A DNA stretch of 64,000 nt from Sphaerisporangium siamense (GTDB taxonomy: Bacteria; Actinomycetota; Actinomycetes; Streptosporangiales; Streptosporangiaceae): assembly GCF_014205275.1 (NCBI RefSeq), contig NZ_JACHND010000001.1, forward strand, positions 3,162,001-3,226,000, read 5' to 3'. A model generated the notes under the pieces. That model ran no database searches, was not told the origin of the DNA, and was given only the letters and a program-made list of their open reading frames with translations. This document shows positions 1 through 64,000 of the stretch, one piece after another. A program made the position numbers and the translations under genes. How positions within the stretch are numbered: position 1 is the first letter of the stretch; every line of letters begins with the position of its first letter.

Positions 1-2
1 AC

Positions 3-836
3 GCCTTCGTGCTCGGCAGGTCCGTGCTGACGGTCACCTCGGCGGGCGCGCAGATCGCCGGCCTCGCGGCGGGCGGCGCCGTCCTCAGCGTCACCGGCCC
101 GTCCGGAGCCCTCGTGATCACCGCTGTGCTGTCCGCGGCGAGCGCCGTGGTGGTGCGGCTCGGCCTGCCCGACCGCCCGCCCCGGGCCGGCGGGCCGGCG
201 GCGGCGCGCAACCCCGTCCGGGCCACCCTGCGCGTCAACCGCCGCCTCCTGGCCGACCGGCGGGTGCGCGGCGTGCTGCTGTCGTCGTGGCTGCCGGCCC
301 TGTGCGTCGCCGGCGCGGAGGCCGTCGTCGTGCCCTACCTCAGCGAGCGGGGCGCGCCCTCGCAGGCCGGGCTCGTGCTCGCCGCCTTCGCGGCGGGGAT
401 GGCGGCCGGGGACTTCGCCGTGGGCCGCTTCGCCGCCCCCGCCCTGCGCGAACGGCTCTCCTTCCCGCTCGCGCTCGCGCTGGGGGTGCCGCTGATGGGG
501 TTCGCGGCGCGTCCGGGCCTCGGCCTGTGCCTGGCGCTCGCCGTGCTGGCGGGAGGCTGCCTCGCCTACAACCTCGGCCTGCAGCGCAGGTTCGTCGACG
601 CCGTGCCCGAGGAGACGCGCGGGCAGGCGTTCGGGCTGTTCACCTCGGGACAGATGAGCGGCCAGGGCCTCGGCGCCGCCCTCGCCGGGGCGCTGGCCGA
701 GCTGGTGCCCGCCCACCTGGCCATCGCCCTGGCCGGAGCGGGGGCCACCCTCGCGGCGCTGGCGCTGGCGCGCCACCTGCGCCCCGAGACGCGGCCCGTC
801 GCCGGGTCCCTGGCCACGGCGGAAAGCATAGAGTAG
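3..836 (+). CDS. MFS transporter, C-terminal part (5' end outside window)
   Basis: The reading frame is already open at the left edge, so only the last 277 residues are seen. They form about eight alternating hydrophobic segments with short Arg-rich loops (a basic loop near residues 65-85) and no globular domain. This fits the second half of a 12-14 helix major facilitator. The small-residue runs rich in Gly and Ala within the helices are typical of MFS exporters. The substrate cannot be told; drug or metabolite efflux is the usual role of such actinobacterial proteins. It ends at a TAG and no clear terminator follows. The next gene starts 79 bases downstream and need not be cotranscribed. 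Confidence 0.75.
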   Translation, partial: AFVLGRSVLTVTSAGAQIAGLAAGGAVLSVTGPSGALVITAVLSAASAVVVRLGLPDRPPRAGGPAAARNPVRATLRVNRRLLADRRVRGVLLSSWLPALCVAGAEAVVVPYLSERGAPSQAGLVLAAFAAGMAAGDFAVGRFAAPALRERLSFPLALALGVPLMGFAARPGLGLCLALAVLAGGCLAYNLGLQRRFVDAVPEETRGQAFGLFTSGQMSGQGLGAALAGALAELVPAHLAIALAGAGATLAALALARHLRPETRPVAGSLATAESIE

Positions 837-915
837 CCGACTGACTACTGTAAGTGATGTAGGGGTGCGGGCACGATCGGAGCCCACGACTCCGAGCGGA
901 ACGGAAGATCCTCAG

Positions 916-1284
916 ATGCGCCTACGCACCCGTCTGGCCATCATCGCCGGCGCCGGCGCCGCCGGTGTCGCCATGGCGCCCCCGTTCACCGTCCACGCCC
1001 CGCCCGCGGGCGCCAAGGCGTCCAACTGCCACGCGGCGACCCGGGGCACGGTGACGAAGTACGGCAGGACCGTCCTTCCCGGCCTCCCGGGTCGCCCGGC
1101 GAGCGTGTCCTTCGTGGGCGCCGGCACCTTCGCCAGCGCCTGCCTGCCGCACTGGCGCGCCTACCACGCCGGGCGTCTCTACGAGGCCGGCGGTGACTGG
1201 AGGACCGGCGCGTGGGCCGCGGCCAAGTACTTCTACGACTACGGCGGCTTCTGGCTGGATGGCGAGGACCTGAGCCGGCGGTGA
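916..1284 (+). CDS. small secreted protein of unknown function
   Basis: This predicted protein has 122 residues. I chose the ATG at 916 over an upstream in-frame start at 865 because it begins a clean signal peptide: basic MRLRTR, a hydrophobic Ala/Gly stretch to about residue 20, then a small-residue cleavage region ending near the HAPPAGAKAS segment (residues 28-37). The mature part is about 90 residues, with two cysteines that could form one disulfide outside the cell and an aromatic, Tyr/Trp-rich C-terminal third. I do not recognise a family. It lies between a transporter and a convergent oxidoreductase, which gives no functional hint. The coding call rests on the signal peptide and high third-position GC. 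Confidence 0.6.
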   Translation: MRLRTRLAIIAGAGAAGVAMAPPFTVHAPPAGAKASNCHAATRGTVTKYGRTVLPGLPGRPASVSFVGAGTFASACLPHWRAYHAGRLYEAGGDWRTGAWAAAKYFYDYGGFWLDGEDLSRR

Positions 1285-1369
1285 GCCCCGGCGGACGCGA
1301 TGGCCCTGCGCCGCCGCCACGTGCCTGGGCCCGGCAGCGCACGGCCTGGAACTGCCGACCCCCCTCGCG

Positions 1370-2335
1370 TCAGATCACCAGCAGGGCCTTGCCGAGCACG
1401 GCGCGGGACTCGATCGCCGCGTGCGCGTCCGCGGCGCCGGCGAGGGGGAAGGTGCGCCCGATCACCGGCTCCAGGCGGCCCGCCGCCGCCTCCGCCAGGG
1501 CCCGCCCGGCCAGCCTCCTGCGTTCGGGCGCTTCCAGCTGCACGTCCTGGATGCCCCGCACCGTGATCCCGCGCCGCCGCGCCTCGTCCGGGTCGATCGC
1601 GCCGAACCCGCCGCTCGGCGCCCCGTGCGCGGAGATCCTCCCCCCGGACTGCATGATCCCGAACGCCTCCCGCCCGATCTCGCCGCCGGCCCCGTCGAAC
1701 ACCACCGACGGGCCCGTGCCGATCGCCGCGCGGACGCGGCCGGCCCAGCCGGGCTCGGTGTAGTCGGCGGTGATCTCGGCGCCGAGGCCGCGGACCAGGT
1801 CGAGCTTCCGCTCGCCCCGGGCCGCCGCCGCCACGCGCGCCCCCGCGGCGCGCGCCAGCTGGACGAGCAGGACGCCCATGCCGCCGGCCGCGGCCGTGAC
1901 CAGCACCCACTCGCCCGCCTCGACCTTCGCCGCCTCGAACACCGACAGCGCCGTGACGCCGTCGTGCAGCAGCGCCGCCGCCTCCCACGTGCCCAGCCCG
2001 TGCGGCACGGGGATCAGCGCCTCGACCGGCGCCACGACCCGCTCGGCGTACCCGCCGCCTCCGGTGCCCGCCGCCACTACCCGTCCCCGCCAGGCGGCGT
2101 CCACGCCGTCCCCCACGGCCAGCACCCGCCCCGCCACCGCGCCCCCCGGCACGTACGGCGGCTCGACGGTGAAGAACTCGCGATGCAGCCCCCGCCGGAT
2201 CTGCGTCTCGACGAACAACGTGTCCGCCGCCTCCACGCCGATCACGACCTGCCCCGCCCCCGCCACCGGATCGTCGACCTCGGCCACGCTCAGCACCTCG
2301 GGTCCTCCGAACCGCGTCACCTGAACCACCCGCAC
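1370..2335 (-). CDS. zinc-independent quinone oxidoreductase / MDR-family alcohol dehydrogenase
   Basis: This 321-residue MDR protein resembles quinone oxidoreductase (QOR), an NADPH-dependent reductase of quinones or activated alkenes. The N-terminus carries the RFGGPEVL motif, followed by a PYVPGG segment that opens the GroES-like domain. A Rossmann domain follows, with an AAAGGMG nucleotide-binding turn near residue 150. The cysteine cluster of zinc ADHs is absent. I place the start at the GTG at 2335 because AAGGGG lies 10 bases upstream; an in-frame GTG at 2344 sits almost on top of that site. The gene is downstream of, and on the same strand as, a LacI regulator (79-base gap), which could control it. 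An imperfect palindrome lies in the gap. Confidence 0.85.
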   Translation of the reverse strand: MRVVQVTRFGGPEVLSVAEVDDPVAGAGQVVIGVEAADTLFVETQIRRGLHREFFTVEPPYVPGGAVAGRVLAVGDGVDAAWRGRVVAAGTGGGGYAERVVAPVEALIPVPHGLGTWEAAALLHDGVTALSVFEAAKVEAGEWVLVTAAAGGMGVLLVQLARAAGARVAAAARGERKLDLVRGLGAEITADYTEPGWAGRVRAAIGTGPSVVFDGAGGEIGREAFGIMQSGGRISAHGAPSGGFGAIDPDEARRRGITVRGIQDVQLEAPERRRLAGRALAEAAAGRLEPVIGRTFPLAGAADAHAAIESRAVLGKALLVI

Positions 2336-2383
2336 GCCGATCACACCCCTTCACGCCGCTCCTCTGCACGCCCCAGTCTGAAA

Positions 2384-2401
2384 CCTCGACAAATGTTGAG
2401 G
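2384..2401. promoter_or_regulatory. imperfect 18-bp palindrome upstream of the quinone oxidoreductase
   Basis: The sequence CCTCGACAAATGTTGAGG matches its own reverse complement at 14 of 18 positions. It sits about 50 bases upstream of the oxidoreductase start, in the gap after the LacI gene. It could be an operator; no regulator can be assigned. Confidence 0.3.
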
Positions 2402-2414
2402 TCAAGCCCCGCGC

Positions 2415-3455
2415 TCAGACGGGCCGGAGCTCGCCCGACCCGCGGGGGATCAGGCGGGTGGGGAGCCGGAGGCGCTCGGGGGGTGCGGCGTCCCCGGCCA
2501 GGCGCCGGAAGAGCAGGTCGGCGGCGGTGCGGCCCAGGCCGGCCGGGTCCTGGGCGACGACGGTGACGGCGGGGGTGAGCAGGTCGGCGAGTTCGAAGTC
2601 GTCGAAGCCGACGATCGCGAGGCCGCCGGTCGCGGACGGGCGGGGGCCGAGTGATTCGAGGGCGCGCAGCGCGGTGACGGTGACGCGGCCGTTGCCGGTG
2701 AACACGGCCGTCGGCGGGTCGGGCAGGGCGAGCAGGCGGGCCAGGTCGGCGTGGACGCGGGCCTGCTCGGTGGTGCCCATGGCGACCAGGGCCGGGTCGT
2801 ACGGCAGGCCCGCCCCGGCGAGCGCCTCGCGGTAGCCGCGCAGCCGCTCCCCGGCGGTGAAGATCGCCGGGTTGTCGCCGAGGAAGGCGACCCGCCGGTG
2901 GCCGTGCGCGATCAGGTGGGCGGTCCCCGCGCCCGCGCCGCCCGCGTTGTCGCACAGCACGGTGTCGACGTCCAGGCCGGGGCCCGCGGGCCGGTCGGCG
3001 AACACGACGCGGATGCCCGCGGTCAGCTCGGGGACCAGGTATCCGTGGTCGGCCCCGGCGGGCACGATGATCAGCCCGTCCACGCGGCGGGCGCAGAAGG
3101 CCAGCACCAGCTCGCGCTCGCGGCCGGGATCCTCGCCGGAGGAGCCGGTGAAGACCAGCGAGCCGTTGCCGAGCGCGACGTCCTCGACGGCCCGGCTGAG
3201 CCCGGAGTAGAAGGGGTCGGCGACGTCCTCGATGACCAGGCCGATGCTGGCCGTGCGGCCCCTGCGCAGGTCGCGGGCGCCCTCGTTGCGGCGGTACCCG
3301 AGCAGCGCGATGGCCTGCCGCACGCGGTCCGCCGTGGCCGCGTTCACGCCCGGCTCGTCGTTGACCACGCGTGACACCGTCTTCAGGGCCACCCCCGCCG
3401 TCGCGGCGACGTCGTTCATGGTCGGACGCCTGCTGTCTGCCACGGGGAGCATCAT
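2415..3455 (-). CDS. LacI-family transcriptional regulator
   Basis: The protein has 346 residues. An N-terminal helix-turn-helix (about residues 13-32, TMNDVAATAGVALKTVSRVV) is followed by the LacI hinge segment ending in GYRRNEGARDLRRG. A periplasmic-binding-protein-like effector domain follows, with the usual IGLVIEDVADPFY opening and the VGFDDFELADLLTP signature near residue 280. Such proteins repress sugar or small-molecule genes until an effector binds. The adjacent oxidoreductase on the same strand is the nearest candidate target. A perfect 14-bp palindrome lies only 20 bases upstream of its start, so it probably regulates itself. Two ATG codons in a row begin the frame; an in-frame GTG four codons in is an alternative start. 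Confidence 0.93.
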   Translation of the reverse strand: MMLPVADSRRPTMNDVAATAGVALKTVSRVVNDEPGVNAATADRVRQAIALLGYRRNEGARDLRRGRTASIGLVIEDVADPFYSGLSRAVEDVALGNGSLVFTGSSGEDPGRERELVLAFCARRVDGLIIVPAGADHGYLVPELTAGIRVVFADRPAGPGLDVDTVLCDNAGGAGAGTAHLIAHGHRRVAFLGDNPAIFTAGERLRGYREALAGAGLPYDPALVAMGTTEQARVHADLARLLALPDPPTAVFTGNGRVTVTALRALESLGPRPSATGGLAIVGFDDFELADLLTPAVTVVAQDPAGLGRTAADLLFRRLAGDAAPPERLRLPTRLIPRGSGELRPV

Positions 3456-3474
3456 TCCGCATCCCGGCCGGCAC

Positions 3475-3488
3475 TGACAACGTTGTCA
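3475..3488. promoter_or_regulatory. LacI-type operator palindrome
   Basis: TGACAACGTTGTCA is a perfect 14-bp palindrome with a central CG, the hallmark of LacI-family operators. It lies between the divergently read end of the LacI gene's 5' region and the IclR gene's 3' end, 20 bases from the LacI start codon. This suggests repression of the LacI gene by its own product. Confidence 0.6.
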
Positions 3489-3514
3489 CCCGAGCCGCCT
3501 CGCGACGCGGTGGC

Positions 3515-4306
3515 TCAGGTGGCCTGCAAGGCGGTGCGGTGGGTGCCGGAGGTCGCCTGGAGGTCGGCCTCCACGCGCGCGGCGGTGGCGAGCAGGGGCG
3601 GCAGCAGGTCTCTGCGGGCCGACTGCACGGTGGTCCTGCTGGCGTGGGAGGAGACGTTGACGGCGGCGACGACCTGCCCGCTCCGGTCGCGGATCGGCGC
3701 GGCGATCGAGCGCAGCCCCTCCTCCAGCTCCTGGTCCACCATGGCCCACCCCTGCGCACGCACCCGGTCCAGCTCGGCGGTGAGGGACTCGCGCGTGGTG
3801 AGCGTGCGCCCGGTGCGCCGTTCCAGCGGGGCCTTGGCGAAGTACGCCTCCAGCTCGGGGGGCGGCAGCCAGGCCAGCAGCACGCGCCCCATCGAGGTGC
3901 AGTGCGCGGGGAAGCGGGTGCCGATGCTGATCGTCACCCGCATGATGCGGGTGGTCGGCACCCGGGCCACGTACACGATGTCCGGCACGTCCAGCACCGA
4001 CACCGAGGCCGACTCGTGCACCTCGGCGACCAGCCGCTCCAGGTGCGGGTGCGCGACCTCGGGCAGGGACAGGCTGGACAGGTAGGCGTAGCCGAGCTCC
4101 AGGACGCGCGGGGACAGCGCGAACAGGCGGCCGTCGGTGCGGACGTACCCCAGCGAGACCAGCGTGAGCAGGAACCGGCGGGCGGCGGCGCGCGTGAGCC
4201 CGGTCGCGCGGGCCACCTCGCTCAGCGTGAGCTCGGGGTTCGAGACGTCGAACGCCCGGATGACCGCGAGCCCCCGGGCCAGCGACTGGACGTACTCCTC
4301 CGCCAT
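3515..4306 (-). CDS. IclR-family regulator, PcaR/PobR-like
   Basis: The protein has 263 residues. The N-terminus (YVQSLARGLAVIRAFD) leads into the winged helix (about residues 24-75), and the IclR effector-binding domain fills residues 90-250. The whole chain follows the layout of the PcaR/PobR/CatR subgroup that senses aromatic acids or beta-ketoadipate. An AAAGGGGG ribosome site precedes the ATG. The next genes on the same strand, upstream at 4384-5963, are a 3-oxoadipate CoA-transferase-like pair. Beyond them, a shared intergenic region holds three 5-bp-spaced inverted repeats of the kind IclR dimers bind. I therefore infer that it controls the CoA-transferase genes and the divergent ABC importer. 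The effector is not known. Confidence 0.93.
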   Translation of the reverse strand: MAEEYVQSLARGLAVIRAFDVSNPELTLSEVARATGLTRAAARRFLLTLVSLGYVRTDGRLFALSPRVLELGYAYLSSLSLPEVAHPHLERLVAEVHESASVSVLDVPDIVYVARVPTTRIMRVTISIGTRFPAHCTSMGRVLLAWLPPPELEAYFAKAPLERRTGRTLTTRESLTAELDRVRAQGWAMVDQELEEGLRSIAAPIRDRSGQVVAAVNVSSHASRTTVQSARRDLLPPLLATAARVEADLQATSGTHRTALQAT

Positions 4307-4383
4307 GGTGGCCCCCTTTCGCGGTGACCGTTATACCAGTGCCGCGGCCCGATCCTGATCTTCCCGGATCGTCCCGGGTTCTG

Positions 4384-5163
4384 TCAGGACCCCTCCCGGC
4401 CGGGGGTGGCCGCCACGAGCGCGCGGAGCTCCCGCAGTTCCGCCTCCGTGGGAGCCGGGGTGGTCTCCAGGCCGGGGGCGGCGGCCAGCGGCCAGCCGGT
4501 CGCCTCACGCGCCGCCTCCAGGGTGACGCCGGGATGCAGGTGCGTCACGCGCAGCTCGGCGGTGTCCGGGTCCGGGGCGAGGACGCCGAGGTCGGTGATG
4601 ACCGTCCGGGGCCCGCGTCCGCGCAGGCCGAGCCGCTCGCGGTCGCCCGAGCCCGCGCCGAACCCGACGGAGGTGACGAAGTCGACGCGGTCCACGAAGG
4701 CCCGCCTGCTCTGCCGGACGATCACGATGACCTCGCCGCAGGAGGCCGCGATCTCCGGCGCGCCGCCGGCGCCCGGCAGGCGCACCTTGGGGTCGGCGTA
4801 GTCGCCGATCACGGTGGTGTTGATGTTGCCGTACCGGTCGATCTGCGCGGCGCCGAGGAAGCCGACGCCGATGCGGCCCGGCTGGAGCCAGTAGTTGAAG
4901 ATCTCCGGGACGGAGACGACGGTGTCGGCCGTCTCGGCGAGGATGCCGTCGCCGATGGACAGCGGAAGACGGCCGGGCTTGGCGCCGATCGTGCCGGACT
5001 CGTAGATCAGCGTGAGCCCGGGGGCGTGCGTCCTGCGGGCGAGGTTGGCGGCCGTGCTCGGCAGGCCGATGCCCACGAAGCACGCCGTGCCGTCGGTCAG
5101 CCGCCGCGCCGCCGCGATCGTCATCATCTCGTCGGCCGTCCACTCGCCGGACGTCGGGCTCAT
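4384..5163 (-). CDS. CoA-transferase, beta subunit (3-oxoadipate CoA-transferase-like)
   Basis: This is a 259-residue class I CoA-transferase beta chain. The N-terminal MMTIAAARRLTDG helix is followed by the catalytic-loop motif YESGTIG, placing the candidate catalytic glutamate at E55. The start ATG overlaps the alpha-subunit stop (ATGA), so the pair is translationally coupled; the frame is open further upstream, but that part overlaps the alpha gene. Together the two chains would move CoA from succinyl-CoA to a keto acid such as 3-oxoadipate, the last activation step of ortho-cleavage pathways. The related IpdAB proteins of steroid catabolism share this fold but hydrolyse a ring, so the exact reaction is open. 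Confidence 0.85.
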   Translation of the reverse strand: MSPTSGEWTADEMMTIAAARRLTDGTACFVGIGLPSTAANLARRTHAPGLTLIYESGTIGAKPGRLPLSIGDGILAETADTVVSVPEIFNYWLQPGRIGVGFLGAAQIDRYGNINTTVIGDYADPKVRLPGAGGAPEIAASCGEVIVIVRQSRRAFVDRVDFVTSVGFGAGSGDRERLGLRGRGPRTVITDLGVLAPDPDTAELRVTHLHPGVTLEAAREATGWPLAAAPGLETTPAPTEAELRELRALVAATPGREGS

Positions 5164-5963
5164 CGGGATCCCTCCAGCACGTTCTCGCTCATCCAGGCCA
5201 GGAACTTCTCGCGGTCGCGGCTGATGGCGTCCCAGGCCGAGTAGAAGGCGTTGTCGCGGACCGAGTACCCCTGCGTGTACGACGGGTGCGACCCGCCGGG
5301 GGCGACGGCGACGTAGTCCACCACCCACGAGGGGATGACGACGGCGCCGGGCACCGGGTCGAGCGTGTCGACGACCTCCTCGACGGTGACCAGCGAGCGG
5401 CGGGAGGCGAGCACGACCTCCTTCTGGACGCCGGTGATGCCCCAGAGCTGCACGTTGCCGGCGCGGTCGGCCCGCTGGGCGTGCACGATGCCCGTGTCGG
5501 GATTGATCGCCGGGACGGCCGTCAGCTCCTCGCCGGTGAAGGGGCAGGTGATCGGCTTGATCGTGTCGGTGACCGTGGGCAGGTCGGTGCCGCGGTACCC
5601 GCGCAGGACCGCGAACGGCAGCCCGGACGCGCCCGCGACGTAGGCGTTGGCCATGCCCGCGTGGCTGTGCTCCTCCAGGTGCAGCGTGCCCTCGCGGACG
5701 GCGTCGCGGAAGCGGTGCAGCGAGCCCACGCCCGGGTTGCCTCCCCAGGAGAAGACGAGCTTGGCGGCACAGCCCATGCCGATCAGCTGGTCGTAGATCA
5801 GGTCCGGCGTCATGCGGACGAGGGTCAGTCCGGTGCGTCCCTGGCGGATGATCTCGTGGGCGGCGGCGAAGGGGATGAGGTGGGTGAAGCCTTCAAGCGC
5901 CACGCAGTCCCCGTCGTGCACCAGCCGTTCGATCGCGTCCGAGAGCGGTACGACCTCGGCCAC
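5160..5963 (-). CDS. CoA-transferase, alpha subunit (3-oxoadipate CoA-transferase / IpdA-like)
   Basis: This 267-residue class I CoA-transferase alpha chain carries the CoA-binding loop EGFTHLIPFA near residues 24-33, the FSWGGNPGVGS segment and an LEEHSHAG motif. The start is set by a perfect AAGGAGG (5969-5975) five bases before a GTG at 5963; an earlier in-frame ATG at 5996 lies inside an operator-like palindrome and has no ribosome site. It forms an operon with the beta subunit, in the order alpha then beta. The EEHSHAG stretch is shared with the IpdA group of ring hydrolases as well as with true transferases. A TTGACC-18-TAGCGT promoter lies upstream. Confidence 0.85.
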   Translation of the reverse strand: MAEVVPLSDAIERLVHDGDCVALEGFTHLIPFAAAHEIIRQGRTGLTLVRMTPDLIYDQLIGMGCAAKLVFSWGGNPGVGSLHRFRDAVREGTLHLEEHSHAGMANAYVAGASGLPFAVLRGYRGTDLPTVTDTIKPITCPFTGEELTAVPAINPDTGIVHAQRADRAGNVQLWGITGVQKEVVLASRRSLVTVEEVVDTLDPVPGAVVIPSWVVDYVAVAPGGSHPSYTQGYSVRDNAFYSAWDAISRDREKFLAWMSENVLEGSR

Positions 5964-5978
5964 GCCTACCTCCTTGCG

Positions 5979-5995
5979 TGTTCGTGAAACGAACA
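5979..5995. promoter_or_regulatory. IclR-type inverted repeat 1
   Basis: TGTTCG-TGAAA-CGAACA is a perfect 6-5-6 inverted repeat just upstream of the alpha-subunit ribosome site. It lies downstream of that gene's predicted -10, so a bound protein would block transcription. It shares the GTTC/GAAC core with two more repeats on the other side of the divergent promoters. Confidence 0.65.
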
Positions 5996-6011
5996 AACGT
6001 CCTCATAGTGG

Positions 6012-6041
6012 ACGCTACTTACCCGATGGGGGTCGGGTCAA
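6012..6041 (-). promoter_or_regulatory. promoter of the CoA-transferase operon
   Basis: Read on the minus strand, TTGACC (6041-6036) is followed by an 18-base spacer and TAGCGT (6017-6012). This matches the housekeeping sigma-factor pattern and points into the CoA-transferase genes. The prediction is from sequence only. Confidence 0.5.
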
Positions 6042-6071
6042 CTCAAGTCCGCAGTGCTATGACAGGGAACG

Positions 6072-6101
6072 TTGACGGCAAGTGATCCAAAGGCGTAGCT
6101 T
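6072..6101 (+). promoter_or_regulatory. promoter of the ABC importer operon
   Basis: TTGACG (6072-6077), an 18-base spacer and TAGCTT (6096-6101) form a plausible housekeeping promoter reading into the substrate-binding protein gene. It mirrors the opposite promoter in both boxes and spacing. Two inverted repeats follow directly at the expected transcription start. Confidence 0.5.
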
Positions 6102-6110
6102 GCACTAAAA

Positions 6111-6145
6111 CGTTCTTGTGGAGAACGTCGGTTCGTTGGACGAAC
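6111..6145. promoter_or_regulatory. tandem IclR-type inverted repeats 2 and 3
   Basis: CGTTCT-TGTGG-AGAACG (6111-6127) is a perfect 6-5-6 repeat, and GTTCG-TTGGA-CGAAC (6131-6145) is a perfect 5-5-5 repeat. Both have the same GTTC/GAAC core and 5-base spacer as the repeat at 5979, and both sit just downstream of the importer promoter. The likely binder is the IclR protein encoded at 3515-4306. Confidence 0.65.
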
Positions 6146-6180
6146 ATCTGTCGCCCGGACAACCCCCCTTGGAGTCGCTC

Positions 6181-7152
6181 ATGCGTCGCTCCGCTCGTAT
6201 CTGTCTCGCGGCCGTCCTCCTGATATCGGCCGCCGCCTGTGGTTCCTCCGGCGGCGGCCCGGCGTCCGGCGGGGGCGCCGGGAAGGCCGCGGGAAAGGAC
6301 AAGGTGACCGCCGGCGTGATCGCCATCGTGGACACCGCGCCGATCCACCTTGGCAAGGCCAAAGGCTTCTTCGACAAGCAGAACATCGACCTGACGATCA
6401 CGCCCGTGCAGGGAGGCGCGGCCAGCGTCTCCGGCGCGGTCGGCGGCCAGTTCCAGTTCGCGTTCGGCAACGTCACCTCGCTGCTGACCGCCGCCGAACG
6501 CGGCCTGCCCCTCAAGGTGGTCGGCAACGGCGTCTCCTCCACCGGCGAGCAGGGCAAGGACTTCAGCGCCGTGCTGGTCAAGGCCGGCAGCCCGATCAGG
6601 AGCGCCAAGGATCTGGCGGGCAGACGCGTGTCGGTCAACCAGCAGCAGAACATCGGCGACACCACGATCCGCGCCTCGGTGCGCAAGGCCGGCGGCGACC
6701 CCTCCAAGGTCGAGTTCGTCGAACTGCCCTTCCCCGACGCCCCGGCGGCGCTGCAAGCCGGTCGCGTGGACGCGATCTGGGTCGTGGAGCCGTTCCTCAG
6801 CCAGGCCGTCGCGCAGGGGGCGCGCCCGGTCGCGTGGAACTTCGCCGACGCCACCCCGAACCTGACCGTGGCCATGTACTTCACCACCACCAGGACCGAC
6901 CCCGGCCTGGTCACGCGGTTCAGGGCGGCGATGGACGAGTCGCTGCGGTACGCCGACACCCACCCCGGCGAGGTCCGCGACATCCTCAAGACCTACACCA
7001 AGATCGACCCCGGTGTGCTGGCGAAGATGAACCTCCCCAGATGGCCCACGCAGATCAACCGCGCGTCCGTCGAGGCCATCGCCAAGGCCGCGCTCGGCGA
7101 CGGCATCCTGAAGCGCGAACCCAACGTCGGCGCGCTGCTGCCCGCGTCATGA
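6181..7152 (+). CDS. ABC importer substrate-binding lipoprotein (SsuA/NMT1 type)
   Basis: The protein has 323 residues. The ATG at 6181 has GGAG six bases upstream and starts a lipoprotein signal peptide (MRRSAR, hydrophobic stretch, SAAAC with the lipidated Cys at position 20), followed by a Gly/Ser linker. The mature domain has the NMT1/SsuA-like layout: APIHLGKAKGFFDKQNIDL, then GGQFQFAFGNVTSLL, with the second lobe from about residue 140. It would bind a small anionic substrate outside the cell and deliver it to the two permeases encoded next. Given the neighbouring CoA-transferase and aldehyde dehydrogenase, an aromatic or related organic acid is a reasonable guess, but the substrate is not readable from sequence. 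It overlaps the next gene by ATGA. Confidence 0.9.
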   Translation: MRRSARICLAAVLLISAAACGSSGGGPASGGGAGKAAGKDKVTAGVIAIVDTAPIHLGKAKGFFDKQNIDLTITPVQGGAASVSGAVGGQFQFAFGNVTSLLTAAERGLPLKVVGNGVSSTGEQGKDFSAVLVKAGSPIRSAKDLAGRRVSVNQQQNIGDTTIRASVRKAGGDPSKVEFVELPFPDAPAALQAGRVDAIWVVEPFLSQAVAQGARPVAWNFADATPNLTVAMYFTTTRTDPGLVTRFRAAMDESLRYADTHPGEVRDILKTYTKIDPGVLAKMNLPRWPTQINRASVEAIAKAALGDGILKREPNVGALLPAS

Positions 7153-7928
7153 CCACGACGGCGGCGCGTGCCGCGTACGGCCTGGGCGGGTTCGCCTGCC
7201 TCCTCCTCGTCATGGAGGCGGCACCCCGGCTCGGCCTGGTGGACGAGCGCTTCCTGCCGCCCGCCTCGCGGATCCTCGCCGCGCTGGCGGACGAGCTGCG
7301 CACCGCCGACCTGTGGGCCGCGCTCGCCGAGACGCTGCGCGGGTGGGCGCTCGGGCTCGCCATCGCCTTCTGCGCGGCCGTGCTCGCCGGGGTGGTGATC
7401 GACGCCGTGCCCGGCCTGCGCGCCGCGTCCCACTCCACGATCGAGTTCCTGCGCCCGATCCCCTCGGTGGCGCTGATCCCGCTGGCCACGCTGCTGTTCG
7501 GCGCCTCCCTCGGGTCCACGCTGCTGCTGGTCGTGTACGCCTCGTTCTGGCAGGTGCTGATCCAGGTGCTGTACGGCGTGGCCGACGTGGACACCGTGGC
7601 CGACGACACCGCCCGCTCCTACGGGCTGTCGCGATGGTCACGCGTCCGCCACGTCGTCTGGCCGACCGCGCTGCCGTACGTCATGACCGGCCTGCGCCTG
7701 GCCGCCGCCGTGGCGTTCATCCTCGCCGTCACCGCCGAGCTGGTCATCGGCAGCCCGGGGCTCGGCCTGCGCATCCAGATCGCGCAGTCCAGCGGCGCGG
7801 TGGCCACGATGTACGCGCTGGTGGTGCTGGCCGGGCTCGTCGGCATCGCCGTCAACCTGGGCGTGCGCGTGCTGGAGCGCCGGGTGCTGGCCTGGCACCC
7901 GTCCGTGCGCGGCGAGGCGGCCCCGTGA
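7149..7928 (+). CDS. ABC importer permease (SsuC/BPD-like) 1
   Basis: This 259-residue membrane protein has about six transmembrane helices. It belongs to the nitrate/sulfonate/taurine-type permease family. The helix pattern starts near residue 10, and the EAA loop that docks the ATPase lies around ARSYGLSRWSRVRHVVWPTALPYV (residues about 156-179). The start ATG overlaps the stop of the binding-protein gene. A second, different permease follows with a 4-base overlap, so the transporter core is a heterodimer. Confidence 0.9.
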   Translation: MTTTAARAAYGLGGFACLLLVMEAAPRLGLVDERFLPPASRILAALADELRTADLWAALAETLRGWALGLAIAFCAAVLAGVVIDAVPGLRAASHSTIEFLRPIPSVALIPLATLLFGASLGSTLLLVVYASFWQVLIQVLYGVADVDTVADDTARSYGLSRWSRVRHVVWPTALPYVMTGLRLAAAVAFILAVTAELVIGSPGLGLRIQIAQSSGAVATMYALVVLAGLVGIAVNLGVRVLERRVLAWHPSVRGEAAP

Positions 7929-8686
7929 GCGCGGTCGCGCGGTGGGCGGCGCGCGTGCTCGGCCTGCCCGCGCTGCTGGTGCTCGCCTGGTGGGCCTACA
8001 GCTCGGTGTCGCAGAGCTTCTACGTCCCCGCCCCGCCGCAGGTCGCGCGGGCCTTCGCCGACACCTGGCTCTCCGAGCGCCTGGTGGACGACGCGCTCCC
8101 CAGCGTGGCCCGCCTGCTCGCCGGGTACGCGCTCGCGGCCGTCCTCGGCGTGGGGCTCGGCGTGCCGATCGGCCTGTTCCCGCGGCTGCGCGCGACGGCC
8201 GAACCGGTGCTGGAGTTCTTCCGCGCCGTGCCGCCGCCCGTGCTCGTCCCCCTGATCATGCTGCTCGCGGGCATCGACGACACCATGAAGGTGCTCGTCA
8301 TAGTCTCGGGGTGCGTGTGGCCGGTCCTGCTGAACACGGTCGAGGGGGTGCGGGCGCTGGACGAGGTGCTCTCCGACACCTGCCGCATCTACGGCGTGCG
8401 GCCCGCCTCGCGCCTGCGCCACCTGGTGCTGCGCGGCGCCTCCCCGCAGATCATGGCCGGGCTGCGGCAGGCCCTGTCGGTCGGCATCATCCTCATGGTG
8501 ATCAGCGAGATGTTCGCCAGCAGCAGCGGCCTCGGCTACACCATCGTGCTGTTCCAGCGCGGCTTCGCCATCCCCGAGATGTGGAGCGGCATCCTGCTCC
8601 TCGGCCTGCTCGGCCTCGGGCTGTCCGTGCTGCTGCGGTGGGTGGAGCGCCGCGTCCTCTTCTGGCATTGGAGCCACCGTGCTTGA
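7925..8686 (+). CDS. ABC importer permease (SsuC/BPD-like) 2
   Basis: This 253-residue paralogue of the preceding permease starts at a GTG overlapping the upstream stop. It has about six transmembrane helices and an EAA loop around the CRIYGVRPASRLRHLVLRGA segment. The last eight bases overlap the ATPase gene. Two different permease genes in one SsuABC-type operon are less usual than the common homodimeric arrangement. With the binding protein and ATPase it makes a complete importer. Confidence 0.9.
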   Translation: MSAVARWAARVLGLPALLVLAWWAYSSVSQSFYVPAPPQVARAFADTWLSERLVDDALPSVARLLAGYALAAVLGVGLGVPIGLFPRLRATAEPVLEFFRAVPPPVLVPLIMLLAGIDDTMKVLVIVSGCVWPVLLNTVEGVRALDEVLSDTCRIYGVRPASRLRHLVLRGASPQIMAGLRQALSVGIILMVISEMFASSSGLGYTIVLFQRGFAIPEMWSGILLLGLLGLGLSVLLRWVERRVLFWHWSHRA

Positions 8687-9455
8687 GGTCGCCGGCCTGA
8701 AGAAGGTCTACGAGAGCACCGGCGAGGAAGCGGTCGGCGACCTGAGCTTCCGGCTCGACGCCGGCGAGTTCGTCTGCGTGGTCGGCCCCTCCGGGTGCGG
8801 CAAGACCACGCTGCTGCGGTGCGTCGCCGGCCTGCTCGCCCCCACGGCCGGCACGGTCCGCGTCGCCGGCACGCCCGTCACAGGACCGCCGGACGACATG
8901 GCCGTGGTCTTCCAGGAGTACGGCCGCAGCCTGTTCCCCTGGATGAGCGTCCGGCGGAACGTCGAGCTGCCGCTCAAGGAGAAGGGCGTCCCCCGGGCAC
9001 GGCGCGATTCGCTGGTGTCCACCGCCCTCGGCGCCGTCGGCCTGGCCGACGCGGCGGGCTCCTACCCCTGGCAGCTCTCCGGCGGCATGCAGCAGCGGGT
9101 GGCCATCGCCCGCGCCATGGCCTACGAGCCCGCCGTGCTGCTCATGGACGAGCCGTTCGCCGCCGTCGACGCCCAGACCCGCGCCGAGCTGGAGGACCTC
9201 ATCCTGCGCGTGCTGCCGGGCCTCGGCACCACCACGCTTTTCATCACGCACGACATCGACGAGGCCATCTACCTCGGCGACCGCGTGATCGTCCTGTCGG
9301 CCTCGCCGACCGTCGTCCTGGACGACGTCAAGATCGATCTGCCGTCCGGCCGCGACCAGCTCGCCACGCGCGCCCTGCCGCGCTTCGCCGAGCTGCGCGG
9401 CCACGTGTACGCGCGGATCCAGCGGGCCAAGAACGGCCCCGAGGACGCCCGGTGA
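8679..9455 (+). CDS. ABC importer ATPase (SsuB/TauB type)
   Basis: The protein has 258 residues and a GTG start overlapping the permease end. It has a Walker A motif GPSGCGKTT at residues 36-44, a Q-loop FQEYGRSLFPWM, an LSGGMQQR signature at 133-140, a Walker B LLMDEP at 154-159 and an H-loop ITHDIDEA. These are the hallmarks of the sulfonate/nitrate/taurine importer ATPases. It powers uptake through the two permeases encoded upstream. All catalytic motifs are intact. Confidence 0.94.
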   Translation: MLEVAGLKKVYESTGEEAVGDLSFRLDAGEFVCVVGPSGCGKTTLLRCVAGLLAPTAGTVRVAGTPVTGPPDDMAVVFQEYGRSLFPWMSVRRNVELPLKEKGVPRARRDSLVSTALGAVGLADAAGSYPWQLSGGMQQRVAIARAMAYEPAVLLMDEPFAAVDAQTRAELEDLILRVLPGLGTTTLFITHDIDEAIYLGDRVIVLSASPTVVLDDVKIDLPSGRDQLATRALPRFAELRGHVYARIQRAKNGPEDAR

Positions 9456-9497
9456 GCCCCCGGCCACCGGTGATGCACCATGGAAAGGGGATTCATC

Positions 9498-10958
9498 GTG
9501 GAACTTCTCGACCCTAAGGTCTGGTCGGGGTCGGTCTTCGGCGGCGCCTGGACCGCCTCGCGCGCCGGGGACGCCCCGGTCGTCGCGCCGGCGACGGGCA
9601 CCGAGATCGGCCGGGCGGGCGTCGCCGGGCCCGCCGACATCGCCGAGGCGGCCGCCCGCGCCGCCACCGCCCAGCGCGACTGGGCCGCCGCGTCGTTCGA
9701 GGACCGGGCGGCCGTGCTCCGCCGCGCCGGCCGCCTGTTCGAGGAGCACGCCGAAGAGATCCACTGGTGGCTCGTCCGCGAGTCGGGCGCGGTGGCCGGC
9801 AAGGCGGGCTTCGAGACCCACGTCGCCGCCCAGGAATGCTACGAGGCCGCCGCGACGGCCTCCCAGCCCATGGGCGAGATCCTCCCGACGGCCAAGAAGC
9901 GGCTCAGCCTGGCCCGCCGCGTCCCCGCCGGGGTCGTCGGCGTGATCGCGCCGTTCAACGCGCCGCTGATCCTCGGCATCCGCTCGGTCGCCCCCGCGCT
10001 GGCCCTCGGCAACGCCGTCGTGTTCAAGCCCGACCCGCGCACCGCGGTGTGCGGCGGCGTCGTCATCGCCCGCGTCATGGAAGAGGCGGGCCTGCCCCCG
10101 GGCGTCCTGCACATGCTGCCCGGCGGCCCCGAGGCCGGCGAGGCGCTCGTCGCCGACCCCAACGTCCGGGTGATCTCGTTCACCGGCTCCACCGCCGCGG
10201 GCAGGAAGGTCGGAGAGCTCGGCGCGCGGCACCTCAAGCGCGTGCACCTGGAGCTCGGCGGCAACTCCGCGCTGATCGTCCTCGACGACGCCGACCTCGA
10301 CCTCGCCGTCTCCGCCGGAGCCTGGGGCTCGTTCTTCCACCAGGGCCAGATCTGCATGACCTCCGGCCGCCACCTCGTCCACTCCTCGATCAAGGACGCC
10401 TACGTCGAGCGGCTCGCCGCCAAGGCCGACGGCATGCCGGTCGGCGACCCCGCCACCGCCGAGGTCGCCCTCGGCCCGCTCATCGACGAACGCCAGCGCG
10501 ACAAGGTGCACGCGCTGGTCACCGGCAGCGTCGAGGGCGGCGCGCGGCTGGCCTCGGGCGGCACCTACCAAGGGCTGTTCTACCGGCCGACCGTGCTGGA
10601 CGGCCTCACCACGGCCGCCCCCGCCTACGCGCAGGAGGTCTTCGGCCCGGTCGCGCCCGTCATGCCGTTCTCGTCCCTGGAGGAGGCCGCGGCGCTGGCC
10701 TCGGACGGCGAGTACGGCCTGTCGCTCGGCATCCTCACCCGCGACCCCATGAAAGGCCTGGCGCTGTCCGACCTCATCCCGACCGGCATCGTCCACATCA
10801 ACGACCAGACCGTGGACGACGAGGCCGTCGCCCCCTTCGGCGGCGTCGCCGCCTCAGGCACCGGCTCCCGCTTCGGCGGCACCCGGGCGAACGTCGAGGC
10901 CTTCACCGAGACCCGCTGGGTCACGATGCAGGGCGACATCGCCAGGTACCCCTTCTGA
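9498..10958 (+). CDS. aldehyde dehydrogenase, benzaldehyde-dehydrogenase-like
   Basis: This is a 486-residue NAD(P)-dependent aldehyde dehydrogenase. I chose the GTG at 9498 because GGAAAGGGG ends seven bases before it; an ATG at 9480 is also in frame. The cofactor site IAPFNAPLIL, the general-base glutamate E252 (LELGG) and the nucleophile C286 (QGQICM) are all present. The closest layout is that of aromatic (benzaldehyde/vanillin-type) dehydrogenases, which oxidise aryl aldehydes to acids. It follows the ABC importer by 42 bases and probably belongs to the same operon, so the imported compound may yield an aldehyde. A close paralogue lies at 39822-41300. Confidence 0.9.
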   Translation: MELLDPKVWSGSVFGGAWTASRAGDAPVVAPATGTEIGRAGVAGPADIAEAAARAATAQRDWAAASFEDRAAVLRRAGRLFEEHAEEIHWWLVRESGAVAGKAGFETHVAAQECYEAAATASQPMGEILPTAKKRLSLARRVPAGVVGVIAPFNAPLILGIRSVAPALALGNAVVFKPDPRTAVCGGVVIARVMEEAGLPPGVLHMLPGGPEAGEALVADPNVRVISFTGSTAAGRKVGELGARHLKRVHLELGGNSALIVLDDADLDLAVSAGAWGSFFHQGQICMTSGRHLVHSSIKDAYVERLAAKADGMPVGDPATAEVALGPLIDERQRDKVHALVTGSVEGGARLASGGTYQGLFYRPTVLDGLTTAAPAYAQEVFGPVAPVMPFSSLEEAAALASDGEYGLSLGILTRDPMKGLALSDLIPTGIVHINDQTVDDEAVAPFGGVAASGTGSRFGGTRANVEAFTETRWVTMQGDIARYPF

Positions 10959-11051
10959 GAACCTCGCCCCGGCCGTGAGCGAAGGCCATGATCGCACGAC
11001 TTCGGTCATTGACGGTGATCGGCGCGTCGCTGAGCGTAACATCGCCTTGTG

Positions 11052-12188
11052 ATGGCTCTTCAGTGGTTCATGGCCGGGGTCGTCCTGTTGGCGCCCGGCG
11101 CTCCGGTGCTCGACGCGCCGCCGCATCCCCTCGTCATCGGGCATCGGGGCGCGTGCGCCTACCGGCCCGAGCACACCGCGGCCTCCTACGAGGCCGCGGT
11201 CGAGGCGGGGGCCGACTACATCGAGCCCGATCTGGTCTCCACCAAGGATCATGTGCTGGTCGTCCGGCACGAGAACGAGATCTCGCAGACCACTGACGTC
11301 GCCGTGCACCCGGAGTTCGCGGCGCGCAGGACCACCAAGAGTGTGGACGGCCGGCGGCTCACCGGGTGGTTCACCGAGGACTTCACGTTGGCCGAGCTGC
11401 GTACGCTGCGGGCGGTCGAGCGACTGCCTGCTCTACGCCCGCAGAGCGCCGCGTTCGGCGGCACGGCCACGATCATGACGTTCGACGAGGTCGTGGCGCT
11501 GGCGCGGCGGGCAGGGGTCGGTGTGTATCCCGAGACCAAGCATCCGGGGTATTTCGCCTCCATCGGGCTTCCCCTGGAGGGGGTCATGCTGGCCACGCTC
11601 GCGCGGTACGGGTGGACCGAGCGGACCGATCCCGTGTTCGTCCAGTCGTTCGAGACCGCGAACCTGCGGGCGTTGCGCGGGAGGACGCGCCTGCGGCTGA
11701 TCCAGCTGCTGGAGGCGACCGGCGCGCCGCGCGATCTGGTCGTCGCGGGGGACCGGCGCACCTACCGGGACCTGGCCACTCCCGAGGGGCTGCGGCAGAT
11801 CGCGTCCTACGCCGACGGCATCGGCGTGCACACGAACCTGGTCGCGCCCGTGGACGCGCGGGGCGCGCTCGGGGCGCCGACGACGCTCGTCGCCGACGCG
11901 CACCGGGCGGGCCTGGACGTGCACGTGTGGACGGTCCGGCCGGAGAACGCCTACCTGCCCGCGCCGTTCAGGAAGGGCGACTCCGCGGCCCGGGGGTACG
12001 CCGCCGCGCACGGCGACGTGGCCGGGTGGCTCGCGCGGCTGTACGGCCTGGGGGTCGACGGCGTGTTCGCCGACGACCCCGGCGCGGCCGTGCGTACGCG
12101 CGAGGCGCTGGCCGTGCGGACGCGGGACGCGCTCGCACGGCCCGTTCCGGTCCTCTGGCCCTGGAGCCTTCAGGCTCCGGTCCGCTAG
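11052..12188 (+). CDS. secreted glycerophosphodiester phosphodiesterase (GlpQ type)
   Basis: The protein has 378 residues. A short hydrophobic N-terminus (residues 4-20) suggests export. The catalytic core opens with IGHRGACAYRPEHT, containing the conserved His and Arg, and continues with YIEPDLVSTKDHVLVVRHE, which carries the metal-binding Glu/Asp and the second His. Further motifs are YPETKHP, VFVQSFE and VHVWTVRPEN. It would hydrolyse glycerophosphodiesters to glycerol-3-phosphate and an alcohol, for phosphate or carbon scavenging. An adjacent GTG at 11049 is an equally possible start. Its stop overlaps the convergent cysteine-dioxygenase stop by four bases. Confidence 0.9.
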   Translation: MALQWFMAGVVLLAPGAPVLDAPPHPLVIGHRGACAYRPEHTAASYEAAVEAGADYIEPDLVSTKDHVLVVRHENEISQTTDVAVHPEFAARRTTKSVDGRRLTGWFTEDFTLAELRTLRAVERLPALRPQSAAFGGTATIMTFDEVVALARRAGVGVYPETKHPGYFASIGLPLEGVMLATLARYGWTERTDPVFVQSFETANLRALRGRTRLRLIQLLEATGAPRDLVVAGDRRTYRDLATPEGLRQIASYADGIGVHTNLVAPVDARGALGAPTTLVADAHRAGLDVHVWTVRPENAYLPAPFRKGDSAARGYAAAHGDVAGWLARLYGLGVDGVFADDPGAAVRTREALAVRTRDALARPVPVLWPWSLQAPVR

Positions 12189-12694
12189 ACCAGTGCCTCC
12201 GCGTCGAGTTGGCGTAGTTCGTCGGCGTAGCTGACGGAGACGCGGCGCATGACGCCGTCGTCGCTGATCGAGTACTGGCCGAGGCGCCACAGCGGGGGAG
12301 AGTAGGCGTGGATCGACACGCTGTGTGCTGAGTGTCCGTTGATGCGGTGGATGTGCTCGGGGCCGAACGACAGGGACTCGCCCTCCGACACCAGCGTCTC
12401 GACGTGCGCGCCGCCGATGCGCGGGTTTGACTCCTGCAGGGTGCCCGCGACCACGCGGACCGCGCCCGAGGACACGTCGTGGTCGTGCCAGCCGGTGTCG
12501 TCCTCCGGGCGCCAACAGATGAGCCAGACGTCCACGAACGAATCGCGGTGGAGGGAGGCGTAATGGCGGGCCTCTCCGGTGTCGCCGAACGCCACGTGGT
12601 GCGACCACAGGTCCGGCCGGGCGGCGAGATCTTCGACGAGGTCGCGCAGTTCACGCTTGTCGAGGAATCGCTCCGGCAGGGATTCCCAGCTCAT
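12185..12694 (-). CDS. cysteine dioxygenase-family thiol dioxygenase
   Basis: This 169-residue cupin has the full iron site: H70 and H72 in GWHDHD and H116 in EHIHRING. The Ser-His-Tyr set of thiol dioxygenases is seen as S127-H129-Y131 in SVSIHAYSPP. The position of the mammalian crosslinking Cys is Gly here (SSGAV), as is normal in bacterial enzymes. It should add O2 to a thiol such as cysteine or 3-mercaptopropionate to give the sulfinate. The start ATG overlaps the upstream amidohydrolase stop, so the two form an operon. The ATG at 12694 is the only start that keeps the family's normal length. Confidence 0.88.
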   Translation of the reverse strand: MSWESLPERFLDKRELRDLVEDLAARPDLWSHHVAFGDTGEARHYASLHRDSFVDVWLICWRPEDDTGWHDHDVSSGAVRVVAGTLQESNPRIGGAHVETLVSEGESLSFGPEHIHRINGHSAHSVSIHAYSPPLWRLGQYSISDDGVMRRVSVSYADELRQLDAEALV

Positions 12695-13590
12695 CGGGGC
12701 ACGGCTCCTTTCGTGTCGAGCAGGCGGGAAGGGTTGGTGACCGCGATCGTGTGCTCGGCCGCCTCGCCGAGCAGGGTTCGCGGTGGGGACGCGTACGGCG
12801 CGTCCGAGCCGAGCACGACGACCTCGACGCCGACCACGCGGGTGATCGCGTCGATCGCCTGGTGGCCGTAGGAGGACGTCTCCAGGAAGGCGTCCGGGTC
12901 CACGGCGCCCCGGGACGCCCCGCCCCTGGCCATGTACCGCTCGACGTGCAGGGGAGCGAGCCCGGCGAGCAGGGCGAAGCAGACACGCAGCCGGGGGTGG
13001 CGGGCTCGTCCGAAGGCGCGGAAGGCGTACCAGGCGGCGTGCATCTGCTGGACGTAGGGGACGACCGCGGGCCACCAGGAGGGGCTCTCGGAGGTCGCGG
13101 CGGGGCCGGGGTGGATGAACAGGGGCAGGTCCCGCTCCTCCAGCAGGTCCAGGAGGGCGGCGGCGCGGGCGTATCCGGCGGCGTCCAGGAGGGCCGTCGC
13201 GGGGAGTTGCAGGCCCGCGAACCCGCCGTCCAGGGCCTTGGCCGTCAGGACGGGGTCGGGCTCGGTGACGCAGGTGGCGGCCCACGCGCGCAGTGACGCG
13301 GGCAGCTCCAGCGCGCCCTCGTGGTAGGCGTCGATCAGCGGCCAGGCCTCCTCGGGAGGCAGGTGCTCGACGCCGAGCGGGCTGGACAGGGACACGAGCG
13401 CGAGGTCGATGCCGTGCGCGCGGTTGAACTCCAGCCGCCGGCCGGGGTCGTGGCCGCGCGGATCCACCTCGTACGGCGGCTCGCCGTCGAGGCGCAGCGT
13501 CCAGCCGTCGAGGTACGGCGGACGCGTGCGTCGGCGCAGCGCGTCGGCGAAGCCCGGTGTCCAGATGTGCTGATGCACGTCGATGCCCAT
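12691..13590 (-). CDS. amidohydrolase-2 family metal-dependent hydrolase
   Basis: This 299-residue protein starts GIDVHQHIW, the metal-binding HxH of amidohydrolase-2 (PF04909) enzymes. It continues with LPLFIHPGPAA, which supplies the next metal His, and VVLGSDAPYA with the final Asp. The group includes decarboxylases, lactonases and hydratases acting on carboxylic acids. The ATG at 13590 is chosen because GGGAGGTGAC ends directly before it; the ATG four codons earlier contains that site. It heads a two-gene operon with the thiol dioxygenase and faces a LacI regulator across a palindrome-rich spacer. The substrate is unknown. Confidence 0.85.
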   Translation of the reverse strand: MGIDVHQHIWTPGFADALRRRTRPPYLDGWTLRLDGEPPYEVDPRGHDPGRRLEFNRAHGIDLALVSLSSPLGVEHLPPEEAWPLIDAYHEGALELPASLRAWAATCVTEPDPVLTAKALDGGFAGLQLPATALLDAAGYARAAALLDLLEERDLPLFIHPGPAATSESPSWWPAVVPYVQQMHAAWYAFRAFGRARHPRLRVCFALLAGLAPLHVERYMARGGASRGAVDPDAFLETSSYGHQAIDAITRVVGVEVVVLGSDAPYASPPRTLLGEAAEHTIAVTNPSRLLDTKGAVPR

Positions 13591-13614
13591 GTCACCTCCC
13601 ATAGGTCACTATAT

Positions 13615-13640
13615 CCGACAATCCCTATCGAGATTGTCGG
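13615..13640. promoter_or_regulatory. 8-10-8 inverted repeat before the amidohydrolase operon
   Basis: CCGACAAT (13615-13622) and ATTGTCGG (13633-13640) form a perfect inverted repeat around a 10-base spacer, 25 bases upstream of the amidohydrolase start. Its form differs from the LacI-like palindromes nearby, so it may bind a different regulator. Confidence 0.5.
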
Positions 13641-13660
13641 CATTGCTCAGGAGGGGTCTG

Positions 13661-13708
13661 TGAACCGGTTCACTGATTCGTTTCAGTGAACCGCTTCAGA
13701 AGCGCTTC
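13661..13708. promoter_or_regulatory. cluster of three LacI-type operators
   Basis: TGAACCGGTTCA (13661-13672) is a perfect palindrome, TGAACCGCTTCA (13687-13698) has one mismatched pair, and GAAGCGCTTC (13699-13708) is perfect. All have the central CG and TGAA/TTCA arms of LacI-family sites. They lie between the divergent LacI gene and the amidohydrolase operon and could control both. Confidence 0.65.
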
Positions 13709-13769
13709 GTCAACAGTCCGCCACGCGCGTATCCCCTCGCAGAGCGGCGTTTGCGCATAAGCTGAAGTG

Positions 13770-14780
13770 ATGTCGCGATCCCAGCCCCGCAAGCGCGCGA
13801 CGATCCGTGAGGTGGCCCAGGCGACCGGCCTGTCACCCGCCGCGGTGTCGTACGCGCTGCGCGGCATGCAGGTCTCGGAGGAGACCATCGAGCGGGTCCG
13901 CCAGGCCGCCGCCGAGCTGGGGTACGAGGCCGACCCGATCGCCCGCGCCCTCGCCAGCGGGCGCACCGGCATGATCGGCCTGCTGTGCGGCTCGCTGGAG
14001 GATCTGTGGCAGCAGTCCCTGGCGATCGGCATCGGCAGGGCCCTGCGCGACAAGGACCGCTACGCACTGATCCTGGACGCCGCGGGAGACCCGGCCCGCG
14101 AGCGCGTCCTGGCCGGTCAGCTACGCGACCAGCGTGTGGACGGCATGATCGTCCAGCCCGTCGACCCCGCGGCGCCCATGTGGGCCCAGCTCGCCGAGAC
14201 CGTGCCGGTCGTCGCCATCGGCGACTCCCTCGCCGGCGCCAGGACCGCCGGCGAGGTCGTCTTCGACAACCGCACCGGCGTCACGCTGGCCCTCGAATAC
14301 CTGCGCGCCCGCGGCCACCGCCGCGTCGCCGTGCTCACCCCGACCCGGCCGAGCACGCCCGACCGTCCCGCCGACCTCCACGTCATCGCCGAGGCCGACC
14401 GTCTGGGCCTCGACATCACGGTCGTCAACGCGCCGCACGGCCTGCCCGCGATCACCGACACCGCCCGGGCGCTCCTCGCCGCGGACTCCCGGCCCACGGC
14501 GGCGTTCTGCTTCTCCGACTTCATCGCCTACGGGGTGTACGCGGCGGCGGCGGAGACGGGCCTGCGCGTGCCGCAGGACATCTCGGTCATGGGCTACGAC
14601 GACCACCCGATGTCCGGCCTGCTCAGCCCCGGCCTGACCAGCGTCAACTGGGACATCGACGGCATCGTGCGGGCCGCCGTCCGGCTGGTGGCCGCGGCGG
14701 CGGACGGGCAGCCGCGCAGGCGCCGGGTCATGCAGGCCCCCGAGCTCCACGAGCGCGGCTCGGTGCTGAGCCGCGGCTGA
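13770..14780 (+). CDS. LacI-family transcriptional regulator
   Basis: The protein has 336 residues. The helix-turn-helix is ATIREVAQATGLSPAAVSYA, followed by the hinge helix segment DPIARALASGRTG and a sugar-binding-protein-like effector domain with the VMGYDDHPMSGLLSPGLTSV signature near residue 275. It is encoded divergently from the amidohydrolase/thiol-dioxygenase operon, with three LacI-type operators in the spacer. It is therefore probably both autoregulatory and the repressor of that operon. The effector domain cannot be matched to a ligand. A GTG directly before the ATG is an alternative start. Confidence 0.93.
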   Translation: MSRSQPRKRATIREVAQATGLSPAAVSYALRGMQVSEETIERVRQAAAELGYEADPIARALASGRTGMIGLLCGSLEDLWQQSLAIGIGRALRDKDRYALILDAAGDPARERVLAGQLRDQRVDGMIVQPVDPAAPMWAQLAETVPVVAIGDSLAGARTAGEVVFDNRTGVTLALEYLRARGHRRVAVLTPTRPSTPDRPADLHVIAEADRLGLDITVVNAPHGLPAITDTARALLAADSRPTAAFCFSDFIAYGVYAAAAETGLRVPQDISVMGYDDHPMSGLLSPGLTSVNWDIDGIVRAAVRLVAAAADGQPRRRRVMQAPELHERGSVLSRG

Positions 14781-14816
14781 CCGCGCGTCCGGGGGCCACT
14801 CCTTCTCTTGTCTTCC

Positions 14817-15194
14817 TCAGTCCTCGTTGAGGCCGAGCAGCATGTCCAGCAACCAGCTGATGACGCCCACGAGGACCGCTCCGAGCAACGCGGCCCAGAA
14901 CCCCTCGACGTGGAAGGGCAGGTTGAGCTGGGTGGCGATCCAGCTCGTCAGCAGCAGGAGGCAGGCGTTCACGACCAGCGCGAACAGTCCCAGCGTGAGC
15001 ACGTAGAAGGCGCAGCCGATCGTCTTGATGATCGGCTTGAGCACGGCGTTGACGAGGCCGAATATGAGCGCGACGGCGACGAGGGTGCCCACCGTCCGCG
15101 CGGCGGTGGTGTCCTTCACCGTGATCCCGTCGATCAGCTGCGTGGCGGCCCAGAGGGCGCCCGCGACCACAAGGATCTTGAGGATGATCTTCAC
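14817..15194 (-). CDS. four-helix membrane protein (PF04020, holin superfamily IV-like)
   Basis: This 125-residue protein has four evenly spaced hydrophobic helices (about residues 4-20, 33-58, 61-84 and 97-118). It carries the FGLVNAVLKPIIK motif typical of the small actinobacterial membrane family often labelled phage holin family protein. Despite the label, most members are chromosomal and their role is unknown. Nothing around it suggests a prophage. It converges on the LacI gene, 36 bases apart. Confidence 0.85.
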   Translation of the reverse strand: MKIILKILVVAGALWAATQLIDGITVKDTTAARTVGTLVAVALIFGLVNAVLKPIIKTIGCAFYVLTLGLFALVVNACLLLLTSWIATQLNLPFHVEGFWAALLGAVLVGVISWLLDMLLGLNED

Positions 15195-15354
15195 ATAGGC
15201 GATGGTCCCATGGGTCGCCCGTGCCGCGATAGGGCCGGGGGGCCCGGCGCCCCAGGTCGGCGTCGATTTCGTGCGGACGGCGGTGATCGTCTTTCGGTCG
15301 CGATCTGCATATCCGGCTGATCGTGGGGAAAGGGGTGGAAAGGGGTGATACTCA

Positions 15355-15630
15355 ATGGATCAGGATGAATTGGAGTCGCTGTCGCCCAGGGAGCTGCACG
15401 ACAGGGCGGTGCACTACGCGGTCTCGCACGGCGACTTCGGCTTCCTGTGGGACCTGCTGAAGGCCATCCCCGCCGCCGAGGCGGCGAGCGGCCACGCCGA
15501 CGAGGCCGCCAGCGACCTCAGCCGGGTGTCCGCGCTGCTCAGCGACGCGGTCGCCTCCGGCGAAGGCGATCTCGGCGAGGCGCTCCGCCCCGTCTACGTC
15601 GCGTACCTGTCCAAGCATCCGGACGCCTGA
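15355..15630 (+). CDS. hypothetical actinobacterial small protein
   Basis: This 91-residue acidic, Ala-rich and mostly helical protein has no signal peptide or membrane segment. GGGGTGA lies five bases before the ATG, and third-position GC is high, which supports coding. The first 35 residues look like a folded helical hairpin (LSPRELHDRAVHYAVSHGDF). I do not recognise a family. The OsmC-like gene follows 30 bases later on the same strand and may be cotranscribed. Confidence 0.7.
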   Translation: MDQDELESLSPRELHDRAVHYAVSHGDFGFLWDLLKAIPAAEAASGHADEAASDLSRVSALLSDAVASGEGDLGEALRPVYVAYLSKHPDA

Positions 15631-15660
15631 CCAGGCGTCCGCCGGCTCTAGGCTCCTGCC

Positions 15661-16059
15661 ATGGCATCGGTGAACGTTGAGCGAACAGACGGCGGCTTCG
15701 TGGCGCGCAACGCCCGCGGCGCGGAGGTCGCCATGGGCGGCGGCGACGACGAAGGGGTCTTCACCCCCGTCGAGCTCCTGCTGGCCGCGGTGGGCGGCTG
15801 CAACATCGTCACGGTGGAGCCCCTCACCGCCCAGCGCGACCATCGGCTCGTGCGCCTGGCCATGACCGTCCAGGCCGACAAGGCCGAGTCCAACCTGCTC
15901 GGCACGATCACCATCACCTACGACGTCGAGCTTCCCGAGGGCGACGACAAGGCCGACGAGGTGTACCGCGCGGTGGCGCGGCGGGTGCACGAGAAGTACT
16001 GCACCGTGAGCCGCACCCTCCAGGAGGGCGTCGAGGTCGCGCTCGAACTGCCTGAATAG
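15661..16059 (+). CDS. OsmC-family protein
   Basis: This 132-residue protein has the OsmC/Ohr fold layout: an N-terminal beta sheet (GFVARNARGAEVAMGGG), then a helix with the first cysteine in the AVGGCNIVTVEPL segment and a second cysteine near EKYCTVSRTL. The paired Cys residues fit thiol peroxidases that reduce organic hydroperoxides, although many OsmC relatives have no proven activity. The length is normal. It could share a transcript with the small gene just upstream. Confidence 0.88.
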   Translation: MASVNVERTDGGFVARNARGAEVAMGGGDDEGVFTPVELLLAAVGGCNIVTVEPLTAQRDHRLVRLAMTVQADKAESNLLGTITITYDVELPEGDDKADEVYRAVARRVHEKYCTVSRTLQEGVEVALELPE

Positions 16060-16663
16060 CCGCCTGCGCCTCCGGGTCCATCCGTACCCGGTCAACCCCT
16101 GGGACTCTGACCGAATCTATACCCTGCGATGACGAGCAGCTCAGGCCCCGGTATGTAGTGTTAAGGCAGGTCACAAGGGATGCGACCGGCATCCTGCGGG
16201 GCCTGCGAGATCTTTTCTGAAAGGACGCGGTGGGGGACCGCGTCCGTCAGCGGGACCGCCCGATGCGTTTGGGGGAAGGCATCGGCGCCGGACCGTTTGA
16301 GATCGGGGCCGGGCAGGCGGGGGACTGCCCGGCCCCGACACATGTCCCCACCTTTCGCCCCCGTGCCCCCTCGCCGATCCCCGTGGACCCGACGTGGCCG
16401 TCCTCTCGCGCGACGGCATCCCGGGCACGTGACGGCGTCCTCCTCTTTACTTACCGTCTTTACCCCCCGCGCCCCTGGAGCGGCGCGGGGGCGGTGCGGG
16501 TTACCGGCAGAGGATGCCCGAAACGCGAAGTTCGTGGTCAAGAGGTAGATCTTCTAATACTTTTGGGGGATAACGTTGGCTTTGTCCTGACTAAGTGGGT
16601 AAGGTCTTAACCCAAGACGGGCGGTGACCTGGTCTTCAGCCCGAAGGCCGCCGCCCGCCGTCG
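16060..16663. other. non-coding stretch with four GC-rich hairpins
   Basis: I see no convincing gene in these 600 bases. Three hairpins follow each other, each with five consecutive G in the loop (16223-16245, about 16259-16284 and 16305-16336). A fourth has stem CCCCCGCGCC (16464-16473) with GGCGCGGGGG (16482-16491). The first could end the OsmC transcript, and the last lies upstream of the riboswitch. A -10-like run, tcttctaatacttttggg, precedes the riboswitch near 16550-16567. Confidence 0.6.
16223..16336. ncRNA. candidate structured RNA: three hairpins with G5 (or C5) loops
   Basis: Hairpin 1 is GGACGCGGT / ACCGCGTCC around GGGGG. Hairpin 2 is CCGATGC / GCATCGG around a 12-base loop containing GGGGG. 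Hairpin 3 is a perfect 12-bp stem, GGGGCCGGGCAG / CTGCCCGGCCCC, around GCGGGGGA. On the minus strand the loops show CCCCC, which recalls actinobacterial C-rich-loop small RNAs. The strand and any transcription are unknown. Confidence 0.4.
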
Positions 16664-16791
16664 AGTCTCCAAGGCCGTACGTGGCCGAGGGGAGCCGGGG
16701 ACCCACGTCCTTTGGGGTGAATCCGCGCCAGCGGTAGGGAGCTACTCCAAGCCCGAACCCGTCAGCTAACCCGGTAGACGTGATTGGAGAG
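16664..16791 (+). ncRNA. c-di-AMP riboswitch (ydaO-yuaA type)
   Basis: Several blocks of the actinobacterial ydaO-yuaA consensus are seen in order: GGGGAGCCGGGGACCCACGT, GGGGTGAATCC (16714-16724), GCGGTAGGGAGC and CCCGAACCCGTCAGCTAACC. A closing stem pairs tctccaa (16666-16672) with ttggaga (16784-16790). In actinobacteria these elements usually precede genes for secreted cell-wall enzymes and switch them off at high c-di-AMP. The next gene, 317 bases downstream, is a secreted barrel-like protein, which fits. Confidence 0.88.
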
Positions 16792-17107
16792 GAGACCGAG
16801 TGGAGCACCCCACTCCGCGGAGCCCATTCCCCGGGCTACCATAAGCCCCGGATCTTCGCCGTCAGAAGCGGCGGACAAGTCGGCTCGTAGCAGCCGTCCA
16901 CCGGGCGACACCTTCGCGCTCGCCCTCTGTGACGTCGTGGCGAGAACGCCACAGCCCTACTTGCACCTGCTTGCACCACACGGAACGCGCCGGCCCGGCG
17001 ATGGGCGCACTGCCCCGCCGGCCCCCTGAGTGACAGCGCTTTCCACCCCCGTCCCGGCGCGGCCCGGAGTGCGGCCTTTGTCTTCTGATGAAAGATCCGA
17101 TCTCCCC
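16792..17107 (+). other. leader between the riboswitch and the secreted protein
   Basis: This long untranslated stretch has no convincing gene. It holds GC-rich self-complementary pieces such as CGCCGGCCCGGCG near 16990. The expression platform could be a terminator here or blocking of the ribosome site, and I cannot tell which. Confidence 0.4.
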
Positions 17108-17731
17108 ATGACTTCTTTCGCTGTACCCCCTAACTGGCGACCGATGTCCTGTATCCTCGGCGCCTGCCTCGCAGCCACCACCGCCTTCGGCGCCACCACC
17201 GTCGCGGCCCACGCCGACGACGCCACCCCCACGCCCGCCGCGACCGTCCAGGTCGACAAGCCCATCCTGCTCAAGGGCTCCACCAAGGCCTCCTACTTCT
17301 GGGACGACGCCTCCGGGCGCATGGGCGACACCGGTCTCCCCGCCATCGGCAAGCCGATGCAGAAGGGCCTGTTCGCCAGCCCGAGCTGGCCGCTCGGCAC
17401 CGAGGGATACGTGTTCTACAAGGGCAAGAAGGCCCCCTTCTTCATCGGCGACCGCGGCCCGGGCATCCCCTCCAACAACGGCGTGATGCTCGACATCGAC
17501 GGCAAGACCTTCGCGGAGCTGACCGGCGGCGCCTTCAGCGACACCACGCTCACCGTCAAGGGCTTCGACGCCGGCCACATCAACGTCGAGTACGTGATCA
17601 CCAAGTGGGGCGACGGCGTGGGCAAGAAGAACTACCCGGTCCCGTTCTCCACCGGCGCCTGGGGCGTCCGCGACGCCAAGCCGGCCTCCCCGCCCCCCAC
17701 CCCCGTCACCCTCGCCGGCGAAGGCAACTGA
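17108..17731 (+). CDS. secreted double-psi beta-barrel-like (RlpA/expansin-related) protein
   Basis: The protein has 207 residues. The ATG at 17108 gives a signal peptide with a hydrophobic core at about residues 15-30 and an AHA-type cleavage site; an earlier in-frame GTG at 17030 would bury it. The mature domain (about residues 45-190) has short beta strands with FIGDRGPG and LDIDGKTFAELT. These look like the GDRGP and LDLS segments of RlpA/DPBB proteins, which bind or cut cell-wall glycans. Its location behind a c-di-AMP riboswitch supports a cell-wall role. No enzyme activity can be claimed. The Pro-rich tail ends just before a GGAGCCCC/GGGGCTCC hairpin terminator. Confidence 0.75.
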   Translation: MTSFAVPPNWRPMSCILGACLAATTAFGATTVAAHADDATPTPAATVQVDKPILLKGSTKASYFWDDASGRMGDTGLPAIGKPMQKGLFASPSWPLGTEGYVFYKGKKAPFFIGDRGPGIPSNNGVMLDIDGKTFAELTGGAFSDTTLTVKGFDAGHINVEYVITKWGDGVGKKNYPVPFSTGAWGVRDAKPASPPPTPVTLAGEGN

Positions 17732-17747
17732 CGCCCCCCGAGACCGT

Positions 17748-17771
17748 GGAGCCCCACGCCGGCGGGGCTCC
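17748..17771 (+). terminator. hairpin terminator of the barrel-protein gene
   Basis: GGAGCCCC (17748-17755) and GGGGCTCC (17764-17771) form a perfect 8-bp stem with an 8-base loop, 17 bases after the stop. There is no U-tract, as is common in GC-rich genomes. Confidence 0.55.
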
Positions 17772-17846
17772 CCGTGAGGCACGGCTACGCCCGCCCGCCC
17801 GATGTGCGGAGCCACGCGGGGACTGCTAAAGTCGCCGTAGCCGAAT

Positions 17847-17920
17847 GCGCCGCTAGCTCAGTTGGTTAGAGCAGCTGACTCTTAATCAGCGGGTCCGGGG
17901 TTCGAGTCCCTGGCGGCGCA
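17847..17920 (+). tRNA. trnK: tRNA-Lys (anticodon CTT)
   Basis: The 74-base cloverleaf has acceptor arms gcgccgc/gcggcgc, a D arm with AGTTGGTTAGA, an anticodon stem gctga/tcagc with CTT at 17881-17883 in the loop CTCTTAA, and a T loop TTCGAGT. The CCA end is not encoded (the bases after the discriminator A are cag). Confidence 0.97.
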
Positions 17921-17925
17921 CAGGA

Positions 17926-17962
17926 ACAAACCCCAGCTCGGGTGCTTCGAGCTGGGGTTTGT
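17926..17962. terminator. bidirectional terminator between tRNA-Lys and the PucR gene
   Basis: ACAAACCCCAGCTCG (17926-17940) pairs perfectly with CGAGCTGGGGTTTGT (17948-17962) around a 7-base loop. It lies between the tRNA and the convergent regulator and can end both transcripts. Confidence 0.85.
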
Positions 17963-17972
17963 CATGTCTTCT

Positions 17973-19136
17973 CTAGCCCTTGGGCCAGTGGCCCGCGAGG
18001 CGGGCGATCCGCAGGCCCGCGTGCAGGTCCAGGCGGAGCGCGCTGTCGGTGATGTCGTAGCCGACGATCTCCCTGATGCGGTCCAGCCGATAGTAGAGCG
18101 TGCTGCGGTGGACGCTCAGCCGGCGGGCCGTGCCCTGGATCTCGCCGCCGCACTCCAGATACGCCTCCAGCGTCCCCGCCAGCTCGACCCCGTGCGGCGA
18201 TGCCAGGAGCCGCTGCACCGCGACCGGAAAGTCCTCCGGGGTCAGGCGTTCCAGCGGTAGCTGCAGCAGCAGCCGGTCGAGCCCGAGATCCGCCCAGAAG
18301 ACCCGTTTGCCGTACCGCTGCGGGTCGAGCCGGGAGGCCCGGCAGGCGAGCCGCGCCTCCCGATAGGAGTCGACGGCCTCCGCCAGCGAGGGCTTCACGC
18401 TCCCCACCCCGGCGACGATGTCCTCCAGCCGAGGCCCGAAGAGCGCCCGGTCGAGCCTTTCCCGATTGACCGGACGGGGAAAGAGAACGACCCCGTCGAG
18501 CCCGAGCGTGGCCCCGACGATCTTCACGGTCGTGGCCCGCGCGGTGAATTCGAGAGTCGCTTCCACGGCCAGCCGGACAAGCGATCTCGGAAGCGTGTCC
18601 GGGGCCTGGCAGACGAGCACGGAATATTGGTCGACGTCCTCGATGAGCCCTTCCCTTACCAGGGTTTCCGCTGCCTGCCGCCGCCCCGCCGGCGAATCCC
18701 CGAGAAGCGCGGAAAGCAGCAGCTTGGAATGCTCCGTACGGTGCCTGAGGTCGGAGATCCGCAGGGCCATCAATACTCCGATCTCGGTGGCCGCGGATTC
18801 GAGCAGACTAAGATCGTCCGCCGTCGGCTCCCGATCTTCGACATGGTAGACATAACCCACCAACTGCCTTTCATGCCGGAGCGGCAGAACCACGCGCGGC
18901 CCATTCTCCCCGTCGTCCTTCAACCGCACCGGACGCGTGGCGGCCCACAGCTGGTACTCCTTCACCAGGGCGTCCGTGAGGGGGCTGGCCGACTCCGCCA
19001 GCAGCCTGGCGAGGCGCCCCCGGCGGGTGGCGTTGTCATGGATGCTGTACGCCACCAGCTTCAGGTCGCGGTCGAGCACCACCAGCGCGACGCCCAGGCG
19101 GTCAGCCAGATCCTGGAGCTTGTCGTCAAGGCTCAT
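17973..19136 (-). CDS. PucR-family transcriptional regulator
   Basis: The protein has 387 residues. An N-terminal sensor-like part (MSLDDKLQDLADRLGVALVVLD) leads to the PucR C-terminal helix-turn-helix (GTARRLSVHRSTLYYRLDRI, about residues 335-355). The ATG at 19136 is chosen because the longer open frame upstream is Pro/Gly/Arg-rich and has no family match. It faces the operon starting at 19378 and is the natural regulator of those aromatic catabolic genes. It is clearly a paralogue of the PucR protein at 41566-42834, with the same LGLDRLL.QLPL..LTP.D core, and that protein likewise faces an aromatic operon. Confidence 0.9.
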   Translation of the reverse strand: MSLDDKLQDLADRLGVALVVLDRDLKLVAYSIHDNATRRGRLARLLAESASPLTDALVKEYQLWAATRPVRLKDDGENGPRVVLPLRHERQLVGYVYHVEDREPTADDLSLLESAATEIGVLMALRISDLRHRTEHSKLLLSALLGDSPAGRRQAAETLVREGLIEDVDQYSVLVCQAPDTLPRSLVRLAVEATLEFTARATTVKIVGATLGLDGVVLFPRPVNRERLDRALFGPRLEDIVAGVGSVKPSLAEAVDSYREARLACRASRLDPQRYGKRVFWADLGLDRLLLQLPLERLTPEDFPVAVQRLLASPHGVELAGTLEAYLECGGEIQGTARRLSVHRSTLYYRLDRIREIVGYDITDSALRLDLHAGLRIARLAGHWPKG

Positions 19137-19377
19137 CGGCGGTCCTCTCCCTCCGACACATGGTCTGATCCCGCCGGTGAACCGGCGACAGATCGTCCGA
19201 AGCGCGTCCGCGTGCCGCCCGTCTACGGTTACCGATATAGCACATCCACGCAAGGTGTGGAGTGAGGGCGGCGACGCCGTCGCCGCGCCCCCGGCCACGG
19301 CCGACCCCCGCCACCGCCCGGGCGATACGGCGAATACTCACACCCGCTGATCACGCCTGCGCGAAAACACTCGGCCC
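19137..19377. promoter_or_regulatory. divergent control region of the PucR gene and the meta-cleavage operon
   Basis: This 241-base spacer holds a perfect inverted repeat, CGCCGGT-GA-ACCGGCG (19172-19187), flanked by GATC on both sides. It also has CGGTTACCG followed by a TATAGC -10-like box near 19229-19240 and a TCCAC/GTGGA pair shortly after. These are candidate PucR sites and promoter parts; none is proven. Confidence 0.4.
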
Positions 19378-20265
19378 ATGCTGAGCGAATTCCGTGCAGG
19401 ATTGGGAAGGAAACTGATTCACGTGGCCGAAACCACTGAGCGGACCGTTACCACCAACGGCTATTCCACGTTCTTTCTGGACTCCGGTGACGAGGGTAAG
19501 GAAGCCGTGATATTGCTGCACGGTGGCGGCCCCGGTGCCAACGCCGCGTCGAACTGGCGCGGGTTCATCCCGGCCCTCTCGGACGATTACCGGGTCCTCG
19601 CCCCGGACCTCGTCGGCTACGGCCGTACCGACCACCCCGAGGATATGCCCGGGAGCCTCATCGGCTGGCTGCGCATGCGCGTGGACCAGGTGCTGGCCCT
19701 CATGGACGCCCACGGCATCGAGCAGGCCCACCTGGTCGGCAACTCGATGGGCGGCGCCCTCGCGATGCACATGGTCATGGCGGCCCCGGAGCGTGTCCGC
19801 AAGGTCTCTCTCATGGGCAGCGCGGGCGGTCACTCGCAGCCGACGCCCGAGGTCATGCGGATGGTCTCCTTCTACAAGGATCCCACGCTCAGCGCCCTGG
19901 AGAACCTGACGAAGTGGTTCGTCTACGACGAGACCGGGCTCGGGGCGTCGATCGCGGCCATCGCCGAGGAGCGCCACAAGGAGATCATGCGGCCGGAGAT
20001 CCGCCGCTCGTACGAGCGTTTCTTCTCGTCCTCCCCCGCCGAGGCCGCCGTGCCGCCGTCGGCGCTGCGCCGGATGGCGCACCCGTTCCTCCTCGTGCAC
20101 GGCCGCGAGGACCGGTTCGTGACGCCCGACTCCAGCGTGTACCTCCAGCAGCACCTGCCCAACGCGGAACTGCACATCTTCCCGCAGTGCGGCCACTGGG
20201 TGCAGATCGAGCGGGCCGGCGCCTACGCGGTCCTCCTCCGGAACTTCCTCAAGGCAGCGAACTGA
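19378..20265 (+). CDS. C-C bond hydrolase of a meta-cleavage pathway (BphD/MhpC/HbpD-like)
   Basis: This 295-residue alpha/beta hydrolase carries the oxyanion-loop motif HGGGPGANAASNW and the triad S123 (GNSMGG), D245 (GREDRF) and H273 (CGHWVQIER), the standard set of meta-cleavage product hydrolases. It would split a ring-opened vinylogous diketone into 2-hydroxypenta-2,4-dienoate (or a substituted form) and an acid. It is first in a tight plus-strand operon with the extradiol dioxygenase directly behind. A GTG at 19423 with GGAAGG upstream is an alternative start; the ATG at 19378 has no clear ribosome site. Confidence 0.9.
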   Translation: MLSEFRAGLGRKLIHVAETTERTVTTNGYSTFFLDSGDEGKEAVILLHGGGPGANAASNWRGFIPALSDDYRVLAPDLVGYGRTDHPEDMPGSLIGWLRMRVDQVLALMDAHGIEQAHLVGNSMGGALAMHMVMAAPERVRKVSLMGSAGGHSQPTPEVMRMVSFYKDPTLSALENLTKWFVYDETGLGASIAAIAEERHKEIMRPEIRRSYERFFSSSPAEAAVPPSALRRMAHPFLLVHGREDRFVTPDSSVYLQQHLPNAELHIFPQCGHWVQIERAGAYAVLLRNFLKAAN

Positions 20266-20283
20266 CCGTTAGGAGCCAGACAG

Positions 20284-21144
20284 ATGGACATCAAGCAGCT
20301 CGGATACCTCGGCCTGTCCGCGCGCGAGCCGGACGCGTTCACGACCTACGCCACCGACATCCTCGGCATGCAGCGGGTCGCGGGTGAGGACGACACCACC
20401 CACTTCCGCATCGACGACCGCCACCACCGCATCACCGTCGAGGCGTCCGACCGTGACGGCGGCGCGTACTACGGCTGGGAACTCGCCGACGCCGACGCGC
20501 TCCGCGCCGCGATGGACGAGCTCAGCGACCACGGTGTCATCGCCCGGCAGGCGTCGCAGCGCGAGCTGGAGATCCGCCGCGTCGCCGGAATGGTCCACTT
20601 CCTCGACCCGGCAGGCAACCGCGTCGAGCTCTTCCACGGCGCCACGAGCGGTGAGGGCGAGTTCACCTCGGCCCGCGACGTCGAGCGCTTCATCACCGGT
20701 GAGCTGGGCCTCGGCCACGTGGTCCTCGCCAGCCCGGACGTGTCCGCCCAGCAGCGGTTCTACACGGACGTGCTCGGCTTCAAGATCAGCGACACCATGC
20801 GCACGCCGTTCCAGGCCACGTTCCTGCACACCAACCCGCGGCACCACAGCATCGCGTTCGTGGACGGCCCGTTCTTCGGCATCGACCAGCCGTTCCTGCA
20901 CCACTTCATGCTGGAGGTCCCCGACATGGACGAGGTCGGGCGCACCTACGACCTGGTCCTGGACCGCGAGGTCCCCGTCACGATGACGCTCGGCCGGCAC
21001 AGCAACGACCAGATGTTCTCCTTCTACGCCGAGTCTCCCGTCGGCGTGCACACGGAGTTCGGCAGCGGCGGAGTGCTCATCGACGACGCGACCTGGCAGG
21101 TCACCGAAATCCCCGGCCCGGACCTCTGGGGCCACCGTCACTAG
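20284..21144 (+). CDS. type I extradiol dioxygenase (2,3-dihydroxybiphenyl 1,2-dioxygenase / HbpC-like)
   Basis: This 286-residue two-domain VOC-fold enzyme keeps the iron ligands as H145 (LGLGHVV), H207 (LHHFMLE) and E258 (HTEFG). The catalytic residues match H188, H239 and Y248, as in BphC-type enzymes. It cleaves a catechol next to the hydroxyls with O2. The length matches bicyclic-catechol enzymes of the BphC class rather than small single-domain ones. AGGAG precedes the ATG. It sits between the C-C hydrolase and a phenol hydroxylase, the arrangement of hydroxybiphenyl (hbpCAD) operons in another gene order. Confidence 0.92.
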   Translation: MDIKQLGYLGLSAREPDAFTTYATDILGMQRVAGEDDTTHFRIDDRHHRITVEASDRDGGAYYGWELADADALRAAMDELSDHGVIARQASQRELEIRRVAGMVHFLDPAGNRVELFHGATSGEGEFTSARDVERFITGELGLGHVVLASPDVSAQQRFYTDVLGFKISDTMRTPFQATFLHTNPRHHSIAFVDGPFFGIDQPFLHHFMLEVPDMDEVGRTYDLVLDREVPVTMTLGRHSNDQMFSFYAESPVGVHTEFGSGGVLIDDATWQVTEIPGPDLWGHRH

Positions 21145-21162
21145 CTCTTCGGAGAGTAGATC

Positions 21163-22899
21163 ATGGAGACCGAAGTCCTGATCGTCGGCGCCGGTCCGGC
21201 CGGAGCCGCCGCGTCCGCGTTGCTGTCGACGTACGGCATCGCGAACGTGGTGATCAACAAATACCCGGGCGTGTCGAACACGCCGCGCGCGCACATCACC
21301 AACCAGCGGGGCGTCGAGGTGTTCCGCGACCTGGGCCTTGAGGGTGAGGTGATCAAGAACGCCACCCCGCAGCACCTCATGGGCGAGCACGTGTACGCCA
21401 CCAGCCTCGCCGGACGCGAGCTCGGCCGGCTGCGTACCTGGTACACCCACCCGCACTTCAAGGCCGAGCACGACCTGGCCAGCCCGTCCGCGGTCTGCGA
21501 CCTGCCGCAGCACATCCTCGAACCGATCCTGCTCAACGCGGCCGCCGCCCGCGGCTCGTCCGTGCGCTTCAACACCGAGCTGCTCACGTTCACGCAGGAC
21601 GACGACGGCGTGACCGCCACCGTCAAGGACCGGCTGACCGATGGCCGGTACGAGATCCGCGCCAAGTACCTGATCGGCGCGGACGGCGGCAACTCGGCCG
21701 TCGTCGAGCAGCTGGGCCTGCCGCTGGTCGGGAAGATGGGCCTCGGCGGCTCGATCAACGTCGTCTTCGAGGCGGACCTGTCGCGTTTCGCCGAGCACCG
21801 TCCGGGCGACATGTACTGGTTCATTCAGCCGGGCGTCGGCCACGACGGCAACGGCATCGGCGTGCTCCGCATGGTCCGCCCGTGGACGCGCTGGATCGGC
21901 GTCTGGGGATACGACGTCGCCGCCGGGGAGCCCTCGCTCACCGAGGCGGACGGCATCCGCATCGCCCACCAGCTGATCGGCGACGACACGGTGCCCGTGA
22001 AGGTCGAGTCGATCTCCACCTGGGCCGTCAACGACGTGTACGCGACCGACAACATGAAGGGCCGCGTCTTCTGCGTCGGCGACGCGGTCCACCGGCATTC
22101 GCCGATGAACGGCCTCGGCTCGAACACGTCCATGCAGGACAGCTACAACCTGTGCTGGAAGCTCATGATGGTGCTGCGCGGGCAGGCGGCGCCTTCGCTG
22201 CTCGACAGCTACCGCGAGGAGCGGCTGCCGGTCGCCAAGCAGATCGTGCAGCGGGCCAAGAAGAGCGACGGGCTCATGCCGCCGCTGTTCATGGCGCTCC
22301 GGCTGCCGCCCGCGTCCGGCGCGCAGGCGCTGCGCGACGCGCTCGACGCGCTCGACGCGCCCACCCCCGAGGCCACCGAGCGCCGCCGGGACTTCGACGC
22401 CGCGCTGCGCGCGACGATCATGGGGTTCAACACGCACGGCGTCGAGACGAACCAGCACTACACGTCCGGCGCGATCGTCTCCGACGGCACGCCGGACCAG
22501 GTGGCGCCGCGTGACGAGGAGATCTACCACTTCGCGACCAGCCGCCCCGGCCGCCACCTGCCGCATGTCTGGGTGACCCGCGACCAGCACCGGGTCTCGA
22601 CGTTCGACCTGTGCGGACGCGGCCGGTTCACGCTGCTCACCGGCATCAACGGGGCGGCCTGGCGCGATGCGGCCGAGCTGGTCTCCAAGCGCTTCGGCGT
22701 CCCGCTGCGGGTGCACTCCATCGGCCGCGGCTGCGACTACGAGGACAGCTACGGCGACTACCAGACGATGTCCGAGACCGGCGAGGACGGCGTCCTGCTG
22801 ATCCGTCCTGACCACATGGTCGCCTGGCGGGCGGCCTCCCTGACGGAGGACCCCGAAGCGACGCTGGCCGAGGTCATGGCCAAGATTCTCGGCAGGTGA
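21163..22899 (+). CDS. FAD-dependent phenol hydroxylase (TfdB/HbpA/MhpA-like)
   Basis: This is a 578-residue class A flavoprotein monooxygenase. It has the FAD fold motif VGAGPAGAA at residues 7-15, the DG-type segment LIGADGGNS near residue 170 and the GDAVHRHSPMNGLGSN FAD/ribityl motif near residue 306. A C-terminal thioredoxin-like domain runs from about residue 430 to the end. This length and layout match 2,4-dichlorophenol and 2-hydroxybiphenyl hydroxylases, which turn a phenol into a catechol with NAD(P)H and O2. The catechol would feed the extradiol dioxygenase encoded just upstream. The exact phenol cannot be read from sequence. Confidence 0.9.
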   Translation: METEVLIVGAGPAGAAASALLSTYGIANVVINKYPGVSNTPRAHITNQRGVEVFRDLGLEGEVIKNATPQHLMGEHVYATSLAGRELGRLRTWYTHPHFKAEHDLASPSAVCDLPQHILEPILLNAAAARGSSVRFNTELLTFTQDDDGVTATVKDRLTDGRYEIRAKYLIGADGGNSAVVEQLGLPLVGKMGLGGSINVVFEADLSRFAEHRPGDMYWFIQPGVGHDGNGIGVLRMVRPWTRWIGVWGYDVAAGEPSLTEADGIRIAHQLIGDDTVPVKVESISTWAVNDVYATDNMKGRVFCVGDAVHRHSPMNGLGSNTSMQDSYNLCWKLMMVLRGQAAPSLLDSYREERLPVAKQIVQRAKKSDGLMPPLFMALRLPPASGAQALRDALDALDAPTPEATERRRDFDAALRATIMGFNTHGVETNQHYTSGAIVSDGTPDQVAPRDEEIYHFATSRPGRHLPHVWVTRDQHRVSTFDLCGRGRFTLLTGINGAAWRDAAELVSKRFGVPLRVHSIGRGCDYEDSYGDYQTMSETGEDGVLLIRPDHMVAWRAASLTEDPEATLAEVMAKILGR

Positions 22900-22909
22900 G
22901 CGGAGCCTT

Positions 22910-24496
22910 ATGCGAATCGCGGTGGTGGGCGGGGGCCCTGGCGGGCTGTTCTTCGCCACTCTCATGAAACAGGCGAGCCCGGCCGCCGAGGTGACGGTCT
23001 TCGAGCGCAACCGCGCCGATGACACGTTCGGCTTCGGGGTGGTCTTCTCCGACCGCACGCTGGAGGCCGTCCATGAGGCCGACCCCGTCCTCCGCCGCGC
23101 CCTGACCGGCCACGGCCGGCACTGGGACGAGATCGAGGTCCGGCTGAAGGGGGAACGCGTCCGGTGCGGCGGGAACGGCATGGCCGCCGTGGTCCGCCGC
23201 ACCCTGCTCCTGCTGCTCACGGAGCGCGCCCGGGAGGTGGGCGCGACGCTGCGCTTCTCGACCGAGGTGCGGCTGTCCGACCTGGCGGAGTACGACCTGG
23301 TGGTGGCGGCGGACGGAGCCGCGTCCAAGATCCGGGAGGAGATCGGGACCGACCTGGGCGTGGACGTCGAGACGGCCACGGCCAAATTCATCTGGTTCGG
23401 CACGGACCACCTGTTCGACGGCCTGACGTTCATTCACGAACGCGGCCCGCACGGCGTCTTCGCGGTCCACGGCTATCCCATCTCAGGCGACATGTCGACG
23501 TTCATCGTCGAAGCCGACGAGGCGACGTGGCGGCGCGCCGGACTGGACGAGTTCGACACCGCGCAGCCGCCGGGCCCGAGCGACCTGCGCTCGAAGGAGT
23601 ACCTGGAGAATCTGTTCGCCGACCAGATCGAGGGCGGGCGGCTCCTCACCAACAACTCACGGTGGGCCGGCTTCCGGACCCGGCGAACGAGGCAGTGGCA
23701 CACCATGGCCCCGCGTCCCGTGGTCTTCCTGGGGGACGCCGTCCACACCGCGCACTTCTCCGTGGGCTCCGGCACGAAAATGGCCATGGAGGACGCGATC
23801 GCGCTGGCCCGGGCGTTGACCACGCACACCGATCTCGCGGAGGCCTTGAGCGCGTACGAGAAGGCGGCCCAGCCCTCGGTCCGTCGCATCCAGGACTCGG
23901 CCCGCCCCAGCCTCTCCTGGTGGGAGCACTTCGGCATCTACCACGACGCCTTCGAACCGTGGCAGTTCGCGTACCACTTCCTGTCCCGGAGCATCTCGGA
24001 CGGGCGGCTGGCCCGCCGCGCCCCCGAGTACGTGGACTCGGTCCACCGGGCGTGGCGCGCCGCGCACGGCGCCGACCCGCTGGACACTCCATTCCATACC
24101 GCCGCGTGGGCCGCCCCGGCCCGCCTGGTCCGCATCCGGTCCGGCGCCGACGGCCGCCCGGCCGCGATCGACGGCACGCCCGGTCTGCCGCTGTCGGCGG
24201 ATCCAGTGTCCGGCGTCTGGGGCGCCCTGCTGACCGCGCCGGACAGCGAGGCGGACCTGCCCCCGCTCTTCGCCCGGCTGGACGAGCTCACCGAGCCGAC
24301 AGAACCGGCCGGGCCGGACGCTCCCGTGCTGGTCGCCGTCCACGGCGGCACCCGGCTGACCCGCACCCTCCTCTGTGAGCGGGCACGGCTGGGCGCCGGC
24401 CTGCCCGCCCTGTCGATCGAACCCGACGCCGACCCCGACCGCGCCGTCACCACCGTCCTCTCCGGCCGCGCCGACCTCGTAGGAGTGCCCGCATGA
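22910..24496 (+). CDS. flavoprotein hydroxylase, salicylyl-CoA 5-hydroxylase-like
   Basis: This 528-residue FAD monooxygenase carries VGGGPGGLFFA at residues 5-15, a GFGVVFSDRTLE segment typical of aryl-CoA hydroxylases, and GDAVHTAHFSVGSG near residue 276. The group hydroxylates salicylyl-CoA or anthraniloyl-CoA. The last 130 residues lack a full reductase domain but keep a piece resembling the end of an old-yellow-enzyme barrel (CERARLGAGLPALSI then LSGRADLVGVPA). Bifunctional relatives carry the whole barrel there. Two acid-CoA activating enzymes follow at once, which supports a CoA thioester as the substrate. It overlaps the next gene by ATGA. Confidence 0.85.
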   Translation: MRIAVVGGGPGGLFFATLMKQASPAAEVTVFERNRADDTFGFGVVFSDRTLEAVHEADPVLRRALTGHGRHWDEIEVRLKGERVRCGGNGMAAVVRRTLLLLLTERAREVGATLRFSTEVRLSDLAEYDLVVAADGAASKIREEIGTDLGVDVETATAKFIWFGTDHLFDGLTFIHERGPHGVFAVHGYPISGDMSTFIVEADEATWRRAGLDEFDTAQPPGPSDLRSKEYLENLFADQIEGGRLLTNNSRWAGFRTRRTRQWHTMAPRPVVFLGDAVHTAHFSVGSGTKMAMEDAIALARALTTHTDLAEALSAYEKAAQPSVRRIQDSARPSLSWWEHFGIYHDAFEPWQFAYHFLSRSISDGRLARRAPEYVDSVHRAWRAAHGADPLDTPFHTAAWAAPARLVRIRSGADGRPAAIDGTPGLPLSADPVSGVWGALLTAPDSEADLPPLFARLDELTEPTEPAGPDAPVLVAVHGGTRLTRTLLCERARLGAGLPALSIEPDADPDRAVTTVLSGRADLVGVPA

Positions 24497-26575
24497 CGCA
24501 GATCAGGACGCCCGGCCCACTGGACGCGCTGTTCGCGCCACGCGGCATCGCGATCGTCGGGGCGTCGCGGAATCCGGCGAAGCTCGGCGCCGCGATGGCC
24601 CGTTCGCTGGGGGGCTTCACCGCGGTCGGCGGCCACCTGGCCCTGGTGAACGGACGCGACGACACCATGTACCCGTCGATCGGCGCCGCGTCCGCCGACG
24701 GCCCGGTCGACCTCGCGGTACTCTGCGTCCCCGCCGCCGCCTGCGCCGCCATCCTCGCCGAAGCGGCCGACGCGGGCGTACGGGCCGCGCTCGTCTGCGG
24801 CGGAGGCTTCGCGGAGGTCGCCGGCGGGCAGGGCGCCGAGCATCAGCGCCGCCTCACCGAGATCGCCCGCGCCACCGGCATCCGGGTGCTCGGCCCGAAC
24901 ACCAGCGGATTCCTGGTGCCCGGCGCGCACCTGACGGCGAGCTTCGTCCCCGGAACGTCCCGCGTGCCGTCCGGCGGCATCGCGGTCGTCGCGGCGAGCG
25001 GCGGCGTCAACCACGCGCTGGCGTTCGCGCTCGCCGAAGCCGGGCACGGCATCAGCCTGGCCGTCGGCCTGGGCAACGGGGCCGACGTGACGGCACCCGA
25101 CGTCCTCGACCACCTCGCCGACGATCCGGACACGACGGCCGTCGCCCTGCACGTCGAGACGGTGGCGGACGGCCCACGGCTGATCGCCGCCGTGCGGCGC
25201 CTGACCGCCCGGCGGCCCGTGGTGGCCCTGGTGGTCGGGCGTAGCGACGTGGGCGCCTTCGCCGCCTCGCACACGGGCGCGCTCGCCACGTCCTGGCGTA
25301 CCACCCGCGCCGCGCTCGCCCAGGCGGGCGCCGTCCTCGTCGGGGACGAACGGGAACTGGTGGACGCCGTGGGAGCCCTCGCGGTGACCCGGGCCCGCGC
25401 GGTCGCTGATCCGGGCGTGGGCGTCGTCACCGCCCAGGCGGGTCCGGGGCTGCTCCTGCTCGACAACCTCCAGGGGCGCTCGATCGCCGTCCCCGAACTG
25501 ACCGGCCACACCCAGGACGAACTCGCGGCACTGCTGCCGCCGCTGACCTACCAGCGCAACCCGGTGGACACCGGTCGCCCGGGCCCGGCGATGGGCGGCG
25601 TGCTCAGGGCCGTCGGCGCCGACCCCGGTGTGGACGTCATCGCCGCGTACGCCCTGCACGAGCCGGGCGCGGTCGACCTGGTCGCCGCCGCACGAGCGGG
25701 CCGGACCGACGGCGTCCCCCTGGTCCTCGGCCTGGGCGGGACAGGCGACGCCGTCACCCGGGACCGGGACGCGCTCCGGGCCGCCGGAATCGCCGCCACC
25801 GGTGACCCCGCCGGAGTCGCCGCCGCGACCGCCGCGCTCGTCGCGGACGCCCGCGCCCGCTCGACCGGCGGCGACGGGCCCGCGGCCCCTGGCACGGCCG
25901 TCGAGGTGGCCGACGCCTACGACGAGGGCCAGGCCAAGGACCTCCTCGACCACCTGGGCATAGCGACCATGCCCCGTCGATGCTGCGCCACCCGTTCCGC
26001 CGCGCACGAGGCGTTCGACGCGCTCGGCGGCGGTGACGGCGACGGCGCCGACCGCGGCGTTCGCCCCGTCGCGGCGAAACTGCTCGACGCCGCGGTCCTG
26101 CACAAGACCGAGATCGGCGGTGTCCATCTCGGCATCACCAGCCACCAGGCCCTGGACGCGGCACTCGACCGCCTCGAAGCGGCGGGCGCCCGCCGCTACC
26201 TGATCGAGGCGATGGCGCCGCCCGGAATCGACCTGATCGTCGGCGCGCGCCGCGACCCCGTGTTCGGCCCCGTCGTCCTTATCGGCCTCGGCGGCACCGT
26301 CGCGGAAGCGCTGGCCGACGTCGCGGTCCGCCTGGCGCCGCTGTCCGTGGACGAGGCGAGCGGCATGCCGTCGGAGCTCTCCGGACGTGCCCTGCTCGCC
26401 GGATGGCGCGGCGGCCCGGTCCTGGCGCCCCGCGCGCTCGGCGAGATCGTGGCCTCCCTCGGCGGCCTGCTCGCCGCCAACCCGCTCATCGACGAGATCG
26501 AGATCAACCCCTTGCGGCTGACGCACTCGGGTCTGATCGCGCTCGACGCCGTCATCCTCACGAGAAAGGCCGGCG

Positions 26576-26595
<20 letters not shown>
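24493..26595 (+). CDS. acyl-CoA synthetase, NDP-forming type
   Basis: The protein has 700 residues in the order of ADP-forming acyl-CoA synthetases. A CoA-binding Rossmann domain spans residues 10-145 (FAPRGIAIVGASRNPAK) and a succinyl-CoA-ligase-like part spans about 150-440. The SHTGAL motif near residue 258 carries the phospho-histidine candidate. An ATP-grasp domain follows (about 460-695, with AKLLDAAVLHKTEIGGVHLG). It would join CoA to an acid with ATP. In the known salicylate operon of a Streptomyces strain, a CoA ligase of this type works with an AMP ligase and a salicylyl-CoA hydroxylase, all three of which have counterparts here. The stop overlaps the next gene by 20 bases. Confidence 0.88.
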
Positions 26596-28273
<1,678 letters not shown>

Positions 28274-28308
28274 CCCGGGCCGCTCGCCCGGCACGGGGTC
28301 GCGGCACC

Positions 28309-28332
28309 GCCCGCGAGCGGGAGCTCGCGGGC
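28309..28332. terminator. hairpin between convergent operons
   Basis: GCCCGCGAGC (28309-28318) pairs with GCTCGCGGGC (28323-28332) around GGGA. It forms the first of two tandem hairpins after the AMP ligase. Confidence 0.55.
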
Positions 28333-28351
28333 ACCAGGTCGCCGATATCGG

Positions 28352-28394
28352 TCCACCGCGACTACGAGGAGCTGCTCCTCGTAGTCGCGGTGGA
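28352..28394. terminator. strong bidirectional terminator
   Basis: A perfect 20-bp stem (28352-28371 with 28375-28394, starting TCCACCGCGAC) closes over a 3-base loop. It lies between the two converging aromatic operons and can stop both. Confidence 0.85.
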
Positions 28395-28439
28395 GCGCGG
28401 CCGGCTCGGGCCCGGCCTACGTGGCGTCGACGCGCACGC

Positions 28440-29417
28440 TCATCCGGGCCCTTCGCCGGGTTCCTCGCAGCACAGCCGGCTGCCCACGACGGCCAGGTGC
28501 GCGGCCATCGCCTCGCGCGCCCGCACCGCCTCGCCCGCGGCGATGGCGTCGTAGATCTCCTGGTGGGCGGCGAGGGTGCGGCGGGTGGCGGTGGGGTTGG
28601 TCCCCGTCGCGTAGTGCTCGTGCCGGGACCGGGCCAGGGCCTGGAGCGAGGCGGCGATGGCCGGGTTGCCGCTGGCGGTGCCGAGCGCGGCGTGGAAGCG
28701 CACCGACCTCTCGGTGAAGCGCTCGGCGGAGGCGACCGCTTCGCGTGAGGCGTCGAGCGCCTCCTTCAGCGCGCCGAGCCCCTCCGGCGAACGGCGGAAC
28801 GCGGCCAGCTCGGCCGCGGCGGGCTCCAGCGCGTGCTGGGCCTCGATGAGCTGGTGCGGGGTCAGCCCGTCGGCGTGCAGGCGGGCCGACAGGGCGTCGG
28901 CGAAGGTCTCGACCCGGGCGGGGGTGCCCTCGTCGGCCGGGTCCAGCCGCCGGTAGCCGCCGGACCAGTACAGCAGCGGCGTGGCCGTCCCGGAACCGGC
29001 CGCCACCACCTCGCCGATGAGGATCTGGTGGTCGCCGCCGGGCAGGATCGCGTGCAGGCGGGTGTCGAACCAGCTCAGGCAGTCGGCGACGATCGGCGCC
29101 CCGGTGGTCTCGGTGACCGTGGCCACTCCGGGGAAGGCGCCCGCGGCCCGGCCCCGGCCGCGGGTGGAGAAGTACTGGGACACCTCGCGCTGGTCGCCGG
29201 CGAGCACGCTGACGGCGAAGCACCCGGTCGCGGCCACCTCGTTGAGGAAGGGGCTGTAGCCGTTGATCGAGACGGTGACCAGCAGCGGGTTCAGCGACAG
29301 GGAGACGAACGAGGTCGCCGTGATGCCGTACAGGTGCTCGCCGTCGCTGGTGGTCACCACGGTGACGCCCGAGGCGAAGCTCCCCGCGGCGCGGCGGAAG
29401 GCGTCGGGGAGGCTCAT
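28440..29417 (-). CDS. flavin reductase fused to a GntR-type FCD ligand-binding domain
   Basis: The protein has 325 residues in two clear parts. Residues 1-160 are a flavin-reductase-like domain (GSFASGVTVVTTSDG, then SFVSLSLNPLLVTVSING) that supplies reduced flavin to a partner monooxygenase. Residues 175-312 match the FCD domain of FadR-type GntR regulators (LIEAQHALEPAAAELAAFR, then FHAALGTASGNPAI, then AAHQEIYDAIAAGEAVRA) with candidate metal-binding H242, H266 or H268, H285 and H307. No DNA-binding winged helix is present. The natural partner is the HpaB-like hydroxylase in the same operon. I infer that the FCD part senses the aromatic substrate and tunes reductase activity, as the MarR-like tail does in the p-hydroxyphenylacetate hydroxylase reductase C1. 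It is last in its operon. Confidence 0.88.
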   Translation of the reverse strand: MSLPDAFRRAAGSFASGVTVVTTSDGEHLYGITATSFVSLSLNPLLVTVSINGYSPFLNEVAATGCFAVSVLAGDQREVSQYFSTRGRGRAAGAFPGVATVTETTGAPIVADCLSWFDTRLHAILPGGDHQILIGEVVAAGSGTATPLLYWSGGYRRLDPADEGTPARVETFADALSARLHADGLTPHQLIEAQHALEPAAAELAAFRRSPEGLGALKEALDASREAVASAERFTERSVRFHAALGTASGNPAIAASLQALARSRHEHYATGTNPTATRRTLAAHQEIYDAIAAGEAVRAREAMAAHLAVVGSRLCCEEPGEGPG

Positions 29418-30025
29418 GGCAGGTCCGGCAGGTCGCGCATGCCGTACAGGTCGAGGGTGAGCTCACCCTCGCGCAGCCGGGCCATGAACGCCTCCTCCTT
29501 GGCCACCCGCTCGCGCGCGGCGGCCAGCACACCGGGGACGACGGCCTGCGGCAGCACGACGATGCCGTCCTCGTCGGCCACCACCAGGTCGCCGGTGCGC
29601 ACCGGGAGGCCGCGCATCACGACGGGCGCGCCGACGGTGCCCCGCCAGCGCTTGCCGGTGCCGCGGATGGCGATGTGGGTGCTGAAGGTGGGGAAGCCCA
29701 GCTCGCGCAGCCGCGCGGTGTCGCGGACGCCGCCGTCGATGACCAGCCCGGCCACGCCGCGCGCCTGGGCGGCGACGGCGAGCACCTCGCCCCAGTACCC
29801 GAACCGCGCGCCGCCGGCGTCCACGACCAGCACGTCGCCCGGCTCGGCCTCCTCAAGCGCCCAGTGCAGCGGCAGGTTGTCGCCCTCGGCGGCCTGCACG
29901 GTCAGGGCCCGGCCCGCCACGCGGGCGCCGGGCCAGACGGGCCGGAGGCTCGGGTCGAGGTCGCAGGGGAGGCCGGAGGCCTCGAACAGGGTGGCCGTCC
30001 CCAGCTCCAGCAGCTCGGCGGTCAT
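29414..30025 (-). CDS. RraA/HMG-aldolase-family protein 1
   Basis: This 203-residue member of the fold shared by RraA and class II pyruvate aldolases keeps the DGGVRD metal/substrate motif, with Arg and Asp intact, which separates aldolase-competent proteins from pure RraA regulators. Such enzymes split 4-carboxy-4-hydroxy-2-oxoadipate into pyruvate and oxaloacetate. It overlaps both neighbours by ATGA and is the third of three related genes in a row. The acidic residue that usually follows two positions after RD in proven aldolases is Arg here (RDTAR), so its role may differ from that of the third homologue. Confidence 0.82.
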   Translation of the reverse strand: MTAELLELGTATLFEASGLPCDLDPSLRPVWPGARVAGRALTVQAAEGDNLPLHWALEEAEPGDVLVVDAGGARFGYWGEVLAVAAQARGVAGLVIDGGVRDTARLRELGFPTFSTHIAIRGTGKRWRGTVGAPVVMRGLPVRTGDLVVADEDGIVVLPQAVVPGVLAAARERVAKEEAFMARLREGELTLDLYGMRDLPDLP

Positions 30026-30672
30026 GACGTCTCCTTGCGCTGGAGGTTGTGGTAGCCGTGCGCCGCGCGGGCCTCGGCGATGGTCGCGCCGTCCAGGGCC
30101 ATGCGCAGGATGGCGTCCTCGCGGGCGGCGATCTGCTCCGCGATCTCCAGTACCCGCTCCTCGCAGTCGCGCGGCACGGCGAGCACACCGTCCTGGTCAC
30201 CGAGGATCAGGTCGCCCGGCCGCACCTGCACGCCGCCGATCGTGACCGGCCCCTGCACCTCGGCGACCTCGACGCGGTCCTTGCCGGTGCGCATGAACCG
30301 GCCCCGGCTGTAGACGGGATAGCCCAGGCCGAGCGCCCGGTGCACATCGCGGCAGACGCCGTCGATGACGGTCCCCGCCACGCCGCGCGCGTGCGCGACG
30401 GCGGTGAGGATGTCGCCCCAGACCGTGCAGTCGGTGCGGCCGGAGTTGTCGAGCACGACGACCCCGCCGGGGGGCACGTCGTCGAGGTAGTCGCCGACCG
30501 TGCCCGGCGGGTCGCCCGCCGGGACGTAGCGCACGGTGTAGGCGCGGCCGGCCAGCGACTGGCCGGGGCCGAGCGGGGCGATGCCCAGCAGGCTGCCCGG
30601 CCGTCCCAGCTTGTCCAGCGCGTCGGAGACGGTCGCGGTGGACAGCGCGGCGAAGCGCTCCTCCAGGGTCAT
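30022..30672 (-). CDS. RraA/HMG-aldolase-family protein 2
   Basis: This 216-residue protein has the same fold as its two neighbours, with the motif DGVCRDVHR holding the key Arg-Asp pair. The start ATG at 30672 overlaps the stop of the upstream homologue; the longer open frame beyond it only runs antisense-free through that gene. The C-terminal extension (LRMALDGATIAEARAAHGYHN) is longer than in homologue 1. It is predicted to be a cytosolic hexamer-forming lyase or a structural paralogue; activity is not proven. Confidence 0.8.
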   Translation of the reverse strand: MTLEERFAALSTATVSDALDKLGRPGSLLGIAPLGPGQSLAGRAYTVRYVPAGDPPGTVGDYLDDVPPGGVVVLDNSGRTDCTVWGDILTAVAHARGVAGTVIDGVCRDVHRALGLGYPVYSRGRFMRTGKDRVEVAEVQGPVTIGGVQVRPGDLILGDQDGVLAVPRDCEERVLEIAEQIAAREDAILRMALDGATIAEARAAHGYHNLQRKETS

Positions 30673-31331
30673 GAGGTCACCTCCGGGGTGATCGTGGGGA
30701 ACTGGGAGTCGTGCATGACCTCGACGACGCCGCGGCCGGAGCGCACGGCCTCGGCCATGGCGGCCTCGCGCGCGGCGATCCGCCCGGCCAGGTCCAGCAC
30801 GCGCCCGAGGTCGGCCGCGGGCACGAAGACGACGCCGTTGCGGTCGGCGATCACGTAGTCGCCGCCGCACACCCGCACTCCGCCGATCTGCACGGGGACG
30901 TCCATGTCCTCCTGCACGATGCGGCCCCTGGCGCTGACGGTCACCGCCGCGCGGGCGAACAGCGGCAGGTCCAGGGCCTCGCAGTCCTGGACGTCGCGGC
31001 AGGCGCCGTCGACGATCACCCCGGCCACGCCGCGCTGCCCGGCGGCCTCGGCCAGCAGGCCGCCCCAGCAGGAGACGTCCGTGCGGCCGTGGTTGTCGAT
31101 GACGACCACGTCGCCGGGCTCGGCGATCGCGACCAAGGGAGTGGCGATGTGTGTGGCGGGACCGGCGCCGGACTTGGGCGCGGCCTTGACGGTGCGCACC
31201 CGGCCGGCCATGACGCGGCCGGCCGGCCACATCGGGGCCAGGCCGGTGACCGCGCCGGGCAGGCCGAGGGTGTCCAGGGCGTCGGAGACGGCGCACGCGT
31301 CGAGGGCGCGCAGCCGGTCGAGGTCGCTCAT
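30669..31331 (-). CDS. RraA/HMG-aldolase-family protein 3 (best LigK/GalC candidate)
   Basis: This 220-residue protein carries DGACRDVQD, with the Arg-Asp pair and, unlike the other two copies, an acidic residue two positions later. That matches the RD-x2-(D/E) pattern of 4-hydroxy-4-methyl-2-oxoglutarate / 4-carboxy-4-hydroxy-2-oxoadipate aldolases. It follows the extradiol dioxygenase gene directly with an ATGA overlap and precedes two paralogues. I infer that it makes the final cleavage to pyruvate and oxaloacetate. Confidence 0.82.
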   Translation of the reverse strand: MSDLDRLRALDACAVSDALDTLGLPGAVTGLAPMWPAGRVMAGRVRTVKAAPKSGAGPATHIATPLVAIAEPGDVVVIDNHGRTDVSCWGGLLAEAAGQRGVAGVIVDGACRDVQDCEALDLPLFARAAVTVSARGRIVQEDMDVPVQIGGVRVCGGDYVIADRNGVVFVPAADLGRVLDLAGRIAAREAAMAEAVRSGRGVVEVMHDSQFPTITPEVTS

Positions 31332-32344
31332 CGGGTGCTCTCCCAGGTCACGAAGCCCATGGCGTTGCCGGTGCCGGCCTCGGTGCGGTAGCAGGGCTGG
31401 TAGTCGACGCCGGAGACGCGCAGGCCGGTCTCGGCGGCGATCCCGGCCACGACGATCCAGTTGCGCAGCTCCGAGGTGCCCGAGCGCATCTGGTCGGCGG
31501 GCAGCCCGGCGAGGAACGCCTCGTCGCCGTTCTCCAGGGCCTTGAGGAACGCCTGGTCGAGCTCCTCGTCGATCACGAAGTGAGACAGTCCGCCGGAGGC
31601 GACGACGCCGACGCGCAGGTCGCCGGGGAAGGTGACCAGGGCGCGGCCGAGCGCCTTGCCGAACTGAAGGCAGCGCCGGGCGGACGGCGGGTTCGGCTCG
31701 TAGAAGGTGTTGACGAACACCGGCACCATCGGCACGGCCGAGGACTCGCCGAGGACGCGCTGGTAGATGAAGCCGTAGCCGTGCGGGACGCCGTGGTTGC
31801 CGTAGCGTCCCGCGGGCAGCGCGCGCGAGGCGGCCACGTCGAAGCCGTCGTCCACGGCGCGCTCGATCAGGTGCCGGGCCAGCGCGGGGTGGCAGGGCCG
31901 GGTGATCGTCCGGTCCGGCACGTCGCCGAGCGCCGCCTCGGCCAGGCCCGGCTGCATGGCGTCGAGCTGCTCGGCGGTGAAGGGCACGTGCGCGACGTCG
32001 TCTCCCCAGTAGACGGCGAAGCCGGGCAGCAGCGCGTCGTCGTAGATCTCTTTGTGGTCGCTGCTGACGATCACGACCACGTCGGCCTCGGCGGCGGCGA
32101 CGTGCGCGCCGAGCCGGTCCATCGCCGCCTGGCTCGCGGCCCAGCGCCGTTCCTGGGCCTCGGGCGCGCACTCGGCGGCGAAGTCGGGCCGCGCGGCGCG
32201 CAGCTCGTCGAAGGTGTAGCGGCGGCCCCGGAACTCCAGGGCGGAGCTGCGGCGGTCGGCGACCCCGCGCTCGGCCCAGCGCGCGGGCGGCGTCTTGAGC
32301 TGGGGGCCGTGCGAGCTGCCGATCGCGGTGACAACGGTTGCCAT
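31328..32344 (-). CDS. class III extradiol dioxygenase (LigB/gallate-dioxygenase-like)
   Basis: This 338-residue member of the LigB superfamily opens with TAIGSSHGPQL, which includes the first iron-ligand His, and has the VIVSSDHKEIYDDALLPG segment with further conserved residues and VVASGGLSHFVID near residue 247 with the catalytic His. It would open a protocatechuate- or gallate-type ring with O2. The small LigA subunit is not encoded nearby, which resembles single-chain gallate or 3-O-methylgallate dioxygenases. It lies between a LigJ-like hydratase and three aldolase-family genes, the downstream steps of this pathway. Confidence 0.88.
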   Translation of the reverse strand: MATVVTAIGSSHGPQLKTPPARWAERGVADRRSSALEFRGRRYTFDELRAARPDFAAECAPEAQERRWAASQAAMDRLGAHVAAAEADVVVIVSSDHKEIYDDALLPGFAVYWGDDVAHVPFTAEQLDAMQPGLAEAALGDVPDRTITRPCHPALARHLIERAVDDGFDVAASRALPAGRYGNHGVPHGYGFIYQRVLGESSAVPMVPVFVNTFYEPNPPSARRCLQFGKALGRALVTFPGDLRVGVVASGGLSHFVIDEELDQAFLKALENGDEAFLAGLPADQMRSGTSELRNWIVVAGIAAETGLRVSGVDYQPCYRTEAGTGNAMGFVTWESTR

Positions 32345-32357
32345 GAGCGTGCCCCTC

Positions 32358-33362
32358 TCAGAGCCGGAACAGCGCGGCGGCGTTCTTGTGGAAGATCGCC
32401 TCCCGGTCGTCCTCGGTGAACCAGTCGATGTCGCGGACCAGCAGGTGGATGTCGTCGAACCAGCGGCCGTTCTCCTGGTTGCGCTGCGACCCGGTGCCGG
32501 GCTTCTCGGTGCCGAACAGGCAGCGTTCCACTCCGACGACCTTGACCAGCAGCTCGATGGCCTCCTGGGTGTAGAGGCAGGTGTCGAACCACAGGCGGCG
32601 CAGCTTGTCGAGGTACGGCGTGCCGCCCGCGCGCACCCCGGAGGGCAGGAAGCGGCCCACCTGGTAGGGGACGGCCCCGCCGCCGTGCGAGACGACGATC
32701 TTCAGGTCGGGGAAGTCCTTGAGCACGTCGGAGGACAGCAGGCTCCAGATCGCGACCGTCTCCTCCTGGATGAAGTGCAGGCTGTACGGCTCGCGCGCGG
32801 GCGGGCGGCAGCCGGCCGCGTGGATGAGGGCCGGCACGTCCAGCTCGCACAGCGCCTCGTAGACCGGATACCAGTACCGGTCGCCCAGGGCGGGCGGCAC
32901 GGCCGCGCCCTCGTGCGGGTCGGGGTTGAGCAGCGCGCCCACGAACCCCAGCTCGGTGACGGTGCGGCGGAGCTCGCCCACCCACTCCTCCGGCTTGAGG
33001 TCCGGCGACTGCGGCAGGCCGGCGACGCCGCGGAAGCGGCCGTCGAACAGCTCGCCGGTGCGGTGGATGATGTTGTTGGTCTCCTCGGTGAACCAGCGCA
33101 CGATCTTGGCGGGCTGCTCGCTGTGCATCATCTGGTACGGGCGCGGGGAGATGAGCTGCACGTCCACCCCGGCGCCGTCGATGTGGTCGAGGTGCGAGAC
33201 GTTGCCGAAGCTCGGGTGCGGCTCGTGGTGGACCTCGCGGATGCGGTCGTCGCTGATGGCCGGCGCCTTGCCGCCGTGCGCGCCGCGGTGCGAGAGAAGG
33301 TTGGCCTTCCAGGCGTACAGCTCGTTGGGCGCGGTCACGTGACCGTGCACGTCGATGATCAT
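32358..33362 (-). CDS. amidohydrolase-2 family, 4-oxalomesaconate-hydratase-like (LigJ)
   Basis: This 334-residue protein begins MIIDVHGHVTAPNELYAWK, with the HxH metal motif. It continues with PALIHAAG and VVSHGGGAVPYQVGRF, which supply the further metal and catalytic His residues, and ends in the usual helical tail. Length and motifs fit 4-oxalomesaconate hydratase, which adds water to the ring-cleavage product before the aldolase step. GAGAGGACATC precedes the ATG. The related decarboxylases of this superfamily (for example of 2-amino-3-carboxymuconate semialdehyde) are the main alternative. The dioxygenase and aldolase-like neighbours favour the hydratase. Confidence 0.85.
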   Translation of the reverse strand: MIIDVHGHVTAPNELYAWKANLLSHRGAHGGKAPAISDDRIREVHHEPHPSFGNVSHLDHIDGAGVDVQLISPRPYQMMHSEQPAKIVRWFTEETNNIIHRTGELFDGRFRGVAGLPQSPDLKPEEWVGELRRTVTELGFVGALLNPDPHEGAAVPPALGDRYWYPVYEALCELDVPALIHAAGCRPPAREPYSLHFIQEETVAIWSLLSSDVLKDFPDLKIVVSHGGGAVPYQVGRFLPSGVRAGGTPYLDKLRRLWFDTCLYTQEAIELLVKVVGVERCLFGTEKPGTGSQRNQENGRWFDDIHLLVRDIDWFTEDDREAIFHKNAAALFRL

Positions 33363-33376
33363 GATGTCCTCTCGGG

Positions 33377-34834
33377 TCAGGCGTGCAGCGGGGCGGAGAT
33401 CAGCTCGGTCAGGCGGGCGTCCACCTCGGAGCGGTCATAGGTGCGCAGCAGGCGGGTGCGGCCCGCGCCCGGGTCGCCCCGGTGCAGGTACTCGTAGAGC
33501 TCCTGGCGGCTGCCGAAGCCGTCGCCGACCAGCTCCCACGCCACCCGGAACAGCCGGGCCTTGCGGTCCACGTCGATGTCGTGGCCGCGCATGTACTTCT
33601 CCAGGAACGGCCGCAGCTCGGGGGAGGCCAGGTCGGCCTCGGTGGGCTGCATGATGAGCCCCGACGCGCCGATGCGGCGCACCAGCTCCACCACCCGGGC
33701 CGAGACGTCGGCCGACCAGAAGCCCAGGCCGTAGCTCGGCGCCGGGGCCAGCAGCCCGCCCGGGGTGGTCACGGCCGACGCCTCGGCGCCGGCGATGCCG
33801 AGCCGCAGCGTCTCGGCGTAGGAGATCAGCTCGCCGACGTTCTCCTGGATGCCGCGGAAGGCGTTGACGCCGATGCTCTCGGCCAGCATGGCGGCCACGG
33901 AGACGAACAGCTTGAGCCGCTCGTGGAAGCGGATGTGCGTGCTCTGCATGCTCCAGGCGTTGAGGCGGCTCAGCCCCTTGACGGCCAGCAGGTTGTTCTC
34001 CAGCAGGAACAGCCGCTCCCAGGGGATCTCCACGTCGTCGAAGAACAGCATGGCGTCCTGCTCGTCGTAGCGGAGGCCGAGCGGGTGGCTGTGCCCGTTG
34101 CCGCGCTCGCCCAGCGGCTCGCGGCAGAGGATCTTCAGGCCCTTGGCGTTCATCGGCAGCGCGAACCACAGCACGAACTCCTCCGCGCCGCGCATCGCGG
34201 TGACCGCGTTGAGGTAGACGAGCACCTCGTGCGAGAACGGGGCCAGGGTGGCGAGCTGCTTGGCGCCGCGGATCACCACGCCGCGCTCGTTCTTCTCCAC
34301 CACGCGCAGCGCCAGGTCCGGGTCGTCGAGGGGGCTGGCGCTCCGGTCGATCTGGGGGTCGCCGAGCGCGTGGGTGAGCACCAGGTCGTGCTCCATGGCG
34401 TAGCGGTGGTAGTTGACGGCGTTGGCGCCGAACCCCTCGCGCTCCCGCTCCAGTTCCTCGTGGTAGTCGTACAGGCCGACCACGACGTTGGCCATGAAGT
34501 CGGGGGAGCGGCCCAGCTGGCCGAAGCTCTCCCGCATCCACCACTCCGAGGCGGCGAACTTGGCCCGCAGCTCCTCGCGGGTGCGCGGCAGCGCGTAGGA
34601 GCGGCTGACGAGGTTGCCGGTCTCCGGCGAGACGAAGGTGTTGGTCTCGCGGTTGGCCTCCCCTTCGACGCGCAGGTCGAAGAGGCGGGCGAACTCGTCC
34701 ACCACGCCGCGGAAGGCGGGGTGCTCGGCGACGTTCGCCACCCGCTCCCCGGCCAGCCAGACCTCGCGCCCGTCGTTCAGGCTCGCGCGGTAGCGGTCGC
34801 CGGTCATCACGCCGAGCGCGTTGCTGATGTCCAT
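33377..34834 (-). CDS. HpaB-type FADH2-dependent aromatic hydroxylase
   Basis: This 485-residue member of the 4-hydroxyphenylacetate 3-hydroxylase (HpaB) family starts SNALGVMTGDRYRASLNDGR, the typical opening. It keeps a large helical core with the ENVGELISYAETLRLG and LEKYMRGHDIDVDRKARLFR segments seen in the family. It uses reduced flavin delivered by a separate reductase, most likely the flavin reductase-FCD protein at the end of the operon. It adds a hydroxyl next to a phenolic OH. In this operon it could make a tri-hydroxylated acid from a catechol-type acid, but the substrate is inferred from context only. Confidence 0.88.
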   Translation of the reverse strand: MDISNALGVMTGDRYRASLNDGREVWLAGERVANVAEHPAFRGVVDEFARLFDLRVEGEANRETNTFVSPETGNLVSRSYALPRTREELRAKFAASEWWMRESFGQLGRSPDFMANVVVGLYDYHEELEREREGFGANAVNYHRYAMEHDLVLTHALGDPQIDRSASPLDDPDLALRVVEKNERGVVIRGAKQLATLAPFSHEVLVYLNAVTAMRGAEEFVLWFALPMNAKGLKILCREPLGERGNGHSHPLGLRYDEQDAMLFFDDVEIPWERLFLLENNLLAVKGLSRLNAWSMQSTHIRFHERLKLFVSVAAMLAESIGVNAFRGIQENVGELISYAETLRLGIAGAEASAVTTPGGLLAPAPSYGLGFWSADVSARVVELVRRIGASGLIMQPTEADLASPELRPFLEKYMRGHDIDVDRKARLFRVAWELVGDGFGSRQELYEYLHRGDPGAGRTRLLRTYDRSEVDARLTELISAPLHA

Positions 34835-34864
34835 GTGGTCCCCCTTGTGGAACGGTGTCGTCGG

Positions 34865-36097
34865 TCAGGTAAGTGCGGTGCGGGAGTATCCGGCGACGGC
34901 CTGGTAGCCCTCGCCGATGCGCCTGATCTCCTCCGGCGTGATCACGTCCTCGATCCGCGCGAACGGACGGTCGCCGGTGCGCTCGTAGACCTCGCGCAGC
35001 AGCGCGTCGGGCGGGTTGGCCCGGTTGGTCAGCACGACCTGGGAGGTGGCGGGCACCCGCTCGGCCTCGTAGGCGCGCAGCGCGCGGCACGGGTCCCCCG
35101 CGGCCAGGCGCTCGGCCAGCACCCGGGCGTCGAGGATGGCCTGGGCGGCGCCGTTGGAGCCGCGCGGCACCATCGGGTGTGCCGCGTCGCCGAGCAGCGT
35201 GACCCGGCCCTCGCCCCAGTGCGGCAGCGGGTCCTGGTCCACCATCGGGTACTCCAGCACCTCGTCGGCCGCCCGGATCATGGCGGGCACGTCGAGCCAG
35301 TCGAAGCGCCAGTCCTCGAACGGCGCGATGAAGTCCTCGACCAGGCCGGGACGGTTCCAGTCGCGGACGTCGCGGATCGGGCCCTCGACCTCGGCCACCC
35401 AGTTGACGAGCTGGTCGCCGCGCGCGTTCACCCGGTCGCGGATCGGGTAGATCACCATCTTCCCGGTGGCCAGCCAGCCGGCCCGCACCATGCTGGCCCC
35501 GGTGAGGAAACGCGGCCACACGGTGGTGCCACGCCACATCATGTAGCCCGTGTAGCGCGGGGCGGCGCCGGAGTGGAACTGCGCGCGCACGACCGAGTGG
35601 ACGCCGTCCGCGCCCACGACCACGTCGCCGCGCACCGTGGAGGACGAGCCGTCGGGGTGCCGGACGTGCGCGGTGGCCGAGCGGTCGTCCTGGGTGACGT
35701 GGGTGGCCCGGTGGCCGAGCAGCACCGCGTCCGGGCCGAGCCGCTCGTGGACGGCGGCCAGCAGCACCTGCTGCAGGTCGCCGCGGTGGATGGAGAACTG
35801 CGGCCAGTCGTAGCCGGCGTGGCGGCCGGCGGGCTCGCGGGCGATGAGCTGGCCGAAGCGGTTGAAGAAGGCCGACTCGCGCGTGGTGACGGCGACCTCG
35901 GCCAGCGCCGGTTCCAGGCCGAGCCTGGCCAGGTTGCGCGTGGCGTGCGGCAGCAGGTTGATGCCCACGCCGAGCGCGGCCAGGCTCGGCGCGGCCTCCA
36001 GGACGACGCACTCGATCCCGGCCCGGTGCAGTTCGAGCGCCAGGGTCAGCCCTCCGATGCCTGCGCCGAGCACCACGGCCCTGGTCTTGGTCGCCAT
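34865..36097 (-). CDS. FAD-dependent monooxygenase, hydroxybenzoate-hydroxylase-like
   Basis: This is a 410-residue class A flavoprotein hydroxylase. VVLGAGIGGLTLALEL at residues 8-23 is the FAD fold, VVVGADGVHSVVR near 165 the DG motif, and VTLLGDAAHPMVPRGSNGA near 295 the second FAD motif. The size and layout match 3- or 4-hydroxybenzoate, salicylate and 6-hydroxynicotinate hydroxylases. The ATG at 36097 has GGAG upstream; the open frame continues further but crosses an RNA hairpin. It likely hydroxylates the phenolic acid made by the P450. Confidence 0.88.
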   Translation of the reverse strand: MATKTRAVVLGAGIGGLTLALELHRAGIECVVLEAAPSLAALGVGINLLPHATRNLARLGLEPALAEVAVTTRESAFFNRFGQLIAREPAGRHAGYDWPQFSIHRGDLQQVLLAAVHERLGPDAVLLGHRATHVTQDDRSATAHVRHPDGSSSTVRGDVVVGADGVHSVVRAQFHSGAAPRYTGYMMWRGTTVWPRFLTGASMVRAGWLATGKMVIYPIRDRVNARGDQLVNWVAEVEGPIRDVRDWNRPGLVEDFIAPFEDWRFDWLDVPAMIRAADEVLEYPMVDQDPLPHWGEGRVTLLGDAAHPMVPRGSNGAAQAILDARVLAERLAAGDPCRALRAYEAERVPATSQVVLTNRANPPDALLREVYERTGDRPFARIEDVITPEEIRRIGEGYQAVAGYSRTALT

Positions 36098-36119
36098 CTG
36101 CGGCTCCTTCCTGTCTGGT

Positions 36120-36166
36120 GGCCATGCGGCGGGAATCGCCCTGTTTCCGGGCAGCACCGCATGGCC
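36120..36166 (-). repeat. 10-bp inverted repeat in the operon's only long gap
   Basis: GGCCATGCGG (36120-36129) and CCGCATGGCC (36157-36166) form a perfect stem over a 27-base loop. It lies in the 109-base spacer between the alcohol dehydrogenase and the flavoprotein hydroxylase. It could be an RNA processing, stabilising or attenuation signal inside the operon. Confidence 0.5.
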
Positions 36167-36206
36167 CGGCGGCGCGGGGTGCCCGCGGGAAGTGGTGGTG
36201 GGATGC

Positions 36207-37250
36207 TCAGGCGGTCCTGAGCACCGCCTTGAGCGCGGTGCCGCCGTCCATCGCGGCGTAGCCGTCGGCCACGTCGTCCAGGTCGAGCACCAGGTCGACG
36301 AGCGGCGACGGGTCCAGGCGGCCCGCCGCGACGTCGTCGATGAAGCCGGGCAGGTAGTGCCGGGCCGGGGCGACGCCACCGGCCAGGCGGAGCTGCTTGC
36401 CGAACAGCCGCATCGGGGCGATCTCCCGCACGCCGTGCGGCACGCCGACGAAGCCGACAGATGCGGCCGGCCCGGCGATGGCGAGCGCGGTGTCGAAGGC
36501 GGCCTGCATGCCGACGCACTCCACCACGCGCTGCGGAGCCCGGCCGCCGAGGGCGTCGCGCACCCGCTCGGCCACGTCGTCCTCGTCCCGCGAGACGTGC
36601 AGCGTGGCGGCGCCGGCCGCCTCGGCCACCTTGAGCCGCTTCGGCTGCTCGCCGATGAGCAGCACCTCGGCGGCTCCGGCGCGGCGGGCCGCCATCGCCG
36701 CGGAGATGCCCACCGCGCCGTCGCCGATCACCGCCACCAGGTCGCCGGGCTCGACCCCGGCCAGCGTGACACCGTGCGTGCCGGTCGCGAACACGTCGCA
36801 CAGCGGGATCAGCCGCCGCGCCAGCTCGTCGTCCAGCTCCCCGGCTCCGTACGGCAGGGGGACGAGGGTGGCGTCCGCGTAGGGCACGCGGATGCTCTGC
36901 GCCTGGGCGCCCGCCCAGTCCTTGCCCCAGATGCCGGCCCGCTCGCACAGCGGTTGCAGGCCGCGCCGGCACTCGGCGCACTCGCCTTCGGCGAAGAGGA
37001 AGGGCGCGATGACGGCGTCCCCGGCCCGCAGGCCGGTGACCCCGTCGCCGGCCTCCCGCACCACGCCCAGGAACTCGTGCCCGATGCCGCCCTCGGCGTG
37101 GGGCACGAGCCCCCGGAAGCTCCACAGGTCGGAGCCGCAGATCCCGGCGTAGACGATGTCCACGATCGCGTCACCCGGGCCGGCCAGGCCGGGCTCGTCC
37201 ACCTCCCGGACGCCCATGCCGCCCGGTCCGCTCAACCATGCTGTCCGCAT
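36207..37250 (-). CDS. zinc-dependent alcohol dehydrogenase (MDR family)
   Basis: The protein has 347 residues. The catalytic zinc site is seen as CGSDLW near residues 38-43 and GIGHEFLGVV near 56. A structural-zinc cysteine loop (GECAECRRGLQPLC, residues about 92-105) and a Rossmann turn VIGDGAVGIS near 175 follow. It would oxidise an alcohol or formaldehyde-derived adduct with NAD. In this operon it could turn an aryl alcohol into the aldehyde used by the aldehyde dehydrogenase, or help dispose of formaldehyde from P450 demethylation. The substrate is not readable. It starts 13 bases after the P450 stop. Confidence 0.88.
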   Translation of the reverse strand: MRTAWLSGPGGMGVREVDEPGLAGPGDAIVDIVYAGICGSDLWSFRGLVPHAEGGIGHEFLGVVREAGDGVTGLRAGDAVIAPFLFAEGECAECRRGLQPLCERAGIWGKDWAGAQAQSIRVPYADATLVPLPYGAGELDDELARRLIPLCDVFATGTHGVTLAGVEPGDLVAVIGDGAVGISAAMAARRAGAAEVLLIGEQPKRLKVAEAAGAATLHVSRDEDDVAERVRDALGGRAPQRVVECVGMQAAFDTALAIAGPAASVGFVGVPHGVREIAPMRLFGKQLRLAGGVAPARHYLPGFIDDVAAGRLDPSPLVDLVLDLDDVADGYAAMDGGTALKAVLRTA

Positions 37251-37263
37251 GCCCGCCGTCCTC

Positions 37264-38445
37264 TCAGCCCGCGTGCACGGTGGTCGGCAGCGCGTCGAGG
37301 CCGCGGATGAGCTGGTTCAGGCGCCGCTGCGGCGCGCCGACCTCGAAGCGGGCCACCCGCCGGGCGAGGGCGCCGAGGATGGAGTGCCCTTCCAGGCGGG
37401 CGAGGCCCTGGCCCGCGCAGCCGTGCATGCCGTACCCGAAGGTGAGGTGGTCCACGGGGTTGCGCCGGACGTCGAAGCGCTCGGGGTCTTCCCATTTGCG
37501 CTCGTCGTGGTTGGCCGAGGCGTAGAGCATCATGACCCGGGAGCCCTCGGCCAGCGTCTGGCCGTCCAGCTCGACGTCGCGGGTGGCGACGCGGCAGAAG
37601 AACTGCACCGGGGCCTCGATGCGCAGCACCTCGTTGAAGGCGGCCGGGATCAGCGACGGGTCCTGGCGCACCATGTCCCACTGGTCGGGGTGCTGGGCGA
37701 AGTACCAGACCGAGTTGCTGATCGCGTTGATCGTGGTGTCGAGGCCGGCGGTGACGTAGGCCGACATCAGCGGCACGCACGACTCCGGCTTGATCAGCCC
37801 GTCCGCGGCGGCGTCGTAGATGGCGCGGCCCATGCTGCCGGGGGTCAGCTGGTCCGGCTCGATGCCCGACAGGTAGGCGAGCTGGTCCTGGAGCAGCGGG
37901 AAGGCGGCGTCGGTGCGGGGTCCGGGCGGGCCGCTGGCGGAGAAGGCGGCGTCCGCCCAGCCGAGCACCTTGTCACGACCGTCCTGCGGCAGGCCGATCA
38001 GGTCGAGCACGATCGAGATCGGGAAGGCGCGGGCCAGGTCGGTCACGGCGTCGAAGGAGCCGCGCTCGACCAGCGGCGCGACCAGCTCGTCCGCGCGGCG
38101 CTCGATGTCGGCCCTGAGGTCCCTGATGGCCTTGGGCGACAGCCGCGCGGCCAGCACGTTGCGCAGCTTGTCGTGCTCGGGCGGGTCGGTGGCGATGATC
38201 ATGCCCTGGGTGGCGGCGTTGGCCAGGTCGTTCAGGCCGATGCCCCGGGCGGAGCTGAAGGACTCCCAGTCGCCGAGCGCGCCGCGCACGTCGGCGTAGC
38301 GGCCCATCGCCCAGGCACCGTAACGGGGGAGGTAGACGGCGGGCGCGGTGTCGCGGATCTGCTTGTAGAGGGGGAACGGGTCGGTGAGCGCGGCGTCGCT
38401 GAACAGGTCGAGGTCGAGGGCGGGGCCCTCCGCGAGGCTGGTCAT
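37264..38445 (-). CDS. cytochrome P450, CYP199-like aromatic O-demethylase
   Basis: The protein has 393 residues. The I-helix motif AGLDTT sits at 234-239, the ExxR pair at E272/R275 and the haem Cys at C343 in FGYGMHGC. The local patterns GLDTTINA, PVQFFCR and the C-terminal RRLNQLIRGLDALP recall the CYP199 family, which demethylates 4-methoxybenzoate and related para-substituted benzoates. It is a class I enzyme, with the ferredoxin and ferredoxin reductase encoded directly upstream in the same operon. Demethylation would yield 4-hydroxybenzoate-type acids and formaldehyde. The start overlaps the reductase stop (ATGA). Confidence 0.9.
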   Translation of the reverse strand: MTSLAEGPALDLDLFSDAALTDPFPLYKQIRDTAPAVYLPRYGAWAMGRYADVRGALGDWESFSSARGIGLNDLANAATQGMIIATDPPEHDKLRNVLAARLSPKAIRDLRADIERRADELVAPLVERGSFDAVTDLARAFPISIVLDLIGLPQDGRDKVLGWADAAFSASGPPGPRTDAAFPLLQDQLAYLSGIEPDQLTPGSMGRAIYDAAADGLIKPESCVPLMSAYVTAGLDTTINAISNSVWYFAQHPDQWDMVRQDPSLIPAAFNEVLRIEAPVQFFCRVATRDVELDGQTLAEGSRVMMLYASANHDERKWEDPERFDVRRNPVDHLTFGYGMHGCAGQGLARLEGHSILGALARRVARFEVGAPQRRLNQLIRGLDALPTTVHAG

Positions 38446-39596
38446 CCTGTGGTCCTTTCGGGGACGGGGGCGGCCGCGAGCTTGCGCAGCTTGACCACGG
38501 GCATGCGGTGGTTGACGGTGGCGGCGGCGACGGTGGCGCCGTCGCGGGTCCACTGGAGCAGGGCGCTGCCCTCCTCCATCGAGCCGGTGACGACGTGGGT
38601 CTCGCAGCCGGGGAGGATCCGGCCGCAGATCTTGATGTCGAGGCCCCACTGCTCGGTCCAGTAGTAGGGCGAGGGACGGTACTCGGGGGCCTCGTCCCCC
38701 TTGAGCAGGGCCTGCGCGGCGGCCCTCGCCTGGTCGATGGCGCTGCCCCAGTGCGGCGAGCGGCGCGGCAGGCCGGTGTGGTCGGCGACACGGGCGACGA
38801 CGTCGCCGGCGGCGACGACGCCCGGGGCCACGCGGCAGCGCTCGTCGACCAGCAGACCGCCGGGGTCGCCGACGCCGGAGCCGGCCAGCCACTCCACGTT
38901 CGGCAGGTCGCCGGCCGCCGTGACGATCACGTCCGCCTCCAGCGGGGCGCCCTCGCCCGTGAGGACGGCGGTGGCGGGCGTACCCGCGAGCCGCACGCCC
39001 TCGGGGGCGCGGACCAGCCGCACGCCGGCGGCGAGCGCCGCCCGCGTCATGTGCCCGGCCAGGAAGGCGCCGAACTGGCGGACCAGGGGAGGGTCACGGT
39101 CCACGACCGTGACGTCCAGGCCGAGGCCCCGGGCGGTGGAGGCGATCTCCATGCCGAGGAAGCCGCCGCCGACGATCACGACGGAGCGCGCGGTGGCGAA
39201 GATCTCGCGCAGGCGCAGCGCGTCGTCCAGGTCGCGCACCACCAGCTCGCCCGCCTCGGGCGGGCCCAGGCGGCGGGCGCGGGCGCCGGAGGCCACCACC
39301 AGGCCGTCGTAGGGCAGCTCCTCGCCGCCCTCCAGCAGCACCCGGCGGCGGCCGAGGTCCAGGCCGCGCGCCCGCGTCTTCGGGCGGAAGTCCAGGTCGG
39401 CGCGCAGCGGCGCCATGAACACCGAGTCGACGCTCTCGGTGCCCTTGAGCATCCCCTTGGACAGGGGCGGGCGGACGTACGGGGCGTGCCGCTCGTCGCT
39501 CACGATGGTGATCGGGCCGTCGTGGCCCTGCTGCCGCAGCGCGTCGGCGGCGGTGACGGCGGCGATGGAGCCGCCGACGATGACGACCTCGCGCAT
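38442..39596 (-). CDS. NAD(P)H:ferredoxin reductase (P450 redox partner)
   Basis: This 384-residue FAD enzyme of the putidaredoxin-reductase type has VVIVGGSIAAVTAAD at residues 3-18, the RPPLSKG motif near 43, VVIVGGGFLGMEIA for NAD(P) near 146 and a GDVV segment near 258. It carries electrons from NAD(P)H to the small ferredoxin encoded directly upstream, and so to the P450. The ATG at 39596 shares one base with the ferredoxin stop (TGATG), so translation is coupled. Confidence 0.9.
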   Translation of the reverse strand: MREVVIVGGSIAAVTAADALRQQGHDGPITIVSDERHAPYVRPPLSKGMLKGTESVDSVFMAPLRADLDFRPKTRARGLDLGRRRVLLEGGEELPYDGLVVASGARARRLGPPEAGELVVRDLDDALRLREIFATARSVVIVGGGFLGMEIASTARGLGLDVTVVDRDPPLVRQFGAFLAGHMTRAALAAGVRLVRAPEGVRLAGTPATAVLTGEGAPLEADVIVTAAGDLPNVEWLAGSGVGDPGGLLVDERCRVAPGVVAAGDVVARVADHTGLPRRSPHWGSAIDQARAAAQALLKGDEAPEYRPSPYYWTEQWGLDIKICGRILPGCETHVVTGSMEEGSALLQWTRDGATVAAATVNHRMPVVKLRKLAAAPVPERTTG

Positions 39597-39787
39597 CACG
39601 GCGCCAGTTTGAGCGCGGCCACCGGGCACACCCGCACGGCGGCCTCGGCGTTGGCGCGCTCGTCCTCGGGGACCTGCTCCGCCAGGACCGTCAGCTCGCC
39701 CTCGTCGTCCAGCTCCAGCAGGTGGGGGGCGGCCTCGGCGCAGAACCCGTAACCTTCGCAGCGGGCCTCGTCGACGATGATCCTCAT
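39596..39787 (-). CDS. [3Fe-4S] ferredoxin
   Basis: This 63-residue ferredoxin has the cluster cysteines C10, C16 (CEGYGFC) and C54 followed by Pro, the single 3Fe-4S pattern of actinobacterial P450 partners. The variable position that would hold a fourth Cys is Tyr. Asp/Glu-rich surfaces suit docking to the reductase and P450 encoded next. It lies second in the operon, after the aldehyde dehydrogenase. Confidence 0.92.
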   Translation of the reverse strand: MRIIVDEARCEGYGFCAEAAPHLLELDDEGELTVLAEQVPEDERANAEAAVRVCPVAALKLAP

Positions 39788-39821
39788 GTCAGCACCTCTC
39801 TTCGGCGTTGGCGTTCGACGG

Positions 39822-41300
39822 TCAGACGGGGTAGGCGGGCGGCGTGGACCGCGTGGTCACCCACTGCCAGTAGGTGAACTCGTCCAGGTTCCAGTGGCCG
39901 CCGTAGCGGCCCCCGTTGCCCGAGGCCCCCATGCCGCCCATGGGGACGTGCGCGGCGTCGTTGATGGTCTGGCCGTTGACGTGCACCATCCCGGTGCGCA
40001 GCCGGTCGGCCAGCGCGAGCCCGCGCGCCAGGTCCCGGGTGTGGACGGCCGCGGACAGCCCGTAGGAGGTGCGGTTCGCCAGCTCGGCGGCCTCCTCGTC
40101 GGAGCCGAACCGGGTCACCGGGATGACCGGGCCGAAGATCTCCTCGGTGAAGGCGGGCGAGCCGGGGTCGACCCGGTCCAGCACGGTGGGCCGGTAGAAC
40201 GGCCCCTCCTGCGTGCCGCCCGCGCCCACCACGGCGCCCGCCTCGACGGCGGCGGTGACGATCGCGTGCACGCGCCCGGCCTGGCGGGCGTCGATCAGCG
40301 GGCCCACCCGCACCTCGGGCCGCTTCGGGTCGCCCATGACCAGCGAGCGGGCGTGCTCGGTCAGGCGCGCGACGTACTCGTCGGCGATCCGCTCGTGCAC
40401 GAGGTGGCGGCCGGTCGCCATGCAGATCTGGCCCTGGTGCAGCAGCGACCCCCAGGCCGCGTTGTTCACCGCGGCGTCCAGGTCGGCGTCGTCGAGCACG
40501 ATGAACGCGTTGTTGCCGCCGAGCTCTAGCACCACCCGCTTGAGCAGGCCGCCCGCGAGTTCGCCGACCCGCCGGCCGGTCGCGGACGAGCCGGTGAAGG
40601 AGATCACCGAGGTGTGCGGGGAGCGCACGACGGCCTCGCCGGTCGCGGGGCCGCCCGGCAGGACGTGCAGCAGGCCGTCGGGGAGCCCGGCCGCCTCGAA
40701 GACGCGGGCCAGCGCGACGCCGCCGCTCAGCGCGGTCTTCACGTCCGGCTTCAGCAGGACGGCGTTGCCCAGCACCAGCGCGGGGGCGACCGAGCGGATG
40801 GCCAGCATCAGCGGCGCGTTCCACGGCGCGATCACGCCCACCACGCCGACCGGCACGCGCCTGGCCATGCTCAGCACGGCCGGGTCGTCGTGCGGGAGCA
40901 ACTGGCCGTAGGGCTGGTCGGCCAGCTCGGCGGCGGCGCGCAGCTCGTCCTGGGCCTTGGTGATCTCCTGCTCGGCCTTGGCGCGGATGCAGCCGGTCTC
41001 GCGGATCATCATCGCGACGATGTCCGCCCGCATGCCCTCCAGGGCCTGACCGGCCCGCGCCATGACGGCCGAGCGCTCCCGGAAGGAGGCGCGGGCCCAC
41101 GCCCGCTGGGCCTCGGCCGCGGCCGCGCCGGCCCGTTCGACGTCGGCCTCGTCGGCCAGCGCGATCTCACCGATGCGCTCGCCGGTCGCGACCTCCAGCA
41201 CGGGGGCGGTTCCGCCGCCGCCGGGACGCCATCCGCCGGAGTAGAGCAGGCCGGAGGCGGACGCGAAATCGCAGCCGCTCGCAGGGACGCCTTGGCTCAC
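39822..41300 (-). CDS. aldehyde dehydrogenase, aromatic-aldehyde type
   Basis: This is a 492-residue enzyme, a close paralogue of the one at 9498-10958. The cofactor loop IAPWNAPLML, the base E259 (LELGG) and the nucleophile C293 (QGQICM) are intact. The start is the GTG at 41300, which has GGAG seven bases upstream; the frame is open further back without a better site. As the first gene of the 13-gene operon, it would oxidise an aromatic aldehyde (vanillin- or anisaldehyde-like) to the acid attacked by the P450. Confidence 0.9.
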   Translation of the reverse strand: MSQGVPASGCDFASASGLLYSGGWRPGGGGTAPVLEVATGERIGEIALADEADVERAGAAAAEAQRAWARASFRERSAVMARAGQALEGMRADIVAMMIRETGCIRAKAEQEITKAQDELRAAAELADQPYGQLLPHDDPAVLSMARRVPVGVVGVIAPWNAPLMLAIRSVAPALVLGNAVLLKPDVKTALSGGVALARVFEAAGLPDGLLHVLPGGPATGEAVVRSPHTSVISFTGSSATGRRVGELAGGLLKRVVLELGGNNAFIVLDDADLDAAVNNAAWGSLLHQGQICMATGRHLVHERIADEYVARLTEHARSLVMGDPKRPEVRVGPLIDARQAGRVHAIVTAAVEAGAVVGAGGTQEGPFYRPTVLDRVDPGSPAFTEEIFGPVIPVTRFGSDEEAAELANRTSYGLSAAVHTRDLARGLALADRLRTGMVHVNGQTINDAAHVPMGGMGASGNGGRYGGHWNLDEFTYWQWVTTRSTPPAYPV

Positions 41301-41565
41301 AGAAACGCTCCAATCACGCGGATCTTCCCACGTCAAAACCGGATTAACGATGCGTTTCCCGGAGGTTAAGCGGTGGCTCGTCACCACCGCATCGCTACAG
41401 GTGGACTAATCTCCAGGACAGGTTTCAGACACCGTGTCGGAAAGGGGTCAACCGTGCCCATCGACCACCTCCCTCCACCACCCGGTCCCCGGCCCGCCAC
41501 GTCCGGCCTCGGGCGCCGGGTGTGAGCGCGGATATCGGCCTCCGCCGAGCGTGCCGGAGGCGGAC
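41301..41565. promoter_or_regulatory. divergent control region of the 13-gene operon and PucR
   Basis: This 265-base spacer carries GCGGTGG-7-CCACCGC (41370-41390), flanked by CGAT and ATCG, and GACAC-C-GTGTC (41428-41438). Both are candidate operator elements. No clear -35/-10 pair could be fixed for either gene. I see no gene in it. Confidence 0.4.
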
Positions 41566-42834
41566 ATGAGCATCGACGACCTGGTCCAGACGCTGGCGGA
41601 GCAGCTCGGCGGCCCGGTGGTGCTCTACGACGACGATCTCGGCCTGGTCGCCTTCAGCGTGCACGGCGACGAGGTGGACGCCGCCCGGCGCTCGGTGATC
41701 CTCTCCCGCCGGGCCAGCGCCCGCGCCCGCGAGATGATCGCCGCCCACGAGGTGCGGCGGGCGCACGCCCCGGTACGGCTCCCTCCGCACGACGGCACGC
41801 CCGCCCGGGTGGTCTACCCGATCCGGCTCGGACGCCACGTGGTGGGATACGCGTCCTACATCGACCACCACCCGGACGGAGAGCTGCCCGCCCACCACGC
41901 CGGCGCGCTGCGCGAGGCCGAGCCCGAGCTCGCCGCCCTGCTGGAGCTGCGCGGCCTGGAGCGCCGCCGGGACTCCGACGAGTCGCGGCGGCTGCTGGCC
42001 GAGCTGCTCTCGACCGACGCGGCGGCGCGCGAGCGGGCCGGCGACGAGCTGATCGCCCACGGCCTGCTCAGCTCCGCGGCCCGCTACGCCGTGATGGTCT
42101 TCCGCTCGGTGCCGTCCGCCCGTCCGGCCGCGGGTGCCGCCGGGAACGCGCGCGCCGGGAGCGGTGTGCCGGCCGGGCGTCTGGCCGGGGTGCCGGTTCC
42201 CGCGCAGGACGCGGCGCGGCCGGGCGGGGGGACACGGCTGGCGATCGAGCAGGCCATGGCGGTGATCGTGCGCTCGACCTCGCTCAAGGGCTGCGGCGCC
42301 GTCCTCGGCGAGGAGGGGGTGCTCGTCATCCCCCGCCCGGTCAACAGGGAGCGGCTGGCGAGCCTGCTCGCCCATCCCGGGCTGGAGGCCGTGCGCGGCG
42401 GCGGGGGCGGTCCCCGTGACGAGCCGGCACAGGTGCACGAGTCGTACCGGGAGGCGGTCATGGCCTGCCGTGTCGCGATGGCCGACCCCGCGCGCCACGG
42501 CACCTCGGCCCACTGGGACGATCTGGGCCTGGACCGGCTGCTGATCCAGCTTCCGCTGGCCGGCCTGACGCCGGGCGACCTGCCGCCGACGGTGCGCCGG
42601 CTGCTGGAGGCGCCCTCGGGCGGCAAGCTGGCCGACACCCTGGAGGCGTACCTCGACAGCGGCGCCGACGCCCAGGCGACCGCCCGCGCCCTGCTCATCC
42701 ACCGCAGCACGCTGTACTACCGTCTCGGCCGCATCCACGACCTCACGCGGGCGGACCTGTCCGACGGCCGGGTGCGCACCGAACTCCACACCGCCCTCCG
42801 CGTGGCGACCCTGTCCGGCCTCCGCCCGTCCTGA
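41566..42834 (+). CDS. PucR-family transcriptional regulator
   Basis: The protein has 422 residues. The ATG at 41566 has GGAGG seven bases upstream and begins MSIDDLVQTLAEQLGGPVVL, matching the N-terminus of the paralogue at 17973-19136. The C-terminal helix-turn-helix is QATARALLIHRSTLYYRLGR (about residues 372-391). A Gly/Ala/Pro-rich insert near residues 185-220 is absent from the paralogue. It is divergent from the 13-gene operon and is its likely activator, with an aromatic intermediate as a plausible signal. Confidence 0.9.
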   Translation: MSIDDLVQTLAEQLGGPVVLYDDDLGLVAFSVHGDEVDAARRSVILSRRASARAREMIAAHEVRRAHAPVRLPPHDGTPARVVYPIRLGRHVVGYASYIDHHPDGELPAHHAGALREAEPELAALLELRGLERRRDSDESRRLLAELLSTDAAARERAGDELIAHGLLSSAARYAVMVFRSVPSARPAAGAAGNARAGSGVPAGRLAGVPVPAQDAARPGGGTRLAIEQAMAVIVRSTSLKGCGAVLGEEGVLVIPRPVNRERLASLLAHPGLEAVRGGGGGPRDEPAQVHESYREAVMACRVAMADPARHGTSAHWDDLGLDRLLIQLPLAGLTPGDLPPTVRRLLEAPSGGKLADTLEAYLDSGADAQATARALLIHRSTLYYRLGRIHDLTRADLSDGRVRTELHTALRVATLSGLRPS

Positions 42835-42858
42835 GACCCCTGCCGCGAGGGGCCCGGC

Positions 42859-42876
42859 GGCGGAGAAGGCTCCGCC
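42859..42876 (+). terminator. hairpin after the PucR gene
   Basis: GGCGGAG (42859-42865) and CTCCGCC (42870-42876) form a perfect stem over AAGG, 25 bases past the PucR stop. Confidence 0.5.
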
Positions 42877-42930
42877 GGGACGGGGCGGCGGGCGAGTGCC
42901 AGGGGTGTCCCGTAATTTCAGGTAAATCTA

Positions 42931-42969
42931 GTAGGGAATGTTGACTTTATGGGCGAGGGCGTCTTAGGT
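42931..42969 (+). promoter_or_regulatory. promoter of the organosulfur cluster with an upstream GTAGGGAAT element
   Basis: TTGACT (42941-42946), a 17-base spacer and TTAGGT (42964-42969) make a good housekeeping promoter. The 9-mer GTAGGGAAT (42931-42939) abuts the -35 box; the same 9-mer lies beside the TauD-gene promoter at 50841. The remaining 295 bases up to the binding-protein gene form a long leader in which I see no gene. Confidence 0.6.
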
Positions 42970-43263
42970 TTTGGGTTATGAGCCAGGGCCTTTGCCTGAC
43001 GCGGCGTCAGCATGTGGACTGCTGCCACGTCGCCAGCGCGCAGTGTCGTTGACCGTGGACCGTTAGCTCCCTCTTCCCGCGCCCGGGAGGGCCCGCGAGC
43101 CGTCGCGTTCCGTCCCCTCCCTTCATCATCGCGTGCCGGTGGCCACCACGCCCCGCGCATCCGCCGCCCACGCCCCTGTGAACAAGCCCTCCTCCGGCAT
43201 GCCCGCGCCACGACATGGCGTCGCGCCGGCATGCCCGTTCTCACCGTGAGGACCGATCCCGTG

Positions 43264-44262
43264 ATGAGAATCAGACACATCGTGCTGTCCGTCCTGCTGG
43301 CGGGCTCCCTGGCCGCCTGCGGCCGGGCCTCCGGCTCCTCGGGAGCCGACGAGGCCGTCGAGCTGCGCTACCAGGGCAGCGTCGGCGCCGTCACGCCCGC
43401 CGAGCTGGCCGCCGACCTCGGCTATCTCGGCCCGCTCAAGCTCACATGGGTGGGCAACACCATCAGCGGCCCCCAGGACATCCAGTCGGTCGCCACCGAC
43501 CAGACCGACTTCGGCGGCGCGTTCAACGGCGCGGTGTCCAAGCTCGTCGCAAGCGGCGCGCCGATCAAGGCGGTGATCAGCTATTACGGCTCCGACGAGC
43601 ACACCGCGCAGAACTACTACGTGCTGGACGGCAGCCCGATCAAGGGGCCGCGCGACCTGATCGGCAAGAAGGTGGGCGTCAACACGCTCGGCGCGCACAT
43701 GGAGGCCGTGCTCAAGGAGTACCTCAAGCGGGGCGGGCTCACCCCCGCGGAGATCAAACAGGTCGAGCTGCTCGTGGTGCCGCCCGTCAACGCCGAGCAG
43801 TCGCTGCGGGCCCGGCAGATCGACGTGGCCGTGCTCGCCACCATCCTGCGCGACAAGGCGCTGGAGCGCGGCGGCATCCACCCGCTGTTCAAGGACATCG
43901 ACCTGTTCGGCGAGTTCAACGCCGGCTCCTACGTGTTCCGCGAGCGGTTCGTCGCCGAGCACCCCGCCGCCGTGCGGACCTTCGTACAGGGCGTCGGCAA
44001 GGCGATCGACTGGTCGCGTGACACCCCGCGCGCGCAGGTGGTGGCGCGGCTCAAGGCGATCATCGCCAAGCGGGGCCGCAACGAGGACAACAACACGATC
44101 GGCTACTGGAAGAGCTACGGCGTCTCCTCCAAGGGAGGGCGGATCGCCGAACGGGAGTTCCAGACCTGGATCGACTGGCTGGTGGCGGAGGGCGAGCTCA
44201 AGGCCGGCCAGGTGAAACCCGGGGACGCCTACACCAACGAGTACAACGGGAGCGCCTCGTGA
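43264..44262 (+). CDS. ABC importer substrate-binding lipoprotein (sulfonate/sulfate-ester type)
   Basis: This 332-residue lipoprotein has a signal peptide ending LAGSLAAC with the lipidated Cys at position 19. The mature part resembles SsuA/TauA-type binding proteins (AELAADLGYLGPLKLTWVG, then TDFGGAFNGAVSKLVASGAPI). A GTG directly before the ATG is an equally good start. It heads an operon with an ATPase, a permease and an FMN monooxygenase and would capture an organosulfur anion. It overlaps the ATPase gene by GTGA. Confidence 0.88.
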   Translation: MRIRHIVLSVLLAGSLAACGRASGSSGADEAVELRYQGSVGAVTPAELAADLGYLGPLKLTWVGNTISGPQDIQSVATDQTDFGGAFNGAVSKLVASGAPIKAVISYYGSDEHTAQNYYVLDGSPIKGPRDLIGKKVGVNTLGAHMEAVLKEYLKRGGLTPAEIKQVELLVVPPVNAEQSLRARQIDVAVLATILRDKALERGGIHPLFKDIDLFGEFNAGSYVFRERFVAEHPAAVRTFVQGVGKAIDWSRDTPRAQVVARLKAIIAKRGRNEDNNTIGYWKSYGVSSKGGRIAEREFQTWIDWLVAEGELKAGQVKPGDAYTNEYNGSAS

Positions 44263-45083
44263 CCGCCGCCGTGGAGACGGGGACCCGCGCCAAGATCGGG
44301 CTCCGGGACGTGGGCAAGGTCTTCCGGGTGCGGGGAGCCGACCGGCCGTTCACCGCGATCTCCGGTGTGGACCTGGACATCCGTGAAGGAGAGTTCCTCA
44401 CCCTGGTCGGCCCGAGCGGGTGCGGCAAGTCGACGCTGCTCGACCTCATCGGCGGCCTCACCTCGCCCACCTCGGGACAGGTCCTCCTGGACGGCGCCCC
44501 GGTCGGCGGGCCGGGGCTGGACCGGGGCATCGTCTTCCAGCAGTACGCGCTGTTCCCGTGGCGCACCGCGCTCGCCAACATCGCGTTCGGGCTGGAGGCC
44601 AAGGGAGTGCCGCGCCGGGAACGCGCGGACCGGGCGCGGCACTACCTGGACCTGGTGGGCCTGGACGGCTTCGGGGACCGCTACCCGCACGAGCTGTCGG
44701 GCGGGATGCGCCAGCGGGTCGCCATCGCGCGCAGCCTCGCGTTCGACCCCGACGTGCTGCTGATGGACGAGCCGTTCGCCGCGCTGGACGCCCAGACCCG
44801 CGAGTCCCTCCAGGAAGAGCTGCTGCACATCTGGGAGAAGACCCGCAAGACGGTCGTCTTCATCACGCACGGCATCGACGAGGCCGTCTACCTGGGCCAG
44901 CGCGTGGCCGTCATGACCGCGCGGCCCGGGCGCATCAAGCAGATCATCGACATCGAGTTCGACTCGCGGGCGGGCGACCTGCGCGCCGACCCGCGGTTCG
45001 GCGAGTACCGGCACCGGATCTGGACGCTGCTGCGCGACGAGGTCGCCGCCGCCCAGCGCGAGGAGAGGAACTCCGTTGACTGA
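44259..45083 (+). CDS. ABC importer ATPase (SsuB/TauB-like)
   Basis: The protein has 274 residues and a GTG start overlapping the binding-protein stop. Walker A GPSGCGKST lies at residues 51-59, followed by QQYALFPWR (Q-loop), LSGGMRQRVAIARSL (signature), LLMDEPFAALD (Walker B) and ITHGIDEA (H-loop). All ATPase motifs are intact. It drives the single permease encoded next and overlaps it by eight bases. Confidence 0.93.
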   Translation: MTAAVETGTRAKIGLRDVGKVFRVRGADRPFTAISGVDLDIREGEFLTLVGPSGCGKSTLLDLIGGLTSPTSGQVLLDGAPVGGPGLDRGIVFQQYALFPWRTALANIAFGLEAKGVPRRERADRARHYLDLVGLDGFGDRYPHELSGGMRQRVAIARSLAFDPDVLLMDEPFAALDAQTRESLQEELLHIWEKTRKTVVFITHGIDEAVYLGQRVAVMTARPGRIKQIIDIEFDSRAGDLRADPRFGEYRHRIWTLLRDEVAAAQREERNSVD

Positions 45084-46011
45084 CCTCGACTCCGTGGCCG
45101 CGAGCCTCGGCACCCGGCCCCCCGCGGCCCGCAGGAACGCCAAGGGAATGGACGTCCCCACGCCCGCCACCGCCGCGCCGCCGGAGCCCGGCGCCCGGGA
45201 GGCGTCCGAGGCCCGGAGAACGGCGCGGGCCGCCGCGTCACGGTGGGCCGGGACGCGTGCTCGCCTCGGGTCCGCGGCCAAGCGGTCTGCGGCGCTCGTC
45301 GTCCTGGTGGCGCTGTGGGAGTTCCTGCCCCGCAGCGGCCTGGTGGACCGGGTGTTCGTGCCGCCGCTGTCGGAAGACCTGGCCGCCGGGTACGAACTGC
45401 TGCGCAACGGGCAGCTCGCCGAGCACCTGCGGGCGTCCCTGATCCGCTCGCTGGCGGGCTTCGGCCTGGCGATCGCGCTAGCGATCCCCCTGGGCCTGGC
45501 CATCGGCTGGTACCGCCCGGTCGCCGAGCTGCTCAACCCGGTGCTGGAACTGTTCCGCAACACCTCGCCGGTCGCGCTGCTGCCGGTGTTCGCGCTGATC
45601 CTCGGCATCGGCGAGACCAACAAGATCGTGTTCGTGCTGTACGCCTGCTCGTGGCCGATCCTGCTCAACACCATCGGCGGGGTCAGGACGGTCGAGCCGC
45701 TGCTGATCAAGTCCGCCCGGTCGATGGGCCTCGGACCGCTGCGCCTGTTCCAGAAGGTGATCCTGCCGGCCGCCGTGCCGACCATCTTCACGGGCGTGCG
45801 GCTCGCCGGGGCGTACTCGATCCTCGTGCTGCTGTTCGCCGAGATGGTGGGGGCCAAGGCGGGCCTCGGCTACCTCATCCAGGCGTCGCAGTCCAACTTC
45901 CGCATCACCGACATGTACGCAGGCATCATCACCATCTCCGCGCTCGGCCTGGCGTTCAACCAGGTTCTCGTCGTGGTCGAGCGCCGTTTCTCCACCTGGA
46001 GGACCACCTGA
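45076..46011 (+). CDS. ABC importer permease (SsuC-like)
   Basis: This 311-residue protein starts at a TTG inside the ATPase gene. The first 70 residues are a Pro/Ala/Arg-rich cytosolic extension not needed by the fold; about six transmembrane helices follow. The EAA loop is ARSMGLGPLRLFQKVILPAA near residues 214-233. It forms a homodimer with the ATPase in this operon. An internal start near residue 90 would give the usual family length, so the N-terminal extension is uncertain. Confidence 0.88.
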   Translation: MTDLDSVAASLGTRPPAARRNAKGMDVPTPATAAPPEPGAREASEARRTARAAASRWAGTRARLGSAAKRSAALVVLVALWEFLPRSGLVDRVFVPPLSEDLAAGYELLRNGQLAEHLRASLIRSLAGFGLAIALAIPLGLAIGWYRPVAELLNPVLELFRNTSPVALLPVFALILGIGETNKIVFVLYACSWPILLNTIGGVRTVEPLLIKSARSMGLGPLRLFQKVILPAAVPTIFTGVRLAGAYSILVLLFAEMVGAKAGLGYLIQASQSNFRITDMYAGIITISALGLAFNQVLVVVERRFSTWRTT

Positions 46012-47375
46012 TGTCCACGCTGTCCCCGCTGCCTTCGCGCAGACTGCACCTGAACGCGTTCCTCATGGGCGTCGGCCATCACGAGGCCGCCTGGCGGCAC
46101 CCGCGCGCCGACCCGTCCCGTATCACGGACGTCCGGCACTACCAGAACCTCGCGCGGATCGCCGAGCGCGGCAGGCTGGACTCGGTGTTCTTCGCCGACG
46201 GCCTGGCCCTGTGGGGGAACGTCCGCTACAACGCCCTGGGCACTCCCGAGCCGCTGACGCTGCTGGCGGCGATCGCCGCCGTCACCGAGCACATCGGCCT
46301 GATCGCGACGGTGTCCACCACCTACAACGAGCCGTTCCACGTGGCGCGCAAGTTCGCCTCCCTGGACCACATCAGCAGGGGCCGCGCGGGCTGGAACATC
46401 GTCACCTCCGCCGGGGAGGCCGAGGCGCGCAACTTCGGCGTCGAGCGGCCCGCGCACGCCGACCGCTACGCCAGGGCCACCGAGTTCCTCGACGTGGTGA
46501 CCAAGCTGTGGGACAGCTGGGAGGACGACGCGATCCTCGCCGACCGCGGCACGGGCGCCTACGCCGACACCGCGAAGATCCATCCCGTCGAGCACGCGGG
46601 GGAGCACTTCCTGGTGCGCGGCCCGCTGAACGTCTCCCGCCCGCCGCAGGGCCGCCCCCTGCTGGTACAGGCCGGGTCCTCCGAGGACGGCAAGGAGTTC
46701 GCCGCGCGCCACGCCGAGGCCGTGTTCACCGCGCAGCAGACCCTGCGCGAGGGCCAGGAGTTCTACGCCGACCTCAAGGGCCGCCTCGCCCGGTACGGCA
46801 GGGCCCCCGGCGACCTGCTGATCCTGCCCGGGATCTCGCCGATCATCGGCGCCACCGAGCGGGAGGCGCTGGCGCTGGAGAAGGAACTGGAGGACCTGAC
46901 CAACCCCGAGTACGGCCTCGCGCAGCTCTCCAACATCCTCGGCGTGGACCTGTCCGGCCATCCGCTGGACGGCCCGCTGCCCGAGATCCCCGAGACCACC
47001 GAGGGCCAGCAGAGCCGCCAGCGGCTGGTGCTCGACCTGGCCCGCCGCGAGGGCCTCACGATCCGGCAGGTGCTCGGACGCCTGGCCGGCGGGCGCGGCC
47101 ACCGCGTCGTCGCCGGGACGCCCGAGCAGATCGCCGGCCAGATCGAGGAGTGGTTCCGCGACGGCGCCGCGGACGGCTTCAACATCATGCCGCCGATCCT
47201 GCCGGGCGGCCTGGAGGACTTCGTCGACCACGTCGTGCCGATCCTGCGGGCCAGGGGCCTGTTCCGCACCGAGTACGAGGGCCGTACCCTCCGCGAGAAC
47301 TACGGGCTGGCCAGGCCCGCCTCGCGCTACGCCGCGGGCCGGGCCGAGACCCTCGACGCGGCCGTGGCCTCCTGA
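46011..47375 (+). CDS. FMN-dependent monooxygenase, NtaA/SnaA/DszA (LLM) family
   Basis: This 454-residue bacterial-luciferase-like enzyme shows NAFLMGVGHHEAAWRHP, the family's opening, GRAGWNIVTS near residue 122 and the VQAGSSEDG segment near 218. These are found in nitrilotriacetate, pristinamycin and dibenzothiophene-sulfone monooxygenases. It uses FMNH2 from a separate reductase, none of which is encoded next to it. With the importer it probably desulfurises or oxidises an organosulfur compound. It overlaps the permease stop by one base. Confidence 0.88.
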   Translation: MSTLSPLPSRRLHLNAFLMGVGHHEAAWRHPRADPSRITDVRHYQNLARIAERGRLDSVFFADGLALWGNVRYNALGTPEPLTLLAAIAAVTEHIGLIATVSTTYNEPFHVARKFASLDHISRGRAGWNIVTSAGEAEARNFGVERPAHADRYARATEFLDVVTKLWDSWEDDAILADRGTGAYADTAKIHPVEHAGEHFLVRGPLNVSRPPQGRPLLVQAGSSEDGKEFAARHAEAVFTAQQTLREGQEFYADLKGRLARYGRAPGDLLILPGISPIIGATEREALALEKELEDLTNPEYGLAQLSNILGVDLSGHPLDGPLPEIPETTEGQQSRQRLVLDLARREGLTIRQVLGRLAGGRGHRVVAGTPEQIAGQIEEWFRDGAADGFNIMPPILPGGLEDFVDHVVPILRARGLFRTEYEGRTLRENYGLARPASRYAAGRAETLDAAVAS

Positions 47376-47384
47376 GAACCGGAC

Positions 47385-47419
47385 GGTGATCGTGGCCGCG
47401 CGCCGCGGCCACGATCACC
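47385..47419. terminator. bidirectional terminator
   Basis: GGTGATCGTGGCCGCG (47385-47400) pairs perfectly with CGCGGCCACGATCACC (47404-47419) over CGC. It lies between the convergent monooxygenase and sulfatase genes. Confidence 0.85.
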
Positions 47420-47425
47420 CCGCGT

Positions 47426-49708
47426 TCAGTCGTAGGACTCGGCCGCGGCGCGCAGGGCGGCCAGCACCTCTCTGGGGTCGTAACCGGCCGGCGCGCCCGG
47501 CGTGTAGGTCACCGAGATCAGGTCGCCGCCGTAGGGGAAGGCCCCGTGGCGCTCGTACAGCGGCCAGGAGACCGGGGAGCGGCGGTCGATGCCGACGTCG
47601 ATGCCCTCCACGGGCGCCAGGCCGAGGAGCATCCGCACCGCGCCGAGCCGCCCGGCCGGGGCGCCGTCCAGCTCCAGGGCCAGGTCCCAGCGGTATCCGG
47701 GCAGCGCGGCGGCCAGCAGCGACACCGTGTGCGCGCCGGGCGGCAGGGCGTGCCCGGCGAGCGTGCTCAGCTCGCCGTACTCGTTGTAGGCCAGGTGGAG
47801 GTGGCCGTCCTCGACGTAGAGCACGTAGCCGCCGCCCTGGTCGCCGTGCGCGACCAGCACGCCCTGGTCACCGGGCCCCTGGGTGAGCCGCACGTCCACC
47901 CGGAAGTCCCGGAAGGTGATGAGCTGGGCGGCGCGGTACCGCTCCAGGGTCGGGGTGCCGGCCAGCAGCGTGACCGGTTCCTGGAAGGAGCGCTCCGACG
48001 GCGGCCGGGCGGTCCACAGGTAGCCGGTGCCGTCGTCGAGCGGGAACACCTTGTTCTCCAGCGCGGCCCGCTCCCACGCGTGGGCCAGCTCGGCGACCAG
48101 CTCGGGCTTGCCGGCGGCGAGGTCGTAAGTCTCGGTCGGGTCGGTGCGCAGGTCGTACAGCTCCCAAGGGTCCTCCTCGTGCGGGCGGCCGTGGCGGTGC
48201 AGGGTGACCAGCTTCCAGCCGTCGCGGTAGAAGGCGCGGTTCCCGGTCATCTCCGCGTACTGCTCCGGGTGCGTGCTGGGCGCGGCGGGGTCGTCCAGCG
48301 CGTCGGCGAACGAGGCGCCGTCCAGCGCGGCGGCGGGCGCGCCCCGCACGGTCTCGGGCCGGGCGACCCCGGCCAGGTCCAGCAGCGTCGGCAGCAGGTC
48401 GGTCACGTACTGGTAGCGGTCCCGCACCCCGGCGGCGGCGATCCGCGCCGGCCAGGACAGCAGGAACGGCACGCGCACGCCGCCGGCGTGGGTGCTGCCC
48501 TTGTAGAGCCGGAACGGGGTGTTGGAGGCCATGCCCCAGCCGCGGGGGTAGTGGACCATCGTCCGGGGGCCGCCGATCAGGTCCAGGTCGCGCGGCACGT
48601 CGGGGCCCCAGTCGCCGGGCAGGTCCACGTTGTGCACGAACTGCTTGAAGTAGGAGCGGGTGCCGCGCACGCCGCCCTCGCCGCTGCCGCCGTTGTCGGA
48701 GGTGAAGATCACGATGGTGTCGTCGAGCTCGCCGTACTGCTCGATCACGGCGAGCAGGCGGCCCAGGTTCTGGTCCACGCTGTCCACCATGGCGGCGTAG
48801 ACCTCCTGGTAGCGGGCGAAGAGCAGCCGCTCGTCCTCCGGCAGCGCGTCCCAGGCGGTGACGTCGAGGAACTGCTCGGAGTTGCGCGGGGGCAGCGCGG
48901 TCCCCTCGGGGAACAGCCCGGCCGCCACCTGGCGGGCGAAGCGCTCCTCGCGCAAGGCGTCCCACCCCTTGGCGTACTTTCCGCGATATTTCGCGATATC
49001 GGCGGGTTTCGCCATCAGCGGCCCGTGGACGGCGAGATGGGCCAGGTAGAGGAAGTACGGCTTGCGCGCGTCGTGCGCGCGCAGCGACTTGATCATCGAG
49101 ATGGCCTGGTCGGTCAGGTCGTCCGTCAGGTAGTAGCCCTCGGGATAGGCGTCCACGTCGACGACCGAGTTGTCGCGGATCAGGCGGTGCGGGTGGTGCA
49201 GGCTGGTCAGGCCCTCCAGGATGCCGTAGAACCGGTCGAACCCCTTCTGCGTGGGCCACGACGACCGCGCCGCGCCGTCGTTCATCGTCGCGTCCTTGGT
49301 CAGATGCCACTTGCCCACCGCGAAGGTGGCGTAGCCCGCGCCGCGCAGGGTCTCCGGCAGGGTGGGCACGTCGTCGGCGATCTCGAAGGTGTAGCCGGGG
49401 AACCCGGGGTCGGCGTTGGCGACGAAGGCGTACCCGGCCCGGTGGTGGTTCAGGCCGGTCAGCAGGGACGCGCGGGACGGTGAGCACAGCGGCGTCGTGT
49501 GGTAGTTCGTGAACCGCAGGCCGCGGGCGGCCAGGCGGTCCAGCGTGGGCGTCTCGATCTCCGAGCCGAACGGCCCGATGTCGGCGAAGCCCATGTCGTC
49601 CAGGAGCACGACCACGATGTTCGGCGCGCCCCCCGGCGGCCGGACCGGCGTGGGCCACCACGGGGTGGAGTCGGCGACCGTACGGCCGATATATCCAGAA
49701 ACGCTCAC
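47426..49708 (-). CDS. arylsulfatase
   Basis: This 760-residue sulfatase carries the CSPSRASLLTG motif at residues 75-85, whose C75 must be converted to formylglycine. Metal ligands appear in LLDDMGFAD and FTSDNGG (near residue 340), and GKWHL carries further active-site residues. No signal peptide is present, so it acts in the cytosol on imported sulfate esters. A C-terminal domain of about 150 residues follows the catalytic core. The GTG at 49708 has AGAGGAG six bases upstream. It releases sulfate for assimilation, which fits the neighbouring importer and dioxygenase. Confidence 0.92.
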   Translation of the reverse strand: MSVSGYIGRTVADSTPWWPTPVRPPGGAPNIVVVLLDDMGFADIGPFGSEIETPTLDRLAARGLRFTNYHTTPLCSPSRASLLTGLNHHRAGYAFVANADPGFPGYTFEIADDVPTLPETLRGAGYATFAVGKWHLTKDATMNDGAARSSWPTQKGFDRFYGILEGLTSLHHPHRLIRDNSVVDVDAYPEGYYLTDDLTDQAISMIKSLRAHDARKPYFLYLAHLAVHGPLMAKPADIAKYRGKYAKGWDALREERFARQVAAGLFPEGTALPPRNSEQFLDVTAWDALPEDERLLFARYQEVYAAMVDSVDQNLGRLLAVIEQYGELDDTIVIFTSDNGGSGEGGVRGTRSYFKQFVHNVDLPGDWGPDVPRDLDLIGGPRTMVHYPRGWGMASNTPFRLYKGSTHAGGVRVPFLLSWPARIAAAGVRDRYQYVTDLLPTLLDLAGVARPETVRGAPAAALDGASFADALDDPAAPSTHPEQYAEMTGNRAFYRDGWKLVTLHRHGRPHEEDPWELYDLRTDPTETYDLAAGKPELVAELAHAWERAALENKVFPLDDGTGYLWTARPPSERSFQEPVTLLAGTPTLERYRAAQLITFRDFRVDVRLTQGPGDQGVLVAHGDQGGGYVLYVEDGHLHLAYNEYGELSTLAGHALPPGAHTVSLLAAALPGYRWDLALELDGAPAGRLGAVRMLLGLAPVEGIDVGIDRRSPVSWPLYERHGAFPYGGDLISVTYTPGAPAGYDPREVLAALRAAAESYD

Positions 49709-49728
49709 ATATGTCTCCTCTCACGCGA

Positions 49729-49759
49729 ACCGCCCCGGCCGCGTGACGGCCGGGGCGGT
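49729..49759 (-). terminator. terminator between the TauD and sulfatase genes
   Basis: ACCGCCCCGGCCG (49729-49741) and CGGCCGGGGCGGT (49747-49759) form a perfect 13-bp stem with a 5-base loop after the dioxygenase gene. The sulfatase just beyond would then need its own promoter or read-through. Confidence 0.75.
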
Positions 49760-49771
49760 GTGGTGCGGTCG

Positions 49772-50683
49772 TCAGGCGGCGAGGCGCGAGTAGGACGAGG
49801 CGTCGCCGGTCAGGACGGCGCTCGGCCGGCTGTCCACCCCGACGGGGACGTCCCCGGCGATCGTCACCCGGTGCAGGCGGCGGGGCAAGTCGCCGAAGTC
49901 GTGCACCACGCGGTGCTGGGTGGCCCGGTTGTCCCAGATCGCCACGTCACCCGGGGCCCAGTGCCAGCGCACCGTGTTCTCGACCTGGGTGACGTGGTCC
50001 TGGATGAGCCGGATGATCGCCGCCGAGGTCTCGCCCGACAGGCCCACCACCCTCTTGGCGAAGTCGCCGAGCAGGATCGAGCGCTCCCCGGTCTCCGGGT
50101 GCACCCGCACCACGGGATGCTCGGTCTCGAAGGCGACGGCGGAGAACACCTCCGCGTACTTCTTCGCCACATCCGGATTGTCGGACGTGGCGACGCGCGC
50201 GTAGTCGAACTGGTTGGTGTGGATCGCGCGCAGCCGGTCGACGAGGTCGCGCAGTTCGACCGGCAGGTGCTCGTAGGCGGCCACCGTGTTGGCCCACAGC
50301 GTGTCCCCGCCCGCGGGCGGCACCACGACGGCCCGCAGCACCGAGGCCAGCGGCGGGCGGTCGACGAAGGTCACGTCGGTGTGCCAGCGGTCGACCTTCT
50401 GGCCGTGGCTGTAGTCCAGGTCGAGGATGTGGGGGTTCCGGTCGAGGGAGGGAACGGTCGGGTGCGCGGTGGTCGGCTCCCCGAGCAGCCGCGCGAAGGC
50501 GACCTGGCTCTCCTCGTCCAGGTGGTCCTGGCCGCGCAGGAAGACGACCTTGTGGCGGAGCAGCGCCGCGCGGACCTCCGCGACGACGTCCGGCTCCAGG
50601 TCACCGCCGAGGCGGACACCGGAGATCTCGGCGCCTATCCGGCCCGCGACCGGGGTGATGGTGATGGATGACCCAAATGACAT
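49772..50683 (-). CDS. TauD/TfdA-family 2-oxoglutarate-dependent dioxygenase
   Basis: This 303-residue enzyme has the iron triad H101 and D103 (RWHTDV) with H257 (NRATQHRV), and Arg residues past 267 that bind 2-oxoglutarate. The sequence resembles taurine and alkylsulfatase-type dioxygenases (TauD/AtsK), which release sulfite or sulfate from sulfonates or sulfate esters. It lies in a sulfur-scavenging neighbourhood and shares a promoter-proximal 9-mer with the importer operon. Its promoter is at 50804-50832. Confidence 0.9.
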
Positions 50684-50803
50684 GGTTCGGCTCCTTCCGA
50701 AAGGGATGTGGTCGAAGGTCGGAAGGAACGACAGAGCGCACTGGCCACGCGGCAGAAATCCACGTGACCCCGGATGATCAGAACCGTGGCCGTCACGTAC
50801 TCC

Positions 50804-50849
50804 AAGGTAGGAGAGCCGAGCCCAATTATCAATACAACCGGTAGGGAAT
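50804..50849 (-). promoter_or_regulatory. promoter of the TauD-family gene with a GTAGGGAAT element
   Basis: On the minus strand, TTGATA (50832-50827), a 17-base spacer and TACCTT (50809-50804) form a promoter. The plus-strand 9-mer GTAGGGAAT (50841-50849) lies eight bases further upstream, as it does beside the importer promoter, although in the opposite orientation. Confidence 0.5.
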
Positions 50850-50972
50850 TAGGGTTTTTCTTGCTCGGCCGCCGTGCGGGGCGCTGCGCGGTGTCCCACA
50901 AGGTGCCCGGCAGGCCTGGACGGAGGGCGCTGCGCCCCTGCGCCCCTGCGAAGCGCTGTGGGAGGCCATGTC

Positions 50973-51512
50973 TGAGTCCACCGGTTCGACTGTCCGGCGG
51001 CATGCGGACTCCGCGCGGCCCTCACCGGGGCGAGGGGGGCATCGGCAGGACCGGCGTCCAACCTGCCCGCGTGGCATGGCGGCGGGGACGGCGGCGTCAC
51101 CTACGGTTCGCTCGGTCGCGTGGAAATCCCGGAGCATGGCGAGAAGTCCACCCGCAGGCTTGGGCATTCCGCCGTTGCGACTGTCAATGTCGACAAGACG
51201 CGATACCGCCTATTGATCGATGGACCCGACGCCTCGAATCCGAGTCGGCCGGGAGGGGTGTTCTAAGACGCCGCCGGATCTCGTTGGAATAACGATATTC
51301 GTCCCCTCTGGAGCTTTGCGGCTCTGTGAGTTACTGACAATGACTCCACGCTTGCGGCAGAGGTGGCCTGGATTCTGTCGCCTGTCAGGTCGATATTCAC
51401 TGGAAAAGTTCCCTCGGATGCTCTTGTAGTGGACCCCTTGACGGTGTACGGAGACCTTCCGTGCCGGCGTGAACTCACGCTTGTACCGCTCGGGGTGGGC
51501 GGAGACGTCTGA
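50973..51512 (+). pseudogene. decayed gene of unknown family with two in-frame stops
   Basis: One frame reads protein-like for about 180 codons but is broken by TAA at 51264 and TGA at 51327. Recognisable stretches include GGVTYGSLGRVEIPEHGEK, TVNVDKTRYRLLIDGPDAS and, after the stops, DPLTVYGDLPCRRELTLVP. It has no start codon. Codon use is typical at first, then less GC-rich. I do not recognise the family. The piece just upstream (about 50860-50970) looks coding in another frame, so a frameshift is likely too. The rest of the 50.7-51.0 kb gap holds only the TauD promoter. Confidence 0.5.
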
Positions 51513-51543
51513 CTGCTTGTGACGGCCGCATATCCATATGTGA

Positions 51544-51559
51544 TGTGACCGAGGTCACC
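51544..51559. promoter_or_regulatory. CRP-like site upstream of the RHS gene
   Basis: TGTGACCGAGGTCACC fits the TGTGA-N6-TCACA consensus of CRP/Crp-type regulators at 9 of the 10 fixed positions, and its core GTGACCGAGGTCAC is a perfect palindrome. It lies 130 bases upstream of the RHS start. Confidence 0.45.
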
Positions 51560-51689
51560 ATTGAATTGACTGTGCGCGTTGCATACGTTCCATGGGGCCT
51601 CTGAAATTCATCAACATTGAGCTGAGTGATGGCCGTTGTCGGGGCGAAGCGGCTCTGATCTGGTCCGCGAATCGAGCGAGGAGCCGTGA

Positions 51690-54600
51690 ATGCGTCGTTC
51701 GTTGTCACGCCGACGACTGTGTGTGTTGAGTAGTTATTTAACTGTTCTGACGGTATTGGTTTCGGGGGTCGGCGTGCCGGAAGGGCTGATGCCGCGCGCC
51801 TGGTCCAGTTCCGGCCAAACTTCGAATGTTGAATCGGCCGCCGATGTGGACACGCCCGTCCAGCAGACGGGTTCGGCGGCGGGACGGCCGCACCTGGTGC
51901 CGGCCGAGGCGACGCGGGCCGAGGTCAAGGGTGCCAAGTCCGGTAAGGGCACCGGGTCGGTGAAGCCGCCGAAGGGTGCTTTGCCGTTGGAGGTGCGGCA
52001 CAAGGCGTCGAAGGAGCCGGCCAAGGGGGGGAACAAACCCTCCGCGTCGCCGCGGAGCCTCCGCACCATGGTCGCGGGTGACTGCTACTACCCCCGGTGG
52101 GCGCCAGGCGTCAACTACTCGTCCGGGACGACCGTCTCGTACTTCAACACCACGCAGGGGATGACGGAGGCGCACGATTTCTGGGCGCAGTCAGCCCCGG
52201 GCGGTCTGCCGCCGCTGACCACCAGCGCCTGGGTGGATCTTGGACCGTGCTACGTGCCGCCGGCGCCAGAGCCGCCGTCTTTCATGGAGTTCTGGCCTGA
52301 CGACGACGCTCAGGTGGGGACGCTGAAGCCGACGCTGGGCGCATGGGCGGCCGCGCAGACCGGTTCGGTCAATTACTGGTTCCAACTGTGCTCCGGGAAC
52401 GGTCCCTCCAGCGCCTGGGACTGGTGCGTCAACAGCTCCTGGAACACCACCGGGACCTGGGATGTGAACTCTTCCCAGGTGAAGTGGGGTAAGAAGTACT
52501 GGTGGTCGGTGATCGCCGAGGACTCGGTGAACGGGCTGCAGGAAACCTCGCCATGGATGACGCTGACCGCCGAACCCGAGCAGCCCTCCAGCAACTCGCT
52601 GCTGGGCGCCGGGTCGGATGGACATGAGTTCGACCCGGCGGCGGGCAACTACACCCAGGCATCGGTGGACGCCTCGGTGGCCACGGTGGGGCCGCCGCTG
52701 ACCACCACGCGTACCTACAACAGCCTGGACCCCCGTACCGACGGCATGTTCGGCGCCGGGTGGAGCACCCGGTGGGACATGCGCCTGGTCGAGGAGCCGC
52801 AGACCCAGACCGTACTGGTCACCTACCCCGATGGGCGGCAGTCGCGGTTCGGGTCATCGGGCAACGGTACCTACGTACCGCCGCAGGGCAGCTTCGCCAC
52901 CCTGGCCACTGTCAGCGGTGGCGGCTGGCGGTTGATGGACAAATCAGCCACTTCCTACCTGTTCGACGCCCAGGGCCGGGTGACCAAGGTCACCGACAAC
53001 CGCGGGCGCGCGCAGGATCTGACGTACGGCACCGACGGCAAGCTGACCACCGTGACGGCCACCGGCGGCCGGTCGCTGCACTTCACCTGGACCGGCGCCC
53101 ACGCCACCTCGGTATCCACCGATCCGATCAATGGGACAGCGCAAAGCTGGAACTACACCTACGACGGGGACAAGCTGGTCAAGGTGTGCAGTCCGGGGTC
53201 GGCCACCGCGTGCACCACCTACAACTACGGTGACGCCTCCCGGTACAGCACCGGCATCGTGAACTCGATGCCGACCGGCTACTGGCGGCTCAACGAGGCC
53301 ACCGGTTCGGCCGGCTCCACGGTCGCCGACGCGGTGGGCTGGAACCTGGGTGGCGAGGACGCCGAGTTCAGCGGCGGCACCTACAACGCCACCGTCGGCG
53401 TGGCCGGAGCACTGGGCGGGACCACCGACACCGCGATCAGGTTCAGCGGCACCTCGGCGAACAGTTCCTACGTGCAGCTCCCGCAGTCGGCGATCAGCGG
53501 CCGGGGCTCGCACCTGACGGTGGAGGCGTGGTTCAAGACGACCAACTCCGGTGTGGTGATCGGGCAGAGCGACACCGACACCGGCACACCGTCCGACTTC
53601 ACCCCGGTGGTGTACGTGGGCACCGACGGCAAGTTGCGCGGCCGGTACTGGGCCGCCGGCGCGGCTGGACCGATCACCACCTCCGGCACGGTGAACGACG
53701 GCCAGTGGCACCATGTGGCGTTGTCGGGCGACGGCAGCACCCAGACGCTGTACCTGGACGGGCAGGCGGTCGGCACCCGCAGCGGCGCCATCGACCACCG
53801 CGACCAGGCGTACACGCGTGTCGGCTCGGGCTACACCTCCTCCAGCTGGCCGTCCTCCACCGGCTCCACCCAGGTGTTCCCGTTCAAGGGTGACATCGAC
53901 GAGGTGGCCGTGTTCGGCCGGTCACTGCCTGCGGCCGAGATCAAGGCGCACTACCAGGCGGGCGTGGCCGGCGCGCAGATGACCAAGGCCACCCTGGCCT
54001 CGGGCCGGGTCTGGGCGGAGAACACCTACAACGCCAACGGCGGGCGCCTGCTGACCAACACCGACTCCGACGGCGGCCTGTGGAAGATCGGCGCCGTCCA
54101 GTACAGCGGGACCGGCGAGGGCGATTCGCTGGCCACGGTGACCGTGACCGACCCGCACAACGGCCTCGTGAGGTCGGTGTACGAGCCCATGCGAGGCATG
54201 CGGATCGTCAGCTACGCCGACCAGGTGTCCACGGCCCAGCCCCCCAACCAGGCCAAGAAGACGACCTACGAGTACGACACCGGCGGCTTCCCCTCCAAGA
54301 TCACCGACCCGAACGGCAACACCACCCAGGTCACCCACGATGAGCGTGGCAACGATCTGAGCGTGACCACGTGCAGGTCCGCGGGAAACTGCCAGACCTC
54401 CTACACGTCCTACCACCTCAACACCTCCGACCCGTTCGACCCGCGCAACGACCAGGTGACCGCTTCCCGGGACGCGCGGTCGACCAGCTCCACGAGCAAC
54501 ACCTACGCCACCAAGTTCGAGTACACGGCGTTCGGTGAGAAGTCCAAGGAGACCACCCCGGCCACCACGGACTTCCCGAACGGCCGGTCGACCACCTACG

Positions 54601-57600
54601 CCTACACCGACGGCACTGAGCCGGCGGTCGGCGGCGGGACCACACCGGCCGGTCTCCTGAAGAGCGAGACCGATCCCAAGGGCAACGTGCGCGAGTTCGC
54701 CTACACCCTCGCTGGTGATCTGGCGAAGGTGACCGAGCCGACCGGGCTGGTCACCGAGCACACCTACGACGCCATCGGCCGCAGGACCTCCACCAGCCAG
54801 ATCTCCGGAGGTGAGGAAGACCCGCCGGCGGCGTCCACGCTGTCGGACGACGGGCTGGTGGCGTCCTACGGGTTCAACGCCGGCAGTGGCACGGCGATCG
54901 CCGACGACTCCGGGCACTCCCAGGCCGGCACAGCCACCGACACCACCTGGTCCAATTCCGGCAAGTTCGGCAAGGCGCTGTCGTTCAACGGCACCTCCTC
55001 CTGGGTCACCGTGCCCGACTCCCCGTCGCTGCGGCTGTCGGACGGCATGACCGTGATGGCGTGGGTCAACCCGACCGTGCTGGACAACTGGCGCCAGGTG
55101 CTGATGAAGGAGTTCAACGGCGGCCTGTCGTATGCGTTGTACGCCTCCAACGGGTCCCAGCCCAACGGGTGGGCGGTCAACACCGGTGGCACCGAGGGCA
55201 GCGTCGACTCCAGCCAGAACATCCCCACGGGGACATGGTCGCACCTGGCGCTGACCTACGACGGCTCCAAGCTGGCGTTCTACCTCAACGGCACCAAGAC
55301 CGGCGAGGCCAACCTCACCGGAGCGCTGCGTGCCGACGGCGGGCCGCTGCGGATCGGCGGCAACAGCGCCTGGGGCGAGTACTTCTCCGGCCTGATCGAC
55401 GAGGTGCGCGTCTACAACCGGGCCCTGTCGGCGTCGGAGATCCAGAACGACAAGGACACCGCCGTCACCGCACCGGACCCGGACCCCGATCCCGACCCGA
55501 CCGACCCGCCACCCCCGACCGGCGCCACCACCAACACCACGACCTTCGCCTACGACGCCTACAGCCGCGTGTCCAAGCAGACCGGCACCGGGGTGAAGAA
55601 CGAGGTCAGCGGCGTCACACACACCGCCGAGGCCCGGTTCACCTACGACGACGACGGCAACAAGCTCACCGAGTCCGTGGTCGACCTGACCGGCGGCGAC
55701 CCGACCCGCACCACCAGCTATGAGTACGACGGCTACGGCCGCATCGAGAAGGTCATCGACCCGGAGGGCGGGACGAAGCTGGCGGCCTTCGACCACAAGG
55801 GCCAGGTCGTCAGCACCACCGACGCCGCGGGGGCGACCCTCAACTACGCCTACACGCCGCGTGGTCAGGCCGCCTCGGTCACGCTGAAGAACTGGACCGG
55901 CAGCCCGACCGCCCCCCAGCCGGCCCAGGACGTGGTCATGCGGTCGTACGCCTACGACGACGCCGGGCGGCTGGCCTCCGAGACCGACGCTGTCGGGCGC
56001 ACGATCCGCCACACCTACTTCGACGACGACACCGAGGCCGAGGTGATAGGCAGCCAGGTCAAGCTGAACGCCTCCACCACCCCGGTGGACGTGGTGCTGA
56101 GCTCTTCGACCTATGACGCCGCCAGGAACCTGACCCGGAGGGTCACCGGCGGGGGCAAGACTCGCGTCGACTATGTCTTCGACGCTGCTCGGCGGCTCAC
56201 CTCCTCCACGTTGGACCCGGCGGGGTTGGCCAGGAAGACCACCTACTCCTACGACGCCAACACCAATGTCACCCAGAGGAGCCAGACGGCGGCCGGCACT
56301 ACGCGCACGGAGGTCACCTCCCTCGGGTACGACGCGGGTGACCAGGTGATCGAGCAGGTCGTGGAGAACGGCGCCACGGACCTGAAGACGTCCTGGACGG
56401 TGGACGACCGCGGCCTGATCACCGAGATCACCACTCCGCGGGGCAACGCCTCCGGCGCGACCCGGATGGACCACACCACGCTCATCGGTTACGACCTTCT
56501 CGGCAGGCCTGACAAGGTCGAGGCGCCTGCGGTCGGTGTCGAGCGCGGCGGTGCTGCGGCGGTCACCGAGCGGCCCGTCTCGCGGATCGGGTACAACGTC
56601 GCGGGTGAGCGGACGCATCAGACCCGGCCGGAGAGCCGGGTCACCTTGACGGCCTATGACAGGGCCGGACGTATCACCTCCGTCACCGGCACACCGTACA
56701 CGCCGCCCGGCGGGACCCCTGTCACGCCGCAGACGACCTACGGCCACGACGCCGCCGGCCGGGTCACCTCGGTGACCGACCCGCGTGGCAACGTCTCAAA
56801 CATGACCTATGACGTGCTGGGACGGGTCGTCCGCGTCACCAACCCGGCCGCCGCGTCAGGGGCGCCGCGCGGTACCACCGACAACACCTACACCCTCACC
56901 GGGGAACTGTTGTCCTCGACGGGCCCGACCGGGGCGCGGATCGAGGCCACCTACGACGGCCTGGGACGCCAGGTCACCGCGACGCAGATCGAACGCGTGC
57001 CCACCGCGGCCGCGTACACCACGGCGGCCGAGTACGACACCGCAGGAAACCTGATCGCGGCCAAGAAGCCCGGTGGGGAGCGTAGCCAGCGGACGCTCAA
57101 CGCCGCCGGAGAGGCCGTCACGGAGACCGACCCGCTCGGCCATGCCGAGACGATGGAGTACGACCTGACCGGCCGGGTTACCAAGGTCACCAACGCGCTC
57201 GGCAACAGCACGACGGCCGAGTACGACCTGGCAGGCCGCAAGATCGTCGCCAAGTCGCTCAACTCCACCGGGACCGTGCTGCGCACCTACGGCTTCGCCT
57301 ACGACGCCGACGGCAACCCCACCGGTCAGACCAGCCCGGAGGGTCATGTCACCAGCCGGGCCTTCGACGCGGGCGGCCGGCTGACCCAGCTGGTGGAGAC
57401 GGTGTCGGCGGCCAAGAGCATCACCACGACCTTCGGCTACAACGCCGCCGGTGAGCGCACCCGTACGACCGATGGGCGCGGCAACTCCACTATCGCCACC
57501 TTCAACACCCTGGGCCTGGTGGAGTCCCGTATCGAGCCGGCCACCCAGGCCCACCCCAACCTGGCCGACCGCACCTGGACGACGAGCTACGACGTGGCCG

Positions 57601-60080
57601 GCAATCCGGTCAGCGTGTCACAGCCGGGCAACGTCCGCGCCACGAGCAGCTACGACAACCTCAACCGGCTGATCAACGAGCAGGGCACAGGGGCCGAAGC
57701 CGCCACCCAGACCAACACCTTCGCCTACGACCTGAGCGGTCGGCTCACCGGCGCCGGGGACCTGTCCTTCGCCTACAACGACCGTGACCTGCTGGTCAGC
57801 ACGGCCAAGACGGGTACGCCGGGCAACCTGTCGTCCTTCGGCTACGACGGTAACAACCGCCTGACCCAGCGGACCGACGCCGCTGGCACCACCTCCTTCA
57901 CCTGGGACACGGCCGACCGGCTCAAGACCCTCACCGACCCGGTCACCTCGGCCACGCTCACTTACGGCTACGACAACGCCGACCGGCTCACCGGCGTCGA
58001 CTACGGCGCTGGCGGCCCGAAACGGACCTATGCCTACGACCCGATGGACCGCCTGACCGGCGACACGCTGAAGACCCCCGCCGGTGCGGGCATCGCCTCC
58101 ATCACCTACGGCTATGACCTCGACGACAACATGACCACGAAGACCACCACCGGAACCGCCGGGGCCGGGACCAACACCTACACCTACGACTGGAGCAACC
58201 GGCTGACCTCCTGGACTGCCCCGGGCGGAGCGGTCACCGCCTACGAGTGGGACGACTCGGGCAACCGCACCAAGGCCGGAGCGCAGACCTTCGCCTACGA
58301 TGAGCGCAACCGGCTGATCTCCGGCGGAGGATCGACGTACACCTACACCGCGCGCGGCACCATCGCCAGCCAAACCACCGGCAGCGTCACCAAGATGCTC
58401 CAGTTCGACGCCTTCGACCGCATGATCACCGACGGGGACGCCGTCTACACCTACGACGCCCTGAACCGCGTGACCAGCCGTACCCAGGGCATCGGCGTCA
58501 GCAAATACCTCTACGACGCCCTGTCCAACGACATCATCGCGACCACCGACGGGTCTGGCACCAGGCTCGCCACCTACAGCCGCGGCATCGACGGTGGGGT
58601 GATCGGCGCCTCCGACGGCACCGGACCGCGCTTCGCTCTCACCGACCAGCGAGGCGACCTGGTAGGCACCTTCGCCGCCACCGCCACCGCCCTGAACGAC
58701 TCGGTCGCCTACACCCCCTTCGGCGAAGAGATCACAAGGAACGGTGCCCGGCATGACCTCGGATACCAGAGTGGACTGACCGACCCGGCCACCGGCAAGG
58801 TCAACATGCTCTCCCGCTGGTACCAGCCTGGCACCGGCACCTTCGCCAGCCGCGACACCGCCACCCTCGATCCCGGAAGCTCCTCCATCCGGGCCAACCG
58901 TTACACCTACGCCGACGCCGCGCCCCTCACCAACATCGACCCCAGCGGCCACTCCAGCATGGCGATCTACTGCAGCAACTGCCCCGCCGCCCCCGTCGCG
59001 AACATGCCCGGGTACATGTGCACCAACGGCATCTGTGTCCGGCCGGACGTCACGGAGAGATGGTGGAACGACCTCCTCAACTCGCCGGGATACGAGTACT
59101 ACAACAACCCCCGGCTCTCCGAGGAGGAGATCAAGAGGCTGGGATACAAGTACATGCCCAACGGCCGGCCCGTCGACCAGCCGAACTTCTGGTTCGCCGA
59201 CGAAGACGTGCAGAACGCCTACATGGAAATGTGGTCTCCCCAGTTGAGCGCCAGAGAGCTGGCCTTCAACTGGATGGCAGTCGGTGGATTCGACAGCATG
59301 GACGAGTTCTTCGACGCGGTCGAGAAGAGCAGAGGAGGGCGCGGAGGTGGAAAACAGGACATCAGCTCCAAGTCGAAGCGAAGCTCTAATCCCAAGATTC
59401 CTTCCTGTGTGCAAAGATATTATACTCAACAGAGCTGCCCCGACTTCCCGTCCCTCTATGCATACAAAAACCTGCTCAAGTATTATAAGGACATCCAGAA
59501 GTCTGCTGCGAAGTGGCACGTCGATGTGAGAGCGCTCACGGCCCTTATTATCTATGAGAACCTGGGGGCGGAGACGGCGCTGGGCAAGCCGTACGCGTGG
59601 TCGAACTACTGGGGGCAGAAGGCCATCGGGCAAGGCGAGAAGGCCAGTCTCGGCATCAGTCAACTGGAGGTCTACAAGGCGCGTAAAATGCTGGAGTTGA
59701 GGGGTGAGAAGGGGCTGAGCGATGACGATATCGCCAAGATTCTCATCGACGACCCAGTAAAATCCATCGATCTTGCCGCGCAGTACCTGAGCTATCTCAA
59801 GGAGAATATAAAAATCCGCGGCCGGTCTGGTGGTGGTAATATCACTGACTGGGAGGCGGTTCTCGCTTACTGTGGATGCTCAGGTGTGGGCTGGGATCCC
59901 AAGACTGGTAAATTAAGGTCCACGAAGTTCAGGGCCTGGCTCGAAGGCATTGGCGATATGCCCCCTGGGCTGCGGAAGCGGGTGGATGCGCTGGGGGGTC
60001 CGGTGCGTAAGTACGTAGAGGACTACTGGAAGTGCGTCAAAGCGCATTGCTATTGGCTAAAGAGAGACGGAGTGTATTAG
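51690..60080 (+). CDS. secreted RHS/YD-repeat polymorphic toxin with CBM5/12-like, LamG and lysozyme-like domains
   Basis: The protein has 2796 residues; GAGGAG precedes the ATG. A signal peptide (about residues 1-35) begins MRRSLSRRRL. Residues 130-192 have the W/Y/C layout of a CBM5/12-type carbohydrate-binding module, and residues about 195-295 form a beta-rich module. An RHS opening follows at about 300. A LamG-like domain is inserted near 517-757 and another near 1049-1260, ending in a PDPDPDP linker. The YD-repeat barrel runs to the RHS core, which ends in DPSGH (2417-2421). The last 376 residues are the variable tip: about residues 2595-2796 look like a lysozyme/transglycosylase fold with a candidate catalytic E2623 (ALIIYENLG) followed by SLGISQLEV. 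TTA codons occur at residues 17 and 2742, and the tip is less GC-rich than the rest. I infer a wall-degrading toxin; the fold call is by eye. Confidence 0.85.
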   Translation: MRRSLSRRRLCVLSSYLTVLTVLVSGVGVPEGLMPRAWSSSGQTSNVESAADVDTPVQQTGSAAGRPHLVPAEATRAEVKGAKSGKGTGSVKPPKGALPLEVRHKASKEPAKGGNKPSASPRSLRTMVAGDCYYPRWAPGVNYSSGTTVSYFNTTQGMTEAHDFWAQSAPGGLPPLTTSAWVDLGPCYVPPAPEPPSFMEFWPDDDAQVGTLKPTLGAWAAAQTGSVNYWFQLCSGNGPSSAWDWCVNSSWNTTGTWDVNSSQVKWGKKYWWSVIAEDSVNGLQETSPWMTLTAEPEQPSSNSLLGAGSDGHEFDPAAGNYTQASVDASVATVGPPLTTTRTYNSLDPRTDGMFGAGWSTRWDMRLVEEPQTQTVLVTYPDGRQSRFGSSGNGTYVPPQGSFATLATVSGGGWRLMDKSATSYLFDAQGRVTKVTDNRGRAQDLTYGTDGKLTTVTATGGRSLHFTWTGAHATSVSTDPINGTAQSWNYTYDGDKLVKVCSPGSATACTTYNYGDASRYSTGIVNSMPTGYWRLNEATGSAGSTVADAVGWNLGGEDAEFSGGTYNATVGVAGALGGTTDTAIRFSGTSANSSYVQLPQSAISGRGSHLTVEAWFKTTNSGVVIGQSDTDTGTPSDFTPVVYVGTDGKLRGRYWAAGAAGPITTSGTVNDGQWHHVALSGDGSTQTLYLDGQAVGTRSGAIDHRDQAYTRVGSGYTSSSWPSSTGSTQVFPFKGDIDEVAVFGRSLPAAEIKAHYQAGVAGAQMTKATLASGRVWAENTYNANGGRLLTNTDSDGGLWKIGAVQYSGTGEGDSLATVTVTDPHNGLVRSVYEPMRGMRIVSYADQVSTAQPPNQAKKTTYEYDTGGFPSKITDPNGNTTQVTHDERGNDLSVTTCRSAGNCQTSYTSYHLNTSDPFDPRNDQVTASRDARSTSSTSNTYATKFEYTAFGEKSKETTPATTDFPNGRSTTYAYTDGTEPAVGGGTTPAGLLKSETDPKGNVREFAYTLAGDLAKVTEPTGLVTEHTYDAIGRRTSTSQISGGEEDPPAASTLSDDGLVASYGFNAGSGTAIADDSGHSQAGTATDTTWSNSGKFGKALSFNGTSSWVTVPDSPSLRLSDGMTVMAWVNPTVLDNWRQVLMKEFNGGLSYALYASNGSQPNGWAVNTGGTEGSVDSSQNIPTGTWSHLALTYDGSKLAFYLNGTKTGEANLTGALRADGGPLRIGGNSAWGEYFSGLIDEVRVYNRALSASEIQNDKDTAVTAPDPDPDPDPTDPPPPTGATTNTTTFAYDAYSRVSKQTGTGVKNEVSGVTHTAEARFTYDDDGNKLTESVVDLTGGDPTRTTSYEYDGYGRIEKVIDPEGGTKLAAFDHKGQVVSTTDAAGATLNYAYTPRGQAASVTLKNWTGSPTAPQPAQDVVMRSYAYDDAGRLASETDAVGRTIRHTYFDDDTEAEVIGSQVKLNASTTPVDVVLSSSTYDAARNLTRRVTGGGKTRVDYVFDAARRLTSSTLDPAGLARKTTYSYDANTNVTQRSQTAAGTTRTEVTSLGYDAGDQVIEQVVENGATDLKTSWTVDDRGLITEITTPRGNASGATRMDHTTLIGYDLLGRPDKVEAPAVGVERGGAAAVTERPVSRIGYNVAGERTHQTRPESRVTLTAYDRAGRITSVTGTPYTPPGGTPVTPQTTYGHDAAGRVTSVTDPRGNVSNMTYDVLGRVVRVTNPAAASGAPRGTTDNTYTLTGELLSSTGPTGARIEATYDGLGRQVTATQIERVPTAAAYTTAAEYDTAGNLIAAKKPGGERSQRTLNAAGEAVTETDPLGHAETMEYDLTGRVTKVTNALGNSTTAEYDLAGRKIVAKSLNSTGTVLRTYGFAYDADGNPTGQTSPEGHVTSRAFDAGGRLTQLVETVSAAKSITTTFGYNAAGERTRTTDGRGNSTIATFNTLGLVESRIEPATQAHPNLADRTWTTSYDVAGNPVSVSQPGNVRATSSYDNLNRLINEQGTGAEAATQTNTFAYDLSGRLTGAGDLSFAYNDRDLLVSTAKTGTPGNLSSFGYDGNNRLTQRTDAAGTTSFTWDTADRLKTLTDPVTSATLTYGYDNADRLTGVDYGAGGPKRTYAYDPMDRLTGDTLKTPAGAGIASITYGYDLDDNMTTKTTTGTAGAGTNTYTYDWSNRLTSWTAPGGAVTAYEWDDSGNRTKAGAQTFAYDERNRLISGGGSTYTYTARGTIASQTTGSVTKMLQFDAFDRMITDGDAVYTYDALNRVTSRTQGIGVSKYLYDALSNDIIATTDGSGTRLATYSRGIDGGVIGASDGTGPRFALTDQRGDLVGTFAATATALNDSVAYTPFGEEITRNGARHDLGYQSGLTDPATGKVNMLSRWYQPGTGTFASRDTATLDPGSSSIRANRYTYADAAPLTNIDPSGHSSMAIYCSNCPAAPVANMPGYMCTNGICVRPDVTERWWNDLLNSPGYEYYNNPRLSEEEIKRLGYKYMPNGRPVDQPNFWFADEDVQNAYMEMWSPQLSARELAFNWMAVGGFDSMDEFFDAVEKSRGGRGGGKQDISSKSKRSSNPKIPSCVQRYYTQQSCPDFPSLYAYKNLLKYYKDIQKSAAKWHVDVRALTALIIYENLGAETALGKPYAWSNYWGQKAIGQGEKASLGISQLEVYKARKMLELRGEKGLSDDDIAKILIDDPVKSIDLAAQYLSYLKENIKIRGRSGGGNITDWEAVLAYCGCSGVGWDPKTGKLRSTKFRAWLEGIGDMPPGLRKRVDALGGPVRKYVEDYWKCVKAHCYWLKRDGVY

Positions 60081-60087
60081 TCGCGTC

Positions 60088-60600
60088 ATGACTGCCTCTT
60101 ACGAACCGGACGGTCGAAGGAACCGGGCGACCGCGGTCATCGGCTGGACGGCCGCCCTCACCGCCATGCTCCTTATCTCAGGTTGCGATCCCGCCCTGTT
60201 TCAGCGCGAGTCCCGGGTGGATTCCATCGCCGTCAGCGACGTGAGCAGCATTGGGAAGGTGTTGGCGCGGACCACGACCGAGGACTACGGGGATGGCCTC
60301 ACCACCATCAACGAAGTCCTGGTGCTCGATGTCGGGAGCTCGAATGCCGCAGAGGCTCTCGACGCGGCGAGCGTGAGCTTACGGAAGCTGGGATGGAGGG
60401 TCGCCATCCCACGTCCGCCCGAGTCGGTGTACCTGGAGTCGAGTAGGTGGAAGGGCGTCCGGCTGTTTCTTTATGGCCTGGACTTCTACGAGTCATGGGC
60501 GGAGCCCGGGCCGCAGGAGGAGAAGGCGATAAGCGAGGCTCGCGCCCTGACCAAATCCCCTGCGCCATTAGTGGTGGAGATGTACAAAGACGAAAGCTGA
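60088..60600 (+). CDS. lipoprotein, candidate immunity protein to the RHS tip
   Basis: This 170-residue protein starts seven bases after the RHS stop. The N-terminus is basic (GRRNR), then hydrophobic, and ends in the lipobox LLISGC with C33 as the lipid anchor. The mature part is about 137 residues, mixed alpha/beta, with no family I know. A TTA codon (residue 98) and lower GC match the toxin tip rather than the catabolic genes. Position, size and membrane anchoring outside the cytosol fit an immunity protein guarding against a wall-acting toxin. That role is inference. Confidence 0.7.
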   Translation: MTASYEPDGRRNRATAVIGWTAALTAMLLISGCDPALFQRESRVDSIAVSDVSSIGKVLARTTTEDYGDGLTTINEVLVLDVGSSNAAEALDAASVSLRKLGWRVAIPRPPESVYLESSRWKGVRLFLYGLDFYESWAEPGPQEEKAISEARALTKSPAPLVVEMYKDES

Positions 60601-60637
60601 ACCAGACTACTTACTCTTGAAGTGGTCGGCGCTTGAT

Positions 60638-60670
60638 CATGGCTCGATCTGTTGACGGGATCGAGCCATG
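60638..60670 (+). terminator. hairpin after the lipoprotein gene
   Basis: CATGGCTCGATC (60638-60649) and GATCGAGCCATG (60659-60670) form a perfect 12-bp stem with a 9-base loop, 38 bases past the stop. It likely ends the RHS/lipoprotein transcript. Confidence 0.65.
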
Positions 60671-60699
60671 GAGGGCCTCCTCTTTAGCCGTCCTGCCGA

Positions 60700-60930
60700 G
60701 CGTTGCGGACGTGCCGCGCATGTGGTCGCGCGGGGCCGACCTCACCCCCGCCCCTCCACAACGTCAGCCGGCTCGCCCGCACGGTGAAGAACCGCTCGGC
60801 GTAAAGCGCCGCCAGGTGATCGGCACTGTAGAGGCCCGGCCGGCGGCCTGGACGTGCTCGGCCAGGCTCACGGCAGTGTCCTTGGGGAGCGACCGCAGAA
60901 GGAAACTACCCCAGCGCCTCAACACCCAAC
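60700..60930 (-). pseudogene. frameshifted gene fragment
   Basis: On the minus strand, one frame gives WVLRRWGSFLLRSLPKDTAV then SLAEHVQAAG, and the next frame carries on as GLYSADHLAALYAERFFTVR. This reads like one protein broken by a frameshift. No start, full domain or family is recognised. The rest of the 60.6-60.96 kb gap holds only the hairpin at 60638. Confidence 0.4.
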
Positions 60931-60950
60931 GACGCGCAGCCCTAACAAGC

Positions 60951-60968
60951 ACTACTACTAGTAGTAGT
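60951..60968. repeat. 18-bp perfect palindrome at the menB stop
   Basis: ACTACTACTAGTAGTAGT spans the last Tyr-Tyr-Tyr codons and TAG stop of menB. It is a perfect palindrome without a loop and is probably a by-product of the Tyr repeat. Confidence 0.6.
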
Positions 60969-61881
60969 ACGGGAACGGCTCCCAGTTCGGGGGGCGCTTC
61001 TCCAGGAAAGCGTCGCGGCCCTCTACGGCCTCGTCGGTCATGTACGCCAGGCGGGTGGCCTCGCCGGCGAAGACCTGTTGGCCGACCAGGCCGTCGTCGA
61101 CCAGGTTGAAGGCGAACTTCAGCATGCGCTGGGCCTGGGGGGACTTGCCGATGATCTTCCAGGCCCATTCCAGGGCGGTCGGCTCCAGGTCGGCGTGCGG
61201 GACGACGCGGTTGACGGCGCCCATCGCGTGCATCTCGGCCGCCGTGTAGTCCTCGCCGAGGAAGAAGATCTCGCGGGCGAACTTCTGGCCGGTCATGCGG
61301 GCCAGGTACGCCGAGCCGTACCCGGCGTCGAAGGAGCCCACGTCGGCGTCGGTCTGCTTGAACCGGGCGTGCTCCGCCGAGGCCAGCGTCAGATCGCACA
61401 CCACGTGCAGCGAATGCCCGCCGCCCGCCGCCCACCCGGGCACGACCGCGATGACCACCTTCGGCATCATGCGGATCAGCCGCTGCACCTCCAGGATGTG
61501 CAGGCGGCCCGCCCGCGCCGGGTCGATGGTGTCGGAGGTCTCCCCGCTCGCGTACTGGTAGCCCGACCGCCCGCGGATCCGCTGGTCGCCGCCGGAGCAG
61601 AACGCCCAGCCGCCGTCCTTGGGCGAGGGCCCGTTGCCGGTGAGCAGCACACACCCGACGTCGGAGCTCATGCGCGCGTGGTCCAGCGCCCGGTACAACT
61701 CGTCCACCGTGTGCGGCCGGAAGGCGTTGCGCACCTCCGGCCTGTCGAACGCCACCCGCACGACACGCTTCCCCGAGCGCGCCTCCGCCGACCGGTGGTA
61801 GGTGATGTCGGTGAAGCCGAACCCCTCGACCTCGCGCCACGCGGACGGGTCGAACAACTCGGACACGTTGATGTCAGCCAC
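60958..61881 (-). CDS. menB: 1,4-dihydroxy-2-naphthoyl-CoA synthase (MenB)
   Basis: This 307-residue crotonase-fold enzyme of menaquinone synthesis forms the second ring from o-succinylbenzoyl-CoA. Hallmarks are GFTDITYHRS, VAFDRPEVRNAFRPHTVDEL, FCSGGDQRIRGRSGY, GWAAGGGHSLHVVCDL and the active-site FDAGYGSAYLARM. The C-terminus ends in PYYY. I use the GTG at 61881, a position close to the usual N-terminus (SELFDPSAWREVEGF); a TTG at 61956 would add 25 residues of uncertain value. No other men gene is in the window. It is a housekeeping gene and marks the right edge of the accessory island. Confidence 0.93.
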   Translation of the reverse strand: MADINVSELFDPSAWREVEGFGFTDITYHRSAEARSGKRVVRVAFDRPEVRNAFRPHTVDELYRALDHARMSSDVGCVLLTGNGPSPKDGGWAFCSGGDQRIRGRSGYQYASGETSDTIDPARAGRLHILEVQRLIRMMPKVVIAVVPGWAAGGGHSLHVVCDLTLASAEHARFKQTDADVGSFDAGYGSAYLARMTGQKFAREIFFLGEDYTAAEMHAMGAVNRVVPHADLEPTALEWAWKIIGKSPQAQRMLKFAFNLVDDGLVGQQVFAGEATRLAYMTDEAVEGRDAFLEKRPPNWEPFPYYY

Positions 61882-62066
61882 GTCCGCAGGGTAGCGGGTC
61901 CCCTCCACCTCTGCCCGAGCCCGGCGGTCCTCGGCGGCCTCCGCCACCAGGGACAATCAATGGGGCGTCTGCGACTGTCGGTGCCGTCGAATACCGTCTT
62001 GGGCGGTGGGCGTCGCGGCCGTGGTGCGGTCGCCTTCGGGTTCGACGGATCGGCGGGGGGAGCCGG

Positions 62067-63596
62067 GTGGCCGGGTATCGGGCGTTCAGCCTTGATTCGC
62101 TTGTGGTGAGCGACAGGTTGAGGCTCTTCAACTTCACCCGTCGGGACGATCATGTCGCGTACCTGTGGGTGTTGCGGGCCATGGATCGGCTGCGCGAGGT
62201 CCACCAGGTGCAGGTCGACAGCGAGCAGGTCGGGGCGGCGCTGGCCGAGCTGGCCCGGCTGCACGAGGAGCTTCCGTTCCCGGCGGACGTCCGCCTGCGG
62301 GACCGGCTCGACGCCCTCCACGAGGACGGCGTGGTGCACCGCTTCGACGACGCCTCCCGCGCCGGCACCCTGGTGCGCTACCGCAACCGCCAGTCGGTGT
62401 ACCAGTTCAGCGAGCTCGGGTACTGGGCGTACACCGCGGTCGAGGGCCTGCTGGCCACGCGCATCCAGGACGCCAACCTGTCCCGCCTGGTGTTCTCCGA
62501 CATCCTCGAAGACCTGCGCGAGCTGGCGGTCGCCAACCGGACGGGGGAGCCCGAGCAGGTCTACCGCAGGCTGTCCCGCCTGGACTCGGTCATGGAGGAC
62601 ATGGGGCGTCGCTCCGCGCACTTCCACGTCACGCTGGGCGAGATCATGCGGTCCACCGACACCTCACCGGACACCTTCCTGCGGCACAAGAACGCGCTGC
62701 TCGCCCACATGTCCGACTTCATGTCCGAGCTGGACCGCTACCTGCCGCGCCTGGACCGCGCCGTGCGCGAGGTCGAGGCCACCGGGCTCATGACGCTGCT
62801 GTCGCGCGCCGCCGACGCCGACGAGCGCCCGTTCATGACCTTCCCCGACCGTCTGGAGGACTGGCGGCGGCGCTGGACGGCGCTGCGGGCGTGGTTCACC
62901 GCGGACGGCGGCGAGACCTCGCGCGCGGGCGAGCTGCGGCACGCCACGCGCACGGCCGTCTCCGGAGTGATCGCGCTGCTGCGGCAGATCACCGAGGCGC
63001 AGCGCGGCGGCGTCAACCGGGCCACCCAGCTCAGGCACCTGGCCGAATGGGTGCACAACGTGTCCGACGAGGGCGCCGCGCACGCGCTGATGGGCGCCGC
63101 CTTCAACATGCGCTCGGCACGCCACGCCGGAGGCGCCCATGACGACGACGAGCAGATCTCACCCCGCGCCACCTGGTGGGACGCGCCCGGCGTCGAGATC
63201 TCGGTGACGCTGTTCCGCACCGGCAGGGCGCCCACTCCGGGAGTGCCGCAGCCGGTCCGCGCCAACAGGGGAGCACGCGCCGCCCTGCGCCACGGCCAGG
63301 CCGCCGCACGCGCCGCCGAACGCGAGGCCGCCTCCGGGCTGGCGCGCCTCGGTGCCTACGGGCGCGTCCTGGACGAGACCGAGACCCGCGTCCTGCTCAA
63401 GCTGCTGACCCGCGCCCTCGAAAGCAGGACCGTGGTGAAGGGGCTGGTGCGGGGCGCCTCGGGCTCGGGCGACGCCATGGCGATCCACCTGGTCCCCTCC
63501 GACACCGGGAGCACGATCGCCACCTCCCAAGGTCTGCTGCACATCCCCGGCTTCCGCGTCGAACTCGCGGGCCGCTTCCGAGGAGGCGGGCGATGA
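62067..63596 (+). CDS. DUF2397/TIGR02677-family protein, Wadjet defence component
   Basis: This 509-residue protein starts at a GTG with GGGGGGAG upstream. The sequence (FSLDSLVVSDRLRLFNFTRR, DDHVAYLWVLRAMDRL, then YRNRQSVYQFSELGYWAYTAVE) matches the DUF2397/TIGR02677 layout: an N-terminal winged-helix-like part, a long helical middle and a C-terminal domain. Members are the kleisin-like or accessory subunits of Wadjet SMC complexes, which bind and cut foreign plasmid DNA. The next gene overlaps it by ATGA and belongs to the partner family. The family call is by recognition, not search. Confidence 0.8.
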   Translation: MAGYRAFSLDSLVVSDRLRLFNFTRRDDHVAYLWVLRAMDRLREVHQVQVDSEQVGAALAELARLHEELPFPADVRLRDRLDALHEDGVVHRFDDASRAGTLVRYRNRQSVYQFSELGYWAYTAVEGLLATRIQDANLSRLVFSDILEDLRELAVANRTGEPEQVYRRLSRLDSVMEDMGRRSAHFHVTLGEIMRSTDTSPDTFLRHKNALLAHMSDFMSELDRYLPRLDRAVREVEATGLMTLLSRAADADERPFMTFPDRLEDWRRRWTALRAWFTADGGETSRAGELRHATRTAVSGVIALLRQITEAQRGGVNRATQLRHLAEWVHNVSDEGAAHALMGAAFNMRSARHAGGAHDDDEQISPRATWWDAPGVEISVTLFRTGRAPTPGVPQPVRANRGARAALRHGQAAARAAEREAASGLARLGAYGRVLDETETRVLLKLLTRALESRTVVKGLVRGASGSGDAMAIHLVPSDTGSTIATSQGLLHIPGFRVELAGRFRGGGR

Positions 63597-64000
63597 CGCC
63601 GGCGCGGGCGGCACGGGATGTCCAGCCCGCCGACCTCGGGTCCTACCAGCAGGCGGTGCGGCGGGTCATGACCTGTGACCTGATAACCGCCGCGCGCCCG
63701 CGCGCCGGCGTGCTCGACAACGTGCTGCGCTGGGCCGACGAGATGGCCCGCGACTTCCGCGAGCTGTTCGGCTACACGCTGATCGCCACGACCCACCAGG
63801 TACGGCTCGTGCGCAGGCTGGACACGCTCGACCCCACCCAGCGGTCCGTCTTCGCCAGGAAGGGCAGGCCGTTCGACCGCCGCAGGCTGGCCTACCTGTG
63901 CCTGGTGCTCGCCTCCTTCCAGCGCTCCCGCATCGAGATCAGCCTGGCCGATCTCGTCCGGGCCTTCACCCCCTCCGCCAACGCCATCGACGGTCTCGGG
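63593..64000 (+). CDS. DUF2398/TIGR02678-family protein, 5' part (runs off window)
   Basis: The frame starts at the ATG at 63593 inside the previous stop and is open to the window end, about 136 codons. The start MTPARAARDVQPADLGSYQQ is followed by a helical stretch and RKGRPFDRRRLAYLCLVLAS, the conserved opening of TIGR02678 proteins that accompany TIGR02677 in Wadjet-type loci. An SMC-like ATPase (TIGR02680) and a Toprim nuclease (TIGR02679) gene are expected next, outside the window. Confidence 0.8.
   Translation, partial: MTPARAARDVQPADLGSYQQAVRRVMTCDLITAARPRAGVLDNVLRWADEMARDFRELFGYTLIATTHQVRLVRRLDTLDPTQRSVFARKGRPFDRRRLAYLCLVLASFQRSRIEISLADLVRAFTPSANAIDGLG

Follow-up and report, generated by a model that had tools for sequence, protein, structure and literature searches.

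A small-RNA gene with its own promoter, a leader and three hairpins displaying the sequence GGGGGA lies, with near certainty, at positions 16156-16341 (+) of the window, the 64,000-nucleotide stretch of DNA analysed here (G000:C1:3162001-3226000 of the 8.5-Mb genome of a Sphaerisporangium species, Streptosporangiaceae). Its putative product, called here the G-loop RNA, belongs to a family whose loops are constant and whose stems covary. With moderate confidence, we propose from this analysis that it acts as a stand-alone sponge of the 6C RNA, and perhaps also of other C-loop RNAs, in the manner of RosA from Bacillus subtilis. The eight contigs that matched the core pattern of hairpin 2 all come from Sphaerisporangium.

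The G-loop RNA gene and its fold

The gene is situated between an OsmC-like gene and a c-di-AMP riboswitch (Table 1). The three hairpins with GGGGG in the loop that a preliminary description had placed within 16223-16336 were all recovered there, on stems that do differ from one another. Single hairpins with a G5 loop are expected by chance in this GC-rich window (8 observed, 7.8 expected from 100 dinucleotide shuffles, maximum 17), and three of them on one strand within 114 bases were seen in none of 200 shuffled strands. In hairpin 2 (H2), a GA/A internal loop interrupts the basal stem (16251-16258/16289-16295). The folding z-score of the plus strand is -3.07, a value reached by 1 of 200 shuffles; that of the minus strand is -3.49. 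In the structure predicted for the window species, each G loop keeps four or five G unpaired, and the A of the loops of hairpin 1 (H1) and H2 is paired. Hairpin 3 (H3) is probably the terminator of the RNA, devoid of a U tract. A Rho-independent end had also been suggested on the minus strand at CCGCGTCCTTTC; it found no support, as the scan for terminators gave no minus-strand candidate.

Table 1. Position of the G-loop RNA gene, its predicted elements and its neighbours in the window
Feature	Position	Strand	Basis or remark
91-aa protein	15355-15630	+	no Pfam match; 38 of 52 loci have it upstream of the G-loop RNA
OsmC-like protein	15661-16059	+	PF02566, Pfam 60 bits; upstream neighbour, synteny anchor
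Upstream promoter element, presumed activator site	16107-16124	+	family consensus TAGnCCGAAAATCnACC; 51 members anchored on the -10, within-genus alignment
ATGACG element	16129-16134	+	start of ATGAC precisely 27 nt upstream of the -10-like hexamer
-10-like hexamer TAGTGT (family TAnnnT)	16156-16161	+	followed by GCAGGTC; family listing, within-genus alignment
Inferred G-loop small RNA	16168-16341	+	putative start 7 nt after the -10, putative end after H3
Leader with CUUUU before H1	16209-16222	+	in the family, CUUY 10-17 nt before H1
Hairpin 1 (H1)	16223-16245	+	stem 16223-16231/16237-16245; loop GGGGG, then A
Hairpin 2 (H2)	16251-16295	+	upper stem 16260-16266/16279-16285; loop GUUUGGGGGAAG
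Hairpin 3 (H3)	16303-16338	+	14-bp GC-rich stem 16303-16316/16325-16338; loop GCGGGGGA
c-di-AMP (ydaO/yuaA) riboswitch	16666-16796	+	74.6 bits (Rfam scan of the window)
Secreted-looking protein	ORF 17030-17731, probable start 17108	+	no Pfam match; downstream of the riboswitch

The sequence upstream of the hairpins is conserved as well. The motif ATGAC-N22-TAnnnT, which is no part of the covariance model described below, precedes 46 of 52 members and occurs 46 times in total in the 494,624 bases of the loci, both strands included. Within the 140 nt that precede H1, 47 of the 52 members contain the sequence CAGGT, and in 42 it is in register with the hexamer and with ATGAC. Among three members fetched later, the motif is present in G331 and absent from G326 and G336. 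A simple sigma-70 scan predicted no promoter at the locus, because the -35 is not canonical. The constant distance of TAGnCCGAAAATCnACC...ATGACG from the TAnnnT hexamer points to a regulator of the promoter. For the leader, 44 of 51 members have CUUY ahead of H1, versus a mean of 1.7 and a maximum of 6 in mononucleotide shuffles, a count that ignores kinship.

These elements also bear on the strand. Over the 36 base pairs of the 51-member alignment, G-U pairs number 88 versus 23 A-C mismatches, in an alignment whose fitting to the model leans towards G-U. Together with the conserved promoter, this excess argues that the RNA is the plus, G-loop strand and not a 6C RNA. The covariance model of 6C (RF01066) gave no match up to an E-value of 10 over 16060-16660, and the scan of the window with Rfam 15 detected only the c-di-AMP riboswitch and a tRNA. 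A 6C RNA encoded by the minus strand was consequently rejected on the lack of an Rfam match, the promoter and the G-U excess.

The region had been considered to be without coding potential. An ORF at 16180-16548 (+) does overlap the gene, but it was rejected as a translated gene: the length of the RNA varies within the genus from 170 to 176 nt by differences that are not multiples of three, and the context of the ATG is lost in two loci (L012 and L013).

Distribution and conservation of the family

A first search with DNA sequences matched 20 of 60 genomes, of which 13 were counted, the 7 others being short partial matches (28-44 bases, E-value about 1e-4). The element was present in all 10 other Sphaerisporangium genomes searched and in two other genera of Streptosporangiaceae. 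The covariance model R1, built from 13 sequences, detected the G-loop RNA in 139 of 341 genomes of Streptosporangiaceae, distributed among 23 of 68 genera, and the order-wide search gave 139 of 345 genomes. The model R2, built from 51 members, recovered the identical 139 genomes with a best match per genome of at least 62 bits; the G loops being part of both models, extreme losses of the loops would escape detection. From a set of 70 matches, 18 (27.9-36.6 bits) were dropped, as they lie on the opposite strand at the positions of true members. In a class-wide sample of 394 genomes, 16 were matched, 15 of them from Streptosporangiaceae. The lone match outside this family (G589, E-value 9.6e-4 among the 394 genomes) displays neither G loops nor promoter and is a false positive, so that no credible G-loop RNA was found outside Streptosporangiaceae in this sample. 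The genome G347 contains a second, weaker copy (L126, 2547-2648, minus strand) which has lost the G run of H1 and has no typical promoter; it may be a decaying paralogue.

In 41 of 52 loci, an orthologue of the OsmC-like gene precedes the G-loop RNA gene in the same orientation, in 38 of them at a distance of no more than 500 nt, and in 50 of 52 loci either this gene or that of the 91-aa protein lies upstream. Downstream, the orthologue of the protein at 17108-17731 was found in 22 of 52 loci (12 of the 52 have less than 2 kb of downstream flank), which makes a cis role for one downstream gene unlikely.

The 51-member alignment, which was fitted to the covariance model and thus favours the structure, shows compensatory changes in 31 of the 36 base pairs; 93.2% of its cells are paired, and none of 500 shuffles was as good. 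The signal is abolished when the pairing partner is shifted by one to three columns. A MAFFT alignment of 13 members (A4) goes in the same direction: 96.6% of its cells are paired, compensatory changes affect 9 of the 36 pairs, and none of 500 shuffles was as good. Each of the three stems, described beforehand as unrelated, is held by compensatory changes.

The loops behave differently from the stems. Among the 156 hairpins of 52 members, 155 contain a run of at least four G and 141 a run of at least five, while the bases of the stems vary. Of 155 hairpins, 154 have an A directly behind the G run, and all nine loops of the three members fetched later (G326, G331 and G336) read GGGGGA. In H1, this A is kept even where the base flanking the G run on the other side is also A. 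Three loci (L093, L094 and L101) possess four G5 runs, one of them between H1 and H2. The proposal of an RNA selected for constant loops on changing stems is therefore strongly supported by 139 genomes, by the constancy of the loops and by the covariation. Comparative folding in relatives had been recommended and brought out this covariation around constant loops; loss of the loop in close relatives, named as the observation that would speak against such an RNA, was looked for, and the loop was found to be kept.

6C RNA as a candidate partner

The small RNA 6C, or B11, is conserved in actinobacteria and has no known chaperone. In the window species it is encoded elsewhere in the genome (L024, 1501-1584 on the minus strand, G000:C1:660632-660715), and the C runs of both its loops are predicted to be unpaired. 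This copy has 15 C in the second loop; of the 51 copies parsed, 49 have 6-8 C there. A 6C RNA was detected in 97 of the 98 genomes with a G-loop RNA that were tested (18 of 18, then 79 of 80 taken from the remaining 121), the exception being G317, a draft of 960 contigs. This co-occurrence is uninformative, since 9 of 10 genomes of the family that lack the G-loop RNA also gave a 6C match, two of these nine scoring below the cut-off of Rfam.

For 162 contexts comprising GGGG and the following A, the mean duplex energy is -14.8 kcal/mol with loop 2 of one typical 6C, -13.8 kcal/mol with loop 1 and -9.6 kcal/mol with what we take to be the anti-Shine-Dalgarno (anti-SD) string of the 16S rRNA. Of the 162 contexts, 126 favour loop 2 over loop 1, and all favour it over the anti-SD. 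Any RNA with a C tract would nevertheless pair with the G loops as well as 6C. Of 57 loci of 6C, 54 have U and two have A immediately before the C run of loop 2, and the last locus (L044), unread by the pattern, also shows U; for loop 1 the counts are 55 with A and two with U, one of the two being the misread L044. As the loops of 6C barely vary, a comparison of co-changes is limited to two genomes, G326 and G336, where loop 2 is ACCCCC rather than UCCCCC (L138 and L147, respectively). Their G-loop RNAs still have GGGGGA in all three loops; A-U pairing with loop 2 of 6C is thus under no visible constraint there. With this invariant A conserved where 6C has changed, the partner may also be another RNA or a protein. 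The genome G331 contains two tandem copies of 6C about 200 bases apart (C1:1099832-1099907 and 1100034-1100109, plus strand), one of which (L141) has its loop-1 C run interrupted by a T, and a third, weak 6C on another contig.

Known RNAs provide a precedent for such a pairing. As reported in sections of PMC8216469, RosA (S345) of B. subtilis was experimentally shown to be a sponge of the C-rich small RNA RoxS and also contacts FsrA; it is a stand-alone small-RNA gene like the G-loop RNA, and its three G-rich regions are complementary to C-rich regions of small RNAs. The likeness concerns the way of working: RosA comes from another phylum, and the G-loop RNA carries its G runs in covarying hairpin loops and has 6C as its proposed partner. 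RsaI (RsaOG) of Staphylococcus aureus is similar in that its G-rich regions bind the C-rich small RNAs RsaG, RsaD and RsaE, as stated in the same sections (PMC8216469). It differs by an additional C-rich region for mRNAs, which has no counterpart in the three conserved loops of the G-loop RNA. Ms1, another intergenic structured RNA of actinobacteria, is listed for Sphaerisporangium and relatives and adjoins a HAD hydrolase gene in most species, according to extracts of PMC9130861. The identity with Ms1 was rejected: none of eight neighbours in the window is a HAD hydrolase by Pfam (two of the eight have no Pfam match).

For 6C itself, parts of PMC10470900 report that either C-loop of B11/6C of Mycobacterium abscessus suffices to repress a reporter with a tract of six G in its 5' UTR, and parts of PMC8628891 that overexpression of 6C inhibits the growth of M. 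smegmatis. The repression of the G-tract reporter, the precedent of RosA and the rigid G loops lead us to take a sponge of 6C as the most likely function. Three G tracts in rigid loops are what a decoy of 6C should look like, and the G-loop RNA is predicted to offer several accessible G-rich segments complementary to a C-rich small RNA of the same cell. In this scheme we infer transcription, pairing in the cell, the direction of the effect and the intervention of a regulator. Transcription would start near 16168 from the conserved, probably regulated promoter and end at the GC-rich H3. The folded RNA would expose GGGGGA on three hairpins, with an extra G run between the first two in some genera, and these loops would resemble the G-tract ribosome-binding sites recognised by the two C-rich loops of 6C. 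Loop-loop pairing would involve GGGGG and CCCCC and, in most genomes, GGGGGA and UCCCCC of 6C loop 2. Once sequestered or sent to decay, 6C would no longer repress its mRNAs when the promoter is active. Of the two functions suggested in the preliminary description, a sponge or a C-loop RNA like 6C, the former is thus retained as the best remaining mechanism, whereas a 6C-like RNA of the minus strand is set aside by Rfam, the promoter and the asymmetry between G-U and A-C.

Alternative readings and significance

The evidence that selection acts on the sequence of the loops would also suit a direct regulator of mRNAs, whose GGGGGA loops would anneal to UCCCC(C) tracts in several mRNA leaders, in the manner of other small RNAs with several loops except that G replaces C, or a partner among the C-loop RNAs that is not 6C. 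With such a partner, it would be explained why the A after the G run persists where loop 2 of 6C has lost its U, and the differences between genera in the flanks of H2 exceed what 6C alone requires. However, three to four similar loops fit a titrating RNA, a conserved partner with C loops is at hand in nearly all genomes tested, and regulation of mRNAs would require C-rich targets close to the start codons, in a region where the sites for ribosomes are rich in purines. We consider this reading unlikely, though it is the strongest of the competitors. The titration of a protein able to bind GGGGGA in hairpin loops, on the model of CsrA/RsmA and the GGA loops of RsmY/RsmZ-type RNAs, appears still less probable. 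The layout is that of RNAs of the CsrB/RsmZ type, where similar loops are repeated on different stems, and an RNA-binding protein would account for an A that is kept in H1 where it is unable to pair, as well as where 6C has changed. Against this, CsrA (PF02599) is absent from the genome of the window species, on which ground its titration was rejected (3 of 14 control genomes were matched), and we know of no other protein of the CsrA kind in actinobacteria.

Two further readings are very improbable. Loops mimicking Shine-Dalgarno sites could serve as a decoy for ribosomes by binding the 16S anti-SD, as GGGGG pairs with CCUCC through one G-U; this pairing is the weaker one in every context when compared with 6C loop 2, and the invariant A mismatches the anti-SD. 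Equally doubtful is a cis element or a chance structure, whether part of a leader, of a 3' UTR or of a 6C-like RNA on the minus strand. The intergenic position between the OsmC-like gene and the riboswitch and the good folding of the minus strand would agree with it; the element nevertheless has its own conserved promoter and changing neighbours, the strands are asymmetric and the window lacks a match to 6C, so that covariation, the G-U/A-C asymmetry and the conservation of the promoter largely refute this reading.

Some features common to 6C and the G-loop RNA deserve attention. Both are actinobacterial and bear repeated homopolymer loops, including one on a terminator-like hairpin, although those of 6C (RF01066; B11 in mycobacteria) are C-rich instead of G-rich, 6C occupies a separate locus and the G-loop RNA has no Rfam match. 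Inspection by eye reveals, in many of the same genomes, a leader AAAGCUUUCUUCUGAA at a similar distance before the first hairpin of 6C and, in many genomes of the family, a basal stem CGG-GA-CC / GG-A-CCG common to both RNAs. The sequence GGGACC precedes the first loop in 37 of 57 loci of 6C. In genomes without G-loop RNA, the leader CUUUC of 6C is often missing, again by eye (G016, G017, G018, G020, G031 and G033; present in G011 and G012). The shared leader and basal stem could reflect a common ancestry or a common binding factor. A bolder extension, which we regard as rather improbable, treats the G-loop RNA and 6C as mirror images: the former would derive from a 6C-like ancestor by an exchange of C loops for G loops, and a multi-loop kissing complex of the two would set the activity of a global actinobacterial regulator.

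As far as Rfam release 15 and the literature searches reach, the family is new, while the principle proposed for it is already known from Firmicutes. In a search of the literature that was not exhaustive, neither a G-loop RNA of Streptosporangiaceae nor an RNA acting as a sponge of 6C was found described. The literature on noncoding RNAs of Nonomuraea gave no description of a G-loop RNA, and one of these studies counted its reads on annotated genes only. With at least 139 members and a very strong covariation signal, the family can be described whatever its function. If the proposed sponge is correct, the logic of C loops and G loops known from RoxS and RosA in Firmicutes exists in Actinobacteria too, and a dedicated G-loop sponge would explain how 6C is switched off.
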